From assembly GCA_028286405.1 (NCBI GenBank), contig JAQBRP010000011.1:1-61053 (forward strand): DNA of 61,053 nucleotides, in the 5' to 3' direction. The notes below the pieces were generated by a model, which was given only the letters and a program-made list of their open reading frames with translations, was not told the origin of the DNA and searched no databases. A program made the position numbers and the translations under genes. Positions 1 through 61,053 of this stretch are shown here, piece after piece. Positions within the stretch are counted from its first letter, which is position 1, and every line of letters starts with the position of its first letter. The stretch is from Candidatus Saccharimonadota bacterium (GTDB lineage: Bacteria; Patescibacteriota; Saccharimonadia; Saccharimonadales; UBA4665).

Positions 1-99
1 GAGGCCCATGTCGCCTTCTTTGGCCTCAAAGTCAGCCGTCAGCTTGCGCTGCTTAGCAGTTAAGCCGTAGGCATTTGTTCCCGTTAATGTAATGACCAT
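1..99 (-). CDS. holA: N-terminus of probable DNA polymerase III delta subunit (partial)
   Basis: Only the first 33 codons lie in the window; the gene runs off the left edge on the minus strand. The start MVITLTG..N.Y resembles the opening beta strand of HolA proteins (MIITLTG.N followed by a helix and a conserved acidic stretch), which load the sliding clamp as part of the clamp loader. The ATG at 99 is the natural start. The gene diverges from otsAB across a 170-bp gap that contains palindrome copy 1. With so little sequence the call rests on the N-terminal pattern alone; another P-loop-like protein is possible. Confidence 0.5.
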   Translation of the reverse strand, partial: MVITLTGTNAYGLTAKQRKLTADFEAKEGDMGL

Positions 100-135
100 T
101 ACAGAGTATTGTACCCCATTAACAGCCTCGGAAGG

Positions 136-200
136 CACTCCAGAAAGTAGTATATGTTTGATACCAAATTAGTATCAAACATATACTACTTTCTGGAGTG
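136..200. repeat. 65-bp palindrome, copy 1 (perfect 29-bp arms)
   Basis: The left arm begins CACTCCAGAAAGTAG and ends TTTGATAC; a 7-nt spacer CAAATTA follows, then the exact reverse complement of the arm. All 29 positions pair. Two more members of the same family occur in this window (21415-21479 and 45380-45444). This copy sits between the divergent holA fragment and otsAB. No U-tract follows either arm, so it is not an ordinary intrinsic terminator. The function is unknown. Confidence 0.9.
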
Positions 201-253
201 TCCGCGGCCGAGCAGTGTAACAATTGGTACAGTACTTCGGTACGGAGTTTGTT

Positions 254-259
254 ATACTC
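254..259 (+). promoter_or_regulatory. -10 box of otsAB
   Basis: TATACT ends 13 nt before the ATG at 273, which fits a transcript with a leader of only a few nucleotides. No convincing -35 is visible at 17 nt. This box argues for the start at 273 rather than the ORF-track start at 198, which would begin inside palindrome copy 1. Confidence 0.5.
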
Positions 260-272
260 TGTTCACTACCTT

Positions 273-2453
273 ATGGCGCGAGTGATTATTGTTTCTAACC
301 GACTGCCCGTCAGCGTCAAAAAACAAGACGGTAAACTAGTGTTTTCACAGAGCACTGGTGGCGTTGCTACTGGCCTGGCTTCTTATGCCAATAATCCGAA
401 CAATCGCTGGATCGGTTGGCCGGGCATTGCCAGCGATGAACTGACGCCAAATGAAAAGCGCGAAATTAGCCGCGAGCTAGCCCGCCACAACTGCTTGCCC
501 GTATTCCTCACTAAAAAGCAGATCGATGACTTTTACAACGGCTACAGCAACAGCATTCTATGGCCCCTATTCCACAACCTCCCGGTGCAGGGCAAGAAGC
601 ACCGCGAACAGTGGTGGCAGGGCTATCGCAAAGTGAACAAACTGTTTAGCGACGCGGTGCTTAAGGTCGCCCAGAATAATAGTCGCATTTGGGTGCACGA
701 TTACCAACTACTGCTGGTACCCGAGCTACTGCGCAGTGCTAATCCGGCTGCTAACATCGGCTTCTTTTCGCATATTCCCTTTCCGCGGCCCAAAGTATTT
801 ACTAAACTGCCCGAGGCCAAAAAACTAATCACCGGCATGCTCGGCGCTCGGCTGGTTGGCTTTCATACCACTGGTTACGTTAATAACTTCCTCGACACCT
901 GCGAGGAGCTCGATATTGGTACCGCCGGTAATGGCCAGATTCTGCTGGGCAACCGTATTATTCGCATAACTGATATGCCCATGGGCATTGATTACCAAAA
1001 GTATGCCGAGTCCGGCAAGTCAGCGGCCGTACGCGCCGCCGTACTGAAGTACAAGCTGCGCTACCGGGGCCAAAAAGTGATTGTGGCCGTCGACCGCCTT
1101 GACCCGTCCAAGGGCCTGGTGGAGCGCCTAGAAGCCTACCGCGAGTTCCTCCAGAACAATCAACGCATGCTGCGTGGCAAAGTAGTGCTCAGCATGGTGG
1201 CCGCCCCGTCGCGTACCGACATAGCTGTCTACAAAAAGCTCAAAATCAGACTCGACGAACTGGTGGCCGAAATCAACGCCGAATTTGGTACCAGGCGCTG
1301 GCAGCCCATCGACTACATGAACGTCTCGCTCCCCTTCGAAGAAGTCAGCGCCCTGCTGCAAATTGCCGACGTGGCCTTTATTGCACCTATGCGCGACGGC
1401 ATGAACCTGGTCGCCAAAGAATATGTAGCCAGCCGCCGTAAAAATGGCGTACTTATTTTAAGTGAAACCGCCGGAGCCGCTCAGGAGCTCAGTAATGCCC
1501 TGCTGGTAAATCCTGCCCACCGGGCCAGTGTTGTGGATGCCCTCGAAAAGTCGCTCACCATGCCAAAACGCGAACTTAAAAAGCGCTTTACCGCCATGCA
1601 AGAACAGCTATCGGCTAACACCGTGCAAAACTGGGCCGGCACCTTCATGAAGACCCTGCAACAGCCGGTACCCGGTACGCAAGTTATCCGTACGCCCAGC
1701 CTAACAACTGCCCGCGCTGCCAAAATTAAAAACAACTACAAAGTAACCAGCAAGCGCCTACTGTTGCTCGACTATGACGGCACCCTAATGCCGCACACCG
1801 AACACTATTCACACGCTGCGCCGCCCAAAAAGCTGCTCCACTTACTGGAATCTCTGTCGAATGACGAAAAAAACGAGGTGGTACTCATTAGCGGCCGCAG
1901 CAAGGGCGATTTGCAGGAGTGGTTTGGCAATGCCAACATTAACTTGATTGCCGAGCACGGCGCACTGATTAAATCGGCTGGTCACAAGACCTGGCACGAA
2001 ACCGTGCAATCCGGCCGCCGCTGGAAAAAGACCGTACTACCAATTTTGCAGACCTATACCGACCTAACGCCAAACGCCAGCATTGAAGAAAAGCAGTACT
2101 CACTGGTGTGGCATTACCGCCAGTCACCGGCCTTTGCCGCCCAGAAGAACTTGCAGATTCTGCACCGGGTACTACGCCCCCTCACCCGCCAGTTTGGCCT
2201 GGAGCTATTTAATGGCAGCAAAATACTAGAAATCAAAGATCCGGGTATTAACAAAGGCAATGCCGTGCGTCGCTGGCTGCGTCGTGAGCACGATTTTGTG
2301 CTGGTCATTGGCGACGACTTCACCGACGAAGATATGTTTGCTGCCGTACCAGCCAGTGCTACCACTATAAAGGTGGGCCGCGGGCGCACGATTGCCAGCT
2401 ACCGGGCCGCCAACTCCGAGGAGATCATAGACCTGCTCACCCAGCTTAAGTAA
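273..2453 (+). CDS. otsAB: Bifunctional trehalose-6-phosphate synthase/phosphatase (OtsA-OtsB fusion)
   Basis: A 726-aa cytoplasmic fusion that makes trehalose from UDP-glucose and glucose-6-phosphate. Residues ~3-470 are a GT20 synthase: HDYQLLLVPELL (~141), HIPFP (~166), VDRLDPSKGL (~271) and DGMNLVAKEY (~373) are the family's substrate-binding signatures. Residues ~490-720 are a HAD-type trehalose-6-phosphatase, with DYDGTLMP (~498) carrying the nucleophile and GDDFTDEDMF (~679) the metal-binding end. The start at 273 (MARVIIVSNRLPV) matches the usual N-terminus of the family; the ORF-track extension of 25 residues is outside it. Trehalose probably serves as a compatible solute, which fits with the mscL gene at 20.9 kb. 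The gene ends 4 bp before the converging XRE gene. Confidence 0.93.
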   Translation: MARVIIVSNRLPVSVKKQDGKLVFSQSTGGVATGLASYANNPNNRWIGWPGIASDELTPNEKREISRELARHNCLPVFLTKKQIDDFYNGYSNSILWPLFHNLPVQGKKHREQWWQGYRKVNKLFSDAVLKVAQNNSRIWVHDYQLLLVPELLRSANPAANIGFFSHIPFPRPKVFTKLPEAKKLITGMLGARLVGFHTTGYVNNFLDTCEELDIGTAGNGQILLGNRIIRITDMPMGIDYQKYAESGKSAAVRAAVLKYKLRYRGQKVIVAVDRLDPSKGLVERLEAYREFLQNNQRMLRGKVVLSMVAAPSRTDIAVYKKLKIRLDELVAEINAEFGTRRWQPIDYMNVSLPFEEVSALLQIADVAFIAPMRDGMNLVAKEYVASRRKNGVLILSETAGAAQELSNALLVNPAHRASVVDALEKSLTMPKRELKKRFTAMQEQLSANTVQNWAGTFMKTLQQPVPGTQVIRTPSLTTARAAKIKNNYKVTSKRLLLLDYDGTLMPHTEHYSHAAPPKKLLHLLESLSNDEKNEVVLISGRSKGDLQEWFGNANINLIAEHGALIKSAGHKTWHETVQSGRRWKKTVLPILQTYTDLTPNASIEEKQYSLVWHYRQSPAFAAQKNLQILHRVLRPLTRQFGLELFNGSKILEIKDPGINKGNAVRRWLRREHDFVLVIGDDFTDEDMFAAVPASATTIKVGRGRTIASYRAANSEEIIDLLTQLK

Positions 2454-2457
2454 ATAC

Positions 2458-2718
2458 TTACAGTCCCTTAAATAAATCTTCGAGGCTTATTTTGAGGCTA
2501 CGGCTAATCTTAAAAAGAGTGGCGATGGTGGGCTTGCGCCGACCCTGCTCAATAAATCCCATGTGCGATCGGTCAATATCACTTTTAGCCGCTAATGCCT
2601 CTTGAGACATGCCCTGCTTGCGCCTGGCAACGGCGATGCGCTTGCCCAATTCGGCATAGACCGCTTCTACGGATTTATTGCGGATTCGGAAGCGCTTACT
2701 ATTGTCATCGCTAAACAC
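2458..2718 (-). CDS. XRE-family helix-turn-helix regulator
   Basis: An 86-aa protein that is almost entirely one Cro/C1-type HTH domain: LGKRIAVARRKQGMSQEALAAKSDIDRSHMGFIEQG carries the typical MSQE.LA recognition pattern, followed by RKPTIATLFKISRSLKISLEDLF. The likely start is GTG at 2718; no upstream in-frame ATG is seen. It probably binds DNA as a dimer. A CTGACA-AA-TGTCAG palindrome lies in the 96-bp gap to the divergent DUF4352 gene, so autoregulation and control of that gene are plausible. The same domain architecture appears at the N-terminus of the XRE-HAD protein at 41.2-42.0 kb. Confidence 0.9.
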   Translation of the reverse strand: MFSDDNSKRFRIRNKSVEAVYAELGKRIAVARRKQGMSQEALAAKSDIDRSHMGFIEQGRRKPTIATLFKISRSLKISLEDLFKGL

Positions 2719-2753
2719 AAGTTAAGCTTAGAAAGATGATGCAATTTCAACCA

Positions 2754-2767
2754 CTGACAAATGTCAG
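2754..2767. promoter_or_regulatory. Candidate XRE operator
   Basis: CTGACA-AA-TGTCAG is a perfect 6-2-6 inverted repeat in the gap between the XRE gene and the divergent DUF4352 gene. It lies just upstream of TA-rich sequence that could be the -10 of the rightward gene, so bound regulator could block that promoter. Assignment to this XRE protein is by proximity only. Confidence 0.45.
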
Positions 2768-2814
2768 AGTTTAGTATATATTTATTGCTATAACAACTAA
2801 TTACTGGAGATACT

Positions 2815-3375
2815 ATGGCAAAGCAAAAGGAAGCAAAGCAATCATGGTTCAAGCGACACAAAGTACTAACCGTTATTCTGGCCCTCGTGGTAATAGGCAT
2901 TCTGGCCTCAGCACTTGGTGGCGGAGACGGTTCCAAAGGTAAGTCTTCAAATACCGCAAAGGCAGACACCGCAACTGTCGCTAAAGTTGGCGAAGCCGCT
3001 CGTGACGGGCGCTTTGAATTCACCGTTAAAAGTGTCGAATGCGGCAAAACTGTCGTCGGCGACAACCCTTACCTGACCAAGACAGCTCAGGGGCAATACT
3101 GCTTGCTAAATGTGAGCGTTAAGAACATTGGCGATAAAGCACAGACGCTGTTCTCGAGTAATCAAAAATTACTGAATGCTCAAGGCCAAGAATATTCGGC
3201 TGACGATACGGCCACCATTTACGCAGCTCCAAGCGGCGCTTCATGGCTCAACGACATCAACCCTGGCAACAGCGTTGACGGCACCATTGTATTCGACCTA
3301 CCGAAAGATCAGACACCAGCATCAGCCGAGCTGCACGACAGTGCCTTGTCTGGCGGCGTTAAAGTCAACCTGTAG
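2815..3375 (+). CDS. Membrane-anchored DUF4352-type protein
   Basis: 186 aa. A basic cytoplasmic N-terminus (KQKEAKQSWFKRHK) is followed by one TM segment (VLTVILALVVIGILASALGG), a short low-complexity linker, and an extracellular beta-sandwich of the DUF4352/telokin-like type (RFEFTVKSVECG..., GQYCLLNVSVKNIGDKAQTL, NPGNSVDGTIVFDLP). Two cysteines (~80 and ~100) could form a disulfide. The role is unknown; such domains are often surface-exposed. CTGGAGATACT supplies a Shine-Dalgarno, unlike many neighbours. It is divergent from the XRE regulator and overlaps the converging mutM by 11 nt. Confidence 0.8.
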   Translation: MAKQKEAKQSWFKRHKVLTVILALVVIGILASALGGGDGSKGKSSNTAKADTATVAKVGEAARDGRFEFTVKSVECGKTVVGDNPYLTKTAQGQYCLLNVSVKNIGDKAQTLFSSNQKLLNAQGQEYSADDTATIYAAPSGASWLNDINPGNSVDGTIVFDLPKDQTPASAELHDSALSGGVKVNL

Positions 3376-4249
3376 TACGTTTTGGCTTTTGGCAGTGGGG
3401 GCACAGATGTGTCCCCCGCCCCGCAACGCGAGTTTTGATAATAGTGGTTCCGCAACGCGGGCAAGCCTGCCCTTCGCGGCGGAAAACGTTGGCAAAGGTC
3501 ATATAGCTGCCCTTGTTGCCCTCGGCATCCACGTAGGTGTGATTACTGCTGCCACCTTTATCGATGCTCAGTTGCAGCACGTCGCGTAAGCTCGTGTATA
3601 AAGCTTTAAATTTGGCGGGACCCAGGTCGCGAACCAGCGTTGTGGGGTGAATTTTGGCACCCCACAAGCTCTCGTCAGCATAAATGTTGCCAACGCCAGC
3701 CACCACGGTTTGGTCGAGCAGTACGGCCTTAATATTGCTGTTTTTACGGCGCAGTAGTCGGTCGCGGAATTGTTGCCAGGTAAAATCAGCGGCCAGCGGC
3801 TCTGGGCCGACTTTTTTGAAAAAGTCGAGCTGCAGTATTTCGGCAGTTGGCAGTAGGCGCACCCAGCCAAACTTGCGCTGATCATTAAAAAATAACGAGC
3901 TGCCATCGGTGAATTGCAGCGTGACGCGGGTTGATTTGTCGGGCAGCCTACCTACCAAGCTAGCACTCGGGTGCCCGGCACCAAAGTGCGCACTGTCACT
4001 GTTAAACACCAGCTGGCCGGTCATTTTTAAATGAATAATCAGCGAGTATTTTGACGATAATTCAATCAGTAAGACCTTGGCGCGTCGGGTCACCGCGACC
4101 ACACTCGCCTGAATTAAAAATTCGCTCACATCTGCTGGGGCGTTTGGGAAACTTTTGGGGTTATCAAATTGTACGGCAGACACGGTGCGGCCTGGCAGCA
4201 AACGCTGCAGACCCACTTTAACAGTCTCAACCTCTGGTAACTCTGGCAT
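3365..4249 (-). CDS. mutM: Formamidopyrimidine-DNA glycosylase (Fpg/MutM)
   Basis: 294 aa, a bifunctional base-excision enzyme that removes 8-oxoguanine and cuts the backbone. The mature N-terminus PELPEVETV carries the catalytic Pro2/Glu3. The helix-two-turns-helix region (VVAGVGNIYADESLW) and the C-terminal zinc finger CPRC...CPHC are intact, so the protein looks fully functional. The ATG at 4249 sits 7 nt from a TATACT -10 that is shared, on the other strand, with the 78-aa gene at 4273. The 3' end overlaps the converging DUF4352 gene. Confidence 0.96.
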   Translation of the reverse strand: MPELPEVETVKVGLQRLLPGRTVSAVQFDNPKSFPNAPADVSEFLIQASVVAVTRRAKVLLIELSSKYSLIIHLKMTGQLVFNSDSAHFGAGHPSASLVGRLPDKSTRVTLQFTDGSSLFFNDQRKFGWVRLLPTAEILQLDFFKKVGPEPLAADFTWQQFRDRLLRRKNSNIKAVLLDQTVVAGVGNIYADESLWGAKIHPTTLVRDLGPAKFKALYTSLRDVLQLSIDKGGSSNHTYVDAEGNKGSYMTFANVFRREGQACPRCGTTIIKTRVAGRGTHLCPHCQKPKRTTG

Positions 4250-4255
4250 ATCTCC

Positions 4256-4265
4256 CAGTATACTG
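4256..4265. promoter_or_regulatory. Symmetric bidirectional -10 box for mutM and the 78-aa gene
   Basis: CAGTATACTG is a perfect palindrome, so TATACT reads as a -10 on both strands: plus box 4259-4264 ends 8 nt before ATG 4273; minus box 4262-4257 ends 7 nt before ATG 4249. Only 23 bp separate the two start codons, so both mRNAs would be leaderless and could not be initiated at the same moment. Confidence 0.65.
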
Positions 4266-4272
4266 TAGGCAT

Positions 4273-4509
4273 ATGGATTCCCTTTTTAACATCTTAAAGC
4301 GCAAAGACTACGATATGCCTCCCGAAGTGGCCGCTATTAAGCAGTACATTCGCGACGAGTTCCACGCGGAAGTTGAGGTATTGCTACGCGAAAAGGACAT
4401 CGTAATTGTGGGCCGAAGCTCGGCGCTGATTGGCAGCCTGCGACTGCACGGGCCGCACATTAAAAAAGCCGCTCAAACAGATAAGCGGCTGGTGTTTCGA
4501 ATTGGCTAA
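4273..4509 (+). CDS. Small DciA/DUF721-like protein (tentative)
   Basis: 78 aa. The central part, FHAEVEVLLREKDIVIVGRSSALIGSLRLH, has the strand-strand-helix pattern with a run of apolar residues seen in the core of DUF721/DciA proteins, which help recruit the replicative helicase. Resemblance is by pattern only; no catalytic residues are expected. It is transcribed from the symmetric promoter shared with mutM, with the ATG 8 nt after the -10. Its stop codon abuts the stop of the converging gene at 4510 with no gap. An unrelated small nucleic-acid-binding protein is the main alternative. Confidence 0.55.
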   Translation: MDSLFNILKRKDYDMPPEVAAIKQYIRDEFHAEVEVLLREKDIVIVGRSSALIGSLRLHGPHIKKAAQTDKRLVFRIG

Positions 4510-5088
4510 TTACAGACTAGTGTTGTCGGTCAGATCGCCAAAGCTGGGGATTTGAGCTTCAAAAAGTGCCAGGGTTAGCGGCAGGTTGCCCTTATAGGTT
4601 TTGACACCACCACAGCTGGTTGCCCAAAAACGCTGGATGGTCTGGCTGCCATCGTGTATTTCGAAAATGTAGCGCTGGCCAGTAGGACAGTAGCCTCGGT
4701 CATCTTTGAGACCCTCGTCGGTATTACCCTCTGTAAAGCCGGCCCGGCTGAGGGCACTCAGGAATTCGCCAAATGCATTGGTAGTGACCGGATAAGTGCT
4801 ACTGGCTACGACATTGCCATCAAAACCTTGTGAGACATCCAGAGTGGCCGTTTGGTTGGTGATACTAATCTGAGCTTCGTTGTGGCTCTCAGCGGCAGTT
4901 ATGGGGCCAATAATGGTCTCTGTTACCGTCACATTACTATCGTCGACGTAGCTGATGAGTTCGCGCTTGGTTTCGGGTACCTTACTATCGCCACCACTGC
5001 GCATAATCAGCGCAATTACCACAAACAGCAGGACTATAACCAGTCCGATGCCGACAATGTAGCGTAGATTTCGTCCTTCACCGTACAT
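4510..5088 (-). CDS. Membrane-anchored hypothetical protein, 192 aa
   Basis: One N-terminal TM helix (YIVGIGLVIVLLFVVIALIM) anchors an extracellular domain of about 160 residues with predicted beta structure and two cysteines (~133, ~159) near its C-terminal part (YCPTGQRYIFEIHDG, FWATSCGGVKTY). I do not recognise the family. A TATAAG/TACTAT box 6-9 nt before the ATG suggests a near-leaderless message. The gene converges head-on with the 78-aa gene, stop to stop. Saccharibacteria carry many single-pass proteins of this size and layout; a role at the cell envelope is inferred from topology only. Confidence 0.75.
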   Translation of the reverse strand: MYGEGRNLRYIVGIGLVIVLLFVVIALIMRSGGDSKVPETKRELISYVDDSNVTVTETIIGPITAAESHNEAQISITNQTATLDVSQGFDGNVVASSTYPVTTNAFGEFLSALSRAGFTEGNTDEGLKDDRGYCPTGQRYIFEIHDGSQTIQRFWATSCGGVKTYKGNLPLTLALFEAQIPSFGDLTDNTSL

Positions 5089-5207
5089 ATATAACTTATA
5101 GTACCACAGTTAATTGTATTTGGCAATAGTGTTTCGGTACTCTAACAGGGGGGCGAAGCCCGATCGATAATACTTTTGGTTAAAATCTGCCATAATGGAG
5201 CAAGACT

Positions 5208-5648
5208 ATGAAGCTTACCTATCAAACCGGTGTTGCCGCCCTGATTCACCTGGCCGTCATTAGCCTGTTTAACATCTTAAACGGGGTACATTCCAGTGTG
5301 CAGACGTGCACCAACGCCAGTAACGACTGCGTGGGTAATATTATTACCTCTATGCTGTACTTTATGCTGCTCACCTTCTGGTTCGCCGCTTTGTGGATTT
5401 TGGCTGCTGCCGCCCAAGATCGGCGCAGCCGCAAGTTAGCATTTTTACTGATTGGTTGTGAGGGTCTCGTTATAATGGTGTCCCTGTTCAACGCCCAACA
5501 CCATAACAGTTGGCTGGGCCTCATAACTAGCCTGGTTGATGCTGCTCTGGCTACCTGGGTTGCGCTGCTGGCCCTGCGCATATTTGTTGCTGGGGGTGGT
5601 CGGGTTACCGCCTCTACGCGCAGCCGACGCCGACGCTTATCTAACTAA
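5208..5648 (+). CDS. Four-TM hypothetical membrane protein
   Basis: 146 aa with four hydrophobic segments: VAALIHLAVISLFNIL (~8-23), IITSMLYFMLLTFWFAALWILAAA (~45-68), LAFLLIGCEGLVIMVSLF (~78-95) and LGLITSLVDAALATWVALLALRIFVA (~105-130). A short arginine-rich tail (RSRRRRLSN) should face the cytoplasm. ATGGAGCAAGACT gives a modest ribosome site. No family recognised. It ends 2 bp from the converging 88-aa membrane gene. Confidence 0.75.
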   Translation: MKLTYQTGVAALIHLAVISLFNILNGVHSSVQTCTNASNDCVGNIITSMLYFMLLTFWFAALWILAAAAQDRRSRKLAFLLIGCEGLVIMVSLFNAQHHNSWLGLITSLVDAALATWVALLALRIFVAGGGRVTASTRSRRRRLSN

Positions 5649-5650
5649 CA

Positions 5651-5917
5651 CTATTCGCAAACATCCGACTGGCTCTTGAGTAGACTGCCGAGAGTGCCAG
5701 AAGAATCGCAGAGATCGTTTTTAACGTTCAAGTTCTCGCCCGCCTGACTTTGCAGGCTCGTCAGCGTGTTCTTAGCATCACGCACTTCTTGCAGGGCTCG
5801 GTACGCGACTAAACCTGTTACTGCTAGTACGGCAATAAATATCACACTAAAGAAAACCAAGAAAAAATTTAGTACTTTAACTTGCCGAGACAACTTTCGT
5901 ATAAGGGCTTCGTCCAT
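5651..5917 (-). CDS. Small single-pass membrane protein with coiled-coil segment
   Basis: 88 aa: a basic N-terminus (RKLSRQVK), one TM helix (LNFFLVFFSVIFIAVLAVTGLVAY), then a short heptad-like stretch (LQEVRDAKNTLTSLQSQ) and a tail with two cysteines. It is the last gene of a leftward series polA - HAD - Nudix - this gene. AAAGGAG precedes the ATG by 9 nt, so it is translated from its own ribosome site within the operon. Function unknown. Confidence 0.75.
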   Translation of the reverse strand: MDEALIRKLSRQVKVLNFFLVFFSVIFIAVLAVTGLVAYRALQEVRDAKNTLTSLQSQAGENLNVKNDLCDSSGTLGSLLKSQSDVCE

Positions 5918-5919
5918 CG

Positions 5920-6354
5920 TTATAACTCCTTTATTGCGTTACAGAATTCTTGAGGATACTTGCGAAGCAATCGCTCTGCTGCAACTTCGGGCGTACACCA
6001 TGCGAACTCTTGCTCGGGGCCATTCGGATCAAGTGTAATAACCGAATCGGCCGGCAATTGTACTCGATACGGCATAAGTATCAGTGGCACCCGCGCATCA
6101 CCGACGGGTATGGTTATGTTACTCAGAACAGTAGCCATGTGCTCTGCTGGACCGTCATAAGCAATGCCGATTTCTTCTTGTAGTTCACGCCGCAGCGTTT
6201 GCACAAAATCTTCACCTGGCTCCATACGACCACCAGGCAGGTCCCAGTGAGCTGGATTGTCATCCCACGCTGGTACAGCCAGCAACAAAATTTCGCCCTT
6301 TTCGTTTTGCGCCACTGCTTTGATGCCAATTTGGAATAGCTGCTCCGTCGCCAT
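5920..6354 (-). CDS. Nudix hydrolase
   Basis: 144 aa with a complete Nudix box: GGRMEPGEDFVQTLRRELQEEIG fits Gx5Ex7REUXEEXGU, so Mg-dependent pyrophosphate cleavage should be intact. The substrate cannot be read from sequence; house-cleaning of nucleotides is common in this family and its place behind polA is suggestive. The start ATG follows AAGGAGATAAC, a full Shine-Dalgarno. It sits 16 bp downstream of the HAD gene and 2 bp upstream of the 88-aa membrane gene, so the three are probably one transcript. Confidence 0.93.
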   Translation of the reverse strand: MATEQLFQIGIKAVAQNEKGEILLLAVPAWDDNPAHWDLPGGRMEPGEDFVQTLRRELQEEIGIAYDGPAEHMATVLSNITIPVGDARVPLILMPYRVQLPADSVITLDPNGPEQEFAWCTPEVAAERLLRKYPQEFCNAIKEL

Positions 6355-6369
6355 GTTATCTCCTTACAT

Positions 6370-6831
6370 TTACGTTCGTAGGGTAGCGATTAGTCGCTGG
6401 GGGTCGATGAGTAAATCAAGCGCATCGTTGATCGATGGCATGACAATATCAGAATTTAGCAGTGTTTGGATGTGGACTCCTTCTGCTTGCAGTGTAACTA
6501 TGCGGAGTGCCACGGTCTTCATTAACTCTAAATCTATGAGGCCATTTCCGATCGACACACACGTTTCAGCATTAAACTCTGCTGCGAGATTCTTCTTAGC
6601 TGTAGCGTCGGCAGCCAGTCTCCATTCAATGCCGAGCTCACGGCTCAGCTCATCCGCGTCATTGCGAGTATTACCAGTGAAGAACACTATTTTATAGTCA
6701 GCGGAGCGCAACTTCTGTAAACGCTCTTTAACTCCTTCAGGTATGACTCCCGCGACCGATAATGTACCGTTCAGGTCTAGAATAATGGTTTCGATTGTAA
6801 GTGGATCGCGGCCCGGAATATTAAATAGCAT
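6370..6831 (-). CDS. HAD-superfamily hydrolase-like protein with altered motif I
   Basis: 153 aa. Motif I reads ILDLNGTL, motif II FFTGNT, motif III-IV ATAKKNLAAE...SIGNGLIDLELM, i.e. a small capless HAD fold. The second Asp of the usual DxDGT is Asn (D-L-N), which normally supplies the general acid/base, so phosphatase activity may be weak or changed. It also has Asn-Gly in place of the usual Asp-Asp of motif IV. The ATG overlaps the polA stop (TAATG), pointing to translational coupling in the polA-HAD-Nudix operon. The P-type ATPase C1 loops of this lineage are the nearest analogy; the substrate is unknown. Confidence 0.8.
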   Translation of the reverse strand: MLFNIPGRDPLTIETIILDLNGTLSVAGVIPEGVKERLQKLRSADYKIVFFTGNTRNDADELSRELGIEWRLAADATAKKNLAAEFNAETCVSIGNGLIDLELMKTVALRIVTLQAEGVHIQTLLNSDIVMPSINDALDLLIDPQRLIATLRT

Positions 6832-9485
6832 TATAGTTCACCCCAGTTATCGCCGATGGTGACATCAACATCGAGGCGCACCGGCAGCTTGTATACATCT
6901 TGCATGGCTGTCTTGAGTAAGTCGGCAATTTGGTTGGCGACGGGCTCGGGGCACTCCACTAAAATTGAGTCGTGAATCTGTAATAGCTGGCGGCAGTTGT
7001 TGTGCTGGGCAGCCAGTAACTTGTCGACCTCGATCATGGCCAGCTTCATAAGGTCGGCTTCGGTTCCCTGAATCGGCATGTTAATGGCCGCCCGTTCGGC
7101 ACCAGAACGCACCATGAAGTTACTGGAGTGAATGTCGGGCATTGGGCGGCGACGGCCAAGCAACGTTTCGACGTAGTTATCTTTGCGAGCTTGTTCGAGC
7201 ACCCGGTCCATATAGTCGAATAGTGGTCGGCGCAGGTCTTTGTAGCGCTTAATGAAGCCGGCTGCCTGCTCAAATGTCATATTGGCGGCAATGGCTAGAC
7301 CGTGCGGGCTCATGCCATACAAAATACCGAAGTTAATAACCTTAGCCGCTCGGCGCATTTGCTTGGTGACGTCTTCTGGCTCGCGTTCGTATACCTGGGC
7401 GGCGGTGGTTAGGTGAATATCGGCACCGCGGTTAAACATTTCGATGAGCTCGGTGTCTTTGGCTAGCACCGCAGCGAGCCGCAGCTCAAACTGTGAGTAG
7501 TCGGCGCTGACTAGCTTCATGCCCTTCCCGGCTACAAAGGCGGTACGGATGTGTCGGCCCAGGTCGGTGCGAGTTGGAATGTTCTGCAAGTTCGGATCGG
7601 TCGAACTTAAGCGGCCAGTTTGGGCCACCGTTAAGTTGAAAGTGGTGTGTACCCGTGAGTTTTCGTCGACCAGTTTAGGCAGCGTGTCGACGTAGGTGCT
7701 TTTCAGCTTGGCCACTTCACGATACTGCGTAATAAGATCAATGATTGGGTGTTGCCTACGCAGCTTGTCGAGCTCGCTGGCCGCTGTTGAGTAGCCGGTT
7801 TTACCCTTTTTAATACCTTGAGTGGGCAACTCTAGTTTAGTGAACAGAATTTCCGCTAGCTGACCGGGGCTAGCGATATTAAACTCCTGATCGGCGTGGC
7901 CGTAAATTTGCTGCTCGTAATCGGAAATGGCATCGTCAATTTGCTCGGCGAACTTAGCCATGTACTTGGTGTCCAGCTCGATACCGGTGTGCTCCATGCG
8001 GGCCAGCACTGGAATAACCGGCCATTCAACGTCGCGTACTAGTTCTGGGAACTTCGGAATCAGTTTAATACCGATTGCCTGTTGTTCGTATAATGCCTTA
8101 ATAACAGATACAATCTCGGCCGCCCGGCTTATTAATTCGTCGTTGTCGAGATCTTCAAACGATGAGCCTTCGTAGCCGAGGTCGGCTTGGGCTAGCTCGG
8201 TAAGTGTTTGTTCCCGGCGCAAGCTATCGAGCACAAACGAACCAATTAATACGTCGTGCTCAACCGCCGGTAGCTTTTTGCTGCCCAGCTCGATGAGCAT
8301 TTTGAGGGTGGCTTTAACATCGTAGCCCACCAATGATTTTGCTGATTCGAGCAGTTCCACAACTGCCTTGGCTGGCAACTTGCTGAGGTCCAAGGTGTAG
8401 GTGGTCTTACCATCGGTGCTCAGTATAAGCAGTTGCGGATTACGCCCATGCTTGCCGCCGCAACGGGAGTGCACAAATAGCGTTTTTGCCTCTGATACCT
8501 TCAATCCGTCGAGGGCAGCTTTGGTGCTTACCATAGTGTTCTTTCCAACCGGTAGATCCGAATTAGTGCTGGGCCGATCTTCGACAGCCACCTGCATGAT
8601 TTCTGGTAGCTGGCGGGCTAGCGAGCGGAACTCCAGTTTTTGCAGTAGTTCTAACAGCTCAGCCGGGTCACACTTACTGCCATCAACTTCTTTTAAGTCG
8701 AGCTTAATGGGTGCGTCAGTCCAAATGCGGGCCAGCTCTTTACTAAGGTAAGCTAGGTCTTTGCCGGCTTCCAGTTTTTTGCGCAATGAATCCTTGACTA
8801 GGGCTAAGTTGTCATACACGCCATCGAGCGTTTTGTACTCTTGCAACAGATCAAGCGCGCCTTTTTCACCAATGCCAGGAACGCCCGGAATGTTGTCGGA
8901 GGAGTCGCCTTTTAATGACTTAAGGTCCAAAAATTGATCCACGGCGATACCGTACTTGGCCGTAAAGCTCTTTGGTGAATACAATTCGATGTTGCTGAGG
9001 CCTTTTTTGAGGGCGTACATGTGCACATGGTCGTTCACCAGCTGCAGCATATCGAGGTCGGAGCTGATCAGCATGGTGTCGATTCCCTGGTCGGTGGCCT
9101 GCACCGCCAATGCTCCCATAATGTCGTCAGCTTCGTAATCATCGAGTTCGTACAGCGGCCAACCGAAAGCTTCCAGTAGTTGATGTAACACCGGTATTTG
9201 CTCATAAAAATCGGCGGGGGCTGGTTTGCGACCGGCTTTGTATTCCGGGTACAGTTCCAGGCGTCGACGTATGTTGGTTTTGGGCTTGTCCCAGGCCACT
9301 GCTACGTAGTCGGGCTTCAGTCGCTTAATAACTTCTAGCGCCATGCTAGCGAAGCCAAATACACCGCCGGTAGGGGTACCGTCTTTGGTGCTCAAGTTGG
9401 GCATAGCATAGTAGCCACGGTAAAACACGCTCTTGCCGTCAATCACTACCAACCGCTTTGCGCTTTTGTTTACCTCTGTTGCCAT
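6831..9485 (-). CDS. polA: DNA polymerase I
   Basis: 884 aa from the chosen start. Residues ~10-300 form the 5' nuclease (LVVIDGKSVFYRGYYAM, DDYEADDIMGALA, LKGDSSDNIPGVPGIGEKGA). The middle exonuclease domain lacks a DxE motif I (VHSRCGGKHG at the place), so proofreading is probably lost, as in Taq polymerase. The polymerase domain has motif A SADYSQFELRLA, motif B RRAAKVINFGILYGMS and motif C QIHDSILVE. ATG 9485 lies 6 nt after a TATACT box; the ORF-track start at 9608 would reach through that promoter and over the divergent gene's start, so it is rejected. First gene of the polA-HAD-Nudix-membrane operon. Confidence 0.97.
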   Translation of the reverse strand: MATEVNKSAKRLVVIDGKSVFYRGYYAMPNLSTKDGTPTGGVFGFASMALEVIKRLKPDYVAVAWDKPKTNIRRRLELYPEYKAGRKPAPADFYEQIPVLHQLLEAFGWPLYELDDYEADDIMGALAVQATDQGIDTMLISSDLDMLQLVNDHVHMYALKKGLSNIELYSPKSFTAKYGIAVDQFLDLKSLKGDSSDNIPGVPGIGEKGALDLLQEYKTLDGVYDNLALVKDSLRKKLEAGKDLAYLSKELARIWTDAPIKLDLKEVDGSKCDPAELLELLQKLEFRSLARQLPEIMQVAVEDRPSTNSDLPVGKNTMVSTKAALDGLKVSEAKTLFVHSRCGGKHGRNPQLLILSTDGKTTYTLDLSKLPAKAVVELLESAKSLVGYDVKATLKMLIELGSKKLPAVEHDVLIGSFVLDSLRREQTLTELAQADLGYEGSSFEDLDNDELISRAAEIVSVIKALYEQQAIGIKLIPKFPELVRDVEWPVIPVLARMEHTGIELDTKYMAKFAEQIDDAISDYEQQIYGHADQEFNIASPGQLAEILFTKLELPTQGIKKGKTGYSTAASELDKLRRQHPIIDLITQYREVAKLKSTYVDTLPKLVDENSRVHTTFNLTVAQTGRLSSTDPNLQNIPTRTDLGRHIRTAFVAGKGMKLVSADYSQFELRLAAVLAKDTELIEMFNRGADIHLTTAAQVYEREPEDVTKQMRRAAKVINFGILYGMSPHGLAIAANMTFEQAAGFIKRYKDLRRPLFDYMDRVLEQARKDNYVETLLGRRRPMPDIHSSNFMVRSGAERAAINMPIQGTEADLMKLAMIEVDKLLAAQHNNCRQLLQIHDSILVECPEPVANQIADLLKTAMQDVYKLPVRLDVDVTIGDNWGEL

Positions 9486-9518
9486 ATCAACAGTATAGCT
9501 CACGGTCGCCAGTCGCCG

Positions 9519-9524
9519 TATACT
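9519..9524 (+). promoter_or_regulatory. -10 box of the 340-aa membrane gene
   Basis: TATACT ends 8 nt before ATG 9533, implying a leaderless transcript. The polA -10 (TATACT on the minus strand, 9497-9492) lies 22 bp away in the opposite direction, so the 47-bp gap is a compact divergent promoter. Confidence 0.55.
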
Positions 9525-9532
9525 AAAAATAT

Positions 9533-10555
9533 ATGAAGCGCTTACTGCATTACGCCTGGCCCCTATTACTGTTGGTAGCCGCCGTGTTGGCCCCTGATGT
9601 GGCCACAACCATCACCTTGTTGGTGGGTGCCGTGGCCTTCGCCGTGCTGATTCTGCTGCGCAACAAGGGCCTAACCAAGATCATGGATGAGCTGGCTGGC
9701 CTGATTGCCAACCGTGGCAAGCTGCAGCCAACCAGTAGCACACTAGATCGCAGCCTGTTACGATTGCACCGTCATCTGTTACTGCTCGCCGGACTCGCTG
9801 AATTAGTAGTGTTTCTGGTGTGCGTACTGGGCGACCTCGACATCACCGTCGCACGCAACTACGCACTGCTGATTCTGTTGGCCCTAGCACCGCTGGGGTT
9901 AGAAATGGAGTTAGCCGTGCTGGTTCGTGGCCGCCGTAAACGTTCGGCCGAATCAGTTAGTACGGCACTGAGCTACGCCGTTGAAGATGCCTATGCCCTA
10001 TTGGCAATCTTGGGCCTCAGCTTAGTCGGCACACTGTGGCTAGACATTCCGCCTGCCCTATCAGCTCTGCAGTTGCTGGTTATAACTTGTGTCGCACGGC
10101 CCCTGTTATCTGGTAGTACGTTACAGCGTGCCCCACACCGCACCGACCGTCGCTGGCGCATCTTTTTTGCCACCTTCACGGTGTATGGCACCTTTATATT
10201 CTTCTTTATTCGCCACTACCTGGAGCCGCGCTTCGCCGACCTCACCAACCCCATAACTTGGCAGGCCACCACCGTTGCCATGGTGACTTTTATAGCCTGT
10301 CAGGCAATCATGCTGGCCTTTAACCCCAAGGCACCAAAAGTAATCGCCTACCGCTTGGCGATTTTACTGACCGTTGTACTCGGTATTTCCTACCTACCCT
10401 TTGTCCAAGACTACCTGATGACCGCTGGCCTAGCGGCCGCCGACTGGGTATGGGTCATTATTGGCAGCCTGTTTTACGCTGCCCTTTGCCTGCTGCAGTA
10501 CCACACCCAGGCGCATAGCCGCCAAGCCGTACTGGAACTACACCGTACAAATTAG
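9533..10555 (+). CDS. Polytopic membrane protein, 340 aa
   Basis: Eight to nine hydrophobic segments span the whole length (for example WPLLLLVAAVLAPDVATTITLL, LLLLAGLAELVVFLVCVLG, YALLAILGLSLVGTLWL, WRIFFATFTVYGTFIFFFI, LAILLTVVLGISYLPFV, WVWVIIGSLFYAALCLLQY). Short charged loops (RGRRKRSAES, RAPHRTDRRW) lie between them. No transporter or enzyme motif is recognised; the spacing resembles P-type ATPase or MMPL-less membrane scaffolds only superficially. Divergent from polA, 15 bp upstream of the next gene but the latter has its own -10. Confidence 0.75.
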   Translation: MKRLLHYAWPLLLLVAAVLAPDVATTITLLVGAVAFAVLILLRNKGLTKIMDELAGLIANRGKLQPTSSTLDRSLLRLHRHLLLLAGLAELVVFLVCVLGDLDITVARNYALLILLALAPLGLEMELAVLVRGRRKRSAESVSTALSYAVEDAYALLAILGLSLVGTLWLDIPPALSALQLLVITCVARPLLSGSTLQRAPHRTDRRWRIFFATFTVYGTFIFFFIRHYLEPRFADLTNPITWQATTVAMVTFIACQAIMLAFNPKAPKVIAYRLAILLTVVLGISYLPFVQDYLMTAGLAAADWVWVIIGSLFYAALCLLQYHTQAHSRQAVLELHRTN

Positions 10556-10569
10556 GTACAATAGAGCTA

Positions 10570-11139
10570 ATGAGCGAAACAGATAAAAAAGTTATTGTAC
10601 TAGTTGGCATGCCTGGAGCCGGTAAGAGCTCGTGCGTAGACTTTATGGAAAGCAAAGGGTGGCCGGCAGTTTACTTCGGCGGTATCACCGTTGACGAGGT
10701 AAAAGCCCGCGGTCAAGAAGTAAATGAAGCCAACGAAAAAGTCGTGCGCGAAGAGCTACGTGCCCAAGGCGGCATGGGCGTCATGGCTGACCGCATTATC
10801 CCGAAGATTGAGGCCTTGTTTGATCAAGGCTACACCACGGTTATTGCAGACGGTATGTACAGCTGGGCCGAGTACAAAATATTCAAAGAAAAATATGGCG
10901 ATAACGCCGTTATTATAGCCATCACCGCTTCTCGCAAGCTGCGTCACGAACGTCTGGCCCATCGTCCAGTTCGCCCCTTCACCGACGAAGAAGTTACTTC
11001 ACGCGAATATGCCGAAATTGAAAACATCGAAAAAGGCGGCCCGATTGCTAACGCCGACTACACCCTGGTTAATGACGGTGGCGTCCCTGTAATGACAGCC
11101 GCTTTAGACAGCATCCTCAAACAAGCCGGCGCCCTCTAA
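10570..11139 (+). CDS. UPF0200 / dephospho-CoA kinase-like P-loop NTPase
   Basis: 189 aa. Walker A is GMPGAGKSS at residues ~13-21; a lid-like region (ASRKLRHERLAHRPVRPFTDEEVTSREYAEIE) with several Arg residues follows, and the end YTLVNDGG matches the strand-plus-turn seen at the end of UPF0200 and dephospho-CoA kinase proteins (I..AD..I.N.G). The family phosphorylates a small molecule, with CoA biosynthesis the usual suggestion, but the substrate here is unproven. TACAAT ends 7 nt before the ATG, so the mRNA is probably leaderless. Confidence 0.75.
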   Translation: MSETDKKVIVLVGMPGAGKSSCVDFMESKGWPAVYFGGITVDEVKARGQEVNEANEKVVREELRAQGGMGVMADRIIPKIEALFDQGYTTVIADGMYSWAEYKIFKEKYGDNAVIIAITASRKLRHERLAHRPVRPFTDEEVTSREYAEIENIEKGGPIANADYTLVNDGGVPVMTAALDSILKQAGAL

Positions 11140-11149
11140 CGTCATCTTC

Positions 11150-11178
11150 TTGACAAAAAAGCATAAGCATGCTAGTAT
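11150..11178 (+). promoter_or_regulatory. Strong sigma-70 promoter of the 79-aa gene
   Basis: TTGACA (11150-11155), a 17-nt spacer and TAGTAT (11173-11178). The spacer and -10 region are rich in GCAT repeats (GCATAAGCATGCTAGTATGCATG), which give overlapping inverted repeats that could be an operator. Confidence 0.75.
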
Positions 11179-11217
11179 GCATGTATTCCTCACATAATAT
11201 AAAAACAGGAAAATAAC

Positions 11218-11457
11218 ATGATACTCGGCGGCGAAGCCCCTCAACAATTCGAACGGCTTGACGCAAATCATGTTGCGTCCTTACGTCGGTATATCGCTTA
11301 TCGCAAACAGGTTAACACGAGGAATGACGCCGCCCACCCTCTCCAAGATGACCCTGCTTTCTCTCACTCCCCTGAGCCACGAGCAGAAATTGACGCCCAC
11401 GAAGAACAAGCCCGTACTGCTTTTGAGCAATCGAAAGACGATCAGCTAGTTTCCTAA
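11218..11457 (+). CDS. Small hydrophilic hypothetical protein, 79 aa
   Basis: 79 aa, charged, no TM. The N-terminal third contains LDANHVASLRRYIAYRKQ, a likely amphipathic helix; the rest is Asp/Glu/His-rich and probably disordered. No family recognised. The reading frame is supported by a near-consensus promoter (11150-11178) and ACAGGAAAATAAC before the ATG; a 63-aa ORF in another frame at 11258 lacks both. It ends 1 bp before the converging rpoD stop. A strong private promoter for a small soluble protein suggests a stress or regulatory product, but that is inference. Confidence 0.65.
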   Translation: MILGGEAPQQFERLDANHVASLRRYIAYRKQVNTRNDAAHPLQDDPAFSHSPEPRAEIDAHEEQARTAFEQSKDDQLVS

Positions 11458-11458
11458 A

Positions 11459-12667
11459 TTATTTGATGTAGTCGTGCAGCTTTTTGGCATCGCGGTGCTT
11501 GCGCAGTTTGGCGAGCGCTTTAGCTTCAATCTGACGAATACGTTCGCGGGTGACGCTGAATTCTTGGCCAACTTCCTCTAGGGTGTGGCTTTTGCCGTCT
11601 TCGAGGCCGAAGCGAAGCTTGAGGATTTTTTGCTCGCGTTCAGTAAGCGCGCCGAGCATGTCTTTAACCTGCTCTTTTAAGAGCTGGTTGGTGGCTGATT
11701 CCTCGGGACTAATGGTGTCTTCATCTTCGATGAAATCGGCTAGGACGGAGTCTTCTTCGTCGTCACGGATTGAGGCATCAAGGCTGGAAATATCCTGCTT
11801 AATCTTCATGATGTGCTCGACTTTGTCGACTTCAATTTCCATTTCCTTGGCGATTTCTTCGTTGCTTGGCTCGCGGTTGAGTTCTTGAGTTAGGCGACGT
11901 TGGGTACGGAGCAACTTGTTAATGGTTTCTACCATGTGCACCGGAATTCGGATGGTACGTGCCTGATCAGCGATGGCACGAGTAATGGCCTGACGAATCC
12001 ACCAAGTAGCGTAGGTACTGAACTTAAAGCCCTTGTCGGGGTCGAACTTTTCGACGGCACGCAGCAAGCCGGTGTTGCCTTCCTGGATCAGGTCGAGCAA
12101 GTCCAGCCCACGACCGACGTAACGCTTGGCAATCGAGACCACCAGACGCATGTTAGCTTCAGCCATTTCGTGCTTGGCTTTGGGGTCGCCAGCGACAACA
12201 CGGTGTGCCAGGGTCAGCTCTTCTTCGGCGTTAAGCAGCGGAATTTTACCGATTTCGCGTAGGTACAGGCGAACGGAGTCGTCGGCGACATCGTCGTCGA
12301 CGTAAATTGGCTTTGAGGTATCTTCGACAACTTCCTCTTCGGCCTCTTCTTCGGCTGCCCAGTCATTAGTGAAGTTGGCGGGATCGGGCTCGGTGGTAGC
12401 TGTTATGACGATGCTGGCATCGGCCAGTTCGGTGTACAGTTCGTCGAGGATCTCGGTGTTTCCGGGCGCGTCAGGAATAACGTCAAAAATATCGCGCTGG
12501 GCGATGGTACCGTCCTTTTTAGCTTGCTTAAACAGCTGCTGCTTGCGCTCGGTGTAGTCTTCTTGAACGGCTTTTTTGCTTACTTTGCCAGTCTTAGCTG
12601 GCTTGGCTGCTTTAGCAGCGTCTTTAGCGGTGTCTTTTGTGGGCTTATCTTTTTTACTTTGGGCCAT
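11459..12667 (-). CDS. rpoD: Primary RNA polymerase sigma factor (sigma-70/RpoD)
   Basis: 402 aa. A Lys/Ala-rich N-terminus ([23 protein letters not shown]) precedes region 1.1-like sequence. Region 1.2-2.4 is intact: [68 protein letters not shown]. Regions 3 and 4 follow ([42 protein letters not shown]). It recognises the TTGACA/TATAAT-type promoters seen throughout the window. The start overlaps the end of dnaG by 14 nt, so the two are cotranscribed, keeping part of the classical macromolecular-synthesis operon (rpsU is absent). Confidence 0.97.
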
Positions 12668-14429
12668 ATTTGCCTCCTGCGGTTAAGCGTAATAATTCGT
12701 CGAGTTCGCGTGCTTTGATGAGCAGCGATGCCATGAGTTGCTCATCAGCGTCGTGCATTTGATGAGCTAGATTTAGTTTTTGCGTTTTGACATATGTTTC
12801 CACCAGGCGGGCCTGCAATCGAGCGACTTCGTAATGAAGTTCAGTAAGCTCGAGACCTTGGTAGAGCTCTTCGTAGAGTAATGCTTCTATTTTAACATAA
12901 TCTGACACAGATTGCAGCTCTTTAGCCTTCTCTGGCTGGCCGGTGAAGTCCGGGTGCTTCTTTAAAAATGCTAATAATGTGCGGGCGTTGTCGTTATATA
13001 GCATGTCTGCCTGCAGCGAACCGAGGTCTTCGCGCAGACCAGGTTGCATAAGAATGAGGGCCATAAAACGGTCCTGCATGCGTTGCTGTTCGAAGGTTTG
13101 CTTGTCGGTTGGTTCCAGCACGGCTTTAATTTGGCGCTTACGCGGTGGCTCGTTGGTAGCCGTGGTTTGGGCAAATTTTTGGTCTAATGCTTGACGGCTG
13201 ACCCCTATAGTTTTGGCAATGGATACTAAATAGTGGTCTTTTTCGACGGGATCGTCCAGGGCCCGAACTACGGGCAGCAGCACGTCACTAAACTGACGCT
13301 TGCCTTCGGCGCTGGTAATGTCCAGCAGCTGCTGGTAGCGAGCCATTAGCCAGTCGAGGGCGTACTGATTTTCGTTAATTACCGCTTGCCACAGCGCCGG
13401 GTCTTGCTTAATCAGCTCATCAGGATCTTTGCCGGTGGGGATGGTAATCATGCTCAGCGAAACTTTGACTTTAGAGGCAATAGGAATTGCCCGCTCGGTG
13501 GCATTCAGGCCTGCTTTGTCGGCGTCAAAGCTCAGGCGGATGTCGCCGGTAAAACGGCTCAGGGCTTTGAGGTGCGGCTCGGTTAGTGCCGTACCGGCTG
13601 TGGCTACCACCTGTCGCACACCAGCCTGGTGGCTGGCAATAACATCGAGGTTACCTTCGGCGATCACTACAAAGCCGCTCTTGCGAATAGTTTCTTTGGC
13701 CAGGTGTAAACCGTACACATGGCGGCTTTTGTCGTACAGCGGTGTTTGCGGGGTGTTGATATATTTGGGAGCATCTTTGTCATCAGTCAGCTGGCGCGCC
13801 GTAAAGCCAATCACCTTCCCCTGAGCATCTTGCAGCGGAATCATTAAGCGGCCGCGGAACATGTCGGCCAGGCCACGGTAGCGCTGAGCGCTGAGGCCAG
13901 CCTGCTTAATTTCTTGTTCGGTGAACTTTTTACTCTTTAAAAAGTCGACCAGTGCGGTCCCATTATTGGGTGAGTAGCCCAGCCGCCACTCTAGCGCCGT
14001 CTCTTTAGTAAACTGCCGCTTAGTAAATACATACTCCAACGCGACTTTGTTTTGCGAAAACTGCACCTGGTAAAAGTGGGTAGCGGCTTCGAGTGCCGCC
14101 AGTAACCGCTCTTTGTTTGGCCCTTTAGACTGGCCTTGCGGGCCGCGGAACTGCTCAATATCAATGCCCGCTTTGCGGGCCAAATGCTCAAGCGCACCTT
14201 TAAAGTCGAGGCCTTCGACTTCCATAACAAAACTAAACATGTCGCCACCGCGACCAGACGAAAAGTCGTGCCAGATCTGTTTTTCGGGGCTAACTACAAA
14301 GCTCGGCGTCTTTTCGCTACTAAACGGGCTGAGCCCCTTCCAGTTGCGGCCGGCACGCTTAAGCTGGACGTATTCACCAATTACATCCTCAATCGCTAAG
14401 CGTTGTTTAACTTCCTCAACGGCGTCCAT
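12654..14429 (-). CDS. dnaG: DNA primase (DnaG) without zinc ligands
   Basis: 591 aa. The N-terminal CHC2-like domain keeps the fold-defining sequence ([48 protein letters not shown]), but all four metal ligands are changed: the CPFH pair reads SPFS, and the usual CFGC reads DFSS. The TOPRIM domain is complete ([11 protein letters not shown] and LSFDADKAG). A C-terminal helicase-binding region follows. Primers for lagging-strand synthesis are its product. TACAAT lies 10 nt before the ATG. It is first in the dnaG-rpoD operon. The missing zinc site is unlikely to be a pseudogene sign because the rest is intact. Confidence 0.95.
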
Positions 14430-14515
14430 ATCTGTTCATATTGTACGCTACTGCTGTGCGCCGAAGTAAAAAGCCGCTTGGGGACAGCAAGTCGCTTGTG
14501 GTTAAATAGAGCTAT

Positions 14516-15139
14516 ATGCAACCGCAACAGCCTACCCCGCCGAATCATTCGGGTAATTACGATTTTATTTTGAACCCCGCCGCTCAGCCTCGTAAAACGG
14601 TGCTCGGTGGTGGCAGTTCAATGGCCATGCGTGCCCTGGTGGTGGTCGGTGGTTTATTTGTGTTGGCAATCATTGCGGCTGTACTGATGCAATTTTTAGG
14701 CAAAAGTAGTGGTGGCTTTGATAAGTCCGCCATGCTCAGCGTGGCCCAAGACCAAACCGAAATTATTCGTTTGGCTACTCGTGGCACAGCCGATAGTAAG
14801 CTACAACCCACCAAGAACTTTGCCATTACCGCTAGCCTGGGAATGGCCACTGAGCAGGCAGAACTGCTCCAATACCTGGCTGCTCATGGTTACAAGCCCG
14901 GCGACAAAGATTTGCTCCTCAAGCAAAGTGCCCAAGTCGATACCCAACTTGATGGTGCCGTCAGTTCGAGCACCTTCGACACGGTGTATGCCGGCATCAT
15001 GAAGCAAGAATTGCAAACCTATCAGCAAGATTTGAGCACCGCCTACAGCAGCGCCAAAAGCGCCAGTGCCAAAGCCGCGCTTAAGGCTCGCTACGCCACC
15101 GCCGACATGCTGGTTACCCAGTTAACTGGCGAGAACTAG
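14516..15139 (+). CDS. Single-pass membrane protein, 207 aa
   Basis: A proline/glutamine-rich cytoplasmic N-terminus (QPQQPTPPNHSG) of ~38 residues, one TM helix (ALVVVGGLFVLAIIAAVLMQFL, ~41-62) and a mostly helical extracellular region rich in Ala, Ser, Gln and Lys. Layout and composition match membrane proteins common in Saccharibacteria, but I cannot name a family. TTAAAT ends 8 nt before the ATG (weak -10). The last four bases overlap the converging MmcQ/YjbR gene. Confidence 0.75.
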   Translation: MQPQQPTPPNHSGNYDFILNPAAQPRKTVLGGGSSMAMRALVVVGGLFVLAIIAAVLMQFLGKSSGGFDKSAMLSVAQDQTEIIRLATRGTADSKLQPTKNFAITASLGMATEQAELLQYLAAHGYKPGDKDLLLKQSAQVDTQLDGAVSSSTFDTVYAGIMKQELQTYQQDLSTAYSSAKSASAKAALKARYATADMLVTQLTGEN

Positions 15140-15456
15140 CCGCCCGTTACTAACAAGTAGCTGTGCCGAATAAGATCCTGTACCTGATCCCACTCCAGCT
15201 GACCGGTTAGGATTATAGTGTTCCAATGCTTCTTATTAAGGTGGTCGCCCTCTACGACGCTTTCGTACTCTTCGCGTAGCTTTACCGCTAGCCCTGGGTC
15301 GCACTTTAAGCTGAGGCGCAGTGGTTCCTTGCCCTCACTAATCAGGGCAAACATTTTGTCATCCGCTTTGTACACAGCGACGCCCTCGCCGAACGGGTAC
15401 TCGCGCACAGCACCGGGCATACCTAAAATATAATCTTCGACAGTTTTGTGATCCAT
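15136..15456 (-). CDS. MmcQ/YjbR-family protein
   Basis: 106 aa with the CyaY-like fold signatures of the family: VEDYILGMPGAVREYPFGEGVAVYKADDKMFALI near the start and LSLKCDPGLAVKLREEYESVVEGDHLNKKHWNTIIL in the second half. It is cytoplasmic and probably binds DNA or protein; the biochemical role is not settled for the family. TACAAT ends 7 nt before the ATG (leaderless). Full length for the family, no missing part. Confidence 0.92.
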   Translation of the reverse strand: MDHKTVEDYILGMPGAVREYPFGEGVAVYKADDKMFALISEGKEPLRLSLKCDPGLAVKLREEYESVVEGDHLNKKHWNTIILTGQLEWDQVQDLIRHSYLLVTGG

Positions 15457-15511
15457 TGCCTAAATTGTAGCAGACACACCCGGATTACATCTGTTACATC
15501 GTGCTTGTGGT

Positions 15512-15538
15512 TTGACAATTTGACAATGTGAGTATAAT
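15512..15538 (+). promoter_or_regulatory. Promoter of the beta-helix surface protein gene
   Basis: TTGACA occurs twice in tandem (15512-15517, 15520-15525), followed by TATAAT at 15533-15538. Only the first copy has a usable, if short, spacer (15 nt). A ~40-nt leader with GGGGAGACAGCT before the ATG follows, so this gene is not leaderless. Confidence 0.55.
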
Positions 15539-15580
15539 GAATCTTAGTTCAATATAAGGTGTTTTAACGGGGAGACAGCT

Positions 15581-18010
15581 ATGAAGTTCAATTCGCGCTA
15601 CAGCGTTTTTAAAAACACAAAAAATCGCATTATTAATTTGAGCACTGCTTTAGTATTGGCAGTTACCAGCATGAGCGGCGCAGCGCCGCTATTTTTCAGC
15701 CAAAATGCATTGGCGGCTGGCGTTGGTGCAGTTCCAGCCTACAGCACCGTTCCAGCAACAATGCCCGGTTCTTTTGTGAGCCTTGGCTATCAAGCCACTC
15801 AGACTTCTGAGCTTGGTGATTACATTCAGCTCGGTGGTACCGGCACTCGGATTGCCGACTCTGTCGATGTTAGTCTGACTAACTGGGCTTGTGAGAACGA
15901 CGCTACTCGTCTTAGCACTGAAGCTTGTTTAACGAGTGACGGTTCGACTTACTCGCACCCCGTTACACTTAACCTCTACAATGTCGACAACTCAGGTACC
16001 ACACCTGCTGTTGGTAGCCTCATTAAGTCGGTTACTAAAAGTGTAGCCGTTCCCTACCGTCCTTCATACGATCCAACTAACTGTGCTGCCAGTGACCCTG
16101 CAACAAACGCACCATTTGGTGGCAAGTGGTACGACAGCGTAACCGGTACTTGTACTAACGGTAAGGCCTTCACTACTTCGTTTGACCTGAGCTCATATGA
16201 GCTAACTCTGCCAAACGACGTGATCGCCACAGTCGCTTTCAGCACCGCTGGTGACGGTCCATTCGATTCACTGAACGTCAGCTTGGCATCAACTGGCCCA
16301 ACCGTTGGCGTTGATGTTGATGACAATGCCCTGTTTTGGAACACTTCTTTCGCTCCTAACTACACCGACGGTGGCGCAGCTGGTGTTGGCACCCTTCGCC
16401 AAGACGACAACTGGGCTCCTTACACTCCAGTCATGCAAGTAAATGTCCTTCCTGTCCCTAGCACTGTATATGTTGATGCGAACTACACGGTCAGCTCTGA
16501 CGGCAGCCACATCTTTGGCTACGACGCATTTAGCACAGTCCAAGACGGCGTTAACGCTGTAGCTGCAGGCGGAACCGTTTCGGTTGCTGCTGGCACCTAC
16601 ACTGGTGCAATCAATGTTACCAAGCCGGCTTCAATTGTTGGTGCAGGTGTTGCAAGTACTATCTTTAACATCACCAGCAACACAACCTACGGCCAAGGTG
16701 TTTCGGTTAATGGCCAAAACGGCGTAACCATCAGCAACATGACCTTTAATGCCCCTGTTGGCACACCAGTTTCTTACGCCTTCCAGGCTTACCAAAGCTC
16801 AAACGTAACACTAACTAACTTAGTATTTAACGGTCCCGGCAAGTCAACGACTCCTCGCTTTGGCGGTGTCGACTTCAACAGCGTGAACGGTGTAACAATC
16901 AACAATGTTACCTCTCGCAACTTCAGCAAGAACGGCTTCTCGTTCACTTCACGCTACGCCGTCAGTGACCAGCTCACTCAGAATGTATCGCTGACTGGCA
17001 TTACCGCCGACAACAACAACTGGGCAGGCGTAGCCTTCTACACCGTTGGTAACGACCACAGCCCAACTTCAATTGGTGGTACCGGTGACATTAACGGCGT
17101 CAGCTTCAACGGCGCTAACACTGTCACGAACAACACCAAGGGTATCGAAGTTGTTGGTGATAGCGACGCAAACATTGCCGCTTCAGCCATTCCTCGTTGG
17201 GGAGTTACTGGCGTCGGTACCAGCGTTGTTTCACTAGCTGGCGTTACCTTCACTGGCAATAGCCAAGATGTAGTCAGCAAGCAGAAGTACTCTCTATACC
17301 AGCCCTCTGCTACTCCAGGTGCTGTTGAGGTAACTATTCCTGCTGGAACTACGGTGACTGCCACCGGCGGCACATGGGATGGCGTCATTAACGCTCCTGT
17401 TGTTCAGTCGGTTGACTCAGTAACCATTCCTGGCCTTTCGGGCTACACCACTACACCAGTCATGGTCATCGAAGTTGGCTCAGATACCGTTAGCCTGACC
17501 TTCGATAAAGCTGTCCAGTTAGTCTTCCCTGGCCAAGCTGGCAAGCAGGTTGGCTTCTTCAAGAACGGTGTCTTCACCGAAATCGCCAACGACTGTAGCC
17601 AATACTTGCCCAGCCTAGACGCAAACTTGCCAGCTGGCGGTGACTGTAAGACCACCGATGGTAGCGGCAACTTAGTTGTTTGGACTAAGCACTTCACTAC
17701 CTTCGCAACCTTCACTCGCACAGCTATACCAGCCAGCACCTCATCTTCAAGCACCACAAAGAAGACTACTGTAGCTGCTAGCGCCTCAAGCCCAGCCAGC
17801 GCTGCGGTTGAGAATGTTGCCAGCGTACTTGGTATTTCGTCTGGTGTTGCCGGTGACGCGACTAAGACTCCTGCTACTACCAATAAGTCGAATCAGAAGA
17901 CAGATGACTCATCAGCCTTCCTGATTCTTGGCTGGTACTGGTTACTCGTACTCGCTGTTGCCGGTATCCTCGGCTATGCCTTCCTGGCTCGCCGCGCTGA
18001 CCGCGCCTAA
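15581..18010 (+). CDS. Secreted, membrane-anchored beta-helix surface protein
   Basis: 809 aa. A signal peptide (LSTALVLAVTSMSGAAPLFFSQNALAAG, cleavage near residue 46) is followed by a beta-sandwich region, then from ~300 to ~540 a right-handed parallel beta-helix of the pectate-lyase/NosD type (repeated GVTI.N.TF, NVTLTNLVF, GVTINNVTS). A Ser/Thr/Ala-rich stalk (~720-775) leads to one C-terminal TM helix (WYWLLVLAVAGILGYAFLA) with a short RRADRA tail; there is no LPXTG. The layout is that of an adhesin or glycan-binding protein displayed on the cell, plausible for an epibiont attaching to a host. No glycosidase active site is seen. Own promoter and terminator. Confidence 0.85.
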   Translation: MKFNSRYSVFKNTKNRIINLSTALVLAVTSMSGAAPLFFSQNALAAGVGAVPAYSTVPATMPGSFVSLGYQATQTSELGDYIQLGGTGTRIADSVDVSLTNWACENDATRLSTEACLTSDGSTYSHPVTLNLYNVDNSGTTPAVGSLIKSVTKSVAVPYRPSYDPTNCAASDPATNAPFGGKWYDSVTGTCTNGKAFTTSFDLSSYELTLPNDVIATVAFSTAGDGPFDSLNVSLASTGPTVGVDVDDNALFWNTSFAPNYTDGGAAGVGTLRQDDNWAPYTPVMQVNVLPVPSTVYVDANYTVSSDGSHIFGYDAFSTVQDGVNAVAAGGTVSVAAGTYTGAINVTKPASIVGAGVASTIFNITSNTTYGQGVSVNGQNGVTISNMTFNAPVGTPVSYAFQAYQSSNVTLTNLVFNGPGKSTTPRFGGVDFNSVNGVTINNVTSRNFSKNGFSFTSRYAVSDQLTQNVSLTGITADNNNWAGVAFYTVGNDHSPTSIGGTGDINGVSFNGANTVTNNTKGIEVVGDSDANIAASAIPRWGVTGVGTSVVSLAGVTFTGNSQDVVSKQKYSLYQPSATPGAVEVTIPAGTTVTATGGTWDGVINAPVVQSVDSVTIPGLSGYTTTPVMVIEVGSDTVSLTFDKAVQLVFPGQAGKQVGFFKNGVFTEIANDCSQYLPSLDANLPAGGDCKTTDGSGNLVVWTKHFTTFATFTRTAIPASTSSSSTTKKTTVAASASSPASAAVENVASVLGISSGVAGDATKTPATTNKSNQKTDDSSAFLILGWYWLLVLAVAGILGYAFLARRADRA

Positions 18011-18028
18011 ACAAAAACCCTAAAATAA

Positions 18029-18060
18029 AATCCCCTGCTTTAGCTGCGGGGGATTTTTTT
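18029..18060 (+). terminator. Intrinsic terminator of the beta-helix gene
   Basis: AATCCCC...GGGGATT stem with a short loop (TGCTTTAGCTGCG) followed by a run of seven T. It ends on the stop codon of the converging orn gene. Confidence 0.85.
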
Positions 18061-18622
18061 ATTCCTGTTCGTTTTTGAGATATTCGAGATAGTACTGTAG
18101 CTCGGCAATCGAGGCCTGGATGTCGTCGAAGGCACGGTGAACTTCCTTCTTTTCGAACTGCACGCCGTACTTGCCCTGCATAACAATTTTGAGACTGCTC
18201 ACGTCCAGCATACGGTAGTGCAGCTTTAAATCGAGCGCTGGCCACCACTGTTTAATAAAGTTGCGGTCATTGTGGATGCTGTTGCCGCCTAAAATTGCCG
18301 GTTCGTCACCGAAATGCTCCTGCACCAGCGCCATTAGCTCTTGTTCAACTTGCTCGCCGGGTTTGCCCTGCTCTAGCTTTTGAACAAACTCATCGCGGTT
18401 AGCCGGATAATCGGCCCACCAAATGTTCTTTTGCATGCGGTCGACAACCACATCTTTGGGCTGACGCACGCAAGCTTCGTAGCTGGCAATTGTCTTAAAA
18501 TTAAAGTCGGTAACTTCGGCGGCGACTTCTAAAATTACATCTTGCTCGGCGTCGAGGCCAGTCATTTCTAGGTCCACCCACAGGATTTTGGTGGGTACGG
18601 CGTGTTTGTTGATATCAGACAT
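18059..18622 (-). CDS. orn: Oligoribonuclease
   Basis: 187 aa from the ATG at 18622. A DEDDh 3'-5' exoribonuclease that degrades 2-5-nt RNAs. Visible motifs: LWVDLEMTGLD (DxE), GGNSIHNDRNFI (Exo II), and HRAFDDIQASIAEL (HxxxxD). Normal family length. The start at 18622 follows GGAG by 7 nt; the ORF-track start at 18658 lies upstream inside the neighbouring gene. It overlaps the 3' end of the alpha/beta hydrolase gene by 8 nt, so the two share a transcript. Confidence 0.95.
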   Translation of the reverse strand: MSDINKHAVPTKILWVDLEMTGLDAEQDVILEVAAEVTDFNFKTIASYEACVRQPKDVVVDRMQKNIWWADYPANRDEFVQKLEQGKPGEQVEQELMALVQEHFGDEPAILGGNSIHNDRNFIKQWWPALDLKLHYRMLDVSSLKIVMQGKYGVQFEKKEVHRAFDDIQASIAELQYYLEYLKNEQE

Positions 18623-19394
18623 TTGTAAACTCCTTGATCCAATCATACGTTTCATCAAACAGTTTTAATAGGTCTTCATCTGAATTCATAAAATTGTGGC
18701 TAGCACCAGGAATAATGACATGCACTTTAGGCTCTTGTGCTGCCTGCGCGTATTTTGCCCCAAACTCAACGAGCATGCCTTGGCCCGCGGTAATAATCTT
18801 TAGTGGGTAGTCTTTTTTTGCCCAGTCAGAGGTATCACCCATAGTCGCCTGCTCATTCATGATCGCTTCGGGTTCAATGTAACCCTTGCCATCAAGATAG
18901 AGCTTAAAGCCATCAACACTTTGAACACGAGCTTCTTTTTCCCATTTTTTGCCAAGCGGGCTACTAAACACTTCCCCGTGCGTTGGATCCCAAAGCACGG
19001 CTCCGTCGAGGCTAGCTTGTGAACGAAGAAGCGTTAGGCCACCGTAGCTATGCCCAACCGCAAACAACTGTTTGACGTCCTGCGCTCGCAGGTAATCAAC
19101 CGCTGTACCAAAGTCGCTCGCATGCACATCGAGGGTGCAGTCAGCGAGGTCTCGCGTATTCGGGTCGTCGTCATATAAGAATAGCCTGAGGCTAGCAATA
19201 CCGTGCTCAGATAAGTGATGGGCCGCTAGGTATTGCATTGGCCCATTACCTGATCCCGGTAACCCGTGAATCAGTACCGCTAAGGGTTGGTCGAACGATC
19301 CCCTCAGGATACCTTTAATTTTCAGACCCTCTGTATCCGGTAGATCAATGAAAATTGTTTTTTCTGGGGCGGGTCGAAAACTGAAGTCACTCAT
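18615..19394 (-). CDS. Alpha/beta-hydrolase
   Basis: 259 aa from the ATG at 19394. An oxyanion-hole motif LIHGLPGSGNGP and a nucleophile elbow GHSYGG are clear, and a late GASHNF gives the catalytic His, so the Ser-His-Asp triad is probably complete. The substrate is unknown; small esters or peptides are usual. TATACT ends 7 nt before this ATG, so a leaderless start is favoured over the ORF-track start at 19514, which would run through the promoter and the upstream terminator. It is followed by orn with an 8-nt overlap. Confidence 0.88.
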   Translation of the reverse strand: MSDFSFRPAPEKTIFIDLPDTEGLKIKGILRGSFDQPLAVLIHGLPGSGNGPMQYLAAHHLSEHGIASLRLFLYDDDPNTRDLADCTLDVHASDFGTAVDYLRAQDVKQLFAVGHSYGGLTLLRSQASLDGAVLWDPTHGEVFSSPLGKKWEKEARVQSVDGFKLYLDGKGYIEPEAIMNEQATMGDTSDWAKKDYPLKIITAGQGMLVEFGAKYAQAAQEPKVHVIIPGASHNFMNSDEDLLKLFDETYDWIKEFTNV

Positions 19395-19423
19395 TGCTAG
19401 TAGTATACCGTTTACCAGGGGTA

Positions 19424-19459
19424 AACAAAAACTCCGGCCACCTCTCTCGGTGCCGGAGT
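19424..19459 (-). terminator. Intrinsic terminator of the FMN reductase gene
   Basis: On the minus strand ACTCCGGC...GCCGGAGT forms an 8-bp stem with a GC-rich loop, followed by TTTTTGTTT. It lies between the FMN reductase stop and the promoter of the alpha/beta hydrolase. Confidence 0.8.
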
Positions 19460-19482
19460 CTTTGAACATAGTAGGAAAGGTT

Positions 19483-20061
19483 TTAGCCGCGGACAGCTTT
19501 GAGGGCTTCAGCAAACTTGACCAGACTCTCTACCTGAGTCGTTAGGTTGGCCTGTGGGCCGTAGGGGTTGTCCTGTAATTCGGCTTTCAGTACGCCAGCT
19601 TCGTCGATGGCAGCGCCGACTTGGTCGGTGAAGAACAGAGCCTGTGGCAGCGCTACAGCCCCAACGCCTGGCAAAGCCATGCGTAGGTTAGCAACCGCTT
19701 GTGCCCCGCCGGTTGAACCGTGGGCCACTAAAGCAACGGGCTTGTTTTCCATTTGGTAGTCAAGCACATCAATGGCGTTCTTCAGGACGCCCGTAATCGA
19801 ACGATTGTACTCAGGAGTTACCACAACGTAAGCGTCAAATTCAGCGACTTTGTCGAGCCACTTCTGTACTTCGGGAACTGCCTGGCGCTCGGGGTTGTAG
19901 CGCGGGCTGATTGGTTCATTAAAAAAAGGCATCGGATAGTCGCGTAGGTCGAGTGTTTCGACTTCGGCTTTTTTGCCAACTTCTTGAACGGCCCAAGTAG
20001 CTAGTTTGTCAGTCATGCGACCTTCACGTGTAGCGCCAACAATTACGGCGATCTTTGTCAT
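19483..20061 (-). CDS. NADPH-dependent FMN reductase (flavodoxin-like)
   Basis: 192 aa. The phosphate-binding loop IVGATREGRMTDK, the VVTPEYNRSITGVLKNAIDVL segment and a late G-rich turn (HGSTGGAQAVANLRMALPGVGA) define the NADPH-dependent FMN reductase/quinone reductase family; it acts in the cytoplasm on quinones, flavins or related oxidants. It diverges from an HxlR regulator gene with inverted repeats between them, a pairing typical of quinone- or electrophile-responsive units. Length is normal. Confidence 0.92.
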   Translation of the reverse strand: MTKIAVIVGATREGRMTDKLATWAVQEVGKKAEVETLDLRDYPMPFFNEPISPRYNPERQAVPEVQKWLDKVAEFDAYVVVTPEYNRSITGVLKNAIDVLDYQMENKPVALVAHGSTGGAQAVANLRMALPGVGAVALPQALFFTDQVGAAIDEAGVLKAELQDNPYGPQANLTTQVESLVKFAEALKAVRG

Positions 20062-20076
20062 ATATTCCCCTTTATG

Positions 20077-20135
20077 CTATATTTTGTATAGTTACCTATC
20101 GAGTATAGAGTACATTACTATACTTTGTAAAGTAT
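20077..20135. promoter_or_regulatory. Operator region between FMN reductase and HxlR genes
   Basis: Two inverted repeats lie in the 87-bp gap: CTATA-TTTTG-TATAG (20077-20091) and ATACTTT-GT-AAAGTAT (20120-20135). Both are AT-rich and carry TAT/ATA half-sites, as expected for winged-helix HxlR dimers. Assignment to this HxlR is by position. Confidence 0.5.
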
Positions 20136-20148
20136 TGGACCCACAATC

Positions 20149-20484
20149 ATGAATACTACATCTGTTACTTCACTTGTTGAGCCGAAGGTCGGCTGTATTG
20201 CTGGTGCCATGGAAATTATTGGCAACAAATGGACAGCCCTGATTTTGCGCGACCTAATGAGCGGCTCCAAGCGCTTTTGCGAGCTCGAAAAAACTGTCGG
20301 CAACATTAACCCCCGTACCCTGTCGCAGCGCCTAGACGACCTCGAGACCCATGGCATTATTACTAAGCAGACCTTTGCCGAAGTGCCACCACGCATTGAG
20401 TACACCCTGACCAGCAAGGGTCACGATTTATTGCCTATCCTCAAGCAGATGGCTGCTTGGGGTAATAAGTACTCTGAAGTTTAA
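20149..20484 (+). CDS. HxlR-family transcriptional regulator
   Basis: 111 aa winged-helix protein: CIAGAMEIIGNKWTALILRDLMSGSKRFCELEK is the family signature, followed by NPRTLSQRLDDLETHGIITKQ and YTLTSKGHDL. Cys at ~15 near the N-terminus is the residue that reacts with oxidants or aldehydes in several HxlR-type sensors; a second Cys lies at ~44. It probably controls the divergent FMN reductase. The stop overlaps that of the converging msrB by 4 nt. Confidence 0.93.
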   Translation: MNTTSVTSLVEPKVGCIAGAMEIIGNKWTALILRDLMSGSKRFCELEKTVGNINPRTLSQRLDDLETHGIITKQTFAEVPPRIEYTLTSKGHDLLPILKQMAAWGNKYSEV

Positions 20485-20879
20485 TTCTTTTCGAAATCAA
20501 GCGCTGCCGAGTTAATACAAAAATGCTGCCCGTTTGGCGAGCTATCATCTGGAAATAAATGGCCTAAGTGGCTGCCGCAGTTGGCGCAGGTTACTTCGGT
20601 GCGGCGCATACCACCGCTGTTATCGTCACTTAAAACGAGTGCGTCATTGCTAGCGGCCTCCGAAAAGCTCGGCCAGCCAATTAAACCGGGCAACGTCGAC
20701 TCGTATTTAGCGTCGCTTTTGAATAATTCTATGCCGCAAGCACCACAGCGGTAGACGCCATGCTCATCGTTGTATAAATATTTGCCGCTGCCAGGCGCTT
20801 CGGTACCCTGCTCGCGCAGTACATGGTACTGCTCAGGGGTTAGTTTGGCTTTCCACTCATCTTCAGTGAGTTGCTGCAT
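20481..20879 (-). CDS. msrB: Methionine-(R)-sulfoxide reductase MsrB
   Basis: 132 aa. Two zinc CxxC pairs (CGAC and CANC) and the catalytic motif GQHFCINSAALDF (usual RYCVNSASL with the catalytic Cys) are present, with the substrate-binding GWPSF segment. It repairs methionine-R-sulfoxide in proteins using a thiol donor. With the HxlR/FMN reductase pair next to it, this block looks like an oxidative-stress set. Complete length. Confidence 0.96.
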   Translation of the reverse strand: MQQLTEDEWKAKLTPEQYHVLREQGTEAPGSGKYLYNDEHGVYRCGACGIELFKSDAKYESTLPGLIGWPSFSEAASNDALVLSDDNSGGMRRTEVTCANCGSHLGHLFPDDSSPNGQHFCINSAALDFEKN

Positions 20880-20891
20880 AGGGATGCCGCC

Positions 20892-21362
20892 TTACTTATT
20901 CTTCTCTTTGTCGAGTTTTTCGAGGTGAAAGAACTTAATAATGGCGTAAATGACGACCATAATAAACAGGAAGTCGACAATGGTGTACACCACGGCACCC
21001 CAGCGGAGCGTGGCGGTATTTGCACCCCAAGTGACCACTGACTGCTTGGCACTCAGGGCGTCACCGTTCAGCACGAGTTTGAATAATTCGTTGACGATGT
21101 TGGCGTTCAGCGAGTCGACAATGACCTTGAGCTGCGTACCAACAACAATACCGACGGCCAGGCCGACAACGGCGTGTTCGCGCAGGAAGCCAATGAAGCC
21201 ACCGACCGCTTTGGGTGTCACTAAATCAACCACAATCTCGGCCTTTTCACGCGGCGACGTTTTGCCACGCTCACTCTCCGGCTGACTAATGCGTACTGCA
21301 CCACCGGTAGTGTTTACCTGCATGGTTTCGCCTTTTTTAAGTTTGCGTCTTCGATTTGGCAT
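20892..21362 (-). CDS. mscL: Large-conductance mechanosensitive channel (MscL)
   Basis: 156 aa, with an extended hydrophilic N-terminus of ~50 residues before the channel core. TM1 is HAVVGLAVGIVVGTQLKVIVDSLNANIV, the family's pore helix in a diverged form; TM2 is WGAVVYTIVDFLFIMVVIYAIIKFF, followed by a charged C-terminal helix. It releases solutes upon hypo-osmotic shock. TATAAT ends 6 nt before ATG 21362 (leaderless). The N-terminal extension is longer than in E. coli MscL; a start further in (METMQV-type) cannot be excluded. Confidence 0.88.
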   Translation of the reverse strand: MPNRRRKLKKGETMQVNTTGGAVRISQPESERGKTSPREKAEIVVDLVTPKAVGGFIGFLREHAVVGLAVGIVVGTQLKVIVDSLNANIVNELFKLVLNGDALSAKQSVVTWGANTATLRWGAVVYTIVDFLFIMVVIYAIIKFFHLEKLDKEKNK

Positions 21363-21414
21363 ACTGTTATTATACCGTTACACCGGTGTTGGCACAACGT
21401 ACGCTTTTAGAACA

Positions 21415-21479
21415 CACTCCAAAAATAGGTATACATGGGTTACTAAATTAGTATCAAACGTATACTACTTTCTAGAATG
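21415..21479. repeat. 65-bp palindrome, copy 2 (degenerate)
   Basis: Same layout as copies 1 and 3: 29-nt arm, TAAATTA spacer, 29-nt arm. Only 19 of 29 positions still pair. The right half is nearly identical to copy 1 (26/29), while the left half (CACTCCAAAAATAGGTATAC) has drifted or been replaced. It lies between the mscL promoter and the 3' end of argS. Confidence 0.8.
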
Positions 21480-21525
21480 ACTACGGACTGGGGATTAGCG
21501 ATAACCCACGCAGTAAACGTACTGC

Positions 21526-23205
21526 TTACATCTGTTCCGGTGCAACAATACCGAGCAGTGCCAGGCCATCGTGTAAGGTGTTGGCGTAATAGTGCAGCAG
21601 TTGCAAGCGAAGCGCTTCGCGCTCGTCACCGATCACCCGGTTGTGCTCATAAAAACGATTAAACGTCTGGGCTAGTTCGTATAAATAGGTGCAGATGTGG
21701 TGCGGCATTAGCTCATTTGTAGCCAGTTCGACCGCTTCGTGGTAAGTAGTAATCTTGCGCACGAGCGAGCGTTCGTCGTCGGTTAAGTCGGAAAATACAA
21801 ACGTGTTATTAAATTCTGTGTTCGCTTTGCGCACAATGCTGCGGGCCCGAGCGTGAGCGTACTGCAAATAGGGTCCACTATTGCCTTCCAAGGCAATTGA
21901 TTCCTGTGGATCGTAGGCAATATCACCGCCCACACGGCTTTTAGCAAATGCGTATTTAACAGAGGCCAGCGTGGTTTCTTCGGATGGATTGGTGTCACCG
22001 GCGGCACCAGCTTGGCGAGCCGCCTCGAGAATTTCGAGGGCGGTTACAATGTTGCCTTTGCGGGAGCTCATTTTTACCCCGCCCTGCAGCTTTACGAAAC
22101 CGTGCGTCAGGTGCCGAGTACGTTCGGCTAGCTCGGGCACAAATCGCTTCAAGGCAGCCAGCACTACCTGCATGTACTGGATTTGCTCATTGGCAGTAAT
22201 AATAATTGACTGGTCAAAGTGATAATCTTGCCACTTAATCAGGCTCAGCCCAACCTCTTTAGCCTCATAGGTCGGCAGTCCAGCGCTGTTAATAAACACC
22301 CGGGTATGCAAACCATCCTGTTCGCCGGCAAACACCACTGCCCCGTCGCTTTCGGTAAACACACCCTGAGCTTGCTGTTCGCGAACGGTCTGCAACCCCA
22401 GTGAGGTGACTTCGCTTTCGGGAATGTAGCGGTCAAACGGCACTACCTGTAATTGATCGTAAAGTACCTTAAAGTAGTCGTAGCTCCACTGCCGGGTAGT
22501 GTAATAAATTTGGGCAAACGGGCTGTCGTGATCACCACTGCTGTGCAGTTCGTAGACCCTTTTATTAACTTCGACGATTTCGGCCTTGGATGCTTCGTCG
22601 TCTTCGTAGGCGTTGTTGCCTGCAACGTAGCGCTGACCGAGCCAGGTTGAGCGCTGGGCTTCGGGAATGTCGGCTAGCTTCTCGGGGTTCTCGCCGCCGA
22701 GTTCACGCAGAATTGCCCACAGGCTTTTGCCAACATGCAGCCCAACATCACCGCCGTAATTGAGGCGAATAGTTTCGGCACCAGCGTTCTGCACCAAGCG
22801 GGCGATGGTGTCGCCTACCAGCGTGGTGTACAGGTGGCCGGCGTGCAGCGGCTTAAAGGGATTGGGGTCGGAGTACTCAACCAGCACCTTTTTGCCCTGT
22901 AGCGACTGTTCAGCCGGTGCCTGCAAACCGGCAACCAGCGCAGCGTCGGTCAAACGAATATTAATAAAGCCGGGTCCGGCAATCGACACTTCCTGTATCT
23001 GTTCTGGAGCGTTTTCACGAATTTTTGCGGCTAGCGTTTCGGCGACTTCACGCGGGTTTTTACCCAGCGGTTTGGCAAGCTGTAATGCCACATTAGTGGC
23101 AAAATCGCCGAATTGCTCATCAGGACGCGTTAGCGTTACCGGCTGCTGCACATCGAACAATTCTTGCACCACGCCAGCAATGGCCGTTTGTAGTTCTTGT
23201 TTCAT
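21526..23205 (-). CDS. argS: Arginyl-tRNA synthetase
   Basis: 559 aa class I synthetase. The N-terminal tRNA-binding domain is followed by the HIGH-like motif PLHAGHLYTT (~118), a KMSKS-like motif KMSSRKGN (~376), and the C-terminal DALR anticodon-binding domain (YLYELAQTFNRFYEHNRV). It charges tRNA-Arg, one of which is encoded at 45.8 kb. TATACT ends 8 nt before the ATG, again leaderless; no T-box or attenuator precedes it. Complete. Confidence 0.97.
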   Translation of the reverse strand: MKQELQTAIAGVVQELFDVQQPVTLTRPDEQFGDFATNVALQLAKPLGKNPREVAETLAAKIRENAPEQIQEVSIAGPGFINIRLTDAALVAGLQAPAEQSLQGKKVLVEYSDPNPFKPLHAGHLYTTLVGDTIARLVQNAGAETIRLNYGGDVGLHVGKSLWAILRELGGENPEKLADIPEAQRSTWLGQRYVAGNNAYEDDEASKAEIVEVNKRVYELHSSGDHDSPFAQIYYTTRQWSYDYFKVLYDQLQVVPFDRYIPESEVTSLGLQTVREQQAQGVFTESDGAVVFAGEQDGLHTRVFINSAGLPTYEAKEVGLSLIKWQDYHFDQSIIITANEQIQYMQVVLAALKRFVPELAERTRHLTHGFVKLQGGVKMSSRKGNIVTALEILEAARQAGAAGDTNPSEETTLASVKYAFAKSRVGGDIAYDPQESIALEGNSGPYLQYAHARARSIVRKANTEFNNTFVFSDLTDDERSLVRKITTYHEAVELATNELMPHHICTYLYELAQTFNRFYEHNRVIGDEREALRLQLLHYYANTLHDGLALLGIVAPEQM

Positions 23206-23232
23206 TAGCTACTAGTATACAACAGAGGCGGT

Positions 23233-23958
23233 CTACGACCGTCGCTTAGCCAGTTGCGGGAAGGCCGAAGCTTGGTGTGGGTCGACCAGCCGTAGTAAAC
23301 GAGCGCCGGCCCAGACCACCGAGTACAGACTAATCAGCAGCGCAAAGAAGCTGATAACCGTTACGAACATGGTCGGATAATCCTCGGGACGCAGCACACG
23401 GTCCGATATGTCGAATAGCAGCCCCGCCGGGTTAAAAATAACGTCCCAGCTGTTCCAGCGCAGGTCGCGACCGATGTAAATTGCAAAGCTGCAGACCAGC
23501 AATGCGCCAGCAATCCAGGCGTAAGCCGCAGCCGCATGCAGCCGACGACGCAGTTCGTGATGTATCAAAATCAGGCTGCAAAACCCAAGCAGTACACCCA
23601 GGTAAATCAATGAGGTAAACAGCACGGTGGCATATAAAATATCCGCCTGGGCTACATTGCGCAGATGAATAAAGTCACTAATCATGTAAAAACTATTGGG
23701 CACAAACATCAGCCACAGCAGTGACCAGCCCATTGGTTCCCAAGCCGACCAGCGCTTAGAACGCAGGACGTGCACCAAGCGAATGGCAATCACCAGTGGT
23801 ACGGCCGCCAAAAACAAGTTCCAAACTAGGTAGTCGTATCTAAGTGATTGGCTGTGGTAGGCCCCGTAGCCAAACAGCCCAATACTGACAGCCATGGCAA
23901 ACAGTAACGAGAGTATAAACTGCCGACGGGGATTTAAATTACGGAGCATCCCAAGCAT
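23233..23958 (-). CDS. DUF1361 membrane protein
   Basis: 241 aa, six to seven TM helices. The segment YDYLVWNLFLAAVPLVIAI and the strongly conserved WLMFVPNSFYMISDFIHL are DUF1361 hallmarks. The biochemical role of the family is unknown. TATAAT ends 6 nt before the ATG at 23958 (leaderless). Complete length. Confidence 0.88.
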   Translation of the reverse strand: MLGMLRNLNPRRQFILSLLFAMAVSIGLFGYGAYHSQSLRYDYLVWNLFLAAVPLVIAIRLVHVLRSKRWSAWEPMGWSLLWLMFVPNSFYMISDFIHLRNVAQADILYATVLFTSLIYLGVLLGFCSLILIHHELRRRLHAAAAYAWIAGALLVCSFAIYIGRDLRWNSWDVIFNPAGLLFDISDRVLRPEDYPTMFVTVISFFALLISLYSVVWAGARLLRLVDPHQASAFPQLAKRRS

Positions 23959-23973
23959 AGTCCCATTATACCG

Positions 23974-24147
23974 CTAACGTTTGCTAGATTGGTCACTGGT
24001 AGCAATTTGGTCCGCCAGCTGAGCGGCTTGCTGGTACTGCTGTTCATAGTTTTTCACCTGGCCAAGCGCCATATTCATAGTGGCACTCATAATATACCAA
24101 TACCCTGCTGCCACTATAACTCCGGTCACTAACGCCATCTTGATCAT
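23974..24147 (-). CDS. Small single-pass membrane protein, 57 aa (not in ORF track)
   Basis: ATG at 24147 opens a 57-aa frame ending TAG at 23974: a TM helix (MALVTGVIVAAGYWYIMSA) followed by an Ala/Gln-rich soluble helix (VKNYEQQYQQAAQLADQIA) and a basic end. TATAAC lies 8 nt before the ATG, matching the leaderless pattern of neighbours. The short length kept it out of the ORF track. The ORF-track line 24044..24268 on the same strand is in another frame and is a shadow. Function unknown. Confidence 0.65.
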   Translation of the reverse strand: MIKMALVTGVIVAAGYWYIMSATMNMALGQVKNYEQQYQQAAQLADQIATSDQSSKR

Positions 24148-24195
24148 TACCCTGAGTTATAGCAGCCCTATTGGCCGGGTGCAAGCAGCAGCGTT

Positions 24196-24639
24196 TTACT
24201 CGCCACGCTCTTTTTTGCGCTGCTCGGGCGTTTCGTTGGGCCGAGCGTAGTCGTCTTCTAAGCGCCAAGTGGTTCCCTGCTCGGGAGTCGAAACTTCTAG
24301 GATATCGCAGTCGGTAACACCGATAAGTCGATGTTTTTGGCCAATTTTAGTACTGTAACCCTGTCCTGGCTGCAGTTCGGTCTGCACCAGCTCACCGACT
24401 TCATTTTCCCAAATCACGGCCGCTTGCCCATTCATAACTGTCCAGCTCTCTTGTTTTTCGTCGTGCACTTGCAGACTTAAACGAGCGCCAGCGTTAATGT
24501 GAATAATCTTGCCAATGTAAGGTGCATCAGCTGGTACCCAGTGAACTTCGTAGCCCCATGGCTTATCTACACGCTTGGCGTAAGCATCAGTACTAAAATT
24601 ACTGGGGTCGTAAGTGGGGGCTTGTTGGGTGTCATCCAT
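24196..24639 (-). CDS. Cupin-domain sugar-phosphate isomerase-like protein
   Basis: 147 aa single cupin. KPWGYEVHW resembles the opening of type-II mannose-6-phosphate isomerase domains (KPWG.E); GARLSLQVHDEKQESWTVMNG and QKHRLIG supply the metal-binding His/Glu residues (QVH, E, H). It starts 1 nt after the stop of the phosphoglucose/phosphomannose isomerase gene, so the two are translationally coupled and probably act in the same hexose-phosphate step. A pure mannose-6-phosphate isomerase activity is inferred. Confidence 0.85.
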   Translation of the reverse strand: MDDTQQAPTYDPSNFSTDAYAKRVDKPWGYEVHWVPADAPYIGKIIHINAGARLSLQVHDEKQESWTVMNGQAAVIWENEVGELVQTELQPGQGYSTKIGQKHRLIGVTDCDILEVSTPEQGTTWRLEDDYARPNETPEQRKKERGE

Positions 24640-24640
24640 A

Positions 24641-25669
24641 TTAGTCGTCCAGGCTCTTCTTAAACTTTTCTATTAAATCCACGGGGGCGGGGTTCAATCC
24701 GTTAGCCAGCGCGGTATACAGCGATACAAAGTCACCGAAGGCGACCGTCCACAGCAGCTGCTCCAGGGGAGTTTTGCCTTCGGCCTGCACCACGATTGGT
24801 GCTGGGCGTTTGCCGCTCAGCAGGCGTTCGCTGACTTCGAAACGCTTTTGCACACGAGGGTGCTCCAAGTTGGAACGCAGATCAATCACGGCGTAGGGCT
24901 TGTCGACCGGCTGCTCGGACCAACCTAGGAATTCATTGTGGTTAAACTCGGGGTACTGCCCCCACCAGGCGACTTGCTTGGCGTTTTCGTTAAAGCTAAT
25001 CTTCCATTTGTAAGCAGCGGGCCACAGTTTTTGACCACCATACACCACGACCGATTTGCCGATTACGTCGAGGGCAATCTGCTTAGCCCGGTTATCTTTG
25101 CCCGGCACCGTAGGTAGCCACGGCTGCACAGCTTGCTGCAAAAAGTCAGCGGCACCTTCTAGCTCCGCTATGGTATCAGCGGCCAAAAGACCGGCTTGGT
25201 CAAGCAAGACCAGCAATGCCTTAAGGTTATAGAGCACCGCGTAGCGAGGCTGGGCGGCTTTTGGCAGTAGGGCTAGCGGATAGTTTTTTTCACGTGCTAA
25301 GTCGGCCAGCTTGCCACCGCCGGCAATGACGGCAATTTGGGCACCTTTGGCTTCAGCCTGCTCAATGGCACTCAGTACTTCTTCGGTGTTACCGGAGTAG
25401 CTAGCGGCAATAAAGTAGGTTTTAGGGCCAACGTACGCCGGAACATCGTAGCCGCGAACGACTTCAAATGGCTTGCTGTAGCCCGGCCAACTTTGGCTTA
25501 ATAAGGCGGCTAGCGCCGAGCCGCCCATGCCGGCATACACAATGTTATCGGCTTCTACTTGATCCTGAAAAACTTCGAATTCATGACCGAGCTGCTGGTA
25601 CTGCTTTTCGGCGATACCGAGTGCGTCTGCGGCATCATGCTCGTGAATGTAACGTAAGTCGTCTAACAT
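24641..25669 (-). CDS. Bifunctional phosphoglucose/phosphomannose isomerase
   Basis: 342 aa from the ATG at 25669 (MLDDLRYIHEHDAADALG). Two SIS domains: the first has YAGMGGSALAALL and AASYSGNTEEVLSAIEQA, the second contains KISFNENAKQVAWWGQYPEFNHNEFLGW with the family's catalytic Glu/His region. It interconverts glucose-6-P/fructose-6-P and mannose-6-P. GGAGGG lies 2 nt before the ATG. The ORF-track start at 25798 runs through a TATACT promoter and is rejected. Downstream cupin is coupled. The glucose-6-P pool links to OtsAB at the left end of the window. Confidence 0.92.
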   Translation of the reverse strand: MLDDLRYIHEHDAADALGIAEKQYQQLGHEFEVFQDQVEADNIVYAGMGGSALAALLSQSWPGYSKPFEVVRGYDVPAYVGPKTYFIAASYSGNTEEVLSAIEQAEAKGAQIAVIAGGGKLADLAREKNYPLALLPKAAQPRYAVLYNLKALLVLLDQAGLLAADTIAELEGAADFLQQAVQPWLPTVPGKDNRAKQIALDVIGKSVVVYGGQKLWPAAYKWKISFNENAKQVAWWGQYPEFNHNEFLGWSEQPVDKPYAVIDLRSNLEHPRVQKRFEVSERLLSGKRPAPIVVQAEGKTPLEQLLWTVAFGDFVSLYTALANGLNPAPVDLIEKFKKSLDD

Positions 25670-25744
25670 AACCCTCCAAACCCCTTGTGCTTTATGCGTA
25701 TCTACCGCTATAGTATATCCTAGAAAACTACTAAGGGGGACGTA

Positions 25745-26320
25745 ATGTTTGGGCACCAAGACGACCAAGATCAACACCATCATCACGATGATCAACAACC
25801 AATGGAAGATGTACTCAGCGAACCAGCTGTGGACAGTGTATTAAGCACCGAGCACCATGGCGGCACGGTCGTAACCAGCGACAGCGACGAGGATTTTAAC
25901 CCTGCCCTGCCACCAAGCGACCACGCTTTCGGCGATTCGAGCGCACAAGACGTCACATCACCAACTGACGCCGCACCACAAGACGTCACAACGCCTGTTG
26001 TCCCCGACGAGCCAGCGTTTGCACCAGTTGCCGACGCGGCCGATGACGTGGTTGCGCCAACCGATACCGCTAACGGCGACCTGTTAAGCATCAAACAACG
26101 CGTACTAACCGACCTCTCACCACTGGTTGGTCACCTCGACCAGACGCCAGAAGAAAAGTTCCGCACCACCATGTTGATGATTCAGGCCAGCGACAACCAG
26201 GCCTTAGTCCAAACCGCCTACGAAGCCGCTCAAGCCATCACCGACGAGAAGGTCAAAGCCCAAGCCCTGCTCGACATCGTGAACGAAATTAACTACTTCA
26301 CTCAGCAACACGCCAGCTAA
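25745..26320 (+). CDS. Acidic hypothetical protein with His-rich N-terminus
   Basis: 191 aa. The N-terminus contains HQDDQDQHHHHDDQQ, possibly metal-binding or simply low complexity. A long acidic, Pro/Ala/Asp-rich disordered part (~20-115) leads to a helical C-terminal domain (LSPLVGHLDQTPEEKFRTTMLMIQASDNQALVQTAYEAAQAITDEKVKAQALLDIVNEINYF). I do not recognise the family, though it is the sort of protein common in this phylum. A TAGTAT box faces the gene and GGGGGACGTA precedes the ATG. It is divergent from the isomerase gene and followed by a terminator. Confidence 0.72.
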   Translation: MFGHQDDQDQHHHHDDQQPMEDVLSEPAVDSVLSTEHHGGTVVTSDSDEDFNPALPPSDHAFGDSSAQDVTSPTDAAPQDVTTPVVPDEPAFAPVADAADDVVAPTDTANGDLLSIKQRVLTDLSPLVGHLDQTPEEKFRTTMLMIQASDNQALVQTAYEAAQAITDEKVKAQALLDIVNEINYFTQQHAS

Positions 26321-26321
26321 G

Positions 26322-26349
26322 CTGCCGCTTGCATCTGTGGTAGTTTTTT
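26322..26349 (+). terminator. Intrinsic terminator of the acidic hypothetical gene
   Basis: CTGCCGC...GTGGTAG stem (7 bp including two G-U pairs) with an 8-nt loop, then TTTTTT. It immediately follows the stop codon. Confidence 0.65.
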
Positions 26350-26361
26350 AATTGCGCATGA

Positions 26362-26411
26362 AAAAGACCCGCACTGTTGGTCCACACCGGAAGGTGTGGG
26401 ACAGTGCGGGT
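26362..26411 (-). terminator. Long hairpin terminator of the GC-rich secreted operon
   Basis: ACCCGCACTGT pairs with ACAGTGCGGGT (11 bp) and encloses CCACACC/GGTGTGG (7 bp) with a GGAA loop; on the minus strand the stem is followed by CTTTTT. The near-continuous 18-bp stem is far longer than other terminators here. Confidence 0.8.
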
Positions 26412-26479
26412 GCGCCGAAGGGCGACTCACGATCGGACGGATCGTTAACGTTTCACAAACTAGGACAGGGGGACCCGCG

Positions 26480-27058
26480 TCAGTTCGGGTACTCGATTTG
26501 CACCGGATACACCGCGTTGTAACGCTGGCCATCGGCCGTGCGGTAGTGCAGGCTAACGTTGTTGTTCCGACTAACGTCGAAACCACGAACATCGGCTTTC
26601 AGCGCTGGGCCAACACGTACAACCAAGACATGCGCCTCACGGCGATTCTTGGTTGACGACAAGCAGTAGCCCTTAACGGGCGTCAGCTGCTTGCTTTTGC
26701 CGGCCGCCGTAATACGCTGTACTGCACCTGCAGGTGCCACGAACGCTCCGTCGAACTGGAGTGGCGCGGCATCATGGTCGGTGACAAGCTGTACTCGGTC
26801 CAGTAATACCGGTGAGTCACTGGTGTTGACCAGATCGATTACGTAGGCATCCTGGAGCTTGTCGGCGCGGGGGCGAACCATGCCGAAGCTAATCGACCCC
26901 GTCGGCGTTTCCAGCGGCCCACCGAGCTTTTCACGCTCGCTTACCTGATACTGGCATACGCCAGCCGCGGGCGGTGGTTCGGGCTTGTCGTCCCGACAGG
27001 CCGTCAGCAACAGCAGTAGTACCGCTGCCACCAACAGCTTCACGGTGCCTGACGGCAT
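26480..27058 (-). CDS. Putative lipoprotein, 192 aa (GC-rich)
   Basis: A short signal ending LLLLLTAC is a lipobox, so the protein should be lipidated at Cys ~21 and anchored outside the membrane. The mature part has an acidic-proline linker (RDDKPEPPPAAG) and a beta-rich domain with two further cysteines. No family recognised. Codons end in G or C more often than in housekeeping neighbours. It overlaps the upstream secreted-protein gene by 19 nt, so the pair is one operon with the long hairpin at 26362-26411. Lipid anchor is inferred from the motif; a role together with the 414-aa protein is likely. Confidence 0.75.
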   Translation of the reverse strand: MPSGTVKLLVAAVLLLLLTACRDDKPEPPPAAGVCQYQVSEREKLGGPLETPTGSISFGMVRPRADKLQDAYVIDLVNTSDSPVLLDRVQLVTDHDAAPLQFDGAFVAPAGAVQRITAAGKSKQLTPVKGYCLSSTKNRREAHVLVVRVGPALKADVRGFDVSRNNNVSLHYRTADGQRYNAVYPVQIEYPN

Positions 27059-28284
27059 CGCTTTGTCCGGTGCTCGGAGCGCGGGTAGCAGCCGCTCATG
27101 TCGCCGTGGTGAGGCTTGATGAACGACGGGTACAGCTTCGCAGAGTCGCTGACAAACTGTGCGTCGCCGCTGAGGCAGAACTTATGCTTGTGCCCCTTAT
27201 CGAACTCCAGACGCACCTCTGTCCCGGTGTCGTACTTGGCTGAGACCGTCAACGAGCTGCCCAGCGCCGAAGCCTTCACCGAGCTGGAGAACGTCACCCC
27301 TTGGGAGGTGGTGATGTGGTCCTGCTGCTTGTTGGTGAAGTACATGACGTTAGAGTTGCCCGTCGTGCACGGCTTGTAACCGGTGTTGAGCGTCTTGATG
27401 TCGCCCGTCCACTGGCCCGAGGACTCGGTGAAGCACTTCTGCTCACCAGTTCCCAAGTACGACCCAAAGTACGAGTTGTACGACTGGGCCGTGCACTTGT
27501 AGGCGCTCGATACCGCCAGTTCAGGTGCGATCAGCCTGGCGACCCGCGGATGCCTCTTGGTGGCGTTGAGCTGACGTCCCGATTCGAAGCCGGTGCTGCC
27601 GCCGATGGCGATCTCACCTGCCCCGCCGAAGCCGCCCTTCTCTAGGCCAACGATCGCTTTGACGTTGCGAACCGAGGCGGCGTTCAGCGTGTAGTGCGTC
27701 GTCATGTGAAGCACCGCCTGGCTGTACATCAGGGGCGGGGTGACGACGCTGACCGCCGTGTTAGCCACGCCGGTAGCGACCGTTCCGCCACCTTGCCGAC
27801 TGCTGGGTCGGGCCGACAGGGTTCCGTCGTAGACCTTGGCAGGCGTGAACCGGCTCGGCACAAGTTGCCTCGAAGCCTTGTAGTTCACCCCAACCATGCG
27901 CACGAAGAACTTCCCTCGCTGGTCGTAGACGTGTGCCAGTAGGTCGAAGTTGACCCGACCGCCGTGCCGCTTGGCGTAGGTAGACAGACCGCCCGTGCGA
28001 CACACCTGCAGGCTGTAGCCGCCCCGCTTGCTGGTGCGCATGCCATCGAGTGGCTTCTCCTTGCCGTGCAGCGTCACGATGATGCCGTAGCGCTTGAGGG
28101 CCTTGCCACCGCTGCTGATCGCTCGCCCGTGGAGGGTGATGGCGGAGCACGAAGAGGCTTCGGCTTCGCCCATCGAGGGTGTTACTGCGACGAGGAAAAA
28201 CGCTGCGAGACAGCTCATCACCAAACTGGCGATGGCGTTGTGTCGCAACCCCTCCCTCATCCTAGTTGTGAAGTTTCCAGACAT
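27040..28284 (-). CDS. Secreted protein with carboxypeptidase-regulatory-like N-domain (GC-rich)
   Basis: 414 aa. A signal peptide (IASLVMSCLAAFFLVAVTPSMGEAEA) is followed by a beta-sandwich segment resembling CarboxypepD_reg/Ig-like folds (ITLHGRAISSGGKALKRYGIIVTLHGKE.PLDG.RTSKRGGYSLQV). The central and C-terminal parts contain several cysteines and beta-rich stretches (VTFSSSVKASALGSSLTVSAKYDTGTEVRLEFDKG). I cannot name the family. SD GGGAGAG precedes the ATG by 7 nt. GC-ending codons and an Arg/Lys-rich tail set it apart; an actinobacterial-type origin is possible since hosts of this phylum are often Actinobacteria. First gene of the operon with the lipoprotein. Confidence 0.72.
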   Translation of the reverse strand: MSGNFTTRMREGLRHNAIASLVMSCLAAFFLVAVTPSMGEAEASSCSAITLHGRAISSGGKALKRYGIIVTLHGKEKPLDGMRTSKRGGYSLQVCRTGGLSTYAKRHGGRVNFDLLAHVYDQRGKFFVRMVGVNYKASRQLVPSRFTPAKVYDGTLSARPSSRQGGGTVATGVANTAVSVVTPPLMYSQAVLHMTTHYTLNAASVRNVKAIVGLEKGGFGGAGEIAIGGSTGFESGRQLNATKRHPRVARLIAPELAVSSAYKCTAQSYNSYFGSYLGTGEQKCFTESSGQWTGDIKTLNTGYKPCTTGNSNVMYFTNKQQDHITTSQGVTFSSSVKASALGSSLTVSAKYDTGTEVRLEFDKGHKHKFCLSGDAQFVSDSAKLYPSFIKPHHGDMSGCYPRSEHRTKRCRQAP

Positions 28285-28350
28285 CTGACTCTCCCTTCAA
28301 GAGAAAGAACGACCACGTTGGCCGGACTCAGAGTACATGTCTCAATTAAT

Positions 28351-28356
28351 ATTATA
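28351..28356 (-). promoter_or_regulatory. -10 box upstream of the secreted-protein operon
   Basis: TATAAT on the minus strand, ~67 nt before the ATG at 28284. A TTGACA lies only 7 nt upstream of it, too close to serve as its -35. The leader between box and gene is long compared with the leaderless neighbours. Confidence 0.4.
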
Positions 28357-28408
28357 CACTTTTTGTCAACTTCATGAACTTACTACTGTCCTCACGTTTT
28401 AGATAATA

Positions 28409-28444
28409 CAAAAATAACCTCGGAATGAATCCGAGGTTATTTTT
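28409..28444. terminator. Bidirectional terminator downstream of groEL
   Basis: ATAACCTCGG and CCGAGGTTAT form a perfect 10-bp stem with loop AATGAAT; T-tracts follow on both strands (TTTT to the right, TTTTTG to the left). It ends the groES-groEL message (about 58 nt after its stop). Confidence 0.85.
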
Positions 28445-28501
28445 ACCGTTTACGGGAAGAGTAGCGAAGCGCTGAGAAACCCCGAAGGGTGTCTCATTTC
28501 C

Positions 28502-30178
28502 TTACATCATGCCCATGCCGCCGCCCATACCAGCACCCATGCCGGCTGCGCCAGCATCAGACTTTGGTTCGGGAACGTCGACTACTAGTGCACCCATAGT
28601 CATGGCCGTACCGGCAACCGAAACAGCGTTTTGGACTGCTTCTTTAGTGACGCGAGCGGGATCAATGACTCCCTTAGCCTTCATGTCGACAAGCTTTGCT
28701 GGGTTGTTCACGTCCACACCAAATCCTGGCTTACCCGCCCGTACTTGTGGCAGCCATTCGTCAGGATTAAGGCCGGAGTTGGACAATAAGATTCTAAATG
28801 GCTGCTCAAGCGCTCGTTTTAGCAAGAATTTGCCGTTATTGTAGGCTACATCGTCGTCGCCCACGATCAGTTTCTGATCTTGAGTAATGCCGTCTGCCAA
28901 GTTAATCAGCGTTACACCACCACCAGGCACAATACCTTCGGCGAGAGCTGCTTTAACGGCCGCAACAGCGTCATCGACGCGGAACTTCTTTTCTTCAATT
29001 TCGGTTTCGGTAGCACCACCGACTTTAATGACGGCAACCTTGCCACTGAGTGCAGCCCGGCGCTTTTCCAGGAATTCTTTGTCGTATTCGCTGGTAGCGG
29101 CATCGGCTTGGGTTGCCAGCTGCTTGGTACGAGCGGCAACTTCGGCTGGGCTAGCGCCACCTTCGATGATGGTGGTTTCGTCTTTCGTAACAATCACGCG
29201 GCGGGCGGTACCGACTACGTTTAGGTCGACGTTTTCAAAGGTCATGCCACGGTCATCAGTAATTACTTCAGCGCCAGTCAAAATAGCAATGTCGTTTAGA
29301 ATGTCCTTGCGGCGGTCGCCAAACGAAGGAGCCTTAATTGCTACGGTGTTAAATACACCTTTGAGGCGGTTCAAGATGAAGGTGCCGAGGGCTTCGCCTT
29401 CGACATCTTCGGCAATCAGTACTAAGTCTTTTTTGCCGGACTGGGCGATTTTTTCGAGTAATGGCAGGAATTCTTGAATAGAACCGATTTTTTTATCGGT
29501 AATAATCACAGCTGGCTTGTCGTAAATGGCTTCCATACGCGAGGTGTCGGTCACCATGTAGGGGCTAACGAAGCCACGGTCGAAGGTAAAGCCTTCAACG
29601 ACTTCTTTTTCGAGCAAGAGTCCCTGCCCTTCTTCAACGGTAACGACGCCGTCTTTGCCAACGCCCTCCATGACTTCGGCAATAAGCGTTCCAATTTCAG
29701 TGTCGCCGGCGCTGATGCTAGCAACTTGGGCTACGCGCAACATCTTGCCTTCGATTGACTCAGCCATGCCGCTAAGCTCGGCTAACACCTCTTGGGCAGC
29801 AGCTTCCAGGCCCTTGCGTAGCAACATAGGGTTGTGCCCGGCAGCGATCAGCTTATTGGCTTCGTTCAGAATGTGGTAAGTCAGCACGGTTACGGTGGTA
29901 GTACCATCGCCAGCGACGTCGTTCATCTTGGAAGCTGCTTGTTTAATAAGCTCGGCACCAACTTTTTGGCCCAAGGTTTCGTCGTCAACATCAGCCAGTT
30001 CAACACCTTTAGCGACGGTTACACCATCGTGGGTGACGGTTGGGTTACCGAATGACTTACTAATAACTACGTTGCGGCCTTTGGGGCCCATGGTGGTTTT
30101 AACTGCGTTATATAAAATTTCGGCACCGGCCAGCACGCGGCGGCGGGCGTCATCATCGTAAAATACTTTTTTTGCCAT
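28502..30178 (-). CDS. groL: Chaperonin GroEL
   Basis: 558 aa. [40 protein letters not shown] and the ATP-binding [12 protein letters not shown] are unmistakable; the C-terminus ends in a GGM-repeat tail ([11 protein letters not shown]). Forms the double ring that folds proteins with GroES, which is encoded 12 bp upstream. Control by HrcA is expected from the CIRCE element at 30488. Complete and unmodified. Confidence 0.98.
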
Positions 30179-30190
30179 GTAGTTGCTCTC

Positions 30191-30457
30191 CTATTTAACC
30201 GTTGCCAGAATGTCTTCTTCTTTTACTAAAATGTACTCGGTGCCTTCGACTTTGACGTCGGTGTTGCTGTATGACTTATAAATAATGCGGTCACCAACTT
30301 TAACTTGCGTTGCAGCTGGGCCAACAGCCACAACCTTAGCAGTTTTGGGCTTTTCGGCGCTGTTTTCGGGTAAATAAATGCCACTGGCGGTTTTAGTTTC
30401 GGCCTGCTCGGCGGTCGCCACGACATAGTCGCCCAGGGGTTTCAGTGCTCCTGCCAT
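30191..30457 (-). CDS. groS: Co-chaperonin GroES
   Basis: 88 aa. LKPLGDYVVATAEQAETKTASGIYLPENSAEKPKTAKVVAVGP contains the mobile loop (TASGIYLPE), and the end is the usual VEGTEYILVKEEDILA. It caps the GroEL cavity. AAGGAGG is a full Shine-Dalgarno 8 nt before the ATG. It is the first gene of the heat-shock operon and lies directly downstream of the CIRCE operator. Confidence 0.97.
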   Translation of the reverse strand: MAGALKPLGDYVVATAEQAETKTASGIYLPENSAEKPKTAKVVAVGPAATQVKVGDRIIYKSYSNTDVKVEGTEYILVKEEDILATVK

Positions 30458-30487
30458 AATAAATCCTCCTTGCTTGTCTGATAAGTA

Positions 30488-30514
30488 TTAGCACTGTCGG
30501 GTCGAGAGTGCTAA
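30488..30514. promoter_or_regulatory. CIRCE operator (HrcA site)
   Basis: TTAGCACTG-N9-GAGTGCTAA differs from the consensus TTAGCACTC-N9-GAGTGCTAA at one base. It lies between the -10 of the groES promoter and the start codon, where bound HrcA blocks transcription. The hrcA gene is not in this window. Confidence 0.93.
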
Positions 30515-30524
30515 CTCACCTCTT

Positions 30525-30554
30525 ATCATAACGGAGGTATGAAGTGACTGTCAA
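30525..30554 (-). promoter_or_regulatory. groES-groEL promoter
   Basis: On the minus strand TTGACA (30554-30549), an 18-nt spacer and TATGAT (30530-30525). A ~65-nt leader containing the CIRCE element and an AAGGAGG site follows. Confidence 0.8.
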
Positions 30555-30557
30555 GAA

Positions 30558-31259
30558 TCAACCTGCGGCAGCACTGGTACCAGTATTGCCGTCAAAGTCA
30601 GTTACCTCAGCTGCTCCGATAAGCTCAATCAGGTCTGACGTATTGAACCACTCAGTTGCGAGCTTCGCTTGGGCTTCGTAGGTGGCGAAGTCAGAAAAGA
30701 CAACATACAACTGACCTGCAGCTACCACTTCGGGCGCTGTGGGAATGATATCCTCTGGTAATTCATAGGCGTGGAGACCTGTGGGTGATAGAAGAAACTT
30801 GATTGAACTGCCATCACTCTTTATAGCCTCCCCAAAAACATCGCGCGTTGGAATATAGGCAGGACGTGATAAGTCCACAGCACTAGTCTCATCGAACTGC
30901 TTCGGTGCATTTTCCTTAATGTTTGCTAGGTACATGGCGCGTAGCGCATCACCCGCTGCTTCCCACTGTACAGTCGGAAAGTCCAAAACCATACGTGCAA
31001 TCGGCGTCTCAGTCTCCTGCTGGCCTGCTGGCATTAGCGCAACGGCGACGTGTCGCTGCAAACCCTGCCCATAGTCTTTGAGTCCCAGCTTGCGGGGTCG
31101 GCTACTGTTCTCGACCTCGCCAATTTGCATCATGGCATTGCGTTTTTCGGCGAATAGCCACTTTTTATGCGCCTCTGTAATAGCCTGCGCTAGTTGCAGA
31201 CTTTCAAATGAGCTGGGATCGGAATCTCCAGCAGTACCGGGGTAACCACGTTGACTCAT
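30558..31259 (-). CDS. Hypothetical protein, module 1 minus-strand partner
   Basis: 233 aa, soluble, no signal or TM. Helical N-terminal half (SLQLAQAITEAHKKWLFAEKRNAMMQIGEVEN), a beta-rich middle, and a C-terminal region ending in TDFDGNTGTSAAAG. No family recognised. A motif PTRDVFGEAIKSDGSSIKF resembles LPSDVYVERMKVNGKSIAI in the module 2 protein at 31949, so the two may be distant paralogs. TTGACA-N17-TAATAT ends 10 nt before the ATG. Divergent from the small GC-rich gene at 31367, with overlapping -35 boxes. Codon use is ordinary for the window, unlike its partner. Confidence 0.65.
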   Translation of the reverse strand: MSQRGYPGTAGDSDPSSFESLQLAQAITEAHKKWLFAEKRNAMMQIGEVENSSRPRKLGLKDYGQGLQRHVAVALMPAGQQETETPIARMVLDFPTVQWEAAGDALRAMYLANIKENAPKQFDETSAVDLSRPAYIPTRDVFGEAIKSDGSSIKFLLSPTGLHAYELPEDIIPTAPEVVAAGQLYVVFSDFATYEAQAKLATEWFNTSDLIELIGAAEVTDFDGNTGTSAAAG

Positions 31260-31269
31260 ATCAGTACTT

Positions 31270-31321
31270 ATATTAAAAGTTTATCTGTATTTTGTCAATA
31301 TTTGGTAATAACACATACTAT
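31270..31321. promoter_or_regulatory. Divergent promoters of module 1 with overlapping -35 boxes
   Basis: Minus strand: TTGACA (31298-31293), 17-nt spacer, TAATAT (31275-31270). Plus strand: TTGTCA (31292-31297), 18-nt spacer, TACTAT (31316-31321). The two -35 boxes share the string TTGTCAA, so occupancy by one polymerase should exclude the other. Confidence 0.75.
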
Positions 31322-31366
31322 GCTATTATTACTTCGTTCTGTCCAGAACCCGACCCGAGGAGAATA

Positions 31367-31729
31367 ATGTCCCCCACCCGCACCATGGATGCACCTGCCA
31401 TCGGCACCGTGCTCCTCCCCAAGGTTTCGCCCAACGACGAGACCGGCAAGCTCGTGCAGCGCGTAAAGACCCCCCTCAACATCACCCCCAAGGTCCTGCG
31501 CGACATGGAGCTGGCGGCGCTCGACCTCGATGTACCACCGACGGTGGCACTCGGTGACGAGCCCGGCGTCTTCATCTTCGAGTTCGACCCCGACACCGCC
31601 GAGAAGGCCATCCCCGGTCTGCTGAAGATCGTCTTCGAGGAGTTCGCAGTGCGTGACCAGCGTCACCGGAACTACCAGGAGTCCGGACCGGTTACTGCCG
31701 TCTACGGCGAGCTCAAGCAACACGGCTGA
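31367..31729 (+). CDS. Small GC-rich hypothetical protein, module 1 plus-strand partner
   Basis: 120 aa, soluble, acidic with a beta-alpha look (ITPKVLRDMELAALDLDVPPTVALGDEPGVFIFEFDPDTAEKAIPGLLKIVFEEFAVRD). No family recognised. Nearly every codon ends in C or G (for example GTGCTCCTCCCCAAGG), far more than neighbouring genes, indicating a different origin. GAGGAGAATA precedes the ATG. The plus-strand promoter overlaps the divergent one. A ~200-nt 3' region with three stem-loops follows. The 147-aa ORF on the opposite strand covering the same region is a GC-driven shadow. Confidence 0.68.
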   Translation: MSPTRTMDAPAIGTVLLPKVSPNDETGKLVQRVKTPLNITPKVLRDMELAALDLDVPPTVALGDEPGVFIFEFDPDTAEKAIPGLLKIVFEEFAVRDQRHRNYQESGPVTAVYGELKQHG

Positions 31730-31742
31730 CAGAACCACCCCA

Positions 31743-31797
31743 AAAAAGCCGGCCGGCTTCCCAGCATACTATCTGCAGAGTGCTGCGGGAGCCGGCC
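31743..31797 (-). terminator. Hairpin after the module 1 small gene, T-tract on minus strand
   Basis: GGCCGGCTTCCC...GGGAGCCGGCC with an extra AGCA/TGCT pairing gives a ~15-bp stem with two small bulges. On the minus strand it is followed by GGCTTTTTTGG, so it terminates leftward transcription, most likely of the 31949-32590 gene; on the plus strand it is only a 3'-UTR hairpin. Confidence 0.65.
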
Positions 31798-31807
31798 TGG
31801 TGGGGTG

Positions 31808-31884
31808 GCAAGCGGACTGAGTCGATCAGGATTATTTTTTGACCACCCGGTCACCAAATAACCCCAGAATCCTCGTCCGCTTGC
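31808..31884. ncRNA. Long nested stem-loop in module 1 3' region
   Basis: GCAAGCGGAC and GTCCGCTTGC pair perfectly (10 bp); inside, AGGATT pairs with AATCCT and TGACC-ACCC-GGTCA forms a tip. The whole is 77 nt with no T-tract at either end, so it is not a simple terminator. It could be a processed or protective RNA element, or a DNA site for a protein. Confidence 0.5.
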
Positions 31885-31911
31885 AACACATACTTACTTA
31901 AGAATTTTTGG

Positions 31912-31935
31912 CTCATGCATGATGCATGAGTTTTT
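31912..31935 (+). terminator. Terminator of the module 1 small gene
   Basis: CTCATGCA-TGA-TGCATGAG (8-bp stem) followed by TTTTTG on the plus strand. It lies next to the stop of the converging gene, so the 3' UTRs of the two genes overlap for ~200 nt. Confidence 0.7.
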
Positions 31936-31948
31936 GTTTGGCAAAATA

Positions 31949-32590
31949 CTAAAGATCGACAGCGCTAGCCGAACCGTCAGGGTTCACGGTGATTTCACGC
32001 TGCTTTATAGCATGCCAGTTAATCAAATCTTGGCTCAGGCCCGAAACAAGGGTGATTCCAGGCTCAAAGTCTGCATCGAAGGCGGCCCACGACAGATCTA
32101 CTGAGCCGACCACGCCTCCATCTTGCGAACTGCTCGTTGGTTTGGATTCATACATACTGAGAGCATTGATAGCATAGCGACCAACGATGGCAATCGATTT
32201 ACCATTTACCTTCATTCTTTCGACGTATACATCACTCGGTAACTCAAAGGCTTCCAAAGCCTCTTCGTCTTCCTCGTTGTAATCCTCCGGGACTGGGATA
32301 TGAAAGCGAAGGCGCTCGCTGGCCGTCTTATTCACCAGCACAAATGACCGAGATGACTGCAGCGCACTACTGAGCAACGGTACTTCTAGAGCATCGGGAG
32401 CAAGCCACAGTCGGTATTTAGTCGACTGCTGATTCTGAGCCACACTATCTTCAAGCTGAAAGCCCTTGAAGACGTCTACCGCATCCTTTATTAAGCCTAG
32501 GCGCAATATAGTAGCCTGTACTAGAAGACGCTCTTTGCTACGAGCATTGAAATCATCACGAAAATCTGGTGATAAGTTTGGTTGTGACAT
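31949..32590 (-). CDS. Hypothetical protein, module 2 minus-strand partner
   Basis: 213 aa from the ATG at 32590 (MSQPNLSPDF). Soluble, no signal. Helical N-terminus (FNARSKERLLVQATILRLGLIKDAVDVFK), then a mixed beta part, an acidic stretch (PEDYNEEDEEALEAFELP) and a C-terminal beta region. No family recognised. DVYVERMKVNGKSIAI resembles DVFGEAIKSDGSSIKF of the module 1 protein; both also begin MSQ. TATACT ends 4 nt before the ATG, and TTGACA lies 20 nt further up. The ORF-track start at 32626 would include the promoter. Divergent from the small gene at 32684. Confidence 0.65.
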   Translation of the reverse strand: MSQPNLSPDFRDDFNARSKERLLVQATILRLGLIKDAVDVFKGFQLEDSVAQNQQSTKYRLWLAPDALEVPLLSSALQSSRSFVLVNKTASERLRFHIPVPEDYNEEDEEALEAFELPSDVYVERMKVNGKSIAIVGRYAINALSMYESKPTSSSQDGGVVGSVDLSWAAFDADFEPGITLVSGLSQDLINWHAIKQREITVNPDGSASAVDL

Positions 32591-32594
32591 TAGT

Positions 32595-32648
32595 AGTATA
32601 ACAACAAAAAAATCAACTATTGTCAATAGCTACCGCCAGTAGTATACT
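32595..32648. promoter_or_regulatory. Divergent promoters of module 2 with overlapping -35 boxes
   Basis: Plus strand: TTGTCA (32620-32625), 17-nt spacer, TATACT (32643-32648). Minus strand: TTGACA (32626-32621), 20-nt spacer, TATACT (32600-32595). As in module 1, the string TTGTCAA holds both -35 boxes. Confidence 0.7.
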
Positions 32649-32683
32649 GTTGTGGTCCTGTTCCTCCTTTAGATTGGAAGCAC

Positions 32684-32998
32684 ATGTCCGTAGCCAGTGT
32701 GAACGATGACATCGTCATCGACCTCAGCCAGGCCCCGTACAAGGTCATCGCCGACAACTTCGATCGCCTCTTGATCACCATCGGGAAGCGCCGACACGTC
32801 GTACGCGTCAAGATCACCGATCGCACCACCAGGTCCCGCCTCGTCGTGGGGATCGACCTCAGGTCGGTGTCGCCGCAGCGTCGACAGAAGTTCCGCGAGG
32901 AACTGATCGCCGGCATCGAGCACGACACCCAGCACCGAGCCAACAACCCCGAGCCCTACGCCGTCGCCGGAAGGAAGAAGAACAAGGTCATGACCTGA
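32684..32998 (+). CDS. Small GC-rich hypothetical protein, module 2 plus-strand partner
   Basis: 104 aa, soluble, mostly basic with beta strands first (VIADNFDRLLITIGKRRHVVRVKITDRTTRSRLVVGIDLRSVSP) and a C-terminal helix (RRQKFREELIAGIEHDTQHRANN). No family recognised. The codon bias is the same extreme GC-ending type as the 31367 gene. TTGGAAGCAC precedes the ATG and the promoter is near-consensus. Two long stem-loops follow (33010-33129). The antisense 154-aa ORF across it is a GC shadow. A basic, beta-rich small protein could bind nucleic acid, but this is a guess. Confidence 0.68.
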   Translation: MSVASVNDDIVIDLSQAPYKVIADNFDRLLITIGKRRHVVRVKITDRTTRSRLVVGIDLRSVSPQRRQKFREELIAGIEHDTQHRANNPEPYAVAGRKKNKVMT

Positions 32999-33009
32999 CC
33001 AGGACCCAT

Positions 33010-33054
33010 GGAGGGTGCGTGGCAACTGCCACCCGCGCGCGCCACGCGCCCTCC
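33010..33054 (+). terminator. GC-rich stem-loop after the module 2 small gene
   Basis: GGAGGGTGCGTGGC pairs with GCCACGCGCCCTCC (14 bp, one G-U) around a 17-nt GC-rich loop. There is no T-tract behind it, so termination would be weak or protein-dependent; a stabilising 3' structure is equally possible. Confidence 0.5.
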
Positions 33055-33058
33055 GCCC

Positions 33059-33129
33059 CTGGGTTCGATAATACTTGGAGACACACCGTCTCTTGCCCAC
33101 AGCAATCCCCCAAGCATTATCGAACCCAG
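33059..33129. ncRNA. 71-nt nested stem-loop upstream of the amidinotransferase gene
   Basis: CTGGGTTCGATAAT and ATTATCGAACCCAG form a perfect 14-bp outer stem. Inside, CTTGG/CCAAG and GAGAC-ACACC-GTCTC pair again. It ends 5 nt before the TATAGT box of the next gene. It could act as the module 2 terminator, as a processing site, or as an operator. Confidence 0.5.
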
Positions 33130-33147
33130 TCACCTATAGTAGAACTT

Positions 33148-34071
33148 ATGATGTTTACGAAACACAAACACTTTAGCCCTCAGTTTAACCGCCAAGTACT
33201 AATGAGCGGCGCTGAGTACATGAGCAATCAGCTGGCCCTTAATCCCTACATGGACTCCAGCGTGCCGTTTGACGTGAAAAAAGCCGTACAGCAGCACACT
33301 GGCATCTGGAAAGCACTCGAGAGCATTGGCATTGCAGTTATTAAGCGTGACGCACCAAAAGACTGTCAGGACGGCATTTTTACCGCCAACGAGGGCCTGC
33401 TAGGCGTCGACAACAAAACCATCCTAATAGCTCGCTTGCCCAAGGGCCGCGAACAAGAAACGCCCTATTTCGACAATATCTTCCGGGAACTCGATAAAAC
33501 CGTGCTCTACCTGCCTAATACCGATTGGTTTTTTAGTGGTCAGGGCGATGCCCTGCGCTACGGCCCGTATCTGTTAGCCGGTCAACAGTTCCGCACTGCG
33601 CCCGGCCCTGAGGTGCACGCCTTTATTGCCGAGCATTTAGGCTACGAAGTGATTAGCCTGCAGGCTAAAGCGCTGCTAAACGACGATGGCTCACGCAACA
33701 TGAACGACGTTACGGGCTTACCTAACAGCGAGTTCTACGACATTGATTACGCCATAGCACCTATTCGCTGGCCATCCGCCACCCAAAAAGGTCTACTGGT
33801 CGTATGCCGTGAAGCGCTTGAGCCTGAAAGCCTCGATAAAATCATAGCCCTGCCAAACACTGAAATCATCTGGGCACCCTACGACGAAGCTACTGGTGTG
33901 AGCGCCTGCAATCTGGTGGCCACCGGCGAAGCCGTCGTTATGAATGCCGGTGCGCCAGTACTCGAAAAAGCTCTGCGCAAGGCGGGCTTACACGTTGTCA
34001 CCACGGTGAATGACGAGCTCAAAAAGAATGGGGGCTCGGTGCGCTGCACCACGCTCACCACCCTACACTAG
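33148..34071 (+). CDS. Amidinotransferase / arginine-deiminase-like protein (DDAH type)
   Basis: 307 aa from the ATG at 33148; TATAGT ends 7 nt before it. The pentein (guanidino-group-modifying) fold is indicated by DGIFTANEG near residue 68, an internal D.DALRYGPYLLAGQQFRT-type segment and the C-terminal GGSVRCTTL with the catalytic Cys. This order fits the dimethylarginine dimethylaminohydrolase/arginine deiminase group. It may hydrolyse free arginine or a methylated or modified arginine; a fully classical ArcA is longer (~400 aa), so substrate is uncertain. Arginine use has been linked to Saccharibacteria fitness, but no arcB or arcC is next to it. It abuts murE stop to stop. Confidence 0.85.
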   Translation: MMFTKHKHFSPQFNRQVLMSGAEYMSNQLALNPYMDSSVPFDVKKAVQQHTGIWKALESIGIAVIKRDAPKDCQDGIFTANEGLLGVDNKTILIARLPKGREQETPYFDNIFRELDKTVLYLPNTDWFFSGQGDALRYGPYLLAGQQFRTAPGPEVHAFIAEHLGYEVISLQAKALLNDDGSRNMNDVTGLPNSEFYDIDYAIAPIRWPSATQKGLLVVCREALEPESLDKIIALPNTEIIWAPYDEATGVSACNLVATGEAVVMNAGAPVLEKALRKAGLHVVTTVNDELKKNGGSVRCTTLTTLH

Positions 34072-35379
34072 TTACTTCTTACCGAGGCGCTTTTTGAGTA
34101 CAGTGTGTGCTGTGCCAATTTCGTCCCAAGGGTGCTCACCATCGGCGTGCTCAATGGTCTTTTCGTGGCCTTTGCCCAGGAATAACACCGTGTCGCCCTT
34201 CTGGGCGCGGTCTACGGCAAATTGCATGGCTTCGGGGCGATCGTGGATCAAAAACAGGTCTTTGTCACGTACTTTGCCAGTTTTTTCGACGCCCGCGGCT
34301 ATGTCGGTCGCAATTTGGTCGGGGTCTTCTTGGCGGTCGTCTTCTTCACAAATAATTACTTCGTCGGCGTATTTACCGGCTAGTTCACCTTGCAGCGGAC
34401 GCTTACCTTTGTCGCCGCCGCCCAAGGAGCCAAATAATACAATCAGCTTGCCTTTGACGGTTGGTCGTAAGTCTTTGAACAGTTTTTCGAAGCTGTCGGG
34501 CGAGTGAGCATAGTCGACAATCACGCTAAAGTCCTGCCCTTCCTCGATGGTTGTCATGCGACCTTCCACGCTGCGCAGCGCGGCAATGCCCTTTTCGACC
34601 TGTTCTTTGGTTAAGCCAACTACATGCCCAACGCAAGCGGCAGCCAAGGAGTTATAGACGTTAAAACTGCCGGGCAGCTGACAAATGATATCGTAGGTCT
34701 CATCCCCGATTTTGGCTTTGTAGCTAACCCCTTCCGGCGTCAGCTTCACGTCAGTGGCTTGCACGCTGCCCTTATCAATACCGTAGGTTATGGGGTGCTG
34801 AATGTCGCTGGCGAACAGATCAGCACTGGGGTCGTCGGCGTTAATAATGCCAGCCCGCAACCCCTGCTTGTTGGCATTGGTCAGCTTGAACATTTTGCGC
34901 TTGGCGTTGCGGTAGCGCTCGAAAGTACCGTGATAAGCCAAGTGCTCGTGGGTAATATTGGTCATAACAGCCACGCTGTAAGGCACGCCCCAGACGCGAT
35001 TTTGAGCCAAGGCATGCGAGGTGGTTTCCAGCACCAGCCATTCTACGCCAGCCTGTTTAAAGAATTTCAGCCGTTGCATTAACTCGGGCACCGTTACGTT
35101 GGTCATGTGGTGCAGCTGCGGCTTAATATCGTCGCCAACGCCCCAGCCAACCGTGGTGTTGAGGCCAACTTTGTAACCAGCTTCGTGCAGCATGCGGTGA
35201 ATTAAAAAGGCTGTCGAGGTTTTGCCGTTGGTACCGGTAACGCCAATGACCTTTAAGCCCTTCCCCGGAAAACCATTGATGGCATTAAAAAATACCGCTT
35301 CGCCGAGGTGGCCGTAGGGTTCAATAGACTTAAAAAGCTGATGTGGAATCAGCTTTTTAACAAGTTTGCGGGAATTCAT
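34072..35379 (-). CDS. murE: MurE-like Mur ligase without the N-terminal domain
   Basis: 435 aa. P-loop GVTGTNGKTS at ~44-53; the Mur ligase signatures TNVTVPELMQRL, ETTSHALAQNRVWG, TNITHEHLAYHG, NADDPSADLF and VDYAHSPDSFEKLF are intact, as is the C-terminal domain GSLGGGDKGKRPLQGELAGKYADEVI. The protein begins only ~40 residues before the P-loop, so the usual UDP-binding N-terminal domain of MurE (~90 aa) is missing. The DNPR meso-DAP motif region reads EEDDRQEDP. It probably adds the third amino acid of the peptidoglycan stem. TATACT ends 7 nt before the ATG. Confidence 0.88.
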   Translation of the reverse strand: MNSRKLVKKLIPHQLFKSIEPYGHLGEAVFFNAINGFPGKGLKVIGVTGTNGKTSTAFLIHRMLHEAGYKVGLNTTVGWGVGDDIKPQLHHMTNVTVPELMQRLKFFKQAGVEWLVLETTSHALAQNRVWGVPYSVAVMTNITHEHLAYHGTFERYRNAKRKMFKLTNANKQGLRAGIINADDPSADLFASDIQHPITYGIDKGSVQATDVKLTPEGVSYKAKIGDETYDIICQLPGSFNVYNSLAAACVGHVVGLTKEQVEKGIAALRSVEGRMTTIEEGQDFSVIVDYAHSPDSFEKLFKDLRPTVKGKLIVLFGSLGGGDKGKRPLQGELAGKYADEVIICEEDDRQEDPDQIATDIAAGVEKTGKVRDKDLFLIHDRPEAMQFAVDRAQKGDTVLFLGKGHEKTIEHADGEHPWDEIGTAHTVLKKRLGKK

Positions 35380-35410
35380 ATACCCCAGTATACAGAACTA
35401 GCCTGCTGTA

Positions 35411-36937
35411 CTATTCGTCGTTGGCTAATTGACGATCAACCCGAGCCCCTACGGTAGCGGCACGCTTCCGGGCATTGCGCCGATCACTGCGCACAGCTTT
35501 CGTTATAGGCCTATAGTGCTTACGTCGTTCACGGCTTTCCTTATCAAGGCCAAAGGAAAGGGTTTTGGCACTAGCTTTTAGCCAGTCGATGGGCTCAACG
35601 GCTGCGGCCGGAGTAGCGGGAATCTCCTGCCCCTCGCTGTCTACCTTTTTAGGAGCTTCTTTATATGGGTGAAACCGCTGCGGTACACCCCTGTGGACAG
35701 GCTGCTCCCTAAGCTGGGCACCAGCAAACCGGTCACCCTGGTCGACATTAGCCATAATTTCATCAATAGTCATCCGGCTACCATCATCATTACGCTGCGT
35801 TTTGTTACGCTTAAAGATTTTACCTAATCTGCCCCTAGTCCTCTCGGTGCGACTGGTGGTGGGCTGTTCTTCTTCGGGCGCCTCTGCAGAGCCCTCTTCG
35901 ACTAACACATGCTCTGGCTCTGGTTGTGGTGCGTCAACTGATCCCCCGTCGCGGAGCCAGTCCCAGCTGGGATCAACCCAGTCCAACGACTCCTCTACTG
36001 GCTCTTCGACGCCATCATCGATGAGTGATCGATAGTGATCGATGAGTGCCGCTCCTGTCCGGGTAGGAGTTTCAGGCTGGCCAGCAGGGACAGGTGCATC
36101 CTCGAAACTAATGACTGAATGTTCAGGTGTGCTACCAGGGAGAACTACGATTCGACGAGGGGTAGGCGTTGCCACCTCTGGCTCAGAAGATACTTCGTCC
36201 TGTGGCTGCTCCACGACTACTGGTTCTAGTTCAGCTTGATGCTCAAGTTCGCTCTGTTGTTCTGGCTGTTCTATGGGCTCCGAAACAGGCTCCTCTGACT
36301 CCTTACGAGCTTCCTCTACGGCGGCGCGGGCTTCATTGGCTTGCTTAGTTTTAACTGCCTTTTCAGTAAAGTAGGTAATGGTTTTATCGATGTCATTGTC
36401 ACGAGCAATACGTTGATCAACGAGTTCAAACATATCACGGTACTCAGTAATGGTCTTAAGTTGGTCGCTGCTGCTACGTGTTAACTCGAGTAAACGGTCC
36501 TTCAGGGCTTGCGAAGGGTTCAAGTCGCCTTCTTTGGCAGCCTTAGCGGCTTTAGCGTGGGCTACCATAAGTTCAAAACGAGAAGTTGGCTTTTGCTTTT
36601 CGTGTGCTTCGCCGGCCTGGTCAATCCTGGTAAGATCAGCCTCTAGAGTAGCCCTGTTGGCTTCGCCTTCAGAGGTAGGGCGCTGGCTAAGATAATCTTC
36701 GAGGTCGCTCAAAGCACGACCACGCACATTAACTTCAGTGTGCGAACCATCGCTGTCGGGTAGTTCGCCTACCCAACCATCAAGTAACCCCTGCTGGTGG
36801 CTAGCGATAGTAGCATCACGCTCAGCCTCTTCACGACGTTGGCGAACACTAATTACACGGTGGGCCTCTGCCTGAGCTGAGCGGGCTGCACTAAAATCAA
36901 CTTCTTGGGGATTGTACTGAATTGGCATTTCACTCAT
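35411..36937 (-). CDS. Large acidic, disordered/coiled-coil hypothetical protein
   Basis: 508 aa. N-terminal helices with heptad-like spacing (FSAARSAQAEAHRVISVRQRREEAERDATIASHQQ), a long acidic Pro/Glu-rich central part (EEPVSEPIEQPEQQSELEHQAELEPVVVEQPQDEVSSEPE) and a basic tail (RERRKHYRPITKAVRSDRRNARKRA). No signal peptide or TM, so cytoplasmic. No family recognised; it may be structural or bind nucleic acid through the basic tail. A near-consensus promoter (37003-37031) with a ~65-nt leader makes it unlike the leaderless genes around. Confidence 0.72.
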   Translation of the reverse strand: MSEMPIQYNPQEVDFSAARSAQAEAHRVISVRQRREEAERDATIASHQQGLLDGWVGELPDSDGSHTEVNVRGRALSDLEDYLSQRPTSEGEANRATLEADLTRIDQAGEAHEKQKPTSRFELMVAHAKAAKAAKEGDLNPSQALKDRLLELTRSSSDQLKTITEYRDMFELVDQRIARDNDIDKTITYFTEKAVKTKQANEARAAVEEARKESEEPVSEPIEQPEQQSELEHQAELEPVVVEQPQDEVSSEPEVATPTPRRIVVLPGSTPEHSVISFEDAPVPAGQPETPTRTGAALIDHYRSLIDDGVEEPVEESLDWVDPSWDWLRDGGSVDAPQPEPEHVLVEEGSAEAPEEEQPTTSRTERTRGRLGKIFKRNKTQRNDDGSRMTIDEIMANVDQGDRFAGAQLREQPVHRGVPQRFHPYKEAPKKVDSEGQEIPATPAAAVEPIDWLKASAKTLSFGLDKESRERRKHYRPITKAVRSDRRNARKRAATVGARVDRQLANDE

Positions 36938-37002
36938 GATTGGGATTTCCTTATTTACTATTTACTTCTGGCTAGTTTTTGATTTATGTATTGAATAGTT
37001 TC

Positions 37003-37031
37003 ATAATAGCAAAAATGTAGTGATTTGTCAA
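37003..37031 (-). promoter_or_regulatory. Promoter of the 508-aa gene
   Basis: On the minus strand TTGACA (37031-37026), exactly 17 nt spacer, TATTAT (37008-37003). Leader of ~60 nt follows; TAAGGAAATCCCAATC precedes the ATG. Confidence 0.8.
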
Positions 37032-37095
37032 TATCAAAAAACTGAATTGTTGTATTGTCAAGTAATTCTCTGCCCGGTTTGCTACACTGTAGACA

Positions 37096-38154
37096 ATGAT
37101 TGTTTTAGGCATTGAAACTAGCTGTGATGAAACGGCCGCCGCCGTTGTTCGCGATGGCCACGAGTTACTCAGTAATGTGGTGGCTTCTAGTATGGACATA
37201 CATGTGCAGTATGGCGGCGTCGTGCCAGAAATTGCTGCTCGTAGCCATATTGAAGTAATCACCCCTGTTATTCAGCAAGCGCTGGATGAAGCCAACTGCA
37301 CTTGGGATGATATTGACGCCATTGCTGTCACCTACGGTGCTGGCCTAAGCGGCAGCCTGTTAGTCGGTGTTATGACCGCTCGCACCTTGGCCATTGCCCA
37401 CGACAAACCGCTGTACGCCTGCAATCACGTGGAGGGCCATGTGTACGCTAACTTCTTAACTGACACTTCCCTGCCCGATTACAGCTTGCGCTCGGCACAA
37501 CCGGGATTCCCGATGTTAGCCATTATTGTATCTGGTGGGCACAGCCAACTGGCGCTGTTCCGCGACCATTTTGATTATGAATTACTGGGACGCACCCAAG
37601 ATGACGCCATCGGTGAAGCCTTCGATAAAGTGGCCAAAATTACCGGCCTGCCCTACCCTGGTGGCCCTTCGGTAGAAAAAGCCGCCGCCAGCGGCGATCC
37701 TCACGCTATCAAGCTGCCCAAGGCTAAGGTGGGCAAGTATGACTTTAGCTTCTCGGGTCTCAAAACAGCCGTTTTAAGACAGGCCCAAGCGCTGATTGGT
37801 GAAGATTACACCTTCCCCTCCTTCAAGCTGGCAGAGCGCCTCTCCGAGGCCCAGAAGAACGATATTGCAGCCAGCTTCTGCCGCGTAGCCTGCGAGACCA
37901 TTGTCGACAAGGCGGTACTGGCCTGTGAGGAGTTCGCGCCTAAGAGTGTCGTAATCGCTGGTGGTGTCGCTGCTTCACGAGAGTTACGCAAGCAGCTAAC
38001 CGAGCGTCTCCCCTTGCCTATCGAATTCCCGGCCTTTAAACTGTGCACTGATAATGGGGCCATGATTGCCACCTTGGGCTGCTTTAAGGCTATGCGCGAT
38101 CAGCCGACGGCTGACCCGTTGACTCTCGATATTGCTCCCAATCTTTCGATGTAA
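37096..38154 (+). CDS. tsaD: tRNA N6-adenosine threonylcarbamoyltransferase
   Basis: 352 aa, ASKHA fold. GIETSCDETAAAVVRDG at the N-terminus and NHVEGH (~110) with the metal-binding His residues are diagnostic, along with VSGGHSQL and VAIAGGVAASREL. It catalyses t6A37 formation in tRNAs reading ANN codons. TACACT ends 7 nt before the ATG (leaderless). Divergent from the 508-aa gene. Complete. Confidence 0.97.
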   Translation: MIVLGIETSCDETAAAVVRDGHELLSNVVASSMDIHVQYGGVVPEIAARSHIEVITPVIQQALDEANCTWDDIDAIAVTYGAGLSGSLLVGVMTARTLAIAHDKPLYACNHVEGHVYANFLTDTSLPDYSLRSAQPGFPMLAIIVSGGHSQLALFRDHFDYELLGRTQDDAIGEAFDKVAKITGLPYPGGPSVEKAAASGDPHAIKLPKAKVGKYDFSFSGLKTAVLRQAQALIGEDYTFPSFKLAERLSEAQKNDIAASFCRVACETIVDKAVLACEEFAPKSVVIAGGVAASRELRKQLTERLPLPIEFPAFKLCTDNGAMIATLGCFKAMRDQPTADPLTLDIAPNLSM

Positions 38155-38241
38155 CCCATACTCCTCCTGTGTTATTAACTTTTCATGAACTTTTAATAAC
38201 ACGTTTCCCTTCCGGTAACAGAGGTGGTATAGTGGCTTCAT

Positions 38242-40794
38242 ATGAAATTACCAAAAGTCTACGAGCCAGGACAGTACGAGTCAGATATCTACGCCCTCTG
38301 GGAGAAAAGTGGTGCTTTTCGCCCTACCGACAGTGATAAACACTTCAGCATTGTTATGCCGCCGCCCAACGCTAATGGCAATCTGCACATCGGTCACGGC
38401 CTGACACTGGCAATTGAAGACGTCATGATTCGCCATCACCGATTAAAGGGGGAAAGCGCTCTGTTTGTACCAGGTGCAGATCACGCTGGCTTCGAAACCT
38501 GGACGGTGTACGAAAAAGAGCTCGCCAAGCAGGGAAAGAGCCGATTCGATTTTTCACGTGAACAGCTGTATGAGCAAATTTGGGACTTCGTATCATTAAA
38601 TAAAGGCAATTATCAGCAGCAGTTCCGCCAGCTCGGTGCCAGTGTAGATTGGGAACATTACACCTATACACTGGATGAAAAAGTCGTAAAACAAGCTCAC
38701 GCCACTTTCCGCAAAATGTTCGAGCAATCATTAATTTATCGAGCCGAAAAGTTAATAAGTTACTGTACATTTCATGGTACTGGCTTTGCCGATATTGAAG
38801 TTACGCACAAGGAAGAGCAGGGGCATTTATGGTACATTACCTACCCCCTCACTGATGGCAGCGGAGAACTCACCGTCGCCACGGCTCGTCCCGAAACACT
38901 GTTTGGTGATGCCGCTGTTGCGGTTCACCCCGACGATAAGCGCTACAGTAAATTCCTCGGTAAAACGGTCAAGCTACCCCTGACGAATCGTGAGATACCG
39001 GTTATCGCCGATGACTTCGTGGACCCTAAGTTCGGTACCGGTGCGGTGAAAATTACGCCCGCCCACAATCAGACCGACTTTGAAGTAGGCAAGCGCCACG
39101 ACCTGCCTATGATTCGTGTTATTAACTCTGAAGGTTTCATTAACACCGACATGCCCGAAGCCTACCGAGGCCTAACCGTTGACGAAGCTCGAGAGCGAAG
39201 TGTGGCTGATCTGAAAGAGCAGGGGCTGCTGGTTAAAACTGAGGCTATCGTCCACAGCGTCGGCCACTGTTACAAATGCGATACCGTCATTCAGCCCCTG
39301 TTACGTGAGCAGTGGTTCGTTGATATGCAAACCTTGGTTAAGCCAGCCATTGCAGCCCTCAAAGCAAATAAAATCAGCTTCCAGCCAGCCGCCAAACAGC
39401 AGCAACTGATTACCTATTTTGAGAACACTCGCGACTGGAACATCAGCCGCCAAATTGCCTGGGGCATTCCGATTCCGGCCTTCCAGAATGTTGATGAGCC
39501 AGACGATTGGATTGTCGACGAACGGGTAGCGGAGGAGTTTTTGCAGGTCGGGGACAAAACCTATCGCCGTGATCCTGACGTATTTGATACGTGGTTCTCG
39601 AGCAGTTCATGGCCCTACGCCACGCTGAACTTCCCCGACGGCGAAGAGTTCAAGAAGTTCTACCCATTATCGGTCATGGAAAGCGGCCACGACATTCTGT
39701 TTGCCTGGGTATCGCGCATGATCGTGTTTGGCCTGTACAACACCGGTGAAGTGCCATTCACGAGCGTGTACCTGCATGGCATGATCCAAGATGAACACGG
39801 TCAAAAGATGAGCAAGAGTAAGGGCAACGTCGTGAACCCAATCGAGAAGGTGCTGCAGTACGGCTCTGACGCCTTCCGCATGGGCATTATTGCCGACGAG
39901 ACCGCTGGCGCGAACCGACCTTATGATGAGTCCAAGCTGGTTGGTGCCCGTAACTTCGCCAACAAACTGTGGAATATTGCTCGCTACATTGAGTCACTGG
40001 TTGGTGACGTAACAGAGCGGGAAGCGCCAAAATCACAGTCCGCGGCCGATCACTGGGTACTCGGCAAGCTACAGCAGACTCAGGAACGGCTGACCAAGCA
40101 GCTCGACAGTAATCGCCTGAGCGAAGCCTATGACACGCTGTACCACTTTGTATGGGACGACGTAGCCGATTGGTACATTGAAGCCAGCAAGGCACAGCCA
40201 AACCTGCCGCTGCTGATGCACGTACTGGAATCCACACTACTGCTAGCGCATCCATTTGCCCCCTTCCTAACAGAGACAATTTGGCAAACACTAGCCTGGG
40301 AGCAAGATTCAATTTTGGCTAAACGTACCTATGCCGAGCCACTCGACTTTAGTAAGCAGCAGATGGCTAACTTTACCGAAATTATGACAATTGTCAGCGA
40401 AGTCCGCTTAATTCTGAACAGCCTGAAAGCCAGCGGTGTCACGCTGCACTACACCGACGCACCATTCATTACTGATAACGCCGCCAGCATCAAGCAGCTG
40501 ACCCGTTTACGAGCAGTGGTTGAGGCACCAAGCGGAACCGGCCTGAGCCTGACCAGCACCAAGCACAAGACCTGGCTGGACATCGACCAAGCAACTGCTG
40601 CTGCCTACGTCAAAGACCTAGAAGAGCAGGGGACCAAGCAGGCTGCCGCTATCAAACAACTCGAGGGCCGCCTGGCCAACAAGGGCTACGTTGCTAACGC
40701 ACCAGAAGCAATTATTGCTCAGACTAAGGCCCAGTTAACAGAGGCCAAACAAGTGCTCGAGAACATTGAGCGCGAAAAGCTGCGCTTTAGCTAG
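38242..40794 (+). CDS. valS: Valyl-tRNA synthetase
   Basis: 850 aa class I synthetase. HIGH motif PPPNANGNLHIGHG (~40), GADHAGF, the editing-domain part TVATARPETLFGDAAVAVHPDD, and KMSKSKGNVVNP (~521). The C-terminal coiled coil (QAAAIKQLEGRLANKGYVANAPEAIIAQTKAQLTEAK) is the tRNA-Val-binding arm that sets ValRS apart from IleRS. TATAGT ends 8 nt before the ATG. A TTC..GGTAACAGAGGTGG tract lies between it and tsaD but no T-box is seen. Confidence 0.96.
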   Translation: MKLPKVYEPGQYESDIYALWEKSGAFRPTDSDKHFSIVMPPPNANGNLHIGHGLTLAIEDVMIRHHRLKGESALFVPGADHAGFETWTVYEKELAKQGKSRFDFSREQLYEQIWDFVSLNKGNYQQQFRQLGASVDWEHYTYTLDEKVVKQAHATFRKMFEQSLIYRAEKLISYCTFHGTGFADIEVTHKEEQGHLWYITYPLTDGSGELTVATARPETLFGDAAVAVHPDDKRYSKFLGKTVKLPLTNREIPVIADDFVDPKFGTGAVKITPAHNQTDFEVGKRHDLPMIRVINSEGFINTDMPEAYRGLTVDEARERSVADLKEQGLLVKTEAIVHSVGHCYKCDTVIQPLLREQWFVDMQTLVKPAIAALKANKISFQPAAKQQQLITYFENTRDWNISRQIAWGIPIPAFQNVDEPDDWIVDERVAEEFLQVGDKTYRRDPDVFDTWFSSSSWPYATLNFPDGEEFKKFYPLSVMESGHDILFAWVSRMIVFGLYNTGEVPFTSVYLHGMIQDEHGQKMSKSKGNVVNPIEKVLQYGSDAFRMGIIADETAGANRPYDESKLVGARNFANKLWNIARYIESLVGDVTEREAPKSQSAADHWVLGKLQQTQERLTKQLDSNRLSEAYDTLYHFVWDDVADWYIEASKAQPNLPLLMHVLESTLLLAHPFAPFLTETIWQTLAWEQDSILAKRTYAEPLDFSKQQMANFTEIMTIVSEVRLILNSLKASGVTLHYTDAPFITDNAASIKQLTRLRAVVEAPSGTGLSLTSTKHKTWLDIDQATAAAYVKDLEEQGTKQAAAIKQLEGRLANKGYVANAPEAIIAQTKAQLTEAKQVLENIEREKLRFS

Positions 40795-40853
40795 ATAGCT
40801 TTACCTTGACTAATTCAATATTTGTAGTAAAATAAGCTTTAATTGGAGACATC

Positions 40854-41183
40854 ATGTTAAAGCACTTACCAACTACTTATGAAATCGCCATCCAAGAGCC
40901 AGAAAGCCAATACGGTCCCGCTTATGATCGACTTTGGACTGCTGTTAGTGGCTTTGACACTTCTACCACCGTGCATGATCAAATTGCTGCGATAGTGCCA
41001 GAACTTGCTCCCAATGCCGACAGCTACACTGTGCGACTACTGGGCACTGTCGAGGTTAAAGAACTCGCCAAGAGTGCCGTCAAGCCAGACACACCCGAAG
41101 GCTTTCGACCCCGTAACGTCGGACACTTAACGGTGCAGCACGTTAAGTACGAACTAGCCGACCCTCAACTGTTTCACAACTAA
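40854..41183 (+). CDS. Hypothetical protein, 109 aa
   Basis: Soluble 109-aa protein with helical and strand segments (AYDRLWTAVSGFDTSTTVHDQIAAIVPELAP, YTVRLLGTVEVKELAKSAV, VGHLTVQHVKYEL). No family recognised. TTGGAGACATC gives a Shine-Dalgarno 6 nt before the ATG. It lies 59 bp downstream of valS, with an AT-rich stretch (TAATTCAATATTTGTAGTAAAAT) that could be a promoter. It ends 8 bp from the converging XRE-HAD gene. Confidence 0.6.
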   Translation: MLKHLPTTYEIAIQEPESQYGPAYDRLWTAVSGFDTSTTVHDQIAAIVPELAPNADSYTVRLLGTVEVKELAKSAVKPDTPEGFRPRNVGHLTVQHVKYELADPQLFHN

Positions 41184-41191
41184 AGTGCCCG

Positions 41192-42037
41192 TTAATCGGC
41201 AAGCTCAAGGGCTTTGCGGACATTAGCAGCCGACTCTTCTGGCCGTGCGTAATCGAACCAAACTACACGAAGGCCGTGCTTTTCGGCGGCTACCAGATTG
41301 GTTTGGGTATCGTCTACAAACAGGATTTCGTCTACCGGTACGCCAGCTTGCTCAACAGCGTAGCTGTAAATTTGCGACTCGGGCTTGATCATACCGATAA
41401 CTGAGGAATCGACAATCACATCGTAGGGCAGGGTAGGGATTTTGCCGAGTTTTAATAACTCGTCGAGCATTCCGGGCATAATGTTGGTCAGTAAGCCAAT
41501 GCGGTAGTGCTCTGCCACCCAGGCAAGGGTCTGGTGCATGTCTAGAAGCGGCTCAGCGGCTTCGAGGTAGTATGACGCCCAATCGAGCGACTCGATGCCT
41601 AAACGACCGGCTACGGCGGCATTAAAGTCGTCGAGCGTCATGGTGCCGCGGCAAACTTCATCATTGAAGTGTAAATAAGCCATTTCGACTTGTTCGGGGG
41701 CTAACCCATGGTCTTCGGCTACGCGAGCGGAGGCCCGCTGGTAAAAGCGCACCAGGCAGCCATTGACGTCAAAATAGACAAACGTTAGGCCACTCTTAGA
41801 CTTACCGTAGCTACGACTACTGCTGCCAATGCCTAACAGATCATCGAGCGACATTTTAAGCGCCCCGGCAATGCTCTGAATCGTGAAAATGGAAGGGGAT
41901 CTAATGGCTCCGCGCTCGATTTTAGCCAGCGTCGAAAAGCTCAAATTAGCGGCATGACACAGCTCTTGCTGCGTTAAGCCTGCACTACGTCGCACCTCTT
42001 GCAGGCGTTTGCCCAACCCCTTCTCGTCCATGGCCAT
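41192..42037 (-). CDS. XRE-HAD fusion protein
   Basis: 281 aa. Residues ~5-62 are a Cro/C1 HTH (LGKRLQEVRRSAGLTQQELCHAANLSFSTLAKIERGAIRSPSIFTIQSIAGALKMSLDDLLG); after a Ser-rich linker, residues ~78-281 are a HAD domain with FVYFDVNGCLVRF, a cap region, LLTNIMPGML and FVDDTQTNLVAAEKHGLRVVWFD. The second Asp of motif I is Asn (D-V-N), as in the HAD protein at 6.4 kb. The fusion suggests a regulator gated by a phosphorylated or small ligand. TATTAT ends 6 nt before the ATG. Target genes unknown. Confidence 0.88.
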   Translation of the reverse strand: MAMDEKGLGKRLQEVRRSAGLTQQELCHAANLSFSTLAKIERGAIRSPSIFTIQSIAGALKMSLDDLLGIGSSSRSYGKSKSGLTFVYFDVNGCLVRFYQRASARVAEDHGLAPEQVEMAYLHFNDEVCRGTMTLDDFNAAVAGRLGIESLDWASYYLEAAEPLLDMHQTLAWVAEHYRIGLLTNIMPGMLDELLKLGKIPTLPYDVIVDSSVIGMIKPESQIYSYAVEQAGVPVDEILFVDDTQTNLVAAEKHGLRVVWFDYARPEESAANVRKALELAD

Positions 42038-42086
42038 ATAATACCAGTGCTACGGCTGTTGCAGCAAGCAAAATAGTATTAAACGG

Positions 42087-42269
42087 CTAATCTAGTGAAA
42101 CAAGTGTGTTGAGCAGGATGATCATGATTAAGAAAATCAGTCCAAACGTGATGGCCACCAGTGTCCAAACGCTGGCTGCGTTACCATAACCCACGCGGCG
42201 ACCGAGCTTAGAGTAGGCAAGACCGGCTGCGCCGGCTGCCACACACAGTGAAATAAGTACGTTTCCCAT
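42087..42269 (-). CDS. Small membrane protein, 60 aa
   Basis: 60 aa with two hydrophobic segments: VLISLCVAAGAAGLAYSKLG and VWTLVAITFGLIFLIMIILLNTLVSL, joined by GRRVGYGNAA. TACACT ends 7 nt before the ATG (leaderless), supporting a real gene. It lies between the XRE-HAD and HIT genes on the same strand. No family recognised. Confidence 0.7.
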   Translation of the reverse strand: MGNVLISLCVAAGAAGLAYSKLGRRVGYGNAASVWTLVAITFGLIFLIMIILLNTLVSLD

Positions 42270-42282
42270 TGGTTACAGTGTA

Positions 42283-42675
42283 CTAAAACGCTAATGTTTT
42301 AGCCATGGCATCGAGGGCGGCGATGTCTGGTTCCCCATTGGTATCGGGCTGGGCGTAATAGCCAGCAGCCGTATGGAAGGGAACTAGGTGCACATGGACA
42401 TGCGGCACATCGGTACCGATGACCTTAACACCGACGTATGGCACGTTTAGCACCTCTCGCAAATGACGACCAACCTTTTTAACGGTGTCCATGACCGCTT
42501 GGTAGTCCTCATCTGACAAATCCCACAAAAACTCCACCTGAGTTTTGGGAATAACCAGTGTATGGCCGGGTTGGGTTGGATAAATATCGAGGAAGGCTAG
42601 GGTTTTTTCGTCTTCGTAGATTTTTTGGCAGGGGATTTCGCCCTTGATGATTTTGGTGAAAATTGAGTCTTGCAT
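42283..42675 (-). CDS. HIT-family protein (Hint-like)
   Basis: 130 aa from the ATG at 42675. The histidine triad HVHVHLVPF and the family's start QDSIFTKIIKGEIPCQKIYEDEKTLAFLDIYP are clear. Hint-type proteins hydrolyse adenylated substrates. TACAAT ends 6 nt before this ATG; the ORF-track start six residues upstream lacks support. The metal-binding Cys at ~13 (IPC) is kept. Confidence 0.94.
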   Translation of the reverse strand: MQDSIFTKIIKGEIPCQKIYEDEKTLAFLDIYPTQPGHTLVIPKTQVEFLWDLSDEDYQAVMDTVKKVGRHLREVLNVPYVGVKVIGTDVPHVHVHLVPFHTAAGYYAQPDTNGEPDIAALDAMAKTLAF

Positions 42676-42725
42676 GGTTCTATTGTACGTCATGAAGAGT
42701 TCATGAAAACCAGAAAACCTTATGC

Positions 42726-42753
42726 TTGCCTGACTGTAAAACTAGCCTACACT
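42726..42753 (+). promoter_or_regulatory. Promoter of the SGNH hydrolase gene
   Basis: TTGCCT (42726-42731), 16-nt spacer, TACACT (42748-42753). AGGGGAG follows at 42764-42770, but the nearest in-frame start is TTG at 42786, 15 nt on. Confidence 0.55.
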
Positions 42754-42785
42754 GGCCAGAAGTAGGGGAGAGAAAGTGAGTTCGC

Positions 42786-45359
42786 TTGCGCCTCTGGATA
42801 GTGCTGGCCGTTTTCCTGCTATCACTTACTCGTAGCCTGTCGGCGAGTGGCACCTCGCTAGCTAATGCTCCCGATATTCCGTGGGCCCAACCGAGGGCCA
42901 TGGCCCTCAATAACACCGGTCCAGTAGCCGTGGCTGAAACAGAACATAGTTATGCCTGCACAGCCATGGCCTTTCGCCTAATTGATGACCTCAGTAAACG
43001 CTTGCGCCAAGGCTGTTTTGTGCAATCGGCTATTGGACTCATTGATCCCGACCAAAGTGTCGCCATATTCACCGGCACCGACGAGGGTGAGCTAATCAAA
43101 TTTGGTGGGCAATCGGCAGCCCTGAGCATTTTGCCCTATTCGGCAAGCGTGGGCCGCTTTGGCGGTTTTCCGGGGATGGGCACATATATGTACCTGTATA
43201 CGTATTTTCCGGGAGCGCTCCAAAGTGAAGGTATTCCGCAGTATGGCCGCTATAAGTCAGTGGTTTCGCAACCAAACTTTGTAGTAACAGACGAGGCTGG
43301 GCAGCCGCTGCCGGTAAACTCACAGGCGTTGGGCTACGCGCCACGAGGGCAGTGGATGGTAACCGAGTCGCCGGGCAATGCACTGGTTCGCATTAATCTG
43401 GCCGATTTCTCAATTTTACCGTTTGGTAAGTCGTTTGATACGCCGGGCATGCCCTTTGCTGGGCATACTGCTAGCCTGGCCGTTACCGGCGATGGTCGTT
43501 ACGCAGCAGTGGCCAGTACGGAGTTTTCGAGCTTTAAGGTGTACGATCTCGCTGCCTGCACAACTCCCAAGGCCTGTCCGGCGCACGACTACTGGCAATA
43601 CGTAAAAACCCAGATTGGGAGCAATCTGAGCCGTATTTCGCAGGTTAGCTTCGTCCGTGATGACCTGATTAGCTTTAACGCCACCAATGGCTCACAGACA
43701 AATAGCTATCTGTTGGCTCCGAGTGGTCAAATCACCTCACTACTACCCTATCTGGGACTGGGCGACTCATACGCCTCCGGGCAGGGAGCCTGGAACTACC
43801 TTGCCGGCACCGATACCGCGGTGAACCACTGCCACCAATCAGCTCATTCGTATCCGCTGCGGCTCGACGGCCGTTCTGTCGCCTGCTCAGGGGCACGCAG
43901 CCGCGACATTATTAATCAATCAGCCAACTACAGCGGCCAGGTCAGTGATCATCGTAGCGCCAAATCTCGCGAGGCCGACGGCAGTGAAACCAGTATTTTG
44001 CACGACTTTACACCGGGATACCTGGCACAACAAGCGTTTGTGACTGCCTACCAGCCAGGGGTGATCACGATACAAATCGGCGGTAACGATGTTGGGTTTA
44101 AAGATATGTTGCTACGCTGCGTCAGCCCCGGCGACTGCTATCAGACATACGAGGATCGTCTGGAAGCCGAGCAGACAATTGCCCACAACTACTCAAAATG
44201 GGTCGACCTATTTAGGCAACTGCAGAAAACAGCGCCGGCTGCTCGCCTATACGCCCTTGGCTACCCGCAGATTGTCACAACGGGTGGCAAATGCGGGCTG
44301 AACGTTCATTTAACGCCTGGCGACATCGACTTTGCCCGCCAGGTAACCGCCTACATTAATGGTGTCATTCAAAAAGCTGCGGCTGCAGCCGGCGTGCAGT
44401 ATGTCGATGTTAGCAGCGCGCTAGCCGGCTATGAACTCTGTAGTAGTGCAGCAGGTAACGTAGCGGTTAACGGTGTAACTGCCGGCAATGATACGCTGGG
44501 CGTACTGGGGCAGGAGAGTTTTCATCCAACCGCCTTCGGGCACGAACTGATCGAGCAGGCAATCAGACGGGCTACTCATAATTTTGCAAACACTCCAAAG
44601 CTAGCTAGCAACCCGGGCCAGGCAGTTCCAGCCCCCAGCGGCAGCGACCCACTACTACAAGCACCGCGGTCGGGTCGGCCAGTCAAAACAATCAGCCCAG
44701 CCAGCGGCATGACGAGCAGCGGGGTAAAGGGCGGCTCGGTAACAATTGATCTTGTCGGGGCCGATTACGGGCTACGCCCCAACACGACATACACCGTACA
44801 GATCGGCCAGACGACGACCAGCCCCGCACAAACTGATAGCCAGGGCGATATACAAACCACCGTGCCAATACCTCCGGCCGTCAATCCGGGCATCCAGCCC
44901 GTGGTGGTTTCAGGCCTCAGCCAAGGAGAAGACCCCGTAACCATTACTGATACGACGTACGTCGGGCATAGCCCCACCGATTACGACGGCGATGATGTCC
45001 CCAACCCGCAAGATTCCTGCCCATTAGTCGTGAACTCCGGCAGTGACGATGATCATGACAACCTCGACGATACCTGCGATTCCGAGTTCACGTTGCCGAC
45101 CAGTAAGCATTCGTCTGCAGCCGATGCCGGTGGGGGTCTCCTTAAGTTAAGCGTTCAGCACATAATGAACGCTGCACATTTTGGGCCAACAAAAAATGAT
45201 AACTCGGCTCCTCAAACTGCGGTGCTGAGCGCGGCCACGGCAACACCGCATTACGGGGGCACACGGGGTCAATACTACACTTGGTTATTGTTGCTACTGG
45301 TACTGGTAATCATGCTCTTGGTTGTATGTTGGATGAGAAGGCGAGGGGACCGAGGCTAG
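42786..45359 (+). CDS. Secreted SGNH/GDSL hydrolase with TSP3-like repeat and TM anchor
   Basis: 857 aa. A signal peptide (WIVLAVFLLSLTRSLSASG) is followed by a beta-propeller-like N-region (~35-320). The SGNH hydrolase domain has GLGDSYASGQ (Ser ~326), IGGNDVGF (~431) and ESFHPTAFGHE (~576), giving Ser and His of the active site. A beta-sandwich (~640-725) and a calcium-binding TSP3-type run (DYDGDDVPNPQDSCPLV, DDDHDNLDDTCD) lead to one C-terminal TM helix (YTWLLLLLVLVIMLLVVCWM) with RRRG. Likely an exported esterase on the cell surface acting on host lipids or glycans. The start is a TTG at 42786 or GTG nearby; no ATG is available. Confidence 0.85.
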   Translation: MRLWIVLAVFLLSLTRSLSASGTSLANAPDIPWAQPRAMALNNTGPVAVAETEHSYACTAMAFRLIDDLSKRLRQGCFVQSAIGLIDPDQSVAIFTGTDEGELIKFGGQSAALSILPYSASVGRFGGFPGMGTYMYLYTYFPGALQSEGIPQYGRYKSVVSQPNFVVTDEAGQPLPVNSQALGYAPRGQWMVTESPGNALVRINLADFSILPFGKSFDTPGMPFAGHTASLAVTGDGRYAAVASTEFSSFKVYDLAACTTPKACPAHDYWQYVKTQIGSNLSRISQVSFVRDDLISFNATNGSQTNSYLLAPSGQITSLLPYLGLGDSYASGQGAWNYLAGTDTAVNHCHQSAHSYPLRLDGRSVACSGARSRDIINQSANYSGQVSDHRSAKSREADGSETSILHDFTPGYLAQQAFVTAYQPGVITIQIGGNDVGFKDMLLRCVSPGDCYQTYEDRLEAEQTIAHNYSKWVDLFRQLQKTAPAARLYALGYPQIVTTGGKCGLNVHLTPGDIDFARQVTAYINGVIQKAAAAAGVQYVDVSSALAGYELCSSAAGNVAVNGVTAGNDTLGVLGQESFHPTAFGHELIEQAIRRATHNFANTPKLASNPGQAVPAPSGSDPLLQAPRSGRPVKTISPASGMTSSGVKGGSVTIDLVGADYGLRPNTTYTVQIGQTTTSPAQTDSQGDIQTTVPIPPAVNPGIQPVVVSGLSQGEDPVTITDTTYVGHSPTDYDGDDVPNPQDSCPLVVNSGSDDDHDNLDDTCDSEFTLPTSKHSSAADAGGGLLKLSVQHIMNAAHFGPTKNDNSAPQTAVLSAATATPHYGGTRGQYYTWLLLLLVLVIMLLVVCWMRRRGDRG

Positions 45360-45379
45360 CCCCCGCCGCATGTTAATGG

Positions 45380-45444
45380 CACTCTAAAAACAGGTATACG
45401 AATGATACTAAATAAGTATCATTCGTATACCTGTTTCTGGAGTG
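45380..45444. repeat. 65-bp palindrome, copy 3 (27 of 29 pairs)
   Basis: Left arm starts CACTCTAAAAACAGG and ends GAATGATAC; loop TAAATAA; the right arm mirrors it except at two positions. The middle of the arms (CAGGTATACGAAT) differs from copy 1 (GTAGTATATGTTT), yet both sides differ in the same way, so pairing is retained. It lies 20 bp after the SGNH hydrolase stop. Confidence 0.88.
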
Positions 45445-45475
45445 CTAGTTTTGTGGGAGGGATTATAGCTTCACG

Positions 45476-45557
45476 CCGGCAAGCCTCTTAATTTTGTATG
45501 AAGGGCTTGTCGGGTTCGGCATATGCTGTCCGCTAATCGCGGCCATCATCGAACCCG
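45476..45557. ncRNA. Candidate structured RNA between palindrome copy 3 and the tRNA genes
   Basis: Two stems lie in tandem: CCGGCAAGCC/GGCTTGTCGG (45476-45485 with 45504-45513, one G-U) and CGGGTTCG/CGAACCCG (45511-45518 with 45550-45557) enclosing CCGC-TAATC-GCGG. They share bases 45511-45513, so they partly exclude each other. No promoter is convincing. It is not recognisable as tmRNA, SRP or 6S RNA. Confidence 0.4.
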
Positions 45558-45581
45558 TTCAGTAATCTCTCGCTCACCAAC

Positions 45582-45708
<127 letters not shown>

Positions 45709-45774
45709 GTGTTGAGATATTGTAACAGATAAGCCGGTCGGCGGGAGACACTAGCATCAGATGCCAGAACATGC

Positions 45775-45780
45775 TAAAAT
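45775..45780 (+). promoter_or_regulatory. Extended -10 of tRNA-Arg
   Basis: TGCTAAAAT fits an extended -10 (TGnTAAAAT). The 20-nt stretch TGCTAAAATTACCCCTGTTA is nearly the same as the one before tRNA-Ser(UGA) (TGCTATAATCACCCCTGTTA). Confidence 0.6.
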
Positions 45781-45808
45781 TACCCCTGTTACTTTGGACG
45801 AAGTACAT

Positions 45809-45885
45809 GGACGCGTAGCTCAGCTGGATAGAGCGTCGGCTTGCGGAGCCGAAGGTCGTAGGTTCGAACCCTGCCGCGTTCACCA
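45809..45885 (+). tRNA. tRNA-Arg(GCG)
   Basis: 77-nt cloverleaf: acceptor GGACGCG/CGCGTTC, D-arm AGCTCAGCTGGATAGAGC, anticodon stem TCGGC/GCCGA with loop TTGCGGA, T-arm GTAGGTTCGAACCCTGC, discriminator A, encoded CCA. Anticodon GCG reads CGC (and CGU by wobble). Confidence 0.95.
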
Positions 45886-45898
45886 ATTTTGCAAATTC

Positions 45899-45924
45899 AA
45901 AAAGACCCCCGAAGGGGTCTTTTT
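45899..45924. terminator. Terminator of tRNA-Arg
   Basis: AAAAAGACCCC-CGAA-GGGGTCTTTTT: an 11-bp stem with tetraloop, U-run on the plus strand and a matching T-run on the minus strand. Works in both directions. Confidence 0.92.
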
Positions 45925-46013
45925 ATGTGATAAAAATAGGTCGAATCCTGTGAGATTTCTCATAGCATTAGCAGTAACAGCCCCCGTATGCTGCAAGTGT
46001 AGAGGAGTTCTAC

Positions 46014-46091
46014 ATGAAATTATCATTAATCAAACAACGGATCCCCAAGCAGAAGCAGCCCGACGCTTGGCGTAAATTTATCGAATACTAA
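46014..46091 (+). CDS. Microprotein A, 25 aa (not in ORF track)
   Basis: ATG at 46014, TAA at 46089-46091, 25 aa: a basic stretch (LIKQRIPKQKQ) followed by PDAWRKFIEY. An AGGAG core sits 6 nt before the ATG, inside a GTAGA-GGAGT-TCTAC stem-loop. The end motif (AWR.FIE) resembles RWWRQLIEE of microprotein C. It ends at 46091 with the converging microprotein B ending at 46092. Too short for a family call; the SD and the shared motif are the support. Confidence 0.55.
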   Translation: MKLSLIKQRIPKQKQPDAWRKFIEY

Positions 46092-46187
46092 CTAGTACTG
46101 CCGCCTTTGGCGGTTAAGATCTTGTTGGACTTTTTTCGCTTGGGCTTCGGCTTTCCGTAAACGTTCAAGGGCTTCCTCGAAGGTCAT
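46092..46187 (-). CDS. Microprotein B, 31 aa (not in ORF track)
   Basis: ATG at 46187, TAG at 46092, 31 aa: FEEALERLRKAEAQAKKVQQDL is a strongly amphipathic, coiled-coil-like helix with a basic end (NRQRRQY). AAGGAGGGATCCCTC precedes the ATG, a full Shine-Dalgarno 9 nt away. A TATAGT lies ~30 nt further upstream. Probably soluble; no family. It abuts microprotein A end to end. Confidence 0.6.
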   Translation of the reverse strand: MTFEEALERLRKAEAQAKKVQQDLNRQRRQY

Positions 46188-46300
46188 GAGGGATCCCTCC
46201 TTATTAAAAACTAACTATACCAGCACGGGACAGGGCATTCAGTTACTTATCTAACAGCCATGTAAGGTATACTTAAGGAAACCATAAGCTTATTGAGACT

Positions 46301-47077
46301 ATGCCTGACCCCAGCCAACCAGCCCCGAATCCGTTTGATCGCCCATCGGCCCGCGCCGCAGGTAGTATGCCAGTGCAGCGCGGTAACTACGGCATCCCGC
46401 CACGCCGCCCAGCGCCGCTGGCGCAGCCAGCCGGTCCGCGCATGATGGATATTGTACCGGGCCAGCGGATGCGACCCGTCGCTCCCATCCCGACACCAGT
46501 TACACCACCACCGCCCGTACCAGCATCGGTGCCGAGCCAGTCGGCGGCTATGGCTGAGCAGATTTCGGTCACTCGGCCAGCGCCGCGGCCACTGTACACC
46601 AACACGCCAGCCCCGGCAGCACAGCCTGAGCTAAGGCGGCAACAGAGAAGGATATTACCAAAACTTCGTTTAGCGCTGCTTGTGGTTGCCACCCTGCTTA
46701 CCTTAGGGGGGATCATCCGTTGGGCTACGGCTGGTAGTATTTCTAATGACCTTATTGCGGCGGGTGCCGTATCGGCCAACGATGGCAACAGCATGACCAT
46801 TCAGTTCACGGCCGACGACGGTAAGTTACACAAGTTCACTGACAAAAGTAATAGCAAACTGATCCCCGGTAGCGCCCTGCAGGTAGCCTACCGCTCGGGT
46901 GCAGCAGACAATAGCGCTAAGCAAGTAGCGCCCATACAGTCGGCTCATAGTTTAGGCGTTTCATTGTTCTTGACTGGCGTTTTACTACTTGCTGCTAGCG
47001 GTATAGTAACCCTCGCTATGCACCGTAAGCCAAAAACTGTCCACACAGCCTCAGTCGCTCATCCTGTTACTGTTTAA
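46301..47077 (+). CDS. Two-TM membrane protein, DUF3592-like layout
   Basis: 258 aa. A long proline-rich cytoplasmic N-terminus (~1-120, PTPVTPPPPVPASVPSQS) precedes TM1 (LRLALLVVATLLTLGGIIRWA), an extracellular beta-rich loop of ~80 residues (MTIQFTADDGKLHKFTDKSNSKLIPGSALQVAYRSGAADNSAKQV) and TM2 (LGVSLFLTGVLLLAASGIVTLAM). The loop's LIPG..L.V.Y pattern is like DUF3592 proteins. TATACT at 46268 with AAGGAAACC in the leader; not leaderless. Function unknown. Confidence 0.65.
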   Translation: MPDPSQPAPNPFDRPSARAAGSMPVQRGNYGIPPRRPAPLAQPAGPRMMDIVPGQRMRPVAPIPTPVTPPPPVPASVPSQSAAMAEQISVTRPAPRPLYTNTPAPAAQPELRRQQRRILPKLRLALLVVATLLTLGGIIRWATAGSISNDLIAAGAVSANDGNSMTIQFTADDGKLHKFTDKSNSKLIPGSALQVAYRSGAADNSAKQVAPIQSAHSLGVSLFLTGVLLLAASGIVTLAMHRKPKTVHTASVAHPVTV

Positions 47078-47147
47078 GCTGTAAGAAACTTCATAGTTAA
47101 CGAGCCGGCAGACTGCTAGGCTTACAGTAATAACTAAGGAGGCGACC

Positions 47148-47237
47148 ATGCGAAAAACTCATCTGACCAGCCAACGAACATTCAACCAACAAAACCGCCA
47201 AGCCGAGCGCTGGTGGCGTCAACTCATCGAAGAGTAA
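47148..47237 (+). CDS. Microprotein C, 29 aa (not in ORF track)
   Basis: ATG at 47148, TAA at 47235-47237, 29 aa: Gln/Arg-rich start (SQRTFNQQNRQAE) then RWWRQLIEE. AAGGAGGCGACC is a near-perfect Shine-Dalgarno. A CTGTAAG/CTTACAG stem lies in the leader just upstream. Shares the W.R..IE end with microprotein A. It ends 3 bp from the converging YihY gene. Confidence 0.6.
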   Translation: MRKTHLTSQRTFNQQNRQAERWWRQLIEE

Positions 47238-47240
47238 GTT

Positions 47241-48149
47241 CTAAACCTCTCGTCTTTTCTGGAGCAGGTGGTCGGCTTCGGTCAAGTTTTGGCCGCTGAG
47301 ACTGCGTGGCCATAGTTTGCTATCTTTCACGGTGGCAATTTCAACAGAGTAGATAACTACCTGAATTTGTAAGTAAATCCAGGCCATGAGCCCTAGGGTA
47401 GTAGCAAACAGGGCACTGTAGGTGGTGGCCAGGTGCTCCGATTCGCGCGTTAGGACAATAACGCCCACCATTTGCAAAACAGCTATGCCGATGGCACAGA
47501 TAACAGCGCTGAGGCGGAACTTACGTCGGGGTAGGCTTAACGGTAGGCTCATGCGGAAAATCAGCATAAACACGGCGTACAGTATGCCTAGGTTGACCAG
47601 CACCGAGACAATCGCCGAGGACCAGCCGCGGCCAGCGGATGCCGTCCAACCCGCTAGCAAGGCTGCTGCAATAAAGCCGCCGCCGCCGCCGAATATAAGG
47701 CCAGCACTGCGCAGCAGCGAGCGCGGGAAGCCGCTCCGCTTGGCCAATGGCACGTGCCAGATGTGGTTAACAGCGTGGCGGAAAGCATCAGCGATACCTC
47801 GAGCACCATACAGGGCAAACAGTAAACCGATCGCTAGGGCAAGGCCGTTCTTGCCAAAGCCTCGTACGCTATCGTCAAGTGCTTGGGCAAAAACAGGGAA
47901 GTACCTGGAAACGCTCTCCACTAAGTCGTGGCCGAATTCCGGGTTGTTGTGACCGATGATGCCAGCCACCGTAGTTAAAATCAGCAAGAGCGGGAAAAGT
48001 GACAGAAATCCGTAATAGGTGACCAGTGCTGCCTGGTAGCCAGCCTGGTCGTCGCTATATTTTTTAATAACTGCATGCATGAATGCAGTTGGCCGGTGGC
48101 GTCGCTGGAAGGCGTCGATAGCGCCTATGGTTTTTTGCACAATGTTCAT
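47241..48149 (-). CDS. YihY/BrkB-family inner membrane protein
   Basis: 302 aa, six TM segments. The family hallmarks AALVTYYGFLSLFPLLLILTTVAG, NHIWHVPLAKRSGF and GAVIVLTRES/YSALFATTLGLMAWIYLQIQVVIYSVEI are present. Formerly called RNase BN; probably a transport-related membrane protein. The start at 48149 is the natural N-terminus; TACAAG lies 6 nt before the ATG. Confidence 0.92.
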   Translation of the reverse strand: MNIVQKTIGAIDAFQRRHRPTAFMHAVIKKYSDDQAGYQAALVTYYGFLSLFPLLLILTTVAGIIGHNNPEFGHDLVESVSRYFPVFAQALDDSVRGFGKNGLALAIGLLFALYGARGIADAFRHAVNHIWHVPLAKRSGFPRSLLRSAGLIFGGGGGFIAAALLAGWTASAGRGWSSAIVSVLVNLGILYAVFMLIFRMSLPLSLPRRKFRLSAVICAIGIAVLQMVGVIVLTRESEHLATTYSALFATTLGLMAWIYLQIQVVIYSVEIATVKDSKLWPRSLSGQNLTEADHLLQKRREV

Positions 48150-48305
48150 AATTTACTTGTAGCCATTGTAACAGGGCGAGAGCCGTACGATAAGCTGTGG
48201 ATATCTTATGCACAGGCCACGCCAGTGTGAAATTACTTACAGTCTCCTCTAAGACATAAGCTTAATACTAATAAGTACCAAAAACTTAAAAGGGGGCCAA
48301 AAACC

Positions 48306-48431
48306 ATGTCCGACTACGAAGCAGACGAGTTCATGGAACAAATCGAAAAATGGGATGCCAAGCATGCCAAACATAACTTCCTAGAGCGCATGGAACGAAA
48401 GCTCAATCGCAAAGAGCATTCGGGACGCTAG
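48306..48431 (+). CDS. Microprotein D, 41 aa (not in ORF track)
   Basis: ATG at 48306, TAG at 48429-48431, 41 aa, highly charged and helical: ADEFMEQIEKWDAKHAKHNFLERMERKLNRKE. AAGGGGGCC lies 9-10 nt before the ATG. A terminator follows ~45 nt after the stop. It has no W.R..IE end but its size, charge and strong SD match microproteins A-C nearby. Function unknown. Confidence 0.6.
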   Translation: MSDYEADEFMEQIEKWDAKHAKHNFLERMERKLNRKEHSGR

Positions 48432-48476
48432 CAATCAGCTAGAGCATTCAGGGCACCTCACTCGAACATTTAACCT

Positions 48477-48503
48477 AAGCCGCCCTCCGGGGCGGCTTTT
48501 TTT
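48477..48503 (+). terminator. Terminator of microprotein D
   Basis: AAGCCGCC...GGCGGCTT (8-bp stem, loop CTCCGG) then seven T on the plus strand. Confidence 0.85.
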
Positions 48504-48508
48504 GCACA

Positions 48509-49129
48509 CTAGAAGCGGATTCGCCACATCAGGCTATCAATGGCATCACGCTTACGCTCCTCAAGCGGCAGACGCCCGCTGAGCAGGCCGACAATGTCAT
48601 CTTCGTCTTTGGGGTCGTAATAAATGGTGGTCAGCGTAGAGAAGCGCTTAAGCGGCATAAACACAATGCTCGAGAAGGCCCCCTCGGTCATTACTGAAAA
48701 AGACCGAAAGCCACCATAGTTGTAGTACTTGCCACCGATAGTCAGGCCCGTTTCGTCCAGACGGTAGTCGAGTTCTCGCGGCTGCCTGCGACCGTACACC
48801 CCAAGCGCCAAAGCTGCCAGCACAATAACCACCGACGAAACAATATCCTTAGTAACTACCCACACCAAGACGGCAACGACGACTGCACCCAGAGCCAATA
48901 GACCGTACCAGCCGCCGGATTTTTGGTGGGCGACGAACTCGCTGGCTGTCCAGGTAATAGCGTCATCGAGTGCATTTGTAGGCTGCGCTTGAGCTACGGG
49001 TGCCGCTGAGGCGGGCGGGGTAGGGGCCTGGGGCGTTGGCGTTGGCTGCGCAGCGCCGGGCGCAACAGTATCACCGGGCTTAAATTGCCAGGTGACGCCC
49101 TCGTCATTAGGTTGCTTCGTCCCATCCAT
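48509..49129 (-). CDS. Two-TM hypothetical protein, 206 aa
   Basis: 206 aa from the ATG at 49129, with TACAAT ending 7 nt before it. A Pro/Ala/Thr-rich N-terminus (PTPTPQAPTPPASAAPVAQ), a conserved-looking ITWTASEFVAHQKSGGWY, then two TM helices (LLALGAVVVAVLVWVVT and VSSVVIVLAALALGVYG) and a cytoplasmic PH-like domain (YRLDETGLTIGGKYYNYGGFRSFSV, IYYDPKDEDDIVGLL). The TASEF..H.K pattern recurs in Saccharibacteria proteins as far as I recall, with no assigned function. Confidence 0.72.
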   Translation of the reverse strand: MDGTKQPNDEGVTWQFKPGDTVAPGAAQPTPTPQAPTPPASAAPVAQAQPTNALDDAITWTASEFVAHQKSGGWYGLLALGAVVVAVLVWVVTKDIVSSVVIVLAALALGVYGRRQPRELDYRLDETGLTIGGKYYNYGGFRSFSVMTEGAFSSIVFMPLKRFSTLTTIYYDPKDEDDIVGLLSGRLPLEERKRDAIDSLMWRIRF

Positions 49130-49159
49130 AAGCATTATTGTACAGAATCGACCCCTGGT

Positions 49160-49188
49160 TTGCGAATGCCGCCTAGGCTTGCTATAAT
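49160..49188 (+). promoter_or_regulatory. Promoter of tRNA-Ser(UGA)
   Basis: TTGCGA (49160-49165), 17-nt spacer, TGCTATAAT with the -10 at 49183-49188 (extended -10). The following CACCCCTGTTA is shared with the tRNA-Arg promoter. Confidence 0.82.
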
Positions 49189-49212
49189 CACCCCTGTTAT
49201 CGCATCACTCAC

Positions 49213-49302
49213 GGAAGGGTGTCCGAGTGGTTTAAGGAACTGGTCTTGAAAACCAGCGTGCCAGCAATGGTACCGAGAGTTCGAATCTCTCCCCTTCCGC
49301 CA
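49213..49302 (+). tRNA. tRNA-Ser(UGA)
   Basis: Class II tRNA: acceptor GGAAGGG/CCCTTCC, anticodon stem CTGGT/ACCAG with loop CTTGAAA, anticodon TGA (reads UCA/UCG/UCU), variable arm CGTGCCAGCAATGGTACCG, discriminator G, encoded CCA. Confidence 0.96.
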
Positions 49303-49357
49303 GATTAGGCTAGATTCAATCTGTTAAATAAGGTAGAATTGGTTGACGCTCAGGCAA

Positions 49358-49450
49358 GGAGAGGTACCCAAGTGGCTTAAGGGGACGGTTTGCTAAATCG
49401 TTAGAGGGGCGCAAGTTCCTGCGAGGGTTCGAATCCCTCCCTCTCCGCCA
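49358..49450 (+). tRNA. tRNA-Ser(GCU)
   Basis: Class II tRNA: acceptor GGAGAGG/CCTCTCC, anticodon loop TTGCTAA, anticodon GCT (reads AGC/AGU), long variable arm, T-arm GAGGGTTCGAATCCCTC, discriminator G, encoded CCA. It lies 55 bp after tRNA-Ser(UGA), probably on the same transcript. Confidence 0.96.
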
Positions 49451-49489
49451 AATAAATAGAACCAGCAGTAATGTTGGTTCTATTTATTT
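49450..49489 (+). terminator. Terminator of the tRNA-Ser pair
   Basis: AAATAAATAGAACCA pairs with TGGTTCTATTTATTT (15 bp). Same outer sequence as the tRNA-Ser(CGA) terminator at 45582, with a compensated G-to-A/C-to-T change in the stem. Confidence 0.85.
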
Positions 49490-49508
49490 GATTGCCAACC
49501 CCATAAGA

Positions 49509-50216
49509 TTATAGGCAATCCGGCTTGAGGTTATATAATCCCTCCCTCTTCCCAATCGATTGTGCAAACACCAAAACATCCACCCGCGCCGCGCCCGCGC
49601 CCAGCAGGGCAGCAGTAGCCGCCTTAACCGAAGCCCCAGTCGCCAAAACGTCATCTACCAACAGAACATGGCGCCCTTGAATACTTTCTTGTCTCTTTAC
49701 GTGCAGCACGTTCTGTAGTTGGGTCAGCCGCTCACGGCGATCCGAACCAAGCTGGTGCTGTCGGCCATGTCGAACTAGTAGTGAAGCTCGTGAGCACCGA
49801 CTCAGCCGAACGATCTGCTTGGCCAGCAAAGCCGCCTGATCATAGCCGCGTTGCCGTATGTGCTGGGCTGTAGCGGGCATGTGGATAACGAGAGTGTCCG
49901 GTGGGGGCGCATAAACGTTCATCATGCGCTCGGCCATCACCTTAGCAGCCGACTGATTACCCAAAAACTTCAGGCTAGCCACCAACTGCTTGGCAACACC
50001 CTGGTAATCGGCGGCGGCCGTTATTGAACCGCAGCCACTACGCTGCAGGCAGGCAGAGCAGACAATTCCATCGATGGCCGCATAGCACTCAAAACAGGTA
50101 CCCGGCGGTTGGTGCAGCGCTTTTGCGCAGACCCCACATAGCAACGAGCCCTCGCGGCGGCAGGACAGGCAATCGTCAGGAGCGAACAGGGAAGTCAAGG
50201 TGTCGATTAGGCTCAT
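49509..50216 (-). CDS. comF: ComF-family phosphoribosyltransferase
   Basis: 235 aa. An N-terminal zinc ribbon (CLSC, CGVC, CFEC, CSAC pairs) and a C-terminal PRTase with VLLVDDVLATGAS (~185) and RQRGYDQAALLA are the ComF signature. In competent bacteria ComF is required for DNA uptake into the cytoplasm. Natural transformation has been reported for Saccharibacteria, so a role in uptake is plausible. No other competence gene is next to it. Complete. Confidence 0.95.
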   Translation of the reverse strand: MSLIDTLTSLFAPDDCLSCRREGSLLCGVCAKALHQPPGTCFECYAAIDGIVCSACLQRSGCGSITAAADYQGVAKQLVASLKFLGNQSAAKVMAERMMNVYAPPPDTLVIHMPATAQHIRQRGYDQAALLAKQIVRLSRCSRASLLVRHGRQHQLGSDRRERLTQLQNVLHVKRQESIQGRHVLLVDDVLATGASVKAATAALLGAGAARVDVLVFAQSIGKREGLYNLKPDCL

Positions 50217-50252
50217 GTTGTGATTATTGTGTTGTAAATAGTTATGTTAAAG

Positions 50253-50282
50253 TTGCGTACCGGTTAATAGCTAAGCTATACT
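50253..50282 (+). promoter_or_regulatory. Promoter of hsp20
   Basis: TTGCGT (50253-50258), 18-nt spacer, TATACT (50277-50282). It gives a ~100-nt leader, long for this window. Confidence 0.65.
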
Positions 50283-50340
50283 GCCAATAACATAAAAACG
50301 CAAATCTCATTTCATTAACTGTTAATTATTATTTAGCAGA

Positions 50341-50370
50341 TTGGCGCTCATGTCTTTCGAGCACCGCCAA
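50341..50370 (+). promoter_or_regulatory. Leader stem-loop before the hsp20 ribosome site
   Basis: TTGGCG pairs with CGCCAA, with CTC/GAG pairing again inside. It ends 2 nt before AGGAGG. It may be an RNA thermosensor or an mRNA stabiliser; the SD itself is not paired in this stem. Confidence 0.4.
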
Positions 50371-50387
50371 CCAGGAGGGTAACAATT

Positions 50388-50867
50388 ATGGCACGCCGTA
50401 ACCGCGACGACGACCTACTATTAGAAGAAGATGAATTGACCGCCGCCTTTTTGGGCGACGACGAAATTGATGTGCCTCAGGGTGGCGCTGCAGCAAATGC
50501 TGGCAGCCCAGCTGACGATCAATGGGACGAAGACGAAGCCGTTCCCGGCCAGTTAGCTGTCGACGTTTACGAAACCAAGGAACGCTTAGTTGTTAAGGCC
50601 CGCACTGCTGGCGTTAACAAGAGTGAACTCGACGTTAGTATTAGCGACAACCAGCTAACCATCCGCGGTACACTGAGCGCTGGCAACGAAGACGGGGTAG
50701 AGAACTACTTCCTGCAAGAGTGCTACTGGGGCGAGTTTAGCCGCACTATCGCACTGCCAGTTCCAGTTAAAGAAGAAGAGATTGAAGCAGTCCTCAAGGA
50801 CGGCGTCCTGACCATTAGCTTCGGCAAGTTGAAGCAAGACACGGTCAAGAAGATCCAAGTCCTGTAA
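50388..50867 (+). CDS. Small heat-shock protein Hsp20
   Basis: 159 aa. An acidic N-terminus (~1-50) is followed by the alpha-crystallin domain: LAVDVYETKERLVVKARTAGVNKSELDVSISDNQLTIRGTL, the FSRTIALPVPVKEEEIEAVLKDGVLTISFGK core with the family's GVLTI. It holds unfolding proteins. CAGGAGGGTAACAATT is a strong Shine-Dalgarno, in a long leader with a stem-loop. No CIRCE is seen at this promoter. A strong terminator follows. Confidence 0.95.
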   Translation: MARRNRDDDLLLEEDELTAAFLGDDEIDVPQGGAAANAGSPADDQWDEDEAVPGQLAVDVYETKERLVVKARTAGVNKSELDVSISDNQLTIRGTLSAGNEDGVENYFLQECYWGEFSRTIALPVPVKEEEIEAVLKDGVLTISFGKLKQDTVKKIQVL

Positions 50868-50885
50868 ACAAACATCAAGCCAAAC

Positions 50886-50915
50886 AAATACCCCCTCTCG
50901 CGAGGGGGTATTTTT
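50886..50915 (+). terminator. Terminator of hsp20
   Basis: AATACCCCCTC-TCGC-GAGGGGGTATT: an 11-bp stem with TTTTT after it. It lies between hsp20 and the leftward pilin operon. Confidence 0.9.
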
Positions 50916-50933
50916 GTATACGCAAGCTACTGC

Positions 50934-51365
50934 TTAGGTAACGTTGTCGAGTACAAAGTGCACGATGAACTGAGCCAGGGCGACGATGATTAAACCGACG
51001 ATAGCGTAGATCAGGGTGTTCTTAGCACCAGATACATTGCTGCTGTCACCACCTGAAGTGATGTAGCGGAAGCCACCAACGATGATCATGATGACGGCAA
51101 CTACACCAACGATAACCGACAGAAAGTTAACGACTTTGCTAGCAATGTCCTGAATACCGGTAACGCCACCATTACTTGTGGTGCTGCAGGTTTGGTTGTT
51201 ATTGGTGGTTGCAGAATTAATGCCCTGGTTAAGACTGCCCTGGATACCATTATTACAGCCGCCGATTGGTTCAGCGTGTGCTGCAACTGGTGCCAGCGCC
51301 AAGGGAGCAGCCATAGCAAGTGGCAGCATGAGAGCCATTACATAGTTTTTGATTTTTTGAAGCAT
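50934..51365 (-). CDS. TrbC/VirB2-like pilin protein 1
   Basis: 143 aa from the ATG at 51365, which has GAAAGG before it (the ORF-track start at 51389 adds 8 residues). Signal peptide MALMLPLAMAAPLALAPVAAHA. A Gln/Asn/Cys-containing middle is followed by two TM helices joined by GGFRYITSGGDSSNVSGAKNTLIYA. This hairpin is the type IV pilin (VirB2/TrbC-like) pattern seen in CPR. The end LIIVALAQFIVHFV is shared with protein 2. Last of six such genes. Confidence 0.82.
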   Translation of the reverse strand: MLQKIKNYVMALMLPLAMAAPLALAPVAAHAEPIGGCNNGIQGSLNQGINSATTNNNQTCSTTSNGGVTGIQDIASKVVNFLSVIVGVVAVIMIIVGGFRYITSGGDSSNVSGAKNTLIYAIVGLIIVALAQFIVHFVLDNVT

Positions 51366-51433
51366 AGAATACCTTTCTTTAACATTCATTCTTTTTTATA
51401 TCACAGCGCAAGGGGTGTAGCAATACCAATCAC

Positions 51434-51835
51434 CTAGACATTACCCAGTACAAAGTGCACGATGAACTGCGCTAGGGCAACAATGATTAGGCCAACGATG
51501 GCGTAAATAATCGTCTTTTTCGCTGCCGCTACGTTGTTGGCATCACCGCCAGAAGTTATGTATTTAAAGCCGGCCACCACAATCATGATGACAGCGGCGA
51601 CACCGACAACCACCGACAAAATATTAACAATGTTGGATAGCAGATCACTAACACGGGCATCGTCGCCACCACCGCACCCCTTGCCACCACTCGCCAGTCC
51701 TATGCCTTGGCAAGCGTACGACTTTGAGGTGTCAACATCGGCATACACAGTGGGCATGGCTAAAACAGGTGCCAGCATGGTTAGCGCCAGTAGAAGTGCG
51801 GTCAAACTTGCTTTGAATCGAGTTATTAATTGCAT
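51434..51835 (-). CDS. TrbC/VirB2-like pilin protein 2
   Basis: 133 aa. Signal peptide (LLLALTMLAPVLAMPTVYA), a Gly/Cys-rich segment with three cysteines (ACQGIGLASGGKGCGGGDD), then the two-TM hairpin around AGFKYITSGGDANNVAAAKKTIIYA. It is very close to protein 1 in its C-terminal half (LIIVALAQFIVHFVL), so the two are recent paralogs. GAGGATCCC precedes the ATG. Same transcript as protein 3 (8-bp gap). Confidence 0.82.
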   Translation of the reverse strand: MQLITRFKASLTALLLALTMLAPVLAMPTVYADVDTSKSYACQGIGLASGGKGCGGGDDARVSDLLSNIVNILSVVVGVAAVIMIVVAGFKYITSGGDANNVAAAKKTIIYAIVGLIIVALAQFIVHFVLGNV

Positions 51836-51843
51836 GGGATCCT

Positions 51844-52236
51844 CTATATTCTATTAATAATAAATACTACCAGCGTACGGGCAAGGGCTAATACGGCCAA
51901 GCCGACTGCGGCATAAATAAGTGCCCGCCGCGCGCCAGCCACATCTTCACTACTACCGCCAGAGGTGATAAACCTCAGACCGGCTAAGACGATGATTATA
52001 ACGGCCGCCAAGCCGCCTATAAAGGCCACGATATTAACAACTTTAATAATAAGTCCGTGGGGGCCACTAATTGGATCGGCTCCGGTACCCTTATCTTCAC
52101 ACACAGCCGAGCCATTGCCCGTGGTGCAATCAACTCCACTAAACGGATTCCAGGCAGCAGAGGCGTGCGGGCTTGCCAGCAACATGAACACACCGACAAG
52201 CAGCGTGAGCAGCAGGAGGGTACGGATTATTTTCAT
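51844..52236 (-). CDS. TrbC/VirB2-like pilin protein 3
   Basis: 130 aa from the ATG at 52236 (MKIIRTLLLLTLLVGVFMLLASPHASA signal). Two-TM hairpin around AGLRFITSGGSSEDVAGARRALIYA. The ORF-track start at 52398 lies inside the upstream gene. The start overlaps the upstream gene's stop as ATGA (coupled translation). Same family as 1 and 2; the extracellular part carries two cysteines. Confidence 0.82.
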   Translation of the reverse strand: MKIIRTLLLLTLLVGVFMLLASPHASAAWNPFSGVDCTTGNGSAVCEDKGTGADPISGPHGLIIKVVNIVAFIGGLAAVIIIVLAGLRFITSGGSSEDVAGARRALIYAAVGLAVLALARTLVVFIINRI

Positions 52237-52556
52237 GTCAGAGCCTTGGCCACCACAATAACGATACCTTGGGCCAGGATGGTAACTGCCAGACCAATCA
52301 AAGCAAACATAATAGTTGATTTTGCTTTGGTTACACCCTGTGGATCGCCCTGAGACAAAATGTAGCGCATGCCGCCAATGGCAACAAACAGCACGCAAAT
52401 CGCGGCAACAATGCCTATTACTACCTGCAGAATGTTCTGAACAATTGATCCATCCGCTACCGAGGTGGGTTGGGGCAGGCCCTTGACGCAGACTTCGCTG
52501 GTGTTTGAACAGGTTCTACTAACGCCGATGGCTACCTGCTTGAGCAAATCCAGCAT
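52233..52556 (-). CDS. Pilin-like double-TM protein 4
   Basis: 107 aa. A short N-terminus with two cysteines (RTCSNTSEVC), then the two-TM hairpin around GGMRYILSQGDPQGVTKAKSTIMFA. No classical signal peptide; the sequence starts MLDLLKQVAIG. Same family by the GG.RYI.S.GD..GV.KAK.T pattern. Coupled to protein 3 by ATGA and 3 bp from protein 5. Confidence 0.75.
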   Translation of the reverse strand: MLDLLKQVAIGVSRTCSNTSEVCVKGLPQPTSVADGSIVQNILQVVIGIVAAICVLFVAIGGMRYILSQGDPQGVTKAKSTIMFALIGLAVTILAQGIVIVVAKALT

Positions 52557-52559
52557 CTG

Positions 52560-52934
52560 TTAGCCCAGCCTATTCCCAATGAATGAAACGAAGGCAACGG
52601 CAACAATGGCTATGGCTAAGCCAACCAGGGCGTTCAGAATGGTCGACTGCGCCTTACTGGCCTGGTCGGGGTTACCTTGGCTGGTGGCATACATAACGCC
52701 ACCGTAAATAACAAAAATAACGGCAATAAGGCCGGCCAGCCGTAACAGGTCGTCTATTACAGCCAGTAAAATTAGCGGGATGTCGCTGCCAACACCCGCT
52801 TTTCCGGGGAGCAAATTAAATTCTTTAATATTGCACTGGCTGTCCAATTTTAAATATTTGTACCAGGGAACAAGGCCCAAGAAGTTGCTCGGCTTACAGG
52901 TAGCAGCAAACTGCATGAGTAAAGAGTTAAACAT
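52560..52934 (-). CDS. Pilin-like double-TM protein 5
   Basis: 124 aa from the ATG at 52934 (MFNSLLMQF). Hydrophilic part with two cysteines (TCKPSNF, DSQCNIKEF) then two TM helices around GGVMYATSQGNPDQASKAQSTILNA. The ORF-track start at 52961 adds 9 residues from the upstream gene's frame region. The ATG overlaps the upstream stop (TAATG), so translation is coupled. Confidence 0.75.
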   Translation of the reverse strand: MFNSLLMQFAATCKPSNFLGLVPWYKYLKLDSQCNIKEFNLLPGKAGVGSDIPLILLAVIDDLLRLAGLIAVIFVIYGGVMYATSQGNPDQASKAQSTILNALVGLAIAIVAVAFVSFIGNRLG

Positions 52935-53578
52935 TATAGAATGCCTCCCGGTATTAGCCACGACAACATGCCAAACAGTAGGATGTAGGCAACAATGGCG
53001 ATCAAGGCGTTTCTAATGTGGTTTTTGCCATTAGCCGCTTTTTGGGGATCACCAGCCGAGGTCATGACTTGAATAGACCCAATAATAATGCCGATGACCA
53101 CAGCTAAGCCAACCAATACGGTCAGCAGCTTAATAAAGGGGTTTACGTAGTTAGAGATAATATTGCAGGCCGACTTACCACAGTTACTTGATGCAAAATC
53201 GATGGCCGGGTCACCGCTACCCGTACCGCTCGTTGCTCCCTCGGCTGCGGCTTGGGACTCGGCTACGGCTTCGGCGTGAGCTTCAACGTTGGTGCCCGGC
53301 TTAGAAGTACATTTTGCCTTGTAGGTAGTTGCGGTGTCAGCGAGATCCATTAAGCAGTTCCCCTGTATGGCAAAGCAAGGATCATTAGTGGCCTTCGTAA
53401 GATCAGATGAACCATCTTTATAGGTCTTTTTGGTCTTATTGAAGTCAAATTTCTTGGTACAGGCGTTGGCTTCTTTTTGGGTTTGAGCTTTGGCAGCGTA
53501 AACTGGCCCCGCATGTAATAGGAGCAGGGAACTGGTGAGGAGTAGGGTGGCTAGGAATAATTTTGCGAGTCGTTGCAT
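52934..53578 (-). CDS. Pilin-like double-TM protein 6 (large)
   Basis: 214 aa from the ATG at 53578 (MQRLAKLFLATLLLTSSLLLLHAGPVYA signal). A Lys/Thr-rich segment with several cysteines (ACTKKF, DPCFA, GNCLM), an Ala-rich part (AHAEAVAESQAAAEGA), then two TM helices around GSIQVMTSAGDPQKAANGKNHIRNA. It is first in the leftward operon. The divergent VirB6/TrbL-like gene is 134 bp away. A larger soluble part than its relatives suggests a tip or assembly role, but this is inference. Confidence 0.78.
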   Translation of the reverse strand: MQRLAKLFLATLLLTSSLLLLHAGPVYAAKAQTQKEANACTKKFDFNKTKKTYKDGSSDLTKATNDPCFAIQGNCLMDLADTATTYKAKCTSKPGTNVEAHAEAVAESQAAAEGATSGTGSGDPAIDFASSNCGKSACNIISNYVNPFIKLLTVLVGLAVVIGIIIGSIQVMTSAGDPQKAANGKNHIRNALIAIVAYILLFGMLSWLIPGGIL

Positions 53579-53597
53579 GTTTATCTTCTTTTTTAGA

Positions 53598-53626
53598 ACT
53601 ATAACGTCATTTGGCGAGGTTTGCAA
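53598..53626 (-). promoter_or_regulatory. Promoter of the pilin-like operon
   Basis: On the minus strand TTGCAA (53626-53621), 17-nt spacer, TATAGT (53603-53598). It drives the six-gene leftward run; the ATG is ~20 nt after the -10. Confidence 0.65.
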
Positions 53627-53712
53627 ATGAATTACTGCCAGCCGCTGAGAGACATAGGCCCTTTATTTACACGCCTCTTTGATGTTTAATAAACATAAGA
53701 GAATCGCTCGTA

Positions 53713-56700
53713 ATGAAAAAAACCAAGAGACTAATATTGTTGATTGGGGTGGCACTCACCATGTTAGCCCCTCTGTCCGGCTTGTTCCCCTTCTTTGAGG
53801 GTAGGGTATCGGCGGTCACCGACCCTGCGGGGGGTGGCGCCGGAACTACTTATACTGCAGATGAAATTGAGGCCCAGCTAAAGTCATACGTATATATGCA
53901 CGCCTTTGCCGACTGTATTGATTGGAACAAGTCCAGCTATTGGGACTCACACCAAACCGTTGATGGCGAACAGGCCACAAATTGGGTATTTTTTGACAAG
54001 GGTGAGACCCAACTTGGTCTATTCGATGGTGACGATTACAACGGCATGCGGAGCTGTAACGACCCGAACTGGGTACGCGATGCATTTTCTTTGTGGGGAG
54101 TGCAGGATCCTATAGAGGCCATCTGTAACTCGGGGTTCCAGGGAGACGCGTTCTATAGTGTCGATACACCGACATCAGTGAGCCCTACATGCGCTGACGC
54201 CGATAGCTACGGGATAGATGACAAGACCACGCTCAACACATTCAAAAAGTACATTAACGGCCTTTATTACAAGAGTGCTAACTCTACTGCTTGGCCGCTT
54301 TTGACAAACAGCATGAGCTATATGCTGTACCGTTACGACTTTGAGAAGCTTTGTAAGGCAACGGCCGACCCAAGCCTAGACGATTTATCGGACACCACGA
54401 TCTGGAAAAACCCTCGTTACTTCCGCCTGACCGACGCCGATGGCGTAACCAAAATCAGCTATTCGACCGACAGCAAGCACAATCACGATACGCCAATAAA
54501 GGCCTACATTGGTGATAATTTGGCGGCAGTGACAAAAAGCTGTAAGGAACTGGCCGAGGGCGCCTCGCTGAATGCACCAGTCTTTGCTATCAATGTGCCA
54601 GACGGCCTAGGAAGCTCTTCCTTTGGTTCAGGTAACTTGGACTCAGCCGATGGCATTGGGCTGACCGACGATGATTGCGGCGGCTTTAGCTTAAACCCCC
54701 TCAAGGTCTTATCTGGCAACTGGGCTAAAAGCACCGTCGACTGGCTGGTCTGTGGTTTTGTGAAAACTATGTCCGATGCGGTTAAGGGGTTTGATGGTGC
54801 CATCGCCGGCATGCTCTGTATTGATGAGTCTGACATTTTCAGTGGCGCTACCTCTACCTGTTCATCGGGTGGCAGTAGTGACCCCAATAGCAGTGCCGGG
54901 TTTTACGCCGCTTGGAATACGTTCCGGATTTTGGCTCTAGGCCTACTAGTTATCGGTGGCTTGGTGATGATTATTTCTCAGGGCCTAGGATTTGAGATTT
55001 TTGATGCCTACACCGTTAAGAAAACACTCCCGCGCATTTTGTTTGCCGGAATCGCCATATCACTGTCGTGGCAGTTCTTGCAGTTTGTTGTCACCCTCTC
55101 TAATGGGCTAGGTATTGGTATTCGAGCGCTTATTTATCAGCCTTTCTTAAGTTCCGGGATAGATGGTGTGGCCCTAGGCTCAAAAGAGTTTGGCGTGGGA
55201 GCCGTTTTAGGCCTGGGGGGGCTGGCAGTATTCGGCGCACTTGGCCTACTTAGCTTTGTTGGCACGGCCTTACTGGCAATTTTGATTGCCTTTATTGTCA
55301 TCGTCATTCGAAACATCGTTGTCATACTCCTGATAATCATTGCGCCTTTGGCGCTAGCCGCATACATACTGCCCAACACCGAAAAGTACACTAAGAATTG
55401 GTGGGAGTGGCTATTTAAAGCCCTGTTAATGTTCCCGATGATTACCGGTCTGATTGCCGTTGGGCACGTTTTTGCGGCTATTACTTCAGCCAAAGGCGGA
55501 ACCTTCTCGAGCTTCTTAGCCCTGGCTGCCTATGTAACACCGTACTTCTTAATTCCGCTGACCTTCCGCTTCGCGGGCGGCCTGATGGCTACGCTTGGCG
55601 GCTTTGCCAACGACCGCAGCCGTGGTGGATTCGACCGCCTCAAGAAATACCGTAGTGGCCAATCAGAAAAGCGCCTCGGCTACTACGGTCAAAAATATGG
55701 TAATCGGATTACGCAAAAACGAGCAGAAGCAGTCAGGAAACTTAATGAAAGCGCCTCTGGTCGAAGCAGACTAACAGGAGCAGCTATGCGGTTTGCCGGT
55801 CGCAAGGTTGGTGGCTTAGGGGACATTGAAGAGCGCATGTCCGCCATCCAAGCAGCGGCCTCTAAGCGAGCTAACGACCAAATAGCTACCGGTAAAGACG
55901 ATTCGTATCGCGGCCTAACGGTGAGTAAAAGACTACTCAGGTCAGGTGCCTTTGAGCAGCAGCTCGGAGCCCAACAGGCGGCAATGCGGGCCGGTACGTT
56001 GCGCGATGAAGACACGCTCGTACGTGATAATGATGGTACGCGGCAATATCGCTCCCTGGGCGGCGCTTGGGTCAACGAGGCCGATGTCCTCAACGCCCAT
56101 CAGGAGTATAAGGGTGATGTTGGCGCTCAGCAGGCGGCGCTGTCTTACGAAATGCGTAAAGCGGCCGAGAACAATCAGGTTGATGGACTCACCGAGCGCT
56201 TTACGAACGTCGCAAATGGTTGGGGCATGACGAAAAACCAGGCACAGGGAGCCTGGATCGGGGCTGGTTTCGAAAACCAAAACCAGCATCTTGCGCTTAA
56301 ATACACCAAGCTTGACTTTGACGGCAGTGGCAAGGTAGCTGGTTCCCACGTAGATGATGCTGGTTTGCTTACCGAGATGTATGAAAAGAAGGGCAGCTAT
56401 CCATTGAGTCAAATGAGTGCGCATACTATCGATGTCGCCACCCAGGCCGCCACCCAGGCAAGGGCAAGGCTGCTCGAGAATCCAGCCGATGCCACGGCTC
56501 AGGCGGACTTCGACAAAGCAAAGTCCGTTGCAGAGACATTTATGCACCAGCTTGGTGGTGGGCAGCGTGACGACGGAGGCGCACCTCTTGAGCCTAACGC
56601 ATCAACCACCTCAGGTAGCGCACGTATGGTGAACGCCAGTGGCGCTGGTCACGTCAACGAAGCCGTCTACCGCCTGGCACGAGAGACCGGTGTTATTACG

Positions 56701-56769
56701 ACCCCCCCCAACAACCCGCAGTCACCAGGATCTCCGCAGACTAATCCGCCTCGGACACCAGGGTCATAG
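53713..56769 (+). CDS. T4SS membrane protein, TrbL/VirB6-like
   Basis: 1018 aa. Signal peptide (RLILLIGVALTMLAPLSGLFP), a large soluble N-region (~35-390) with several cysteines, then six to seven TM helices between ~395 and ~620 (ALGLLVIGGLVMIIS, FAGIAISLSWQFLQFV, ALGLLSFVGTALLAILIAFIVIVIRNIVVILLIIIAPLALAAYILP, FLALAAYVTPYFLIPLTF), and a long charged cytoplasmic tail (~640-1018). The TM region and its position next to VirB4 and PrgI homologs fit the VirB6/TrbL role in forming the inner-membrane channel. Starts the rightward operon. Confidence 0.82.
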   Translation: MKKTKRLILLIGVALTMLAPLSGLFPFFEGRVSAVTDPAGGGAGTTYTADEIEAQLKSYVYMHAFADCIDWNKSSYWDSHQTVDGEQATNWVFFDKGETQLGLFDGDDYNGMRSCNDPNWVRDAFSLWGVQDPIEAICNSGFQGDAFYSVDTPTSVSPTCADADSYGIDDKTTLNTFKKYINGLYYKSANSTAWPLLTNSMSYMLYRYDFEKLCKATADPSLDDLSDTTIWKNPRYFRLTDADGVTKISYSTDSKHNHDTPIKAYIGDNLAAVTKSCKELAEGASLNAPVFAINVPDGLGSSSFGSGNLDSADGIGLTDDDCGGFSLNPLKVLSGNWAKSTVDWLVCGFVKTMSDAVKGFDGAIAGMLCIDESDIFSGATSTCSSGGSSDPNSSAGFYAAWNTFRILALGLLVIGGLVMIISQGLGFEIFDAYTVKKTLPRILFAGIAISLSWQFLQFVVTLSNGLGIGIRALIYQPFLSSGIDGVALGSKEFGVGAVLGLGGLAVFGALGLLSFVGTALLAILIAFIVIVIRNIVVILLIIIAPLALAAYILPNTEKYTKNWWEWLFKALLMFPMITGLIAVGHVFAAITSAKGGTFSSFLALAAYVTPYFLIPLTFRFAGGLMATLGGFANDRSRGGFDRLKKYRSGQSEKRLGYYGQKYGNRITQKRAEAVRKLNESASGRSRLTGAAMRFAGRKVGGLGDIEERMSAIQAAASKRANDQIATGKDDSYRGLTVSKRLLRSGAFEQQLGAQQAAMRAGTLRDEDTLVRDNDGTRQYRSLGGAWVNEADVLNAHQEYKGDVGAQQAALSYEMRKAAENNQVDGLTERFTNVANGWGMTKNQAQGAWIGAGFENQNQHLALKYTKLDFDGSGKVAGSHVDDAGLLTEMYEKKGSYPLSQMSAHTIDVATQAATQARARLLENPADATAQADFDKAKSVAETFMHQLGGGQRDDGGAPLEPNASTTSGSARMVNASGAGHVNEAVYRLARETGVITTPPNNPQSPGSPQTNPPRTPGS

Positions 56770-56784
56770 GAATAGTGAGTATAC

Positions 56785-57834
56785 ATGGCAGCGTATAAAG
56801 TAATCCAGGACATTGAGGCCGAAGACAAGCTGGTGGGACCGCTCGGGTTCCGGCAGTTTGTGTACTTTTTGATAGCCGCGTTTCTTGGATACCTGAGTTT
56901 TATCTCGGTAGCCAAAGGTGTGCCTTTTTTGCTCGTACTGTTTGTGCCGCCAATGTTATTTTGTTTGTTTTTTGCCTGGCCCTGGAGCCCCGATCAGCCG
57001 ACCGAAGTGTGGGCCTTGGCCCGGATTCGTTTTTGGTTTAAGTCGCGCAAGCGAGTGTGGGACCAGTCCGGTGTTAAGGAATTTGTAACCGTTACCGTAC
57101 CGAAGCAAGTTGAGCGAGTGTACACCGATGGCTTATCGCAAACAGAGGTCCGCAGTCGGCTGCAGGCCCTAGCTAACACCATCGATAGTCGTGGCTGGGC
57201 AACTAAAAACGCCTACATTACCGCGCCCACTCGGGTCATACAGCCTGGTCAGCCAGGAGCAACCGACCGACTGCTCGACTTTAGCGCCATGCCGCAGGAG
57301 GTTTCGACGCTTGATGTGCGGGCTTCGGACGACATTTTGGACGAAGTAAACAATCCGATGGCCTACCAAATGAACAGCATGATTGACGCCTCTACCAAGG
57401 CGCACCGGGCAAGTTTAATGGATCGCCTGCGACAGCAGGGGGCTTCGGTACCGCCACTGCCGGCACCGGCCGAGCCGACTTGGTTTATGCAGCAACCCGC
57501 CGGACAACCAACGACCTTACCGCCAGTGGTTGACGTGACCACAGCTGTCGACACGCCGATGGATCAACTACCGGCTAAGCAGCCTGCAGGCACCAGTCAC
57601 CTCAAGAATGTGCAGCCCGTTTTGCCCACCGATCCGCTAACGCAACCACCGGCCACAATTGTGCCGCCAGAACCTGTTGCAGCGCCGATAAAACCTGTCC
57701 CTGCGCAGTCCGATCCTGCTATACTAAACTTAGCTCATGATAACAATCTTGATGTAGCTACATTGGCCCGCGAAGCGCGTAAAGTCCGCGGCCTCGATGC
57801 ATCAGATGGCGAGGTAGTGATATCGCTACATTAG
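56785..57834 (+). CDS. PrgI-family T4SS protein
   Basis: 349 aa. The N-terminal PrgI domain (YKVIQDIEAEDKLVGPLGFRQFVYFLIAAFLGYLSF, then LLVLFVPPMLFCLFFAWPWSPDQPTEVWALARIRFWFKSRKRVWDQSG) has two TM helices and the VirB3-like pattern. A long Pro-rich C-terminal part (~200-349) is probably cytoplasmic and ends in VATLAREARKVRGLDASDGEVVI, a likely folded helix. It is 15 bp from the VirB6-like gene. The role is in the inner-membrane complex that binds VirB4. Confidence 0.88.
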   Translation: MAAYKVIQDIEAEDKLVGPLGFRQFVYFLIAAFLGYLSFISVAKGVPFLLVLFVPPMLFCLFFAWPWSPDQPTEVWALARIRFWFKSRKRVWDQSGVKEFVTVTVPKQVERVYTDGLSQTEVRSRLQALANTIDSRGWATKNAYITAPTRVIQPGQPGATDRLLDFSAMPQEVSTLDVRASDDILDEVNNPMAYQMNSMIDASTKAHRASLMDRLRQQGASVPPLPAPAEPTWFMQQPAGQPTTLPPVVDVTTAVDTPMDQLPAKQPAGTSHLKNVQPVLPTDPLTQPPATIVPPEPVAAPIKPVPAQSDPAILNLAHDNNLDVATLAREARKVRGLDASDGEVVISLH

Positions 57835-57860
57835 CGCGTGTCTTAGGTGGGTAAACATAC

Positions 57861-58751
57861 ATGAATCCTCAACAACCAACAAATCCCCAGTCTCAACCCC
57901 CAGTCGCACCAGCACCCCAGGTGTTTGTGCCTGGTGCTCCGCAGCCGCAAGTGGTGCAGCCGGGTGTCGCGCCCGTACCGCAGGTTGGTAAAGTAGCCGG
58001 TGCCACAACTCCTAAAAAGGCTAACCCCAATAGTACCCAGAACACTTTGCAAATTGCCGAAATTCGTGACGGCATTGTCATCATGAACGACGGTTCGTTC
58101 CGCTCGGTAGTTATGCTCAAGAGCATTAACTTTGACTTGATGAGCTCCCAAGAGCAAGAAGCGGTGGAGTATAGCTACCAGGGGTTTTTGAACTCGTTGT
58201 ACTTCCCAATTCAGATCTTTGTACGTTCGCAAAAAGTCGACCTGCAGCCCTATATCGAAAAGCTTGATCGCATTCGTATTGAACACGACAACATGCTGCT
58301 GGCGCTGCTCATGGAAGACTACATTGGCTACATTGATCAGTTGAGCCAGCAGGCCAATATTATGGACAAGAAATTCTACATTGTTATTCCATTCTTCCCC
58401 CACGAAGACCTCAAAACGGCCGCCCTCGACCAAAGCAAAAACTTCTTTAGCGGCCTGACCAGCATTTTTAGCAACAAAGAGGTGCACGTCACCATTAACG
58501 AAGCCGATCTAGAAGCCGCTAAAACCGAATTACGTAACCGCGTGCAGGCGCTGTTGAATGGCTTATTACAGAGCAGTATTCAGGGACTACCGCTTGATAC
58601 GCAGGAGCTGATTGAGCTGTATTACGACACCTACAACCCCGACACCGCTACCCGCCAAGAACTCAAGAACTTCAACGACCTAACGGCCGACGTAGTAACT
58701 AAAGGGCAGGGTATGGCCCCCCAACAACACCTGCAGCGGGAGCTACAGTAA
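57861..58751 (+). CDS. VirB4 N-terminal-like protein (split ORF)
   Basis: 296 aa. After a Pro-rich N-terminus, NTLQIAEIRDGIVIMNDGSFRSVVMLKSINFDLMSSQEQEAVEYSYQGFLNSLYFPIQIFVRSQK is the N-terminal domain that normally begins VirB4/TraC ATPases. No Walker motif. The next gene starts 0 nt after its stop (TAA-ATG) and carries the ATPase. So this is VirB4 divided into two polypeptides rather than a broken gene: both halves have clean starts and stops and no remnant between them. Confidence 0.85.
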   Translation: MNPQQPTNPQSQPPVAPAPQVFVPGAPQPQVVQPGVAPVPQVGKVAGATTPKKANPNSTQNTLQIAEIRDGIVIMNDGSFRSVVMLKSINFDLMSSQEQEAVEYSYQGFLNSLYFPIQIFVRSQKVDLQPYIEKLDRIRIEHDNMLLALLMEDYIGYIDQLSQQANIMDKKFYIVIPFFPHEDLKTAALDQSKNFFSGLTSIFSNKEVHVTINEADLEAAKTELRNRVQALLNGLLQSSIQGLPLDTQELIELYYDTYNPDTATRQELKNFNDLTADVVTKGQGMAPQQHLQRELQ

Positions 58752-60665
58752 ATGGCTAAAAAACAGCAAATCGATCCGATTGCCATTGCCCAGGCGCAGC
58801 GCGCCCGCGAAGAGCAAGAAGTCCAAGCCGCTTTCCAGAAGGGCATTACGGCACTACGCGACTTTATTGCGCCCAGCTCACTCGAAATTAGCAGCACCCA
58901 CTTCCAAATGGGCACTCGTTTTGCGCGCACCTACTACATCTACGGCTACCCCCGTCAGTTGTACACTGGCTGGACCAGCAGCATGGTCAACCTCGACGAA
59001 GTGATCGACATGAGCATGTACATTTACCCGGTCGAAAGCCAGGTGGTACTCGAGAACCTGCGTAAAAAAGTGACGCAGCTAGAAGCTGGCATTCAAATTG
59101 ACTCCGAAAAGGGGCGTGTCCGCGACCCGGGCAAGCAAGCGGCGATTTTAGACGCCGAAGAAATGCGCGACAAGTTGCAAGTTGGCGAAGAGCGCTTCTT
59201 TAGGTTTGGCTTTTACTTCACGCTGTACGGTGGCTCTATGGAAGAGCTAGAATTCGTGGCCCACAAAGTGGAATCAATGCTCGGCCAGCAATTAATTTAC
59301 AGTAAGCCCGCTACCGCTCAGCAGGAACAGGCGCTTAACAGCTGCATACCGCAATTTACCGATCAATTACAGATCCGCCGTAACTTTAGTACCGGTGCGC
59401 TGAGCACGACCTTTCCGTTTACCTCAGCCGATCTGTCGCAAGAAAATGGCATTCTGTACGGCATTAACATGCACAACTCTGGCCTGGTCATTTTTGACCG
59501 CTTTAGCCTAGAAAACGGTAACTCGGTGGTCTTTGCTAAGTCTGGTGCCGGTAAATCGTTCGCCGTGAAGCTAGAAGCCTTACGCAGCATGATGTTCGGC
59601 ACCGAAATATTTATTATTGACCCCGAAAACGAATACCAACGCATGTGTGAAGCCGTTGGCGGTGCCTACGTTCGGCTGAGTTTGAGCTCTAGTACCCGAA
59701 TTAACCCCTTTGACCTGCCAAAAGTGGTCGACAGCGAAGAAGCCGACAATGCGCTGCGTTCCAACCTTATTACGCTGCACGGCCTGCTACGCCAAATGAT
59801 GGGTGGAGCCCAGGCCCAAATGGTCGGCGGGAATTCTCAGATATCGCCAGCCCTGACACCATCCGAAGAATCCGACCTGGATGCGGCCTTAATTGAAACC
59901 TACGCCAAGGCCGGCATTACCAACGATCCGCTAACACATACCGCCACGCCGCCGACTATTGCCGACCTATATGACACGCTGCTGCACATGGGCGGCTTTG
60001 GCCCACAGCTGGCTCAGCGCCTGCGCAAGTACACCACCGGCACCTTTGCCGGCATCTTCAGTCAGCAGAGCAATGTGGACGTTAACAACCCTATGGTGGT
60101 GTTTAATATTCGCGACCTGGAAGACGAATTGCGCCCGGTTGCCATGTACATTGTGCTCAACTACATCTGGAACAAGACCAAATCCGACCAAAAGCGTCGC
60201 ATGCTGATTGTTGATGAGGCCTGGCAGCTCATGAAATACGAAGACTCGGCCGCTTTCTTATTCAGCTTAGCTAAGCGGGCTCGTAAGTATAACTTGGGTA
60301 TCACGACCATTACCCAGGACGTCGAAGACTTTATTGGCAGTCGCATGGGCCGCGCCATTGTAGCCAACGCCAGTATGCAAATTTTGCTGAAGCAGTCGGC
60401 ATCGGCGGTCGACGTACTAGCCGACGTGTTCCGCCTGACCAGTGAGGAGCGTAAGCGCCTCAGCCAATTCCCAGTCGGACAAGGTTTATTCTTTGCAGGA
60501 CAGAACCACGTACATATTCAAGTTGTTGCTAGCCCAACAGAGACGGGGCTGATCACAACCAACCCCGACCAAGTGCGGCAAATCAACGAAGCCGCGGCCG
60601 CGGGTGAGTTTACGCAAGTGGATGGCACGATTGACCTCAACAATCGCCTGCATCCCGGTGTATAA
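58752..60665 (+). CDS. virB4: T4SS ATPase VirB4 (C-terminal ATPase part)
   Basis: 637 aa. Walker A AKSGAGKSF (~261) and Walker B RMLIVDEAWQLM (~483) are intact; DPENEYQRM, YNLGITTITQDVEDF and HVHIQVVAS (end) fit the FtsK/HerA-like ATPase core of VirB4/TraC. The first ~150 residues continue the N-terminal subdomain (FQMGTRFARTYYIYGYPRQLYTGW). It powers substrate transfer or pilus assembly. Its ATG follows directly on the stop of the VirB4 N-terminal ORF. Complete. Confidence 0.95.
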   Translation: MAKKQQIDPIAIAQAQRAREEQEVQAAFQKGITALRDFIAPSSLEISSTHFQMGTRFARTYYIYGYPRQLYTGWTSSMVNLDEVIDMSMYIYPVESQVVLENLRKKVTQLEAGIQIDSEKGRVRDPGKQAAILDAEEMRDKLQVGEERFFRFGFYFTLYGGSMEELEFVAHKVESMLGQQLIYSKPATAQQEQALNSCIPQFTDQLQIRRNFSTGALSTTFPFTSADLSQENGILYGINMHNSGLVIFDRFSLENGNSVVFAKSGAGKSFAVKLEALRSMMFGTEIFIIDPENEYQRMCEAVGGAYVRLSLSSSTRINPFDLPKVVDSEEADNALRSNLITLHGLLRQMMGGAQAQMVGGNSQISPALTPSEESDLDAALIETYAKAGITNDPLTHTATPPTIADLYDTLLHMGGFGPQLAQRLRKYTTGTFAGIFSQQSNVDVNNPMVVFNIRDLEDELRPVAMYIVLNYIWNKTKSDQKRRMLIVDEAWQLMKYEDSAAFLFSLAKRARKYNLGITTITQDVEDFIGSRMGRAIVANASMQILLKQSASAVDVLADVFRLTSEERKRLSQFPVGQGLFFAGQNHVHIQVVASPTETGLITTNPDQVRQINEAAAAGEFTQVDGTIDLNNRLHPGV

Positions 60666-60701
60666 TTAGAACTATAAGCAGTTTGAGAAACAACAAAGAC
60701 G

Positions 60702-61053
60702 ATGGGTGAACCCGCATATAAATTGCCCGAGGAGGACAGGCCGGATATTCGGCCTCATTTGCGTGAGCAAGAAGCGCGCCCCCAACTCGGTGTTATTGAA
60801 GGGGGCGGTGAAAGCTCCCCCCGATCCGAAGGGCACCTCCGTAGTGTAGACGACGAAGACGAAGCCCCTGAGAATGATGAACTCGGCACAGGCTCAAGTA
60901 GCGGCCCGTCGCAGCGCGGTTTTTACAGACCGGAGGGTGGTTCGGGCTCAACAAAGGGTGGTGCTAATACCGAAGCCGTCACACAGAATGCCGAGGGCCA
61001 ATCGCGTCTCTCTAAGTTCAAAAATCGCTACTTCGAAGGAGCCGGTAAATTCT
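60702..61053 (+). CDS. Hypothetical T4SS-locus protein (partial, N-terminal 117 codons)
   Basis: Open from ATG 60702 to the window edge (117 codons, no stop). Hydrophilic and disordered: Glu/Asp/Pro-rich start (YKLPEEDRPDIRPHLREQEARP), Gly/Ser-rich middle, then a basic segment (RLSKFKNRYFEGAG). No signal peptide yet. It is 36 bp after virB4, same strand, so probably the next T4SS gene. A TATAAT overlaps the virB4 stop and could be an internal promoter. A large soluble or TM-bearing protein likely continues beyond the window. Confidence 0.6.
   Translation, partial: MGEPAYKLPEEDRPDIRPHLREQEARPQLGVIEGGGESSPRSEGHLRSVDDEDEAPENDELGTGSSSGPSQRGFYRPEGGSGSTKGGANTEAVTQNAEGQSRLSKFKNRYFEGAGKF

Follow-up and report, generated by a model that had tools for sequence, protein, structure and literature searches.

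The window, by which we mean the whole 61,053-nucleotide stretch of DNA analysed, comes from a genome of the Saccharibacteria, a host-dependent, epibiotic lineage with very small genomes, and it carries two back-to-back gene pairs arranged in tandem. All four open reading frames of the two divergent modules proposed by the first-pass annotation were found at the coordinates given there. In module 1, minus gene 1 (30558-31259, minus strand, 233 aa) faces away from plus gene 1 (31367-31729, plus strand, 120 aa), and in module 2 the same plan is repeated by minus gene 2 (31949-32590, minus strand, 213 aa) and plus gene 2 (32684-32998, plus strand, 104 aa). The modules are flanked on one side by groES (30191-30457, minus strand; named from its sequence and, by synteny, a conserved neighbour of the module), which is followed by groEL (28502-30178), and on the other side by a dimethylargininase-like gene.

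Searches of Pfam, PHROGs, NCBIfam, PADLOC, and PDB sequences returned no match for any of the four module proteins, in agreement with the earlier statement that none is recognised. Pattern-based searches likewise recovered no relatives of plus protein 2 in 84,980 species and none of plus protein 1 in viral contigs. The predicted order of secondary structure elements is beta-alpha-beta-beta-alpha for plus protein 1 and beta-beta-alpha-beta-beta-alpha for plus protein 2, and AlphaFold models of modest confidence (pLDDT 61 and 69) place a similar beta-alpha-beta-beta-alpha order in both. Comparison of these models with the PDB gave no significant match, the top matches of the plus protein 2 model being generic ferredoxin-like folds. 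Given their common layout, the similarity between the two minus proteins, which is suggestive only, and the shared order of predicted elements in the plus proteins, the modules may derive from an old duplication, of which the sequence gives no proof; homology between the two plus proteins was not detected at the sequence level.

A divergent pair conserved beside groES

Both intergenic regions contain the box TTGTCAA, and a promoter scan of the region recovered 10 promoter-like sites, compared to 2.1 ± 1.7 in shuffled sequences. In module 1 the box (31292-31298) is common to the two divergent -35 elements, read as TTGACA on the minus strand and TTGTCA on the plus strand; the scan placed a minus promoter at 31298-31270 (10/12) and a plus promoter at 31292-31319 or 31302-31329 (9/12), the latter with a predicted extended -10 element (TGCTATTAT, 31324-31329), and a Shine-Dalgarno-like GAGGAG (31357-31362) precedes plus gene 1. 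In module 2 the box (32620-32626) is canonical for the plus promoter (32620-32648, 10/12; predicted -10 TATACT at 32643-32648), and the scan found no minus promoter. The overlap of -35 boxes that had been described for both modules is thus clear in module 1 and only partial in module 2, because a -10 element on the minus strand of the latter would need a 20-nt spacer, which is a poor spacing. Mutually exclusive transcription is a reasonable reading of the overlapping boxes.

The pair is kept together elsewhere, and to that extent the first-pass interpretation is supported. Homologs of minus protein 2 occur in three other Saccharibacteria (G061, blastp E 5e-10; G090, profile E 2.4e-4, with a split reading frame; L243, hhalign E 2.6e-5), all upstream of groES, and each faces a plus gene of about 105 aa with a TTGTCAA box between the two, so that the divergent pair and its box are present at four homologous loci in all. 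A minus homolog was never found without its plus gene, and in L224 and L235 the groES slot holds a GC3-rich plus-type gene with no minus gene.

This conservation bears on the proposal that the modules are two-state switches or toxin/antitoxin-like pairs, in which the minus protein would regulate or neutralise the plus protein and exclusive promoters would create a bistable switch. The retention of both genes and of the box speaks for such an arrangement, as does the resemblance of the end pairing described below to the mRNAs of the hok and AapA1 type I toxins. Switches of the cI/cro type are one example of divergent genes whose promoters overlap, and the modules resemble them in their back-to-back genes and overlapping -35 region; unlike in those switches, neither module gene encodes a recognised DNA-binding protein. 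Similarly, the modules recall type II toxin/antitoxin operons in being two small genes kept together, but their genes are divergent rather than co-transcribed, and Pfam, NCBIfam, and PADLOC yielded no toxin/antitoxin or defence homology. The plus proteins (104-120 aa in the window, 104-147 aa overall) are predicted, with modest confidence, to be alpha/beta proteins rather than small hydrophobic toxin peptides, and the solitary plus-type genes of L224 and L235 also argue against the proposal. We consequently do not retain the toxin/antitoxin-like label, and we regard a switch or toxin/antitoxin-like function as improbable.

Codon usage and message ends of the plus genes

The two plus genes have GC3 values of 0.850 and 0.885, within about the top 1% of the genome (open reading frames of at least 300 aa: mean 0.579, s.d. 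0.058), compared to 0.485 and 0.479 in minus genes 1 and 2. The observation that extreme GC-ending codons are confined to the plus genes holds inside the interval; elsewhere in the genome about a dozen open reading frames share this trait, one of them in the window at 27040-28284. Folding of the coding regions is only slightly better than that of synonymous shuffles (mean z -0.6), which counts against a message built to resist nucleases; we also rejected the idea that the high GC3 arises mainly from selection for folded coding regions.

The large hairpins noted 3' of the plus genes lie far above chance expectation. Plus gene 1 is followed by a GC-rich hairpin at 31735-31808 (-50.8 kcal/mol including flank, z -6.4) and a second long hairpin at 31809-31886 (GCAAGCGGAC...GTCCGCTTGC; -51.3 kcal/mol, z -5.4), with a terminator-like stem of 10 bp and a T run at 31910-31937, while plus gene 2 is followed by a GC-rich hairpin at 32999-33062 (-40.7 kcal/mol, z -5.2) and a second with 20-nt arms at 33059-33129 (-33.3 kcal/mol, z -7.5), all on the plus strand. 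In addition, the predicted leader of each plus gene contains an arm complementary to the region of its stop codon. For plus gene 1 this is an 8-nt match (shuffle p 0.0008) between GTTCTGTC (31336-31343) and GACAGAAC (31728-31735), which begins within the stop codon, and for plus gene 2 a 7-nt match between GGTCCTG (32654-32660) and CAGGACC (33000-33006), directly past the stop.

Several features of these arms count against reading the messages as end-closed. Both are short, and the match of plus gene 2 taken alone reaches only p 0.027; the first bases of its 3' arm are also able to pair with 33058-33062, at the base of a competing hairpin; and the homologs in G061 and G090 show no such stop-adjacent arms (p 0.97 and 0.51).

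Relation to a wider class of small messages

Across the lineage we identified a class of small open reading frames with a GC3 shift confined to codon usage, a conserved 5' leader without a match in Rfam, complementarity between leader and 3' untranslated region, and, in many cases, a type III hammerhead ribozyme past the stop codon. In 773 kb of one genome (G002), all 18 of 18 hammerheads sit 53-210 nt after a small open reading frame, nearly all of which are GC3-rich. Because RNA duplex energies proved too permissive, 5'-3' pairing was judged by exact-match permutation tests, in which leaders matched their own 3' ends better than mismatched ones (p 0.001 in G000, 0.01 in G002, and <1e-4 for genes adjoining hammerheads); ordinary genes displayed no such excess (p 0.28). 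A model of the leader, R1, was then applied to genomes outside model building, and the 22 loci it found again had leader/3' complementarity (permutation p<5e-5) and a GC3 of 0.68 compared to 0.53 in their neighbours (Wilcoxon p 0.0005). Among the papers searched, none joined hammerhead ribozymes with Saccharibacteria or Patescibacteria.

The plus genes of the window match this class in their codon shift, which leaves GC1 and GC2 normal, in their stop-adjacent pairing, and in their 3' hairpins. They have no R1 leader (best score 0.1 bits, at 32676-32684) and do not appear among the genome-wide R1 matches, and no type III hammerhead lies past their stops, the only one in this genome belonging to G000:C17 (5103-5157). 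Since leader and ribozyme are absent, which also counts against the end-closed reading, we liken the plus genes to the class without assigning them to it.

It could be argued that the GC-ending codons reflect high expression or chance composition, the hairpins ordinary terminators, and the arm matches coincidence. A strong promoter-like sequence precedes every class member, hairpins are able to terminate transcription, and the absence of the arms in the G061 and G090 homologs fits this account. Against it, groEL, which is normally highly expressed, has a GC3 of only 0.53, the shift affects third positions only, in single genes flanked by others at 0.46 to 0.58, and the leader/3' complementarity is missing from ordinary genes; we thus consider this explanation rather unlikely.

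The codon shift might alternatively mark genes recently acquired from high-GC bacteria, the actinobacterial hosts for example. Overall codon usage of these genes is closer to Rhodococcus than to their own genome (distance 0.12 compared to 0.24), and TGA is over-represented among the stops of the G000 class (9/13, compared to 21/171), although not in G002 (5/32, with TAG favoured). Yet the class has GC1/GC2 of 0.62/0.39, matching its own genome (0.60/0.40) and not Rhodococcus (0.70/0.51), while GC3 is 0.84 compared to 0.57; in Ala, Gly, and Arg codons the preference for C or G endings is that of the genome itself; and several Saccharibacteria keep the module in synteny with groES. Neither GC1/GC2 values like those of Actinobacteria nor, in the pattern searches above, donor homologs were found, and import is quite improbable.

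GC3 values like those of Actinobacteria, a near lack of TTA, AGA, and ATA codons, and message ends that would be hardened against nucleases invite the weakly supported idea of messages made for the host. On this reading the class, with the plus genes of the window among its members, would be a dedicated set of sealed mRNAs, defined by the common leader, pairing of the ends, a 3' end formed by hairpin or hammerhead, and GC3-rich codons, which would enter the actinobacterial host and act as RNA-borne effectors once translated in its cells. Leader-bearing genes of the AT-rich relatives G007 and G043 reach a GC3 of only 0.24-0.29, above their neighbours but not host-like. This and the genome-typical choice of C or G endings speak against host delivery, which is highly improbable.

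Type I toxin mRNAs such as hok/sok and AapA1/IsoA1 fold back so that the 5' leader pairs with the 3' end, and they bear strong terminal structures. The class shares this long-range complementarity and these structures, but it differs in encoding larger proteins that are not hydrophobic toxins, and in having a single leader family that precedes the genes of many unrelated proteins.

Prophage hammerheads are known to flank single genes of variable identity, suggesting single-gene messages (Perreault et al. 2011, PMC3088659). The Saccharibacterial class likewise carries self-cleaving hammerheads immediately beyond single genes whose identity varies. Unlike the prophage cases it is chromosomal, and its genes combine a promoter of their own with a common leader, ends that pair, and GC3-rich codons; the window modules differ further in having neither hammerhead nor prophage context.

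A model for the modules

We favour, with a probability of roughly one half, a conserved divergent module with a shared -35 region whose genes are expressed alternately and whose plus mRNA is nuclease-resistant and end-closed. Firing of the plus promoter, from its predicted start, would yield a short message made resistant by GC-ending codons, by a leader paired at or just past the stop codon, and by one or two very stable 3' hairpins. From these three features, the plus mRNA may work in the cell like the end-closed messages of the class, whose 3' ends would be made by a hairpin or a hammerhead ribozyme. Expression of the two genes would alternate because overlapping promoters cannot hold two polymerases at once.

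If this reading is correct, a mostly unrecognised gene set in an epibiont with a very small genome would be marked by a common RNA architecture, and a simple genome search would become available for this hidden set, which is possibly important to host-associated life. It would also point to a definite task for the hammerhead ribozymes of bacteria, and the groES-linked divergent pair would stand as an outlying example with a built-in expression switch.

Two divergent modules and their proteins

Both divergent modules lie where the first-pass annotation placed them, and all four ORFs were found: a minus-strand gene at 30558-31259 faces a plus-strand gene at 31367-31729 in module 1 (minus1 and plus1), and the corresponding genes of module 2 (minus2 and plus2) lie at 31949-32590 and 32684-32998. 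The GC content of third codon positions (GC3) is about 0.48 in each minus gene, 0.850 in plus1 and 0.885 in plus2. Background GC3 in the source genome is 0.579 (sd 0.058; ORFs of at least 300 aa); of its ORFs that are 100 aa or longer and have a Shine-Dalgarno-like sequence, only 1% attain 0.85. This 636 kb assembly, 75% complete, is Saccharibacterial, its GroEL being up to 84% identical to GroELs of Candidatus Saccharibacteria MAGs. Two other genes of the window are recorded here: an unrecognised 414-aa gene adjoining groEL (27040-28284, minus strand; GC3 0.82), with a signal-peptide-like start and its own promoter-like sequence, and a dimethylargininase/arginine dihydrolase-like gene (33145-34071, plus strand; NCBIfam E 3e-28, below cut-off), which occurs in roughly half of the relatives that were searched, in several cases next to groES.

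As had been proposed, the four module proteins are unrecognised, with no significant matches in Pfam, PHROGs, NCBIfam or PADLOC. Direct sequence search of 99 related genomes returned no relative of plus1, plus2 or minus1 and a single relative of minus2, in genome G061; when 393 genomes of the order were searched with a profile of these two sequences, one further weak relative came up, in G090. The sequence similarity between minus1 and minus2 is no more than suggestive. For both plus proteins a beta-alpha-beta-beta-alpha order is predicted with modest confidence, and their predicted structures had no significant PDB match.

The motif TTGTCAA is present in both divergent intergenic regions. Of the divergent promoters proposed around it, a consensus scan recovered the pair in module 1, but in module 2 it recovered the plus promoter and missed the minus one. 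The large hairpins described behind the plus genes were upheld: four strong hairpins lie 3' of the two genes, and none of 200 shuffles equalled them. Furthermore, the plus1 leader arm GTTCTGTC can pair with GACAGAAC at or just after the stop codon (p 0.0008), as can the plus2 arm GGTCCTG with CAGGACC (p 0.027).

Conservation of the gene pair at groES

The minus2 homolog of G061 (blastp E 5e-10) is a neighbour of groES, and the plus gene opposite it (103 aa) has a GC3 of 0.88. TTGTCAA and a TATAAT box lie between these two genes, and 3' of the plus gene there is a strong hairpin. At the same groES position in G090, a split minus homolog faces a plus gene of ~105 aa (GC3 0.69, compared with 0.60 in groEL), again with TTGTCAA and with a hairpin, CCCGGACGGG...CCCGTCCGGG. 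A third locus, L243, came from a survey of 80 named groEL loci: its minus gene is related to minus2 (hhalign E 2.6e-5), the plus gene opposite encodes 111 aa with a GC3 of 0.86 and is hit by the plus profile (E 0.0035), and the interval separating the two carries TTGTCAA and TATACT. Because these three loci hold both genes, the pair is kept together wherever the minus gene is recognisable. Other small GC3-rich genes diverge from the groES side at L276, L224, L235 and L253; no minus gene lies between the small gene and the groES side at L224 and L235, and thus a plus-type gene also occurs without a minus gene.

A wider class of small GC3-rich ORFs

The strongest result is an unexpected wider class of small GC3-rich ORFs, of which the window modules are outlying look-alikes. 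A scan of the fetched source genome for single high-GC3 ORFs gave about a dozen, mostly with promoter-like sequence and structured flanks. One, on contig C17 (4653-4997, 114 aa; locus L021, 4653-5157), has a type III hammerhead behind it at 5103-5157 (44.4 bits, E 4.6e-9, under the Rfam gathering score of 48.5), and its leader TGACAAGCAGACT can pair with AGTCTGCTTGTCA directly before the cleavage site. At E<=0.001, 20 of 99 relatives have a hammerhead of this family; the 14 control genomes gave no match. A pattern search found 18 hammerheads in 773 kb of the relative G002, with one match in the reversed control of G002 and the source genome together. All 18 are located 53-210 nt past the stop of a small ORF (the assignment at C6 24249, reverse strand, is uncertain), and GC3 in these ORFs is 0.67-0.94, compared with a genome mean of 0.64. 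In other Patescibacteria, too, small ORFs have hammerheads behind them (L155-L172); GC3 there is variable and often, though not always, above that of the neighbours.

Several further observations were made in these genomes. Small GC3-rich orphan genes, several of them with hammerheads, form large arrays in G002 at C1:249559-260521 (L125, L126) and C6:23309-38120 (L065, L134). In G085 (L080) and G066 (L072), a hammerhead lies 130-140 nt past the last gene of a three-gene set that by eye resembles a JAB/E1/ThiS-type ubiquitin-related operon. Large genes with a GC3 of 0.79-0.84 and signal-peptide-like starts are found in the source genome at C4 18718-20184 (L009/L026) and at L012 4678-6120.

Class genes of the source genome and G002 have a leader element in common, a hairpin followed by AAGCAC-YTT-NACAAG, for which the source-genome loci scanned gave no Rfam match. 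A sequence model of the element (R1), built from sequences with trimmed loops, matched upstream of small genes in 17 of 99 relatives (L175-L204), where the element comes after the -10 box at a short, constant spacing. As the class was first noticed in the source genome, most weight should be given to the results from other genomes, namely 22 matches in 14 genomes left out of model building. These have a -10-like box upstream of the element and an ORF at +63 to +181, with a GC3 of 0.68 compared with 0.53 in neighbouring ORFs (higher in 16 of 20, p 0.0005), although the choice of ORF favoured GC3-rich frames. With predicted gene and transcription starts, their leaders matched their own 3' regions over 8.9 nt and those of other genes over 6.4 nt (permutation p<5e-5); a similar test gave p values of 0.001, 0.01 and <1e-4 in the source-genome and G002 sets and 0.28 for ordinary genes. 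The 3' segment that pairs lies in one of two places, immediately behind the stop codon or just upstream of the site of hammerhead cleavage.

Import from high-GC bacteria could account for such genes, and codon usage in the class is indeed closer to that of Rhodococcus than to its own background. However, only third positions are shifted: GC1/GC2/GC3 are 0.62/0.39/0.84 compared with 0.60/0.40/0.57 in the source genome, and 0.59/0.42/0.86 compared with 0.61/0.41/0.63 in G002, unlike a Rhodococcus plasmid (0.70/0.51/0.80). This argues against import, as does the preference between C-ending and G-ending codons of Ala, Gly and Arg, which follows the own genome. Synonymous shuffling revealed little selection on coding-region folding. 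In AT-rich relatives the GC3 shift is merely relative. A class gene on C10 of the source genome (L034 7187-7597; GC3 0.82) looks homologous to a gene with leader and hammerhead in the AT-rich G007 (L186; GC3 0.29): MHKIILVIGEVTRDQYQ and MSKILLVVGNVSEDQYQ.

Placement of the modules and known systems

The window's plus genes have the codon shift, large post-stop hairpins and stop-adjacent pairing leader arms in common with the class. We liken their working to that of the class, yet do not file them in it, because the R1 search found no R1 leader, they carry no hammerhead, and their arms are not conserved in the G061 and G090 homologs. Reading transcription starts, in vivo pairing, stability, alternation and protein roles from the modules' observed sequence features, conservation and statistics, we consider it most likely that use of the plus promoter would give a short nuclease-resistant message, its ends brought together and its 3' end sealed by hairpins. 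With overlapping -35 boxes, the minus and plus genes would most likely be expressed in alternation, and the case is clearest for module 1. The two-state switch suggested by the first-pass annotation is a plausible hypothesis, and its toxin/antitoxin reading is unsupported.

Every element of the window modules has a precedent. The type I toxins hok and AapA1 have fold-back messages, the nearest precedent for the end pairing. For the wider class, the nearest is in prophages, where hammerheads flank single genes of changing identity (Perreault et al., PMC3088659). A literature search that covered few subscription papers or preprints found no paper linking hammerheads with Saccharibacteria or Patescibacteria. 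To our knowledge, the wider class with its common leader stands further than the window modules from anything known, and it would merit separate study.
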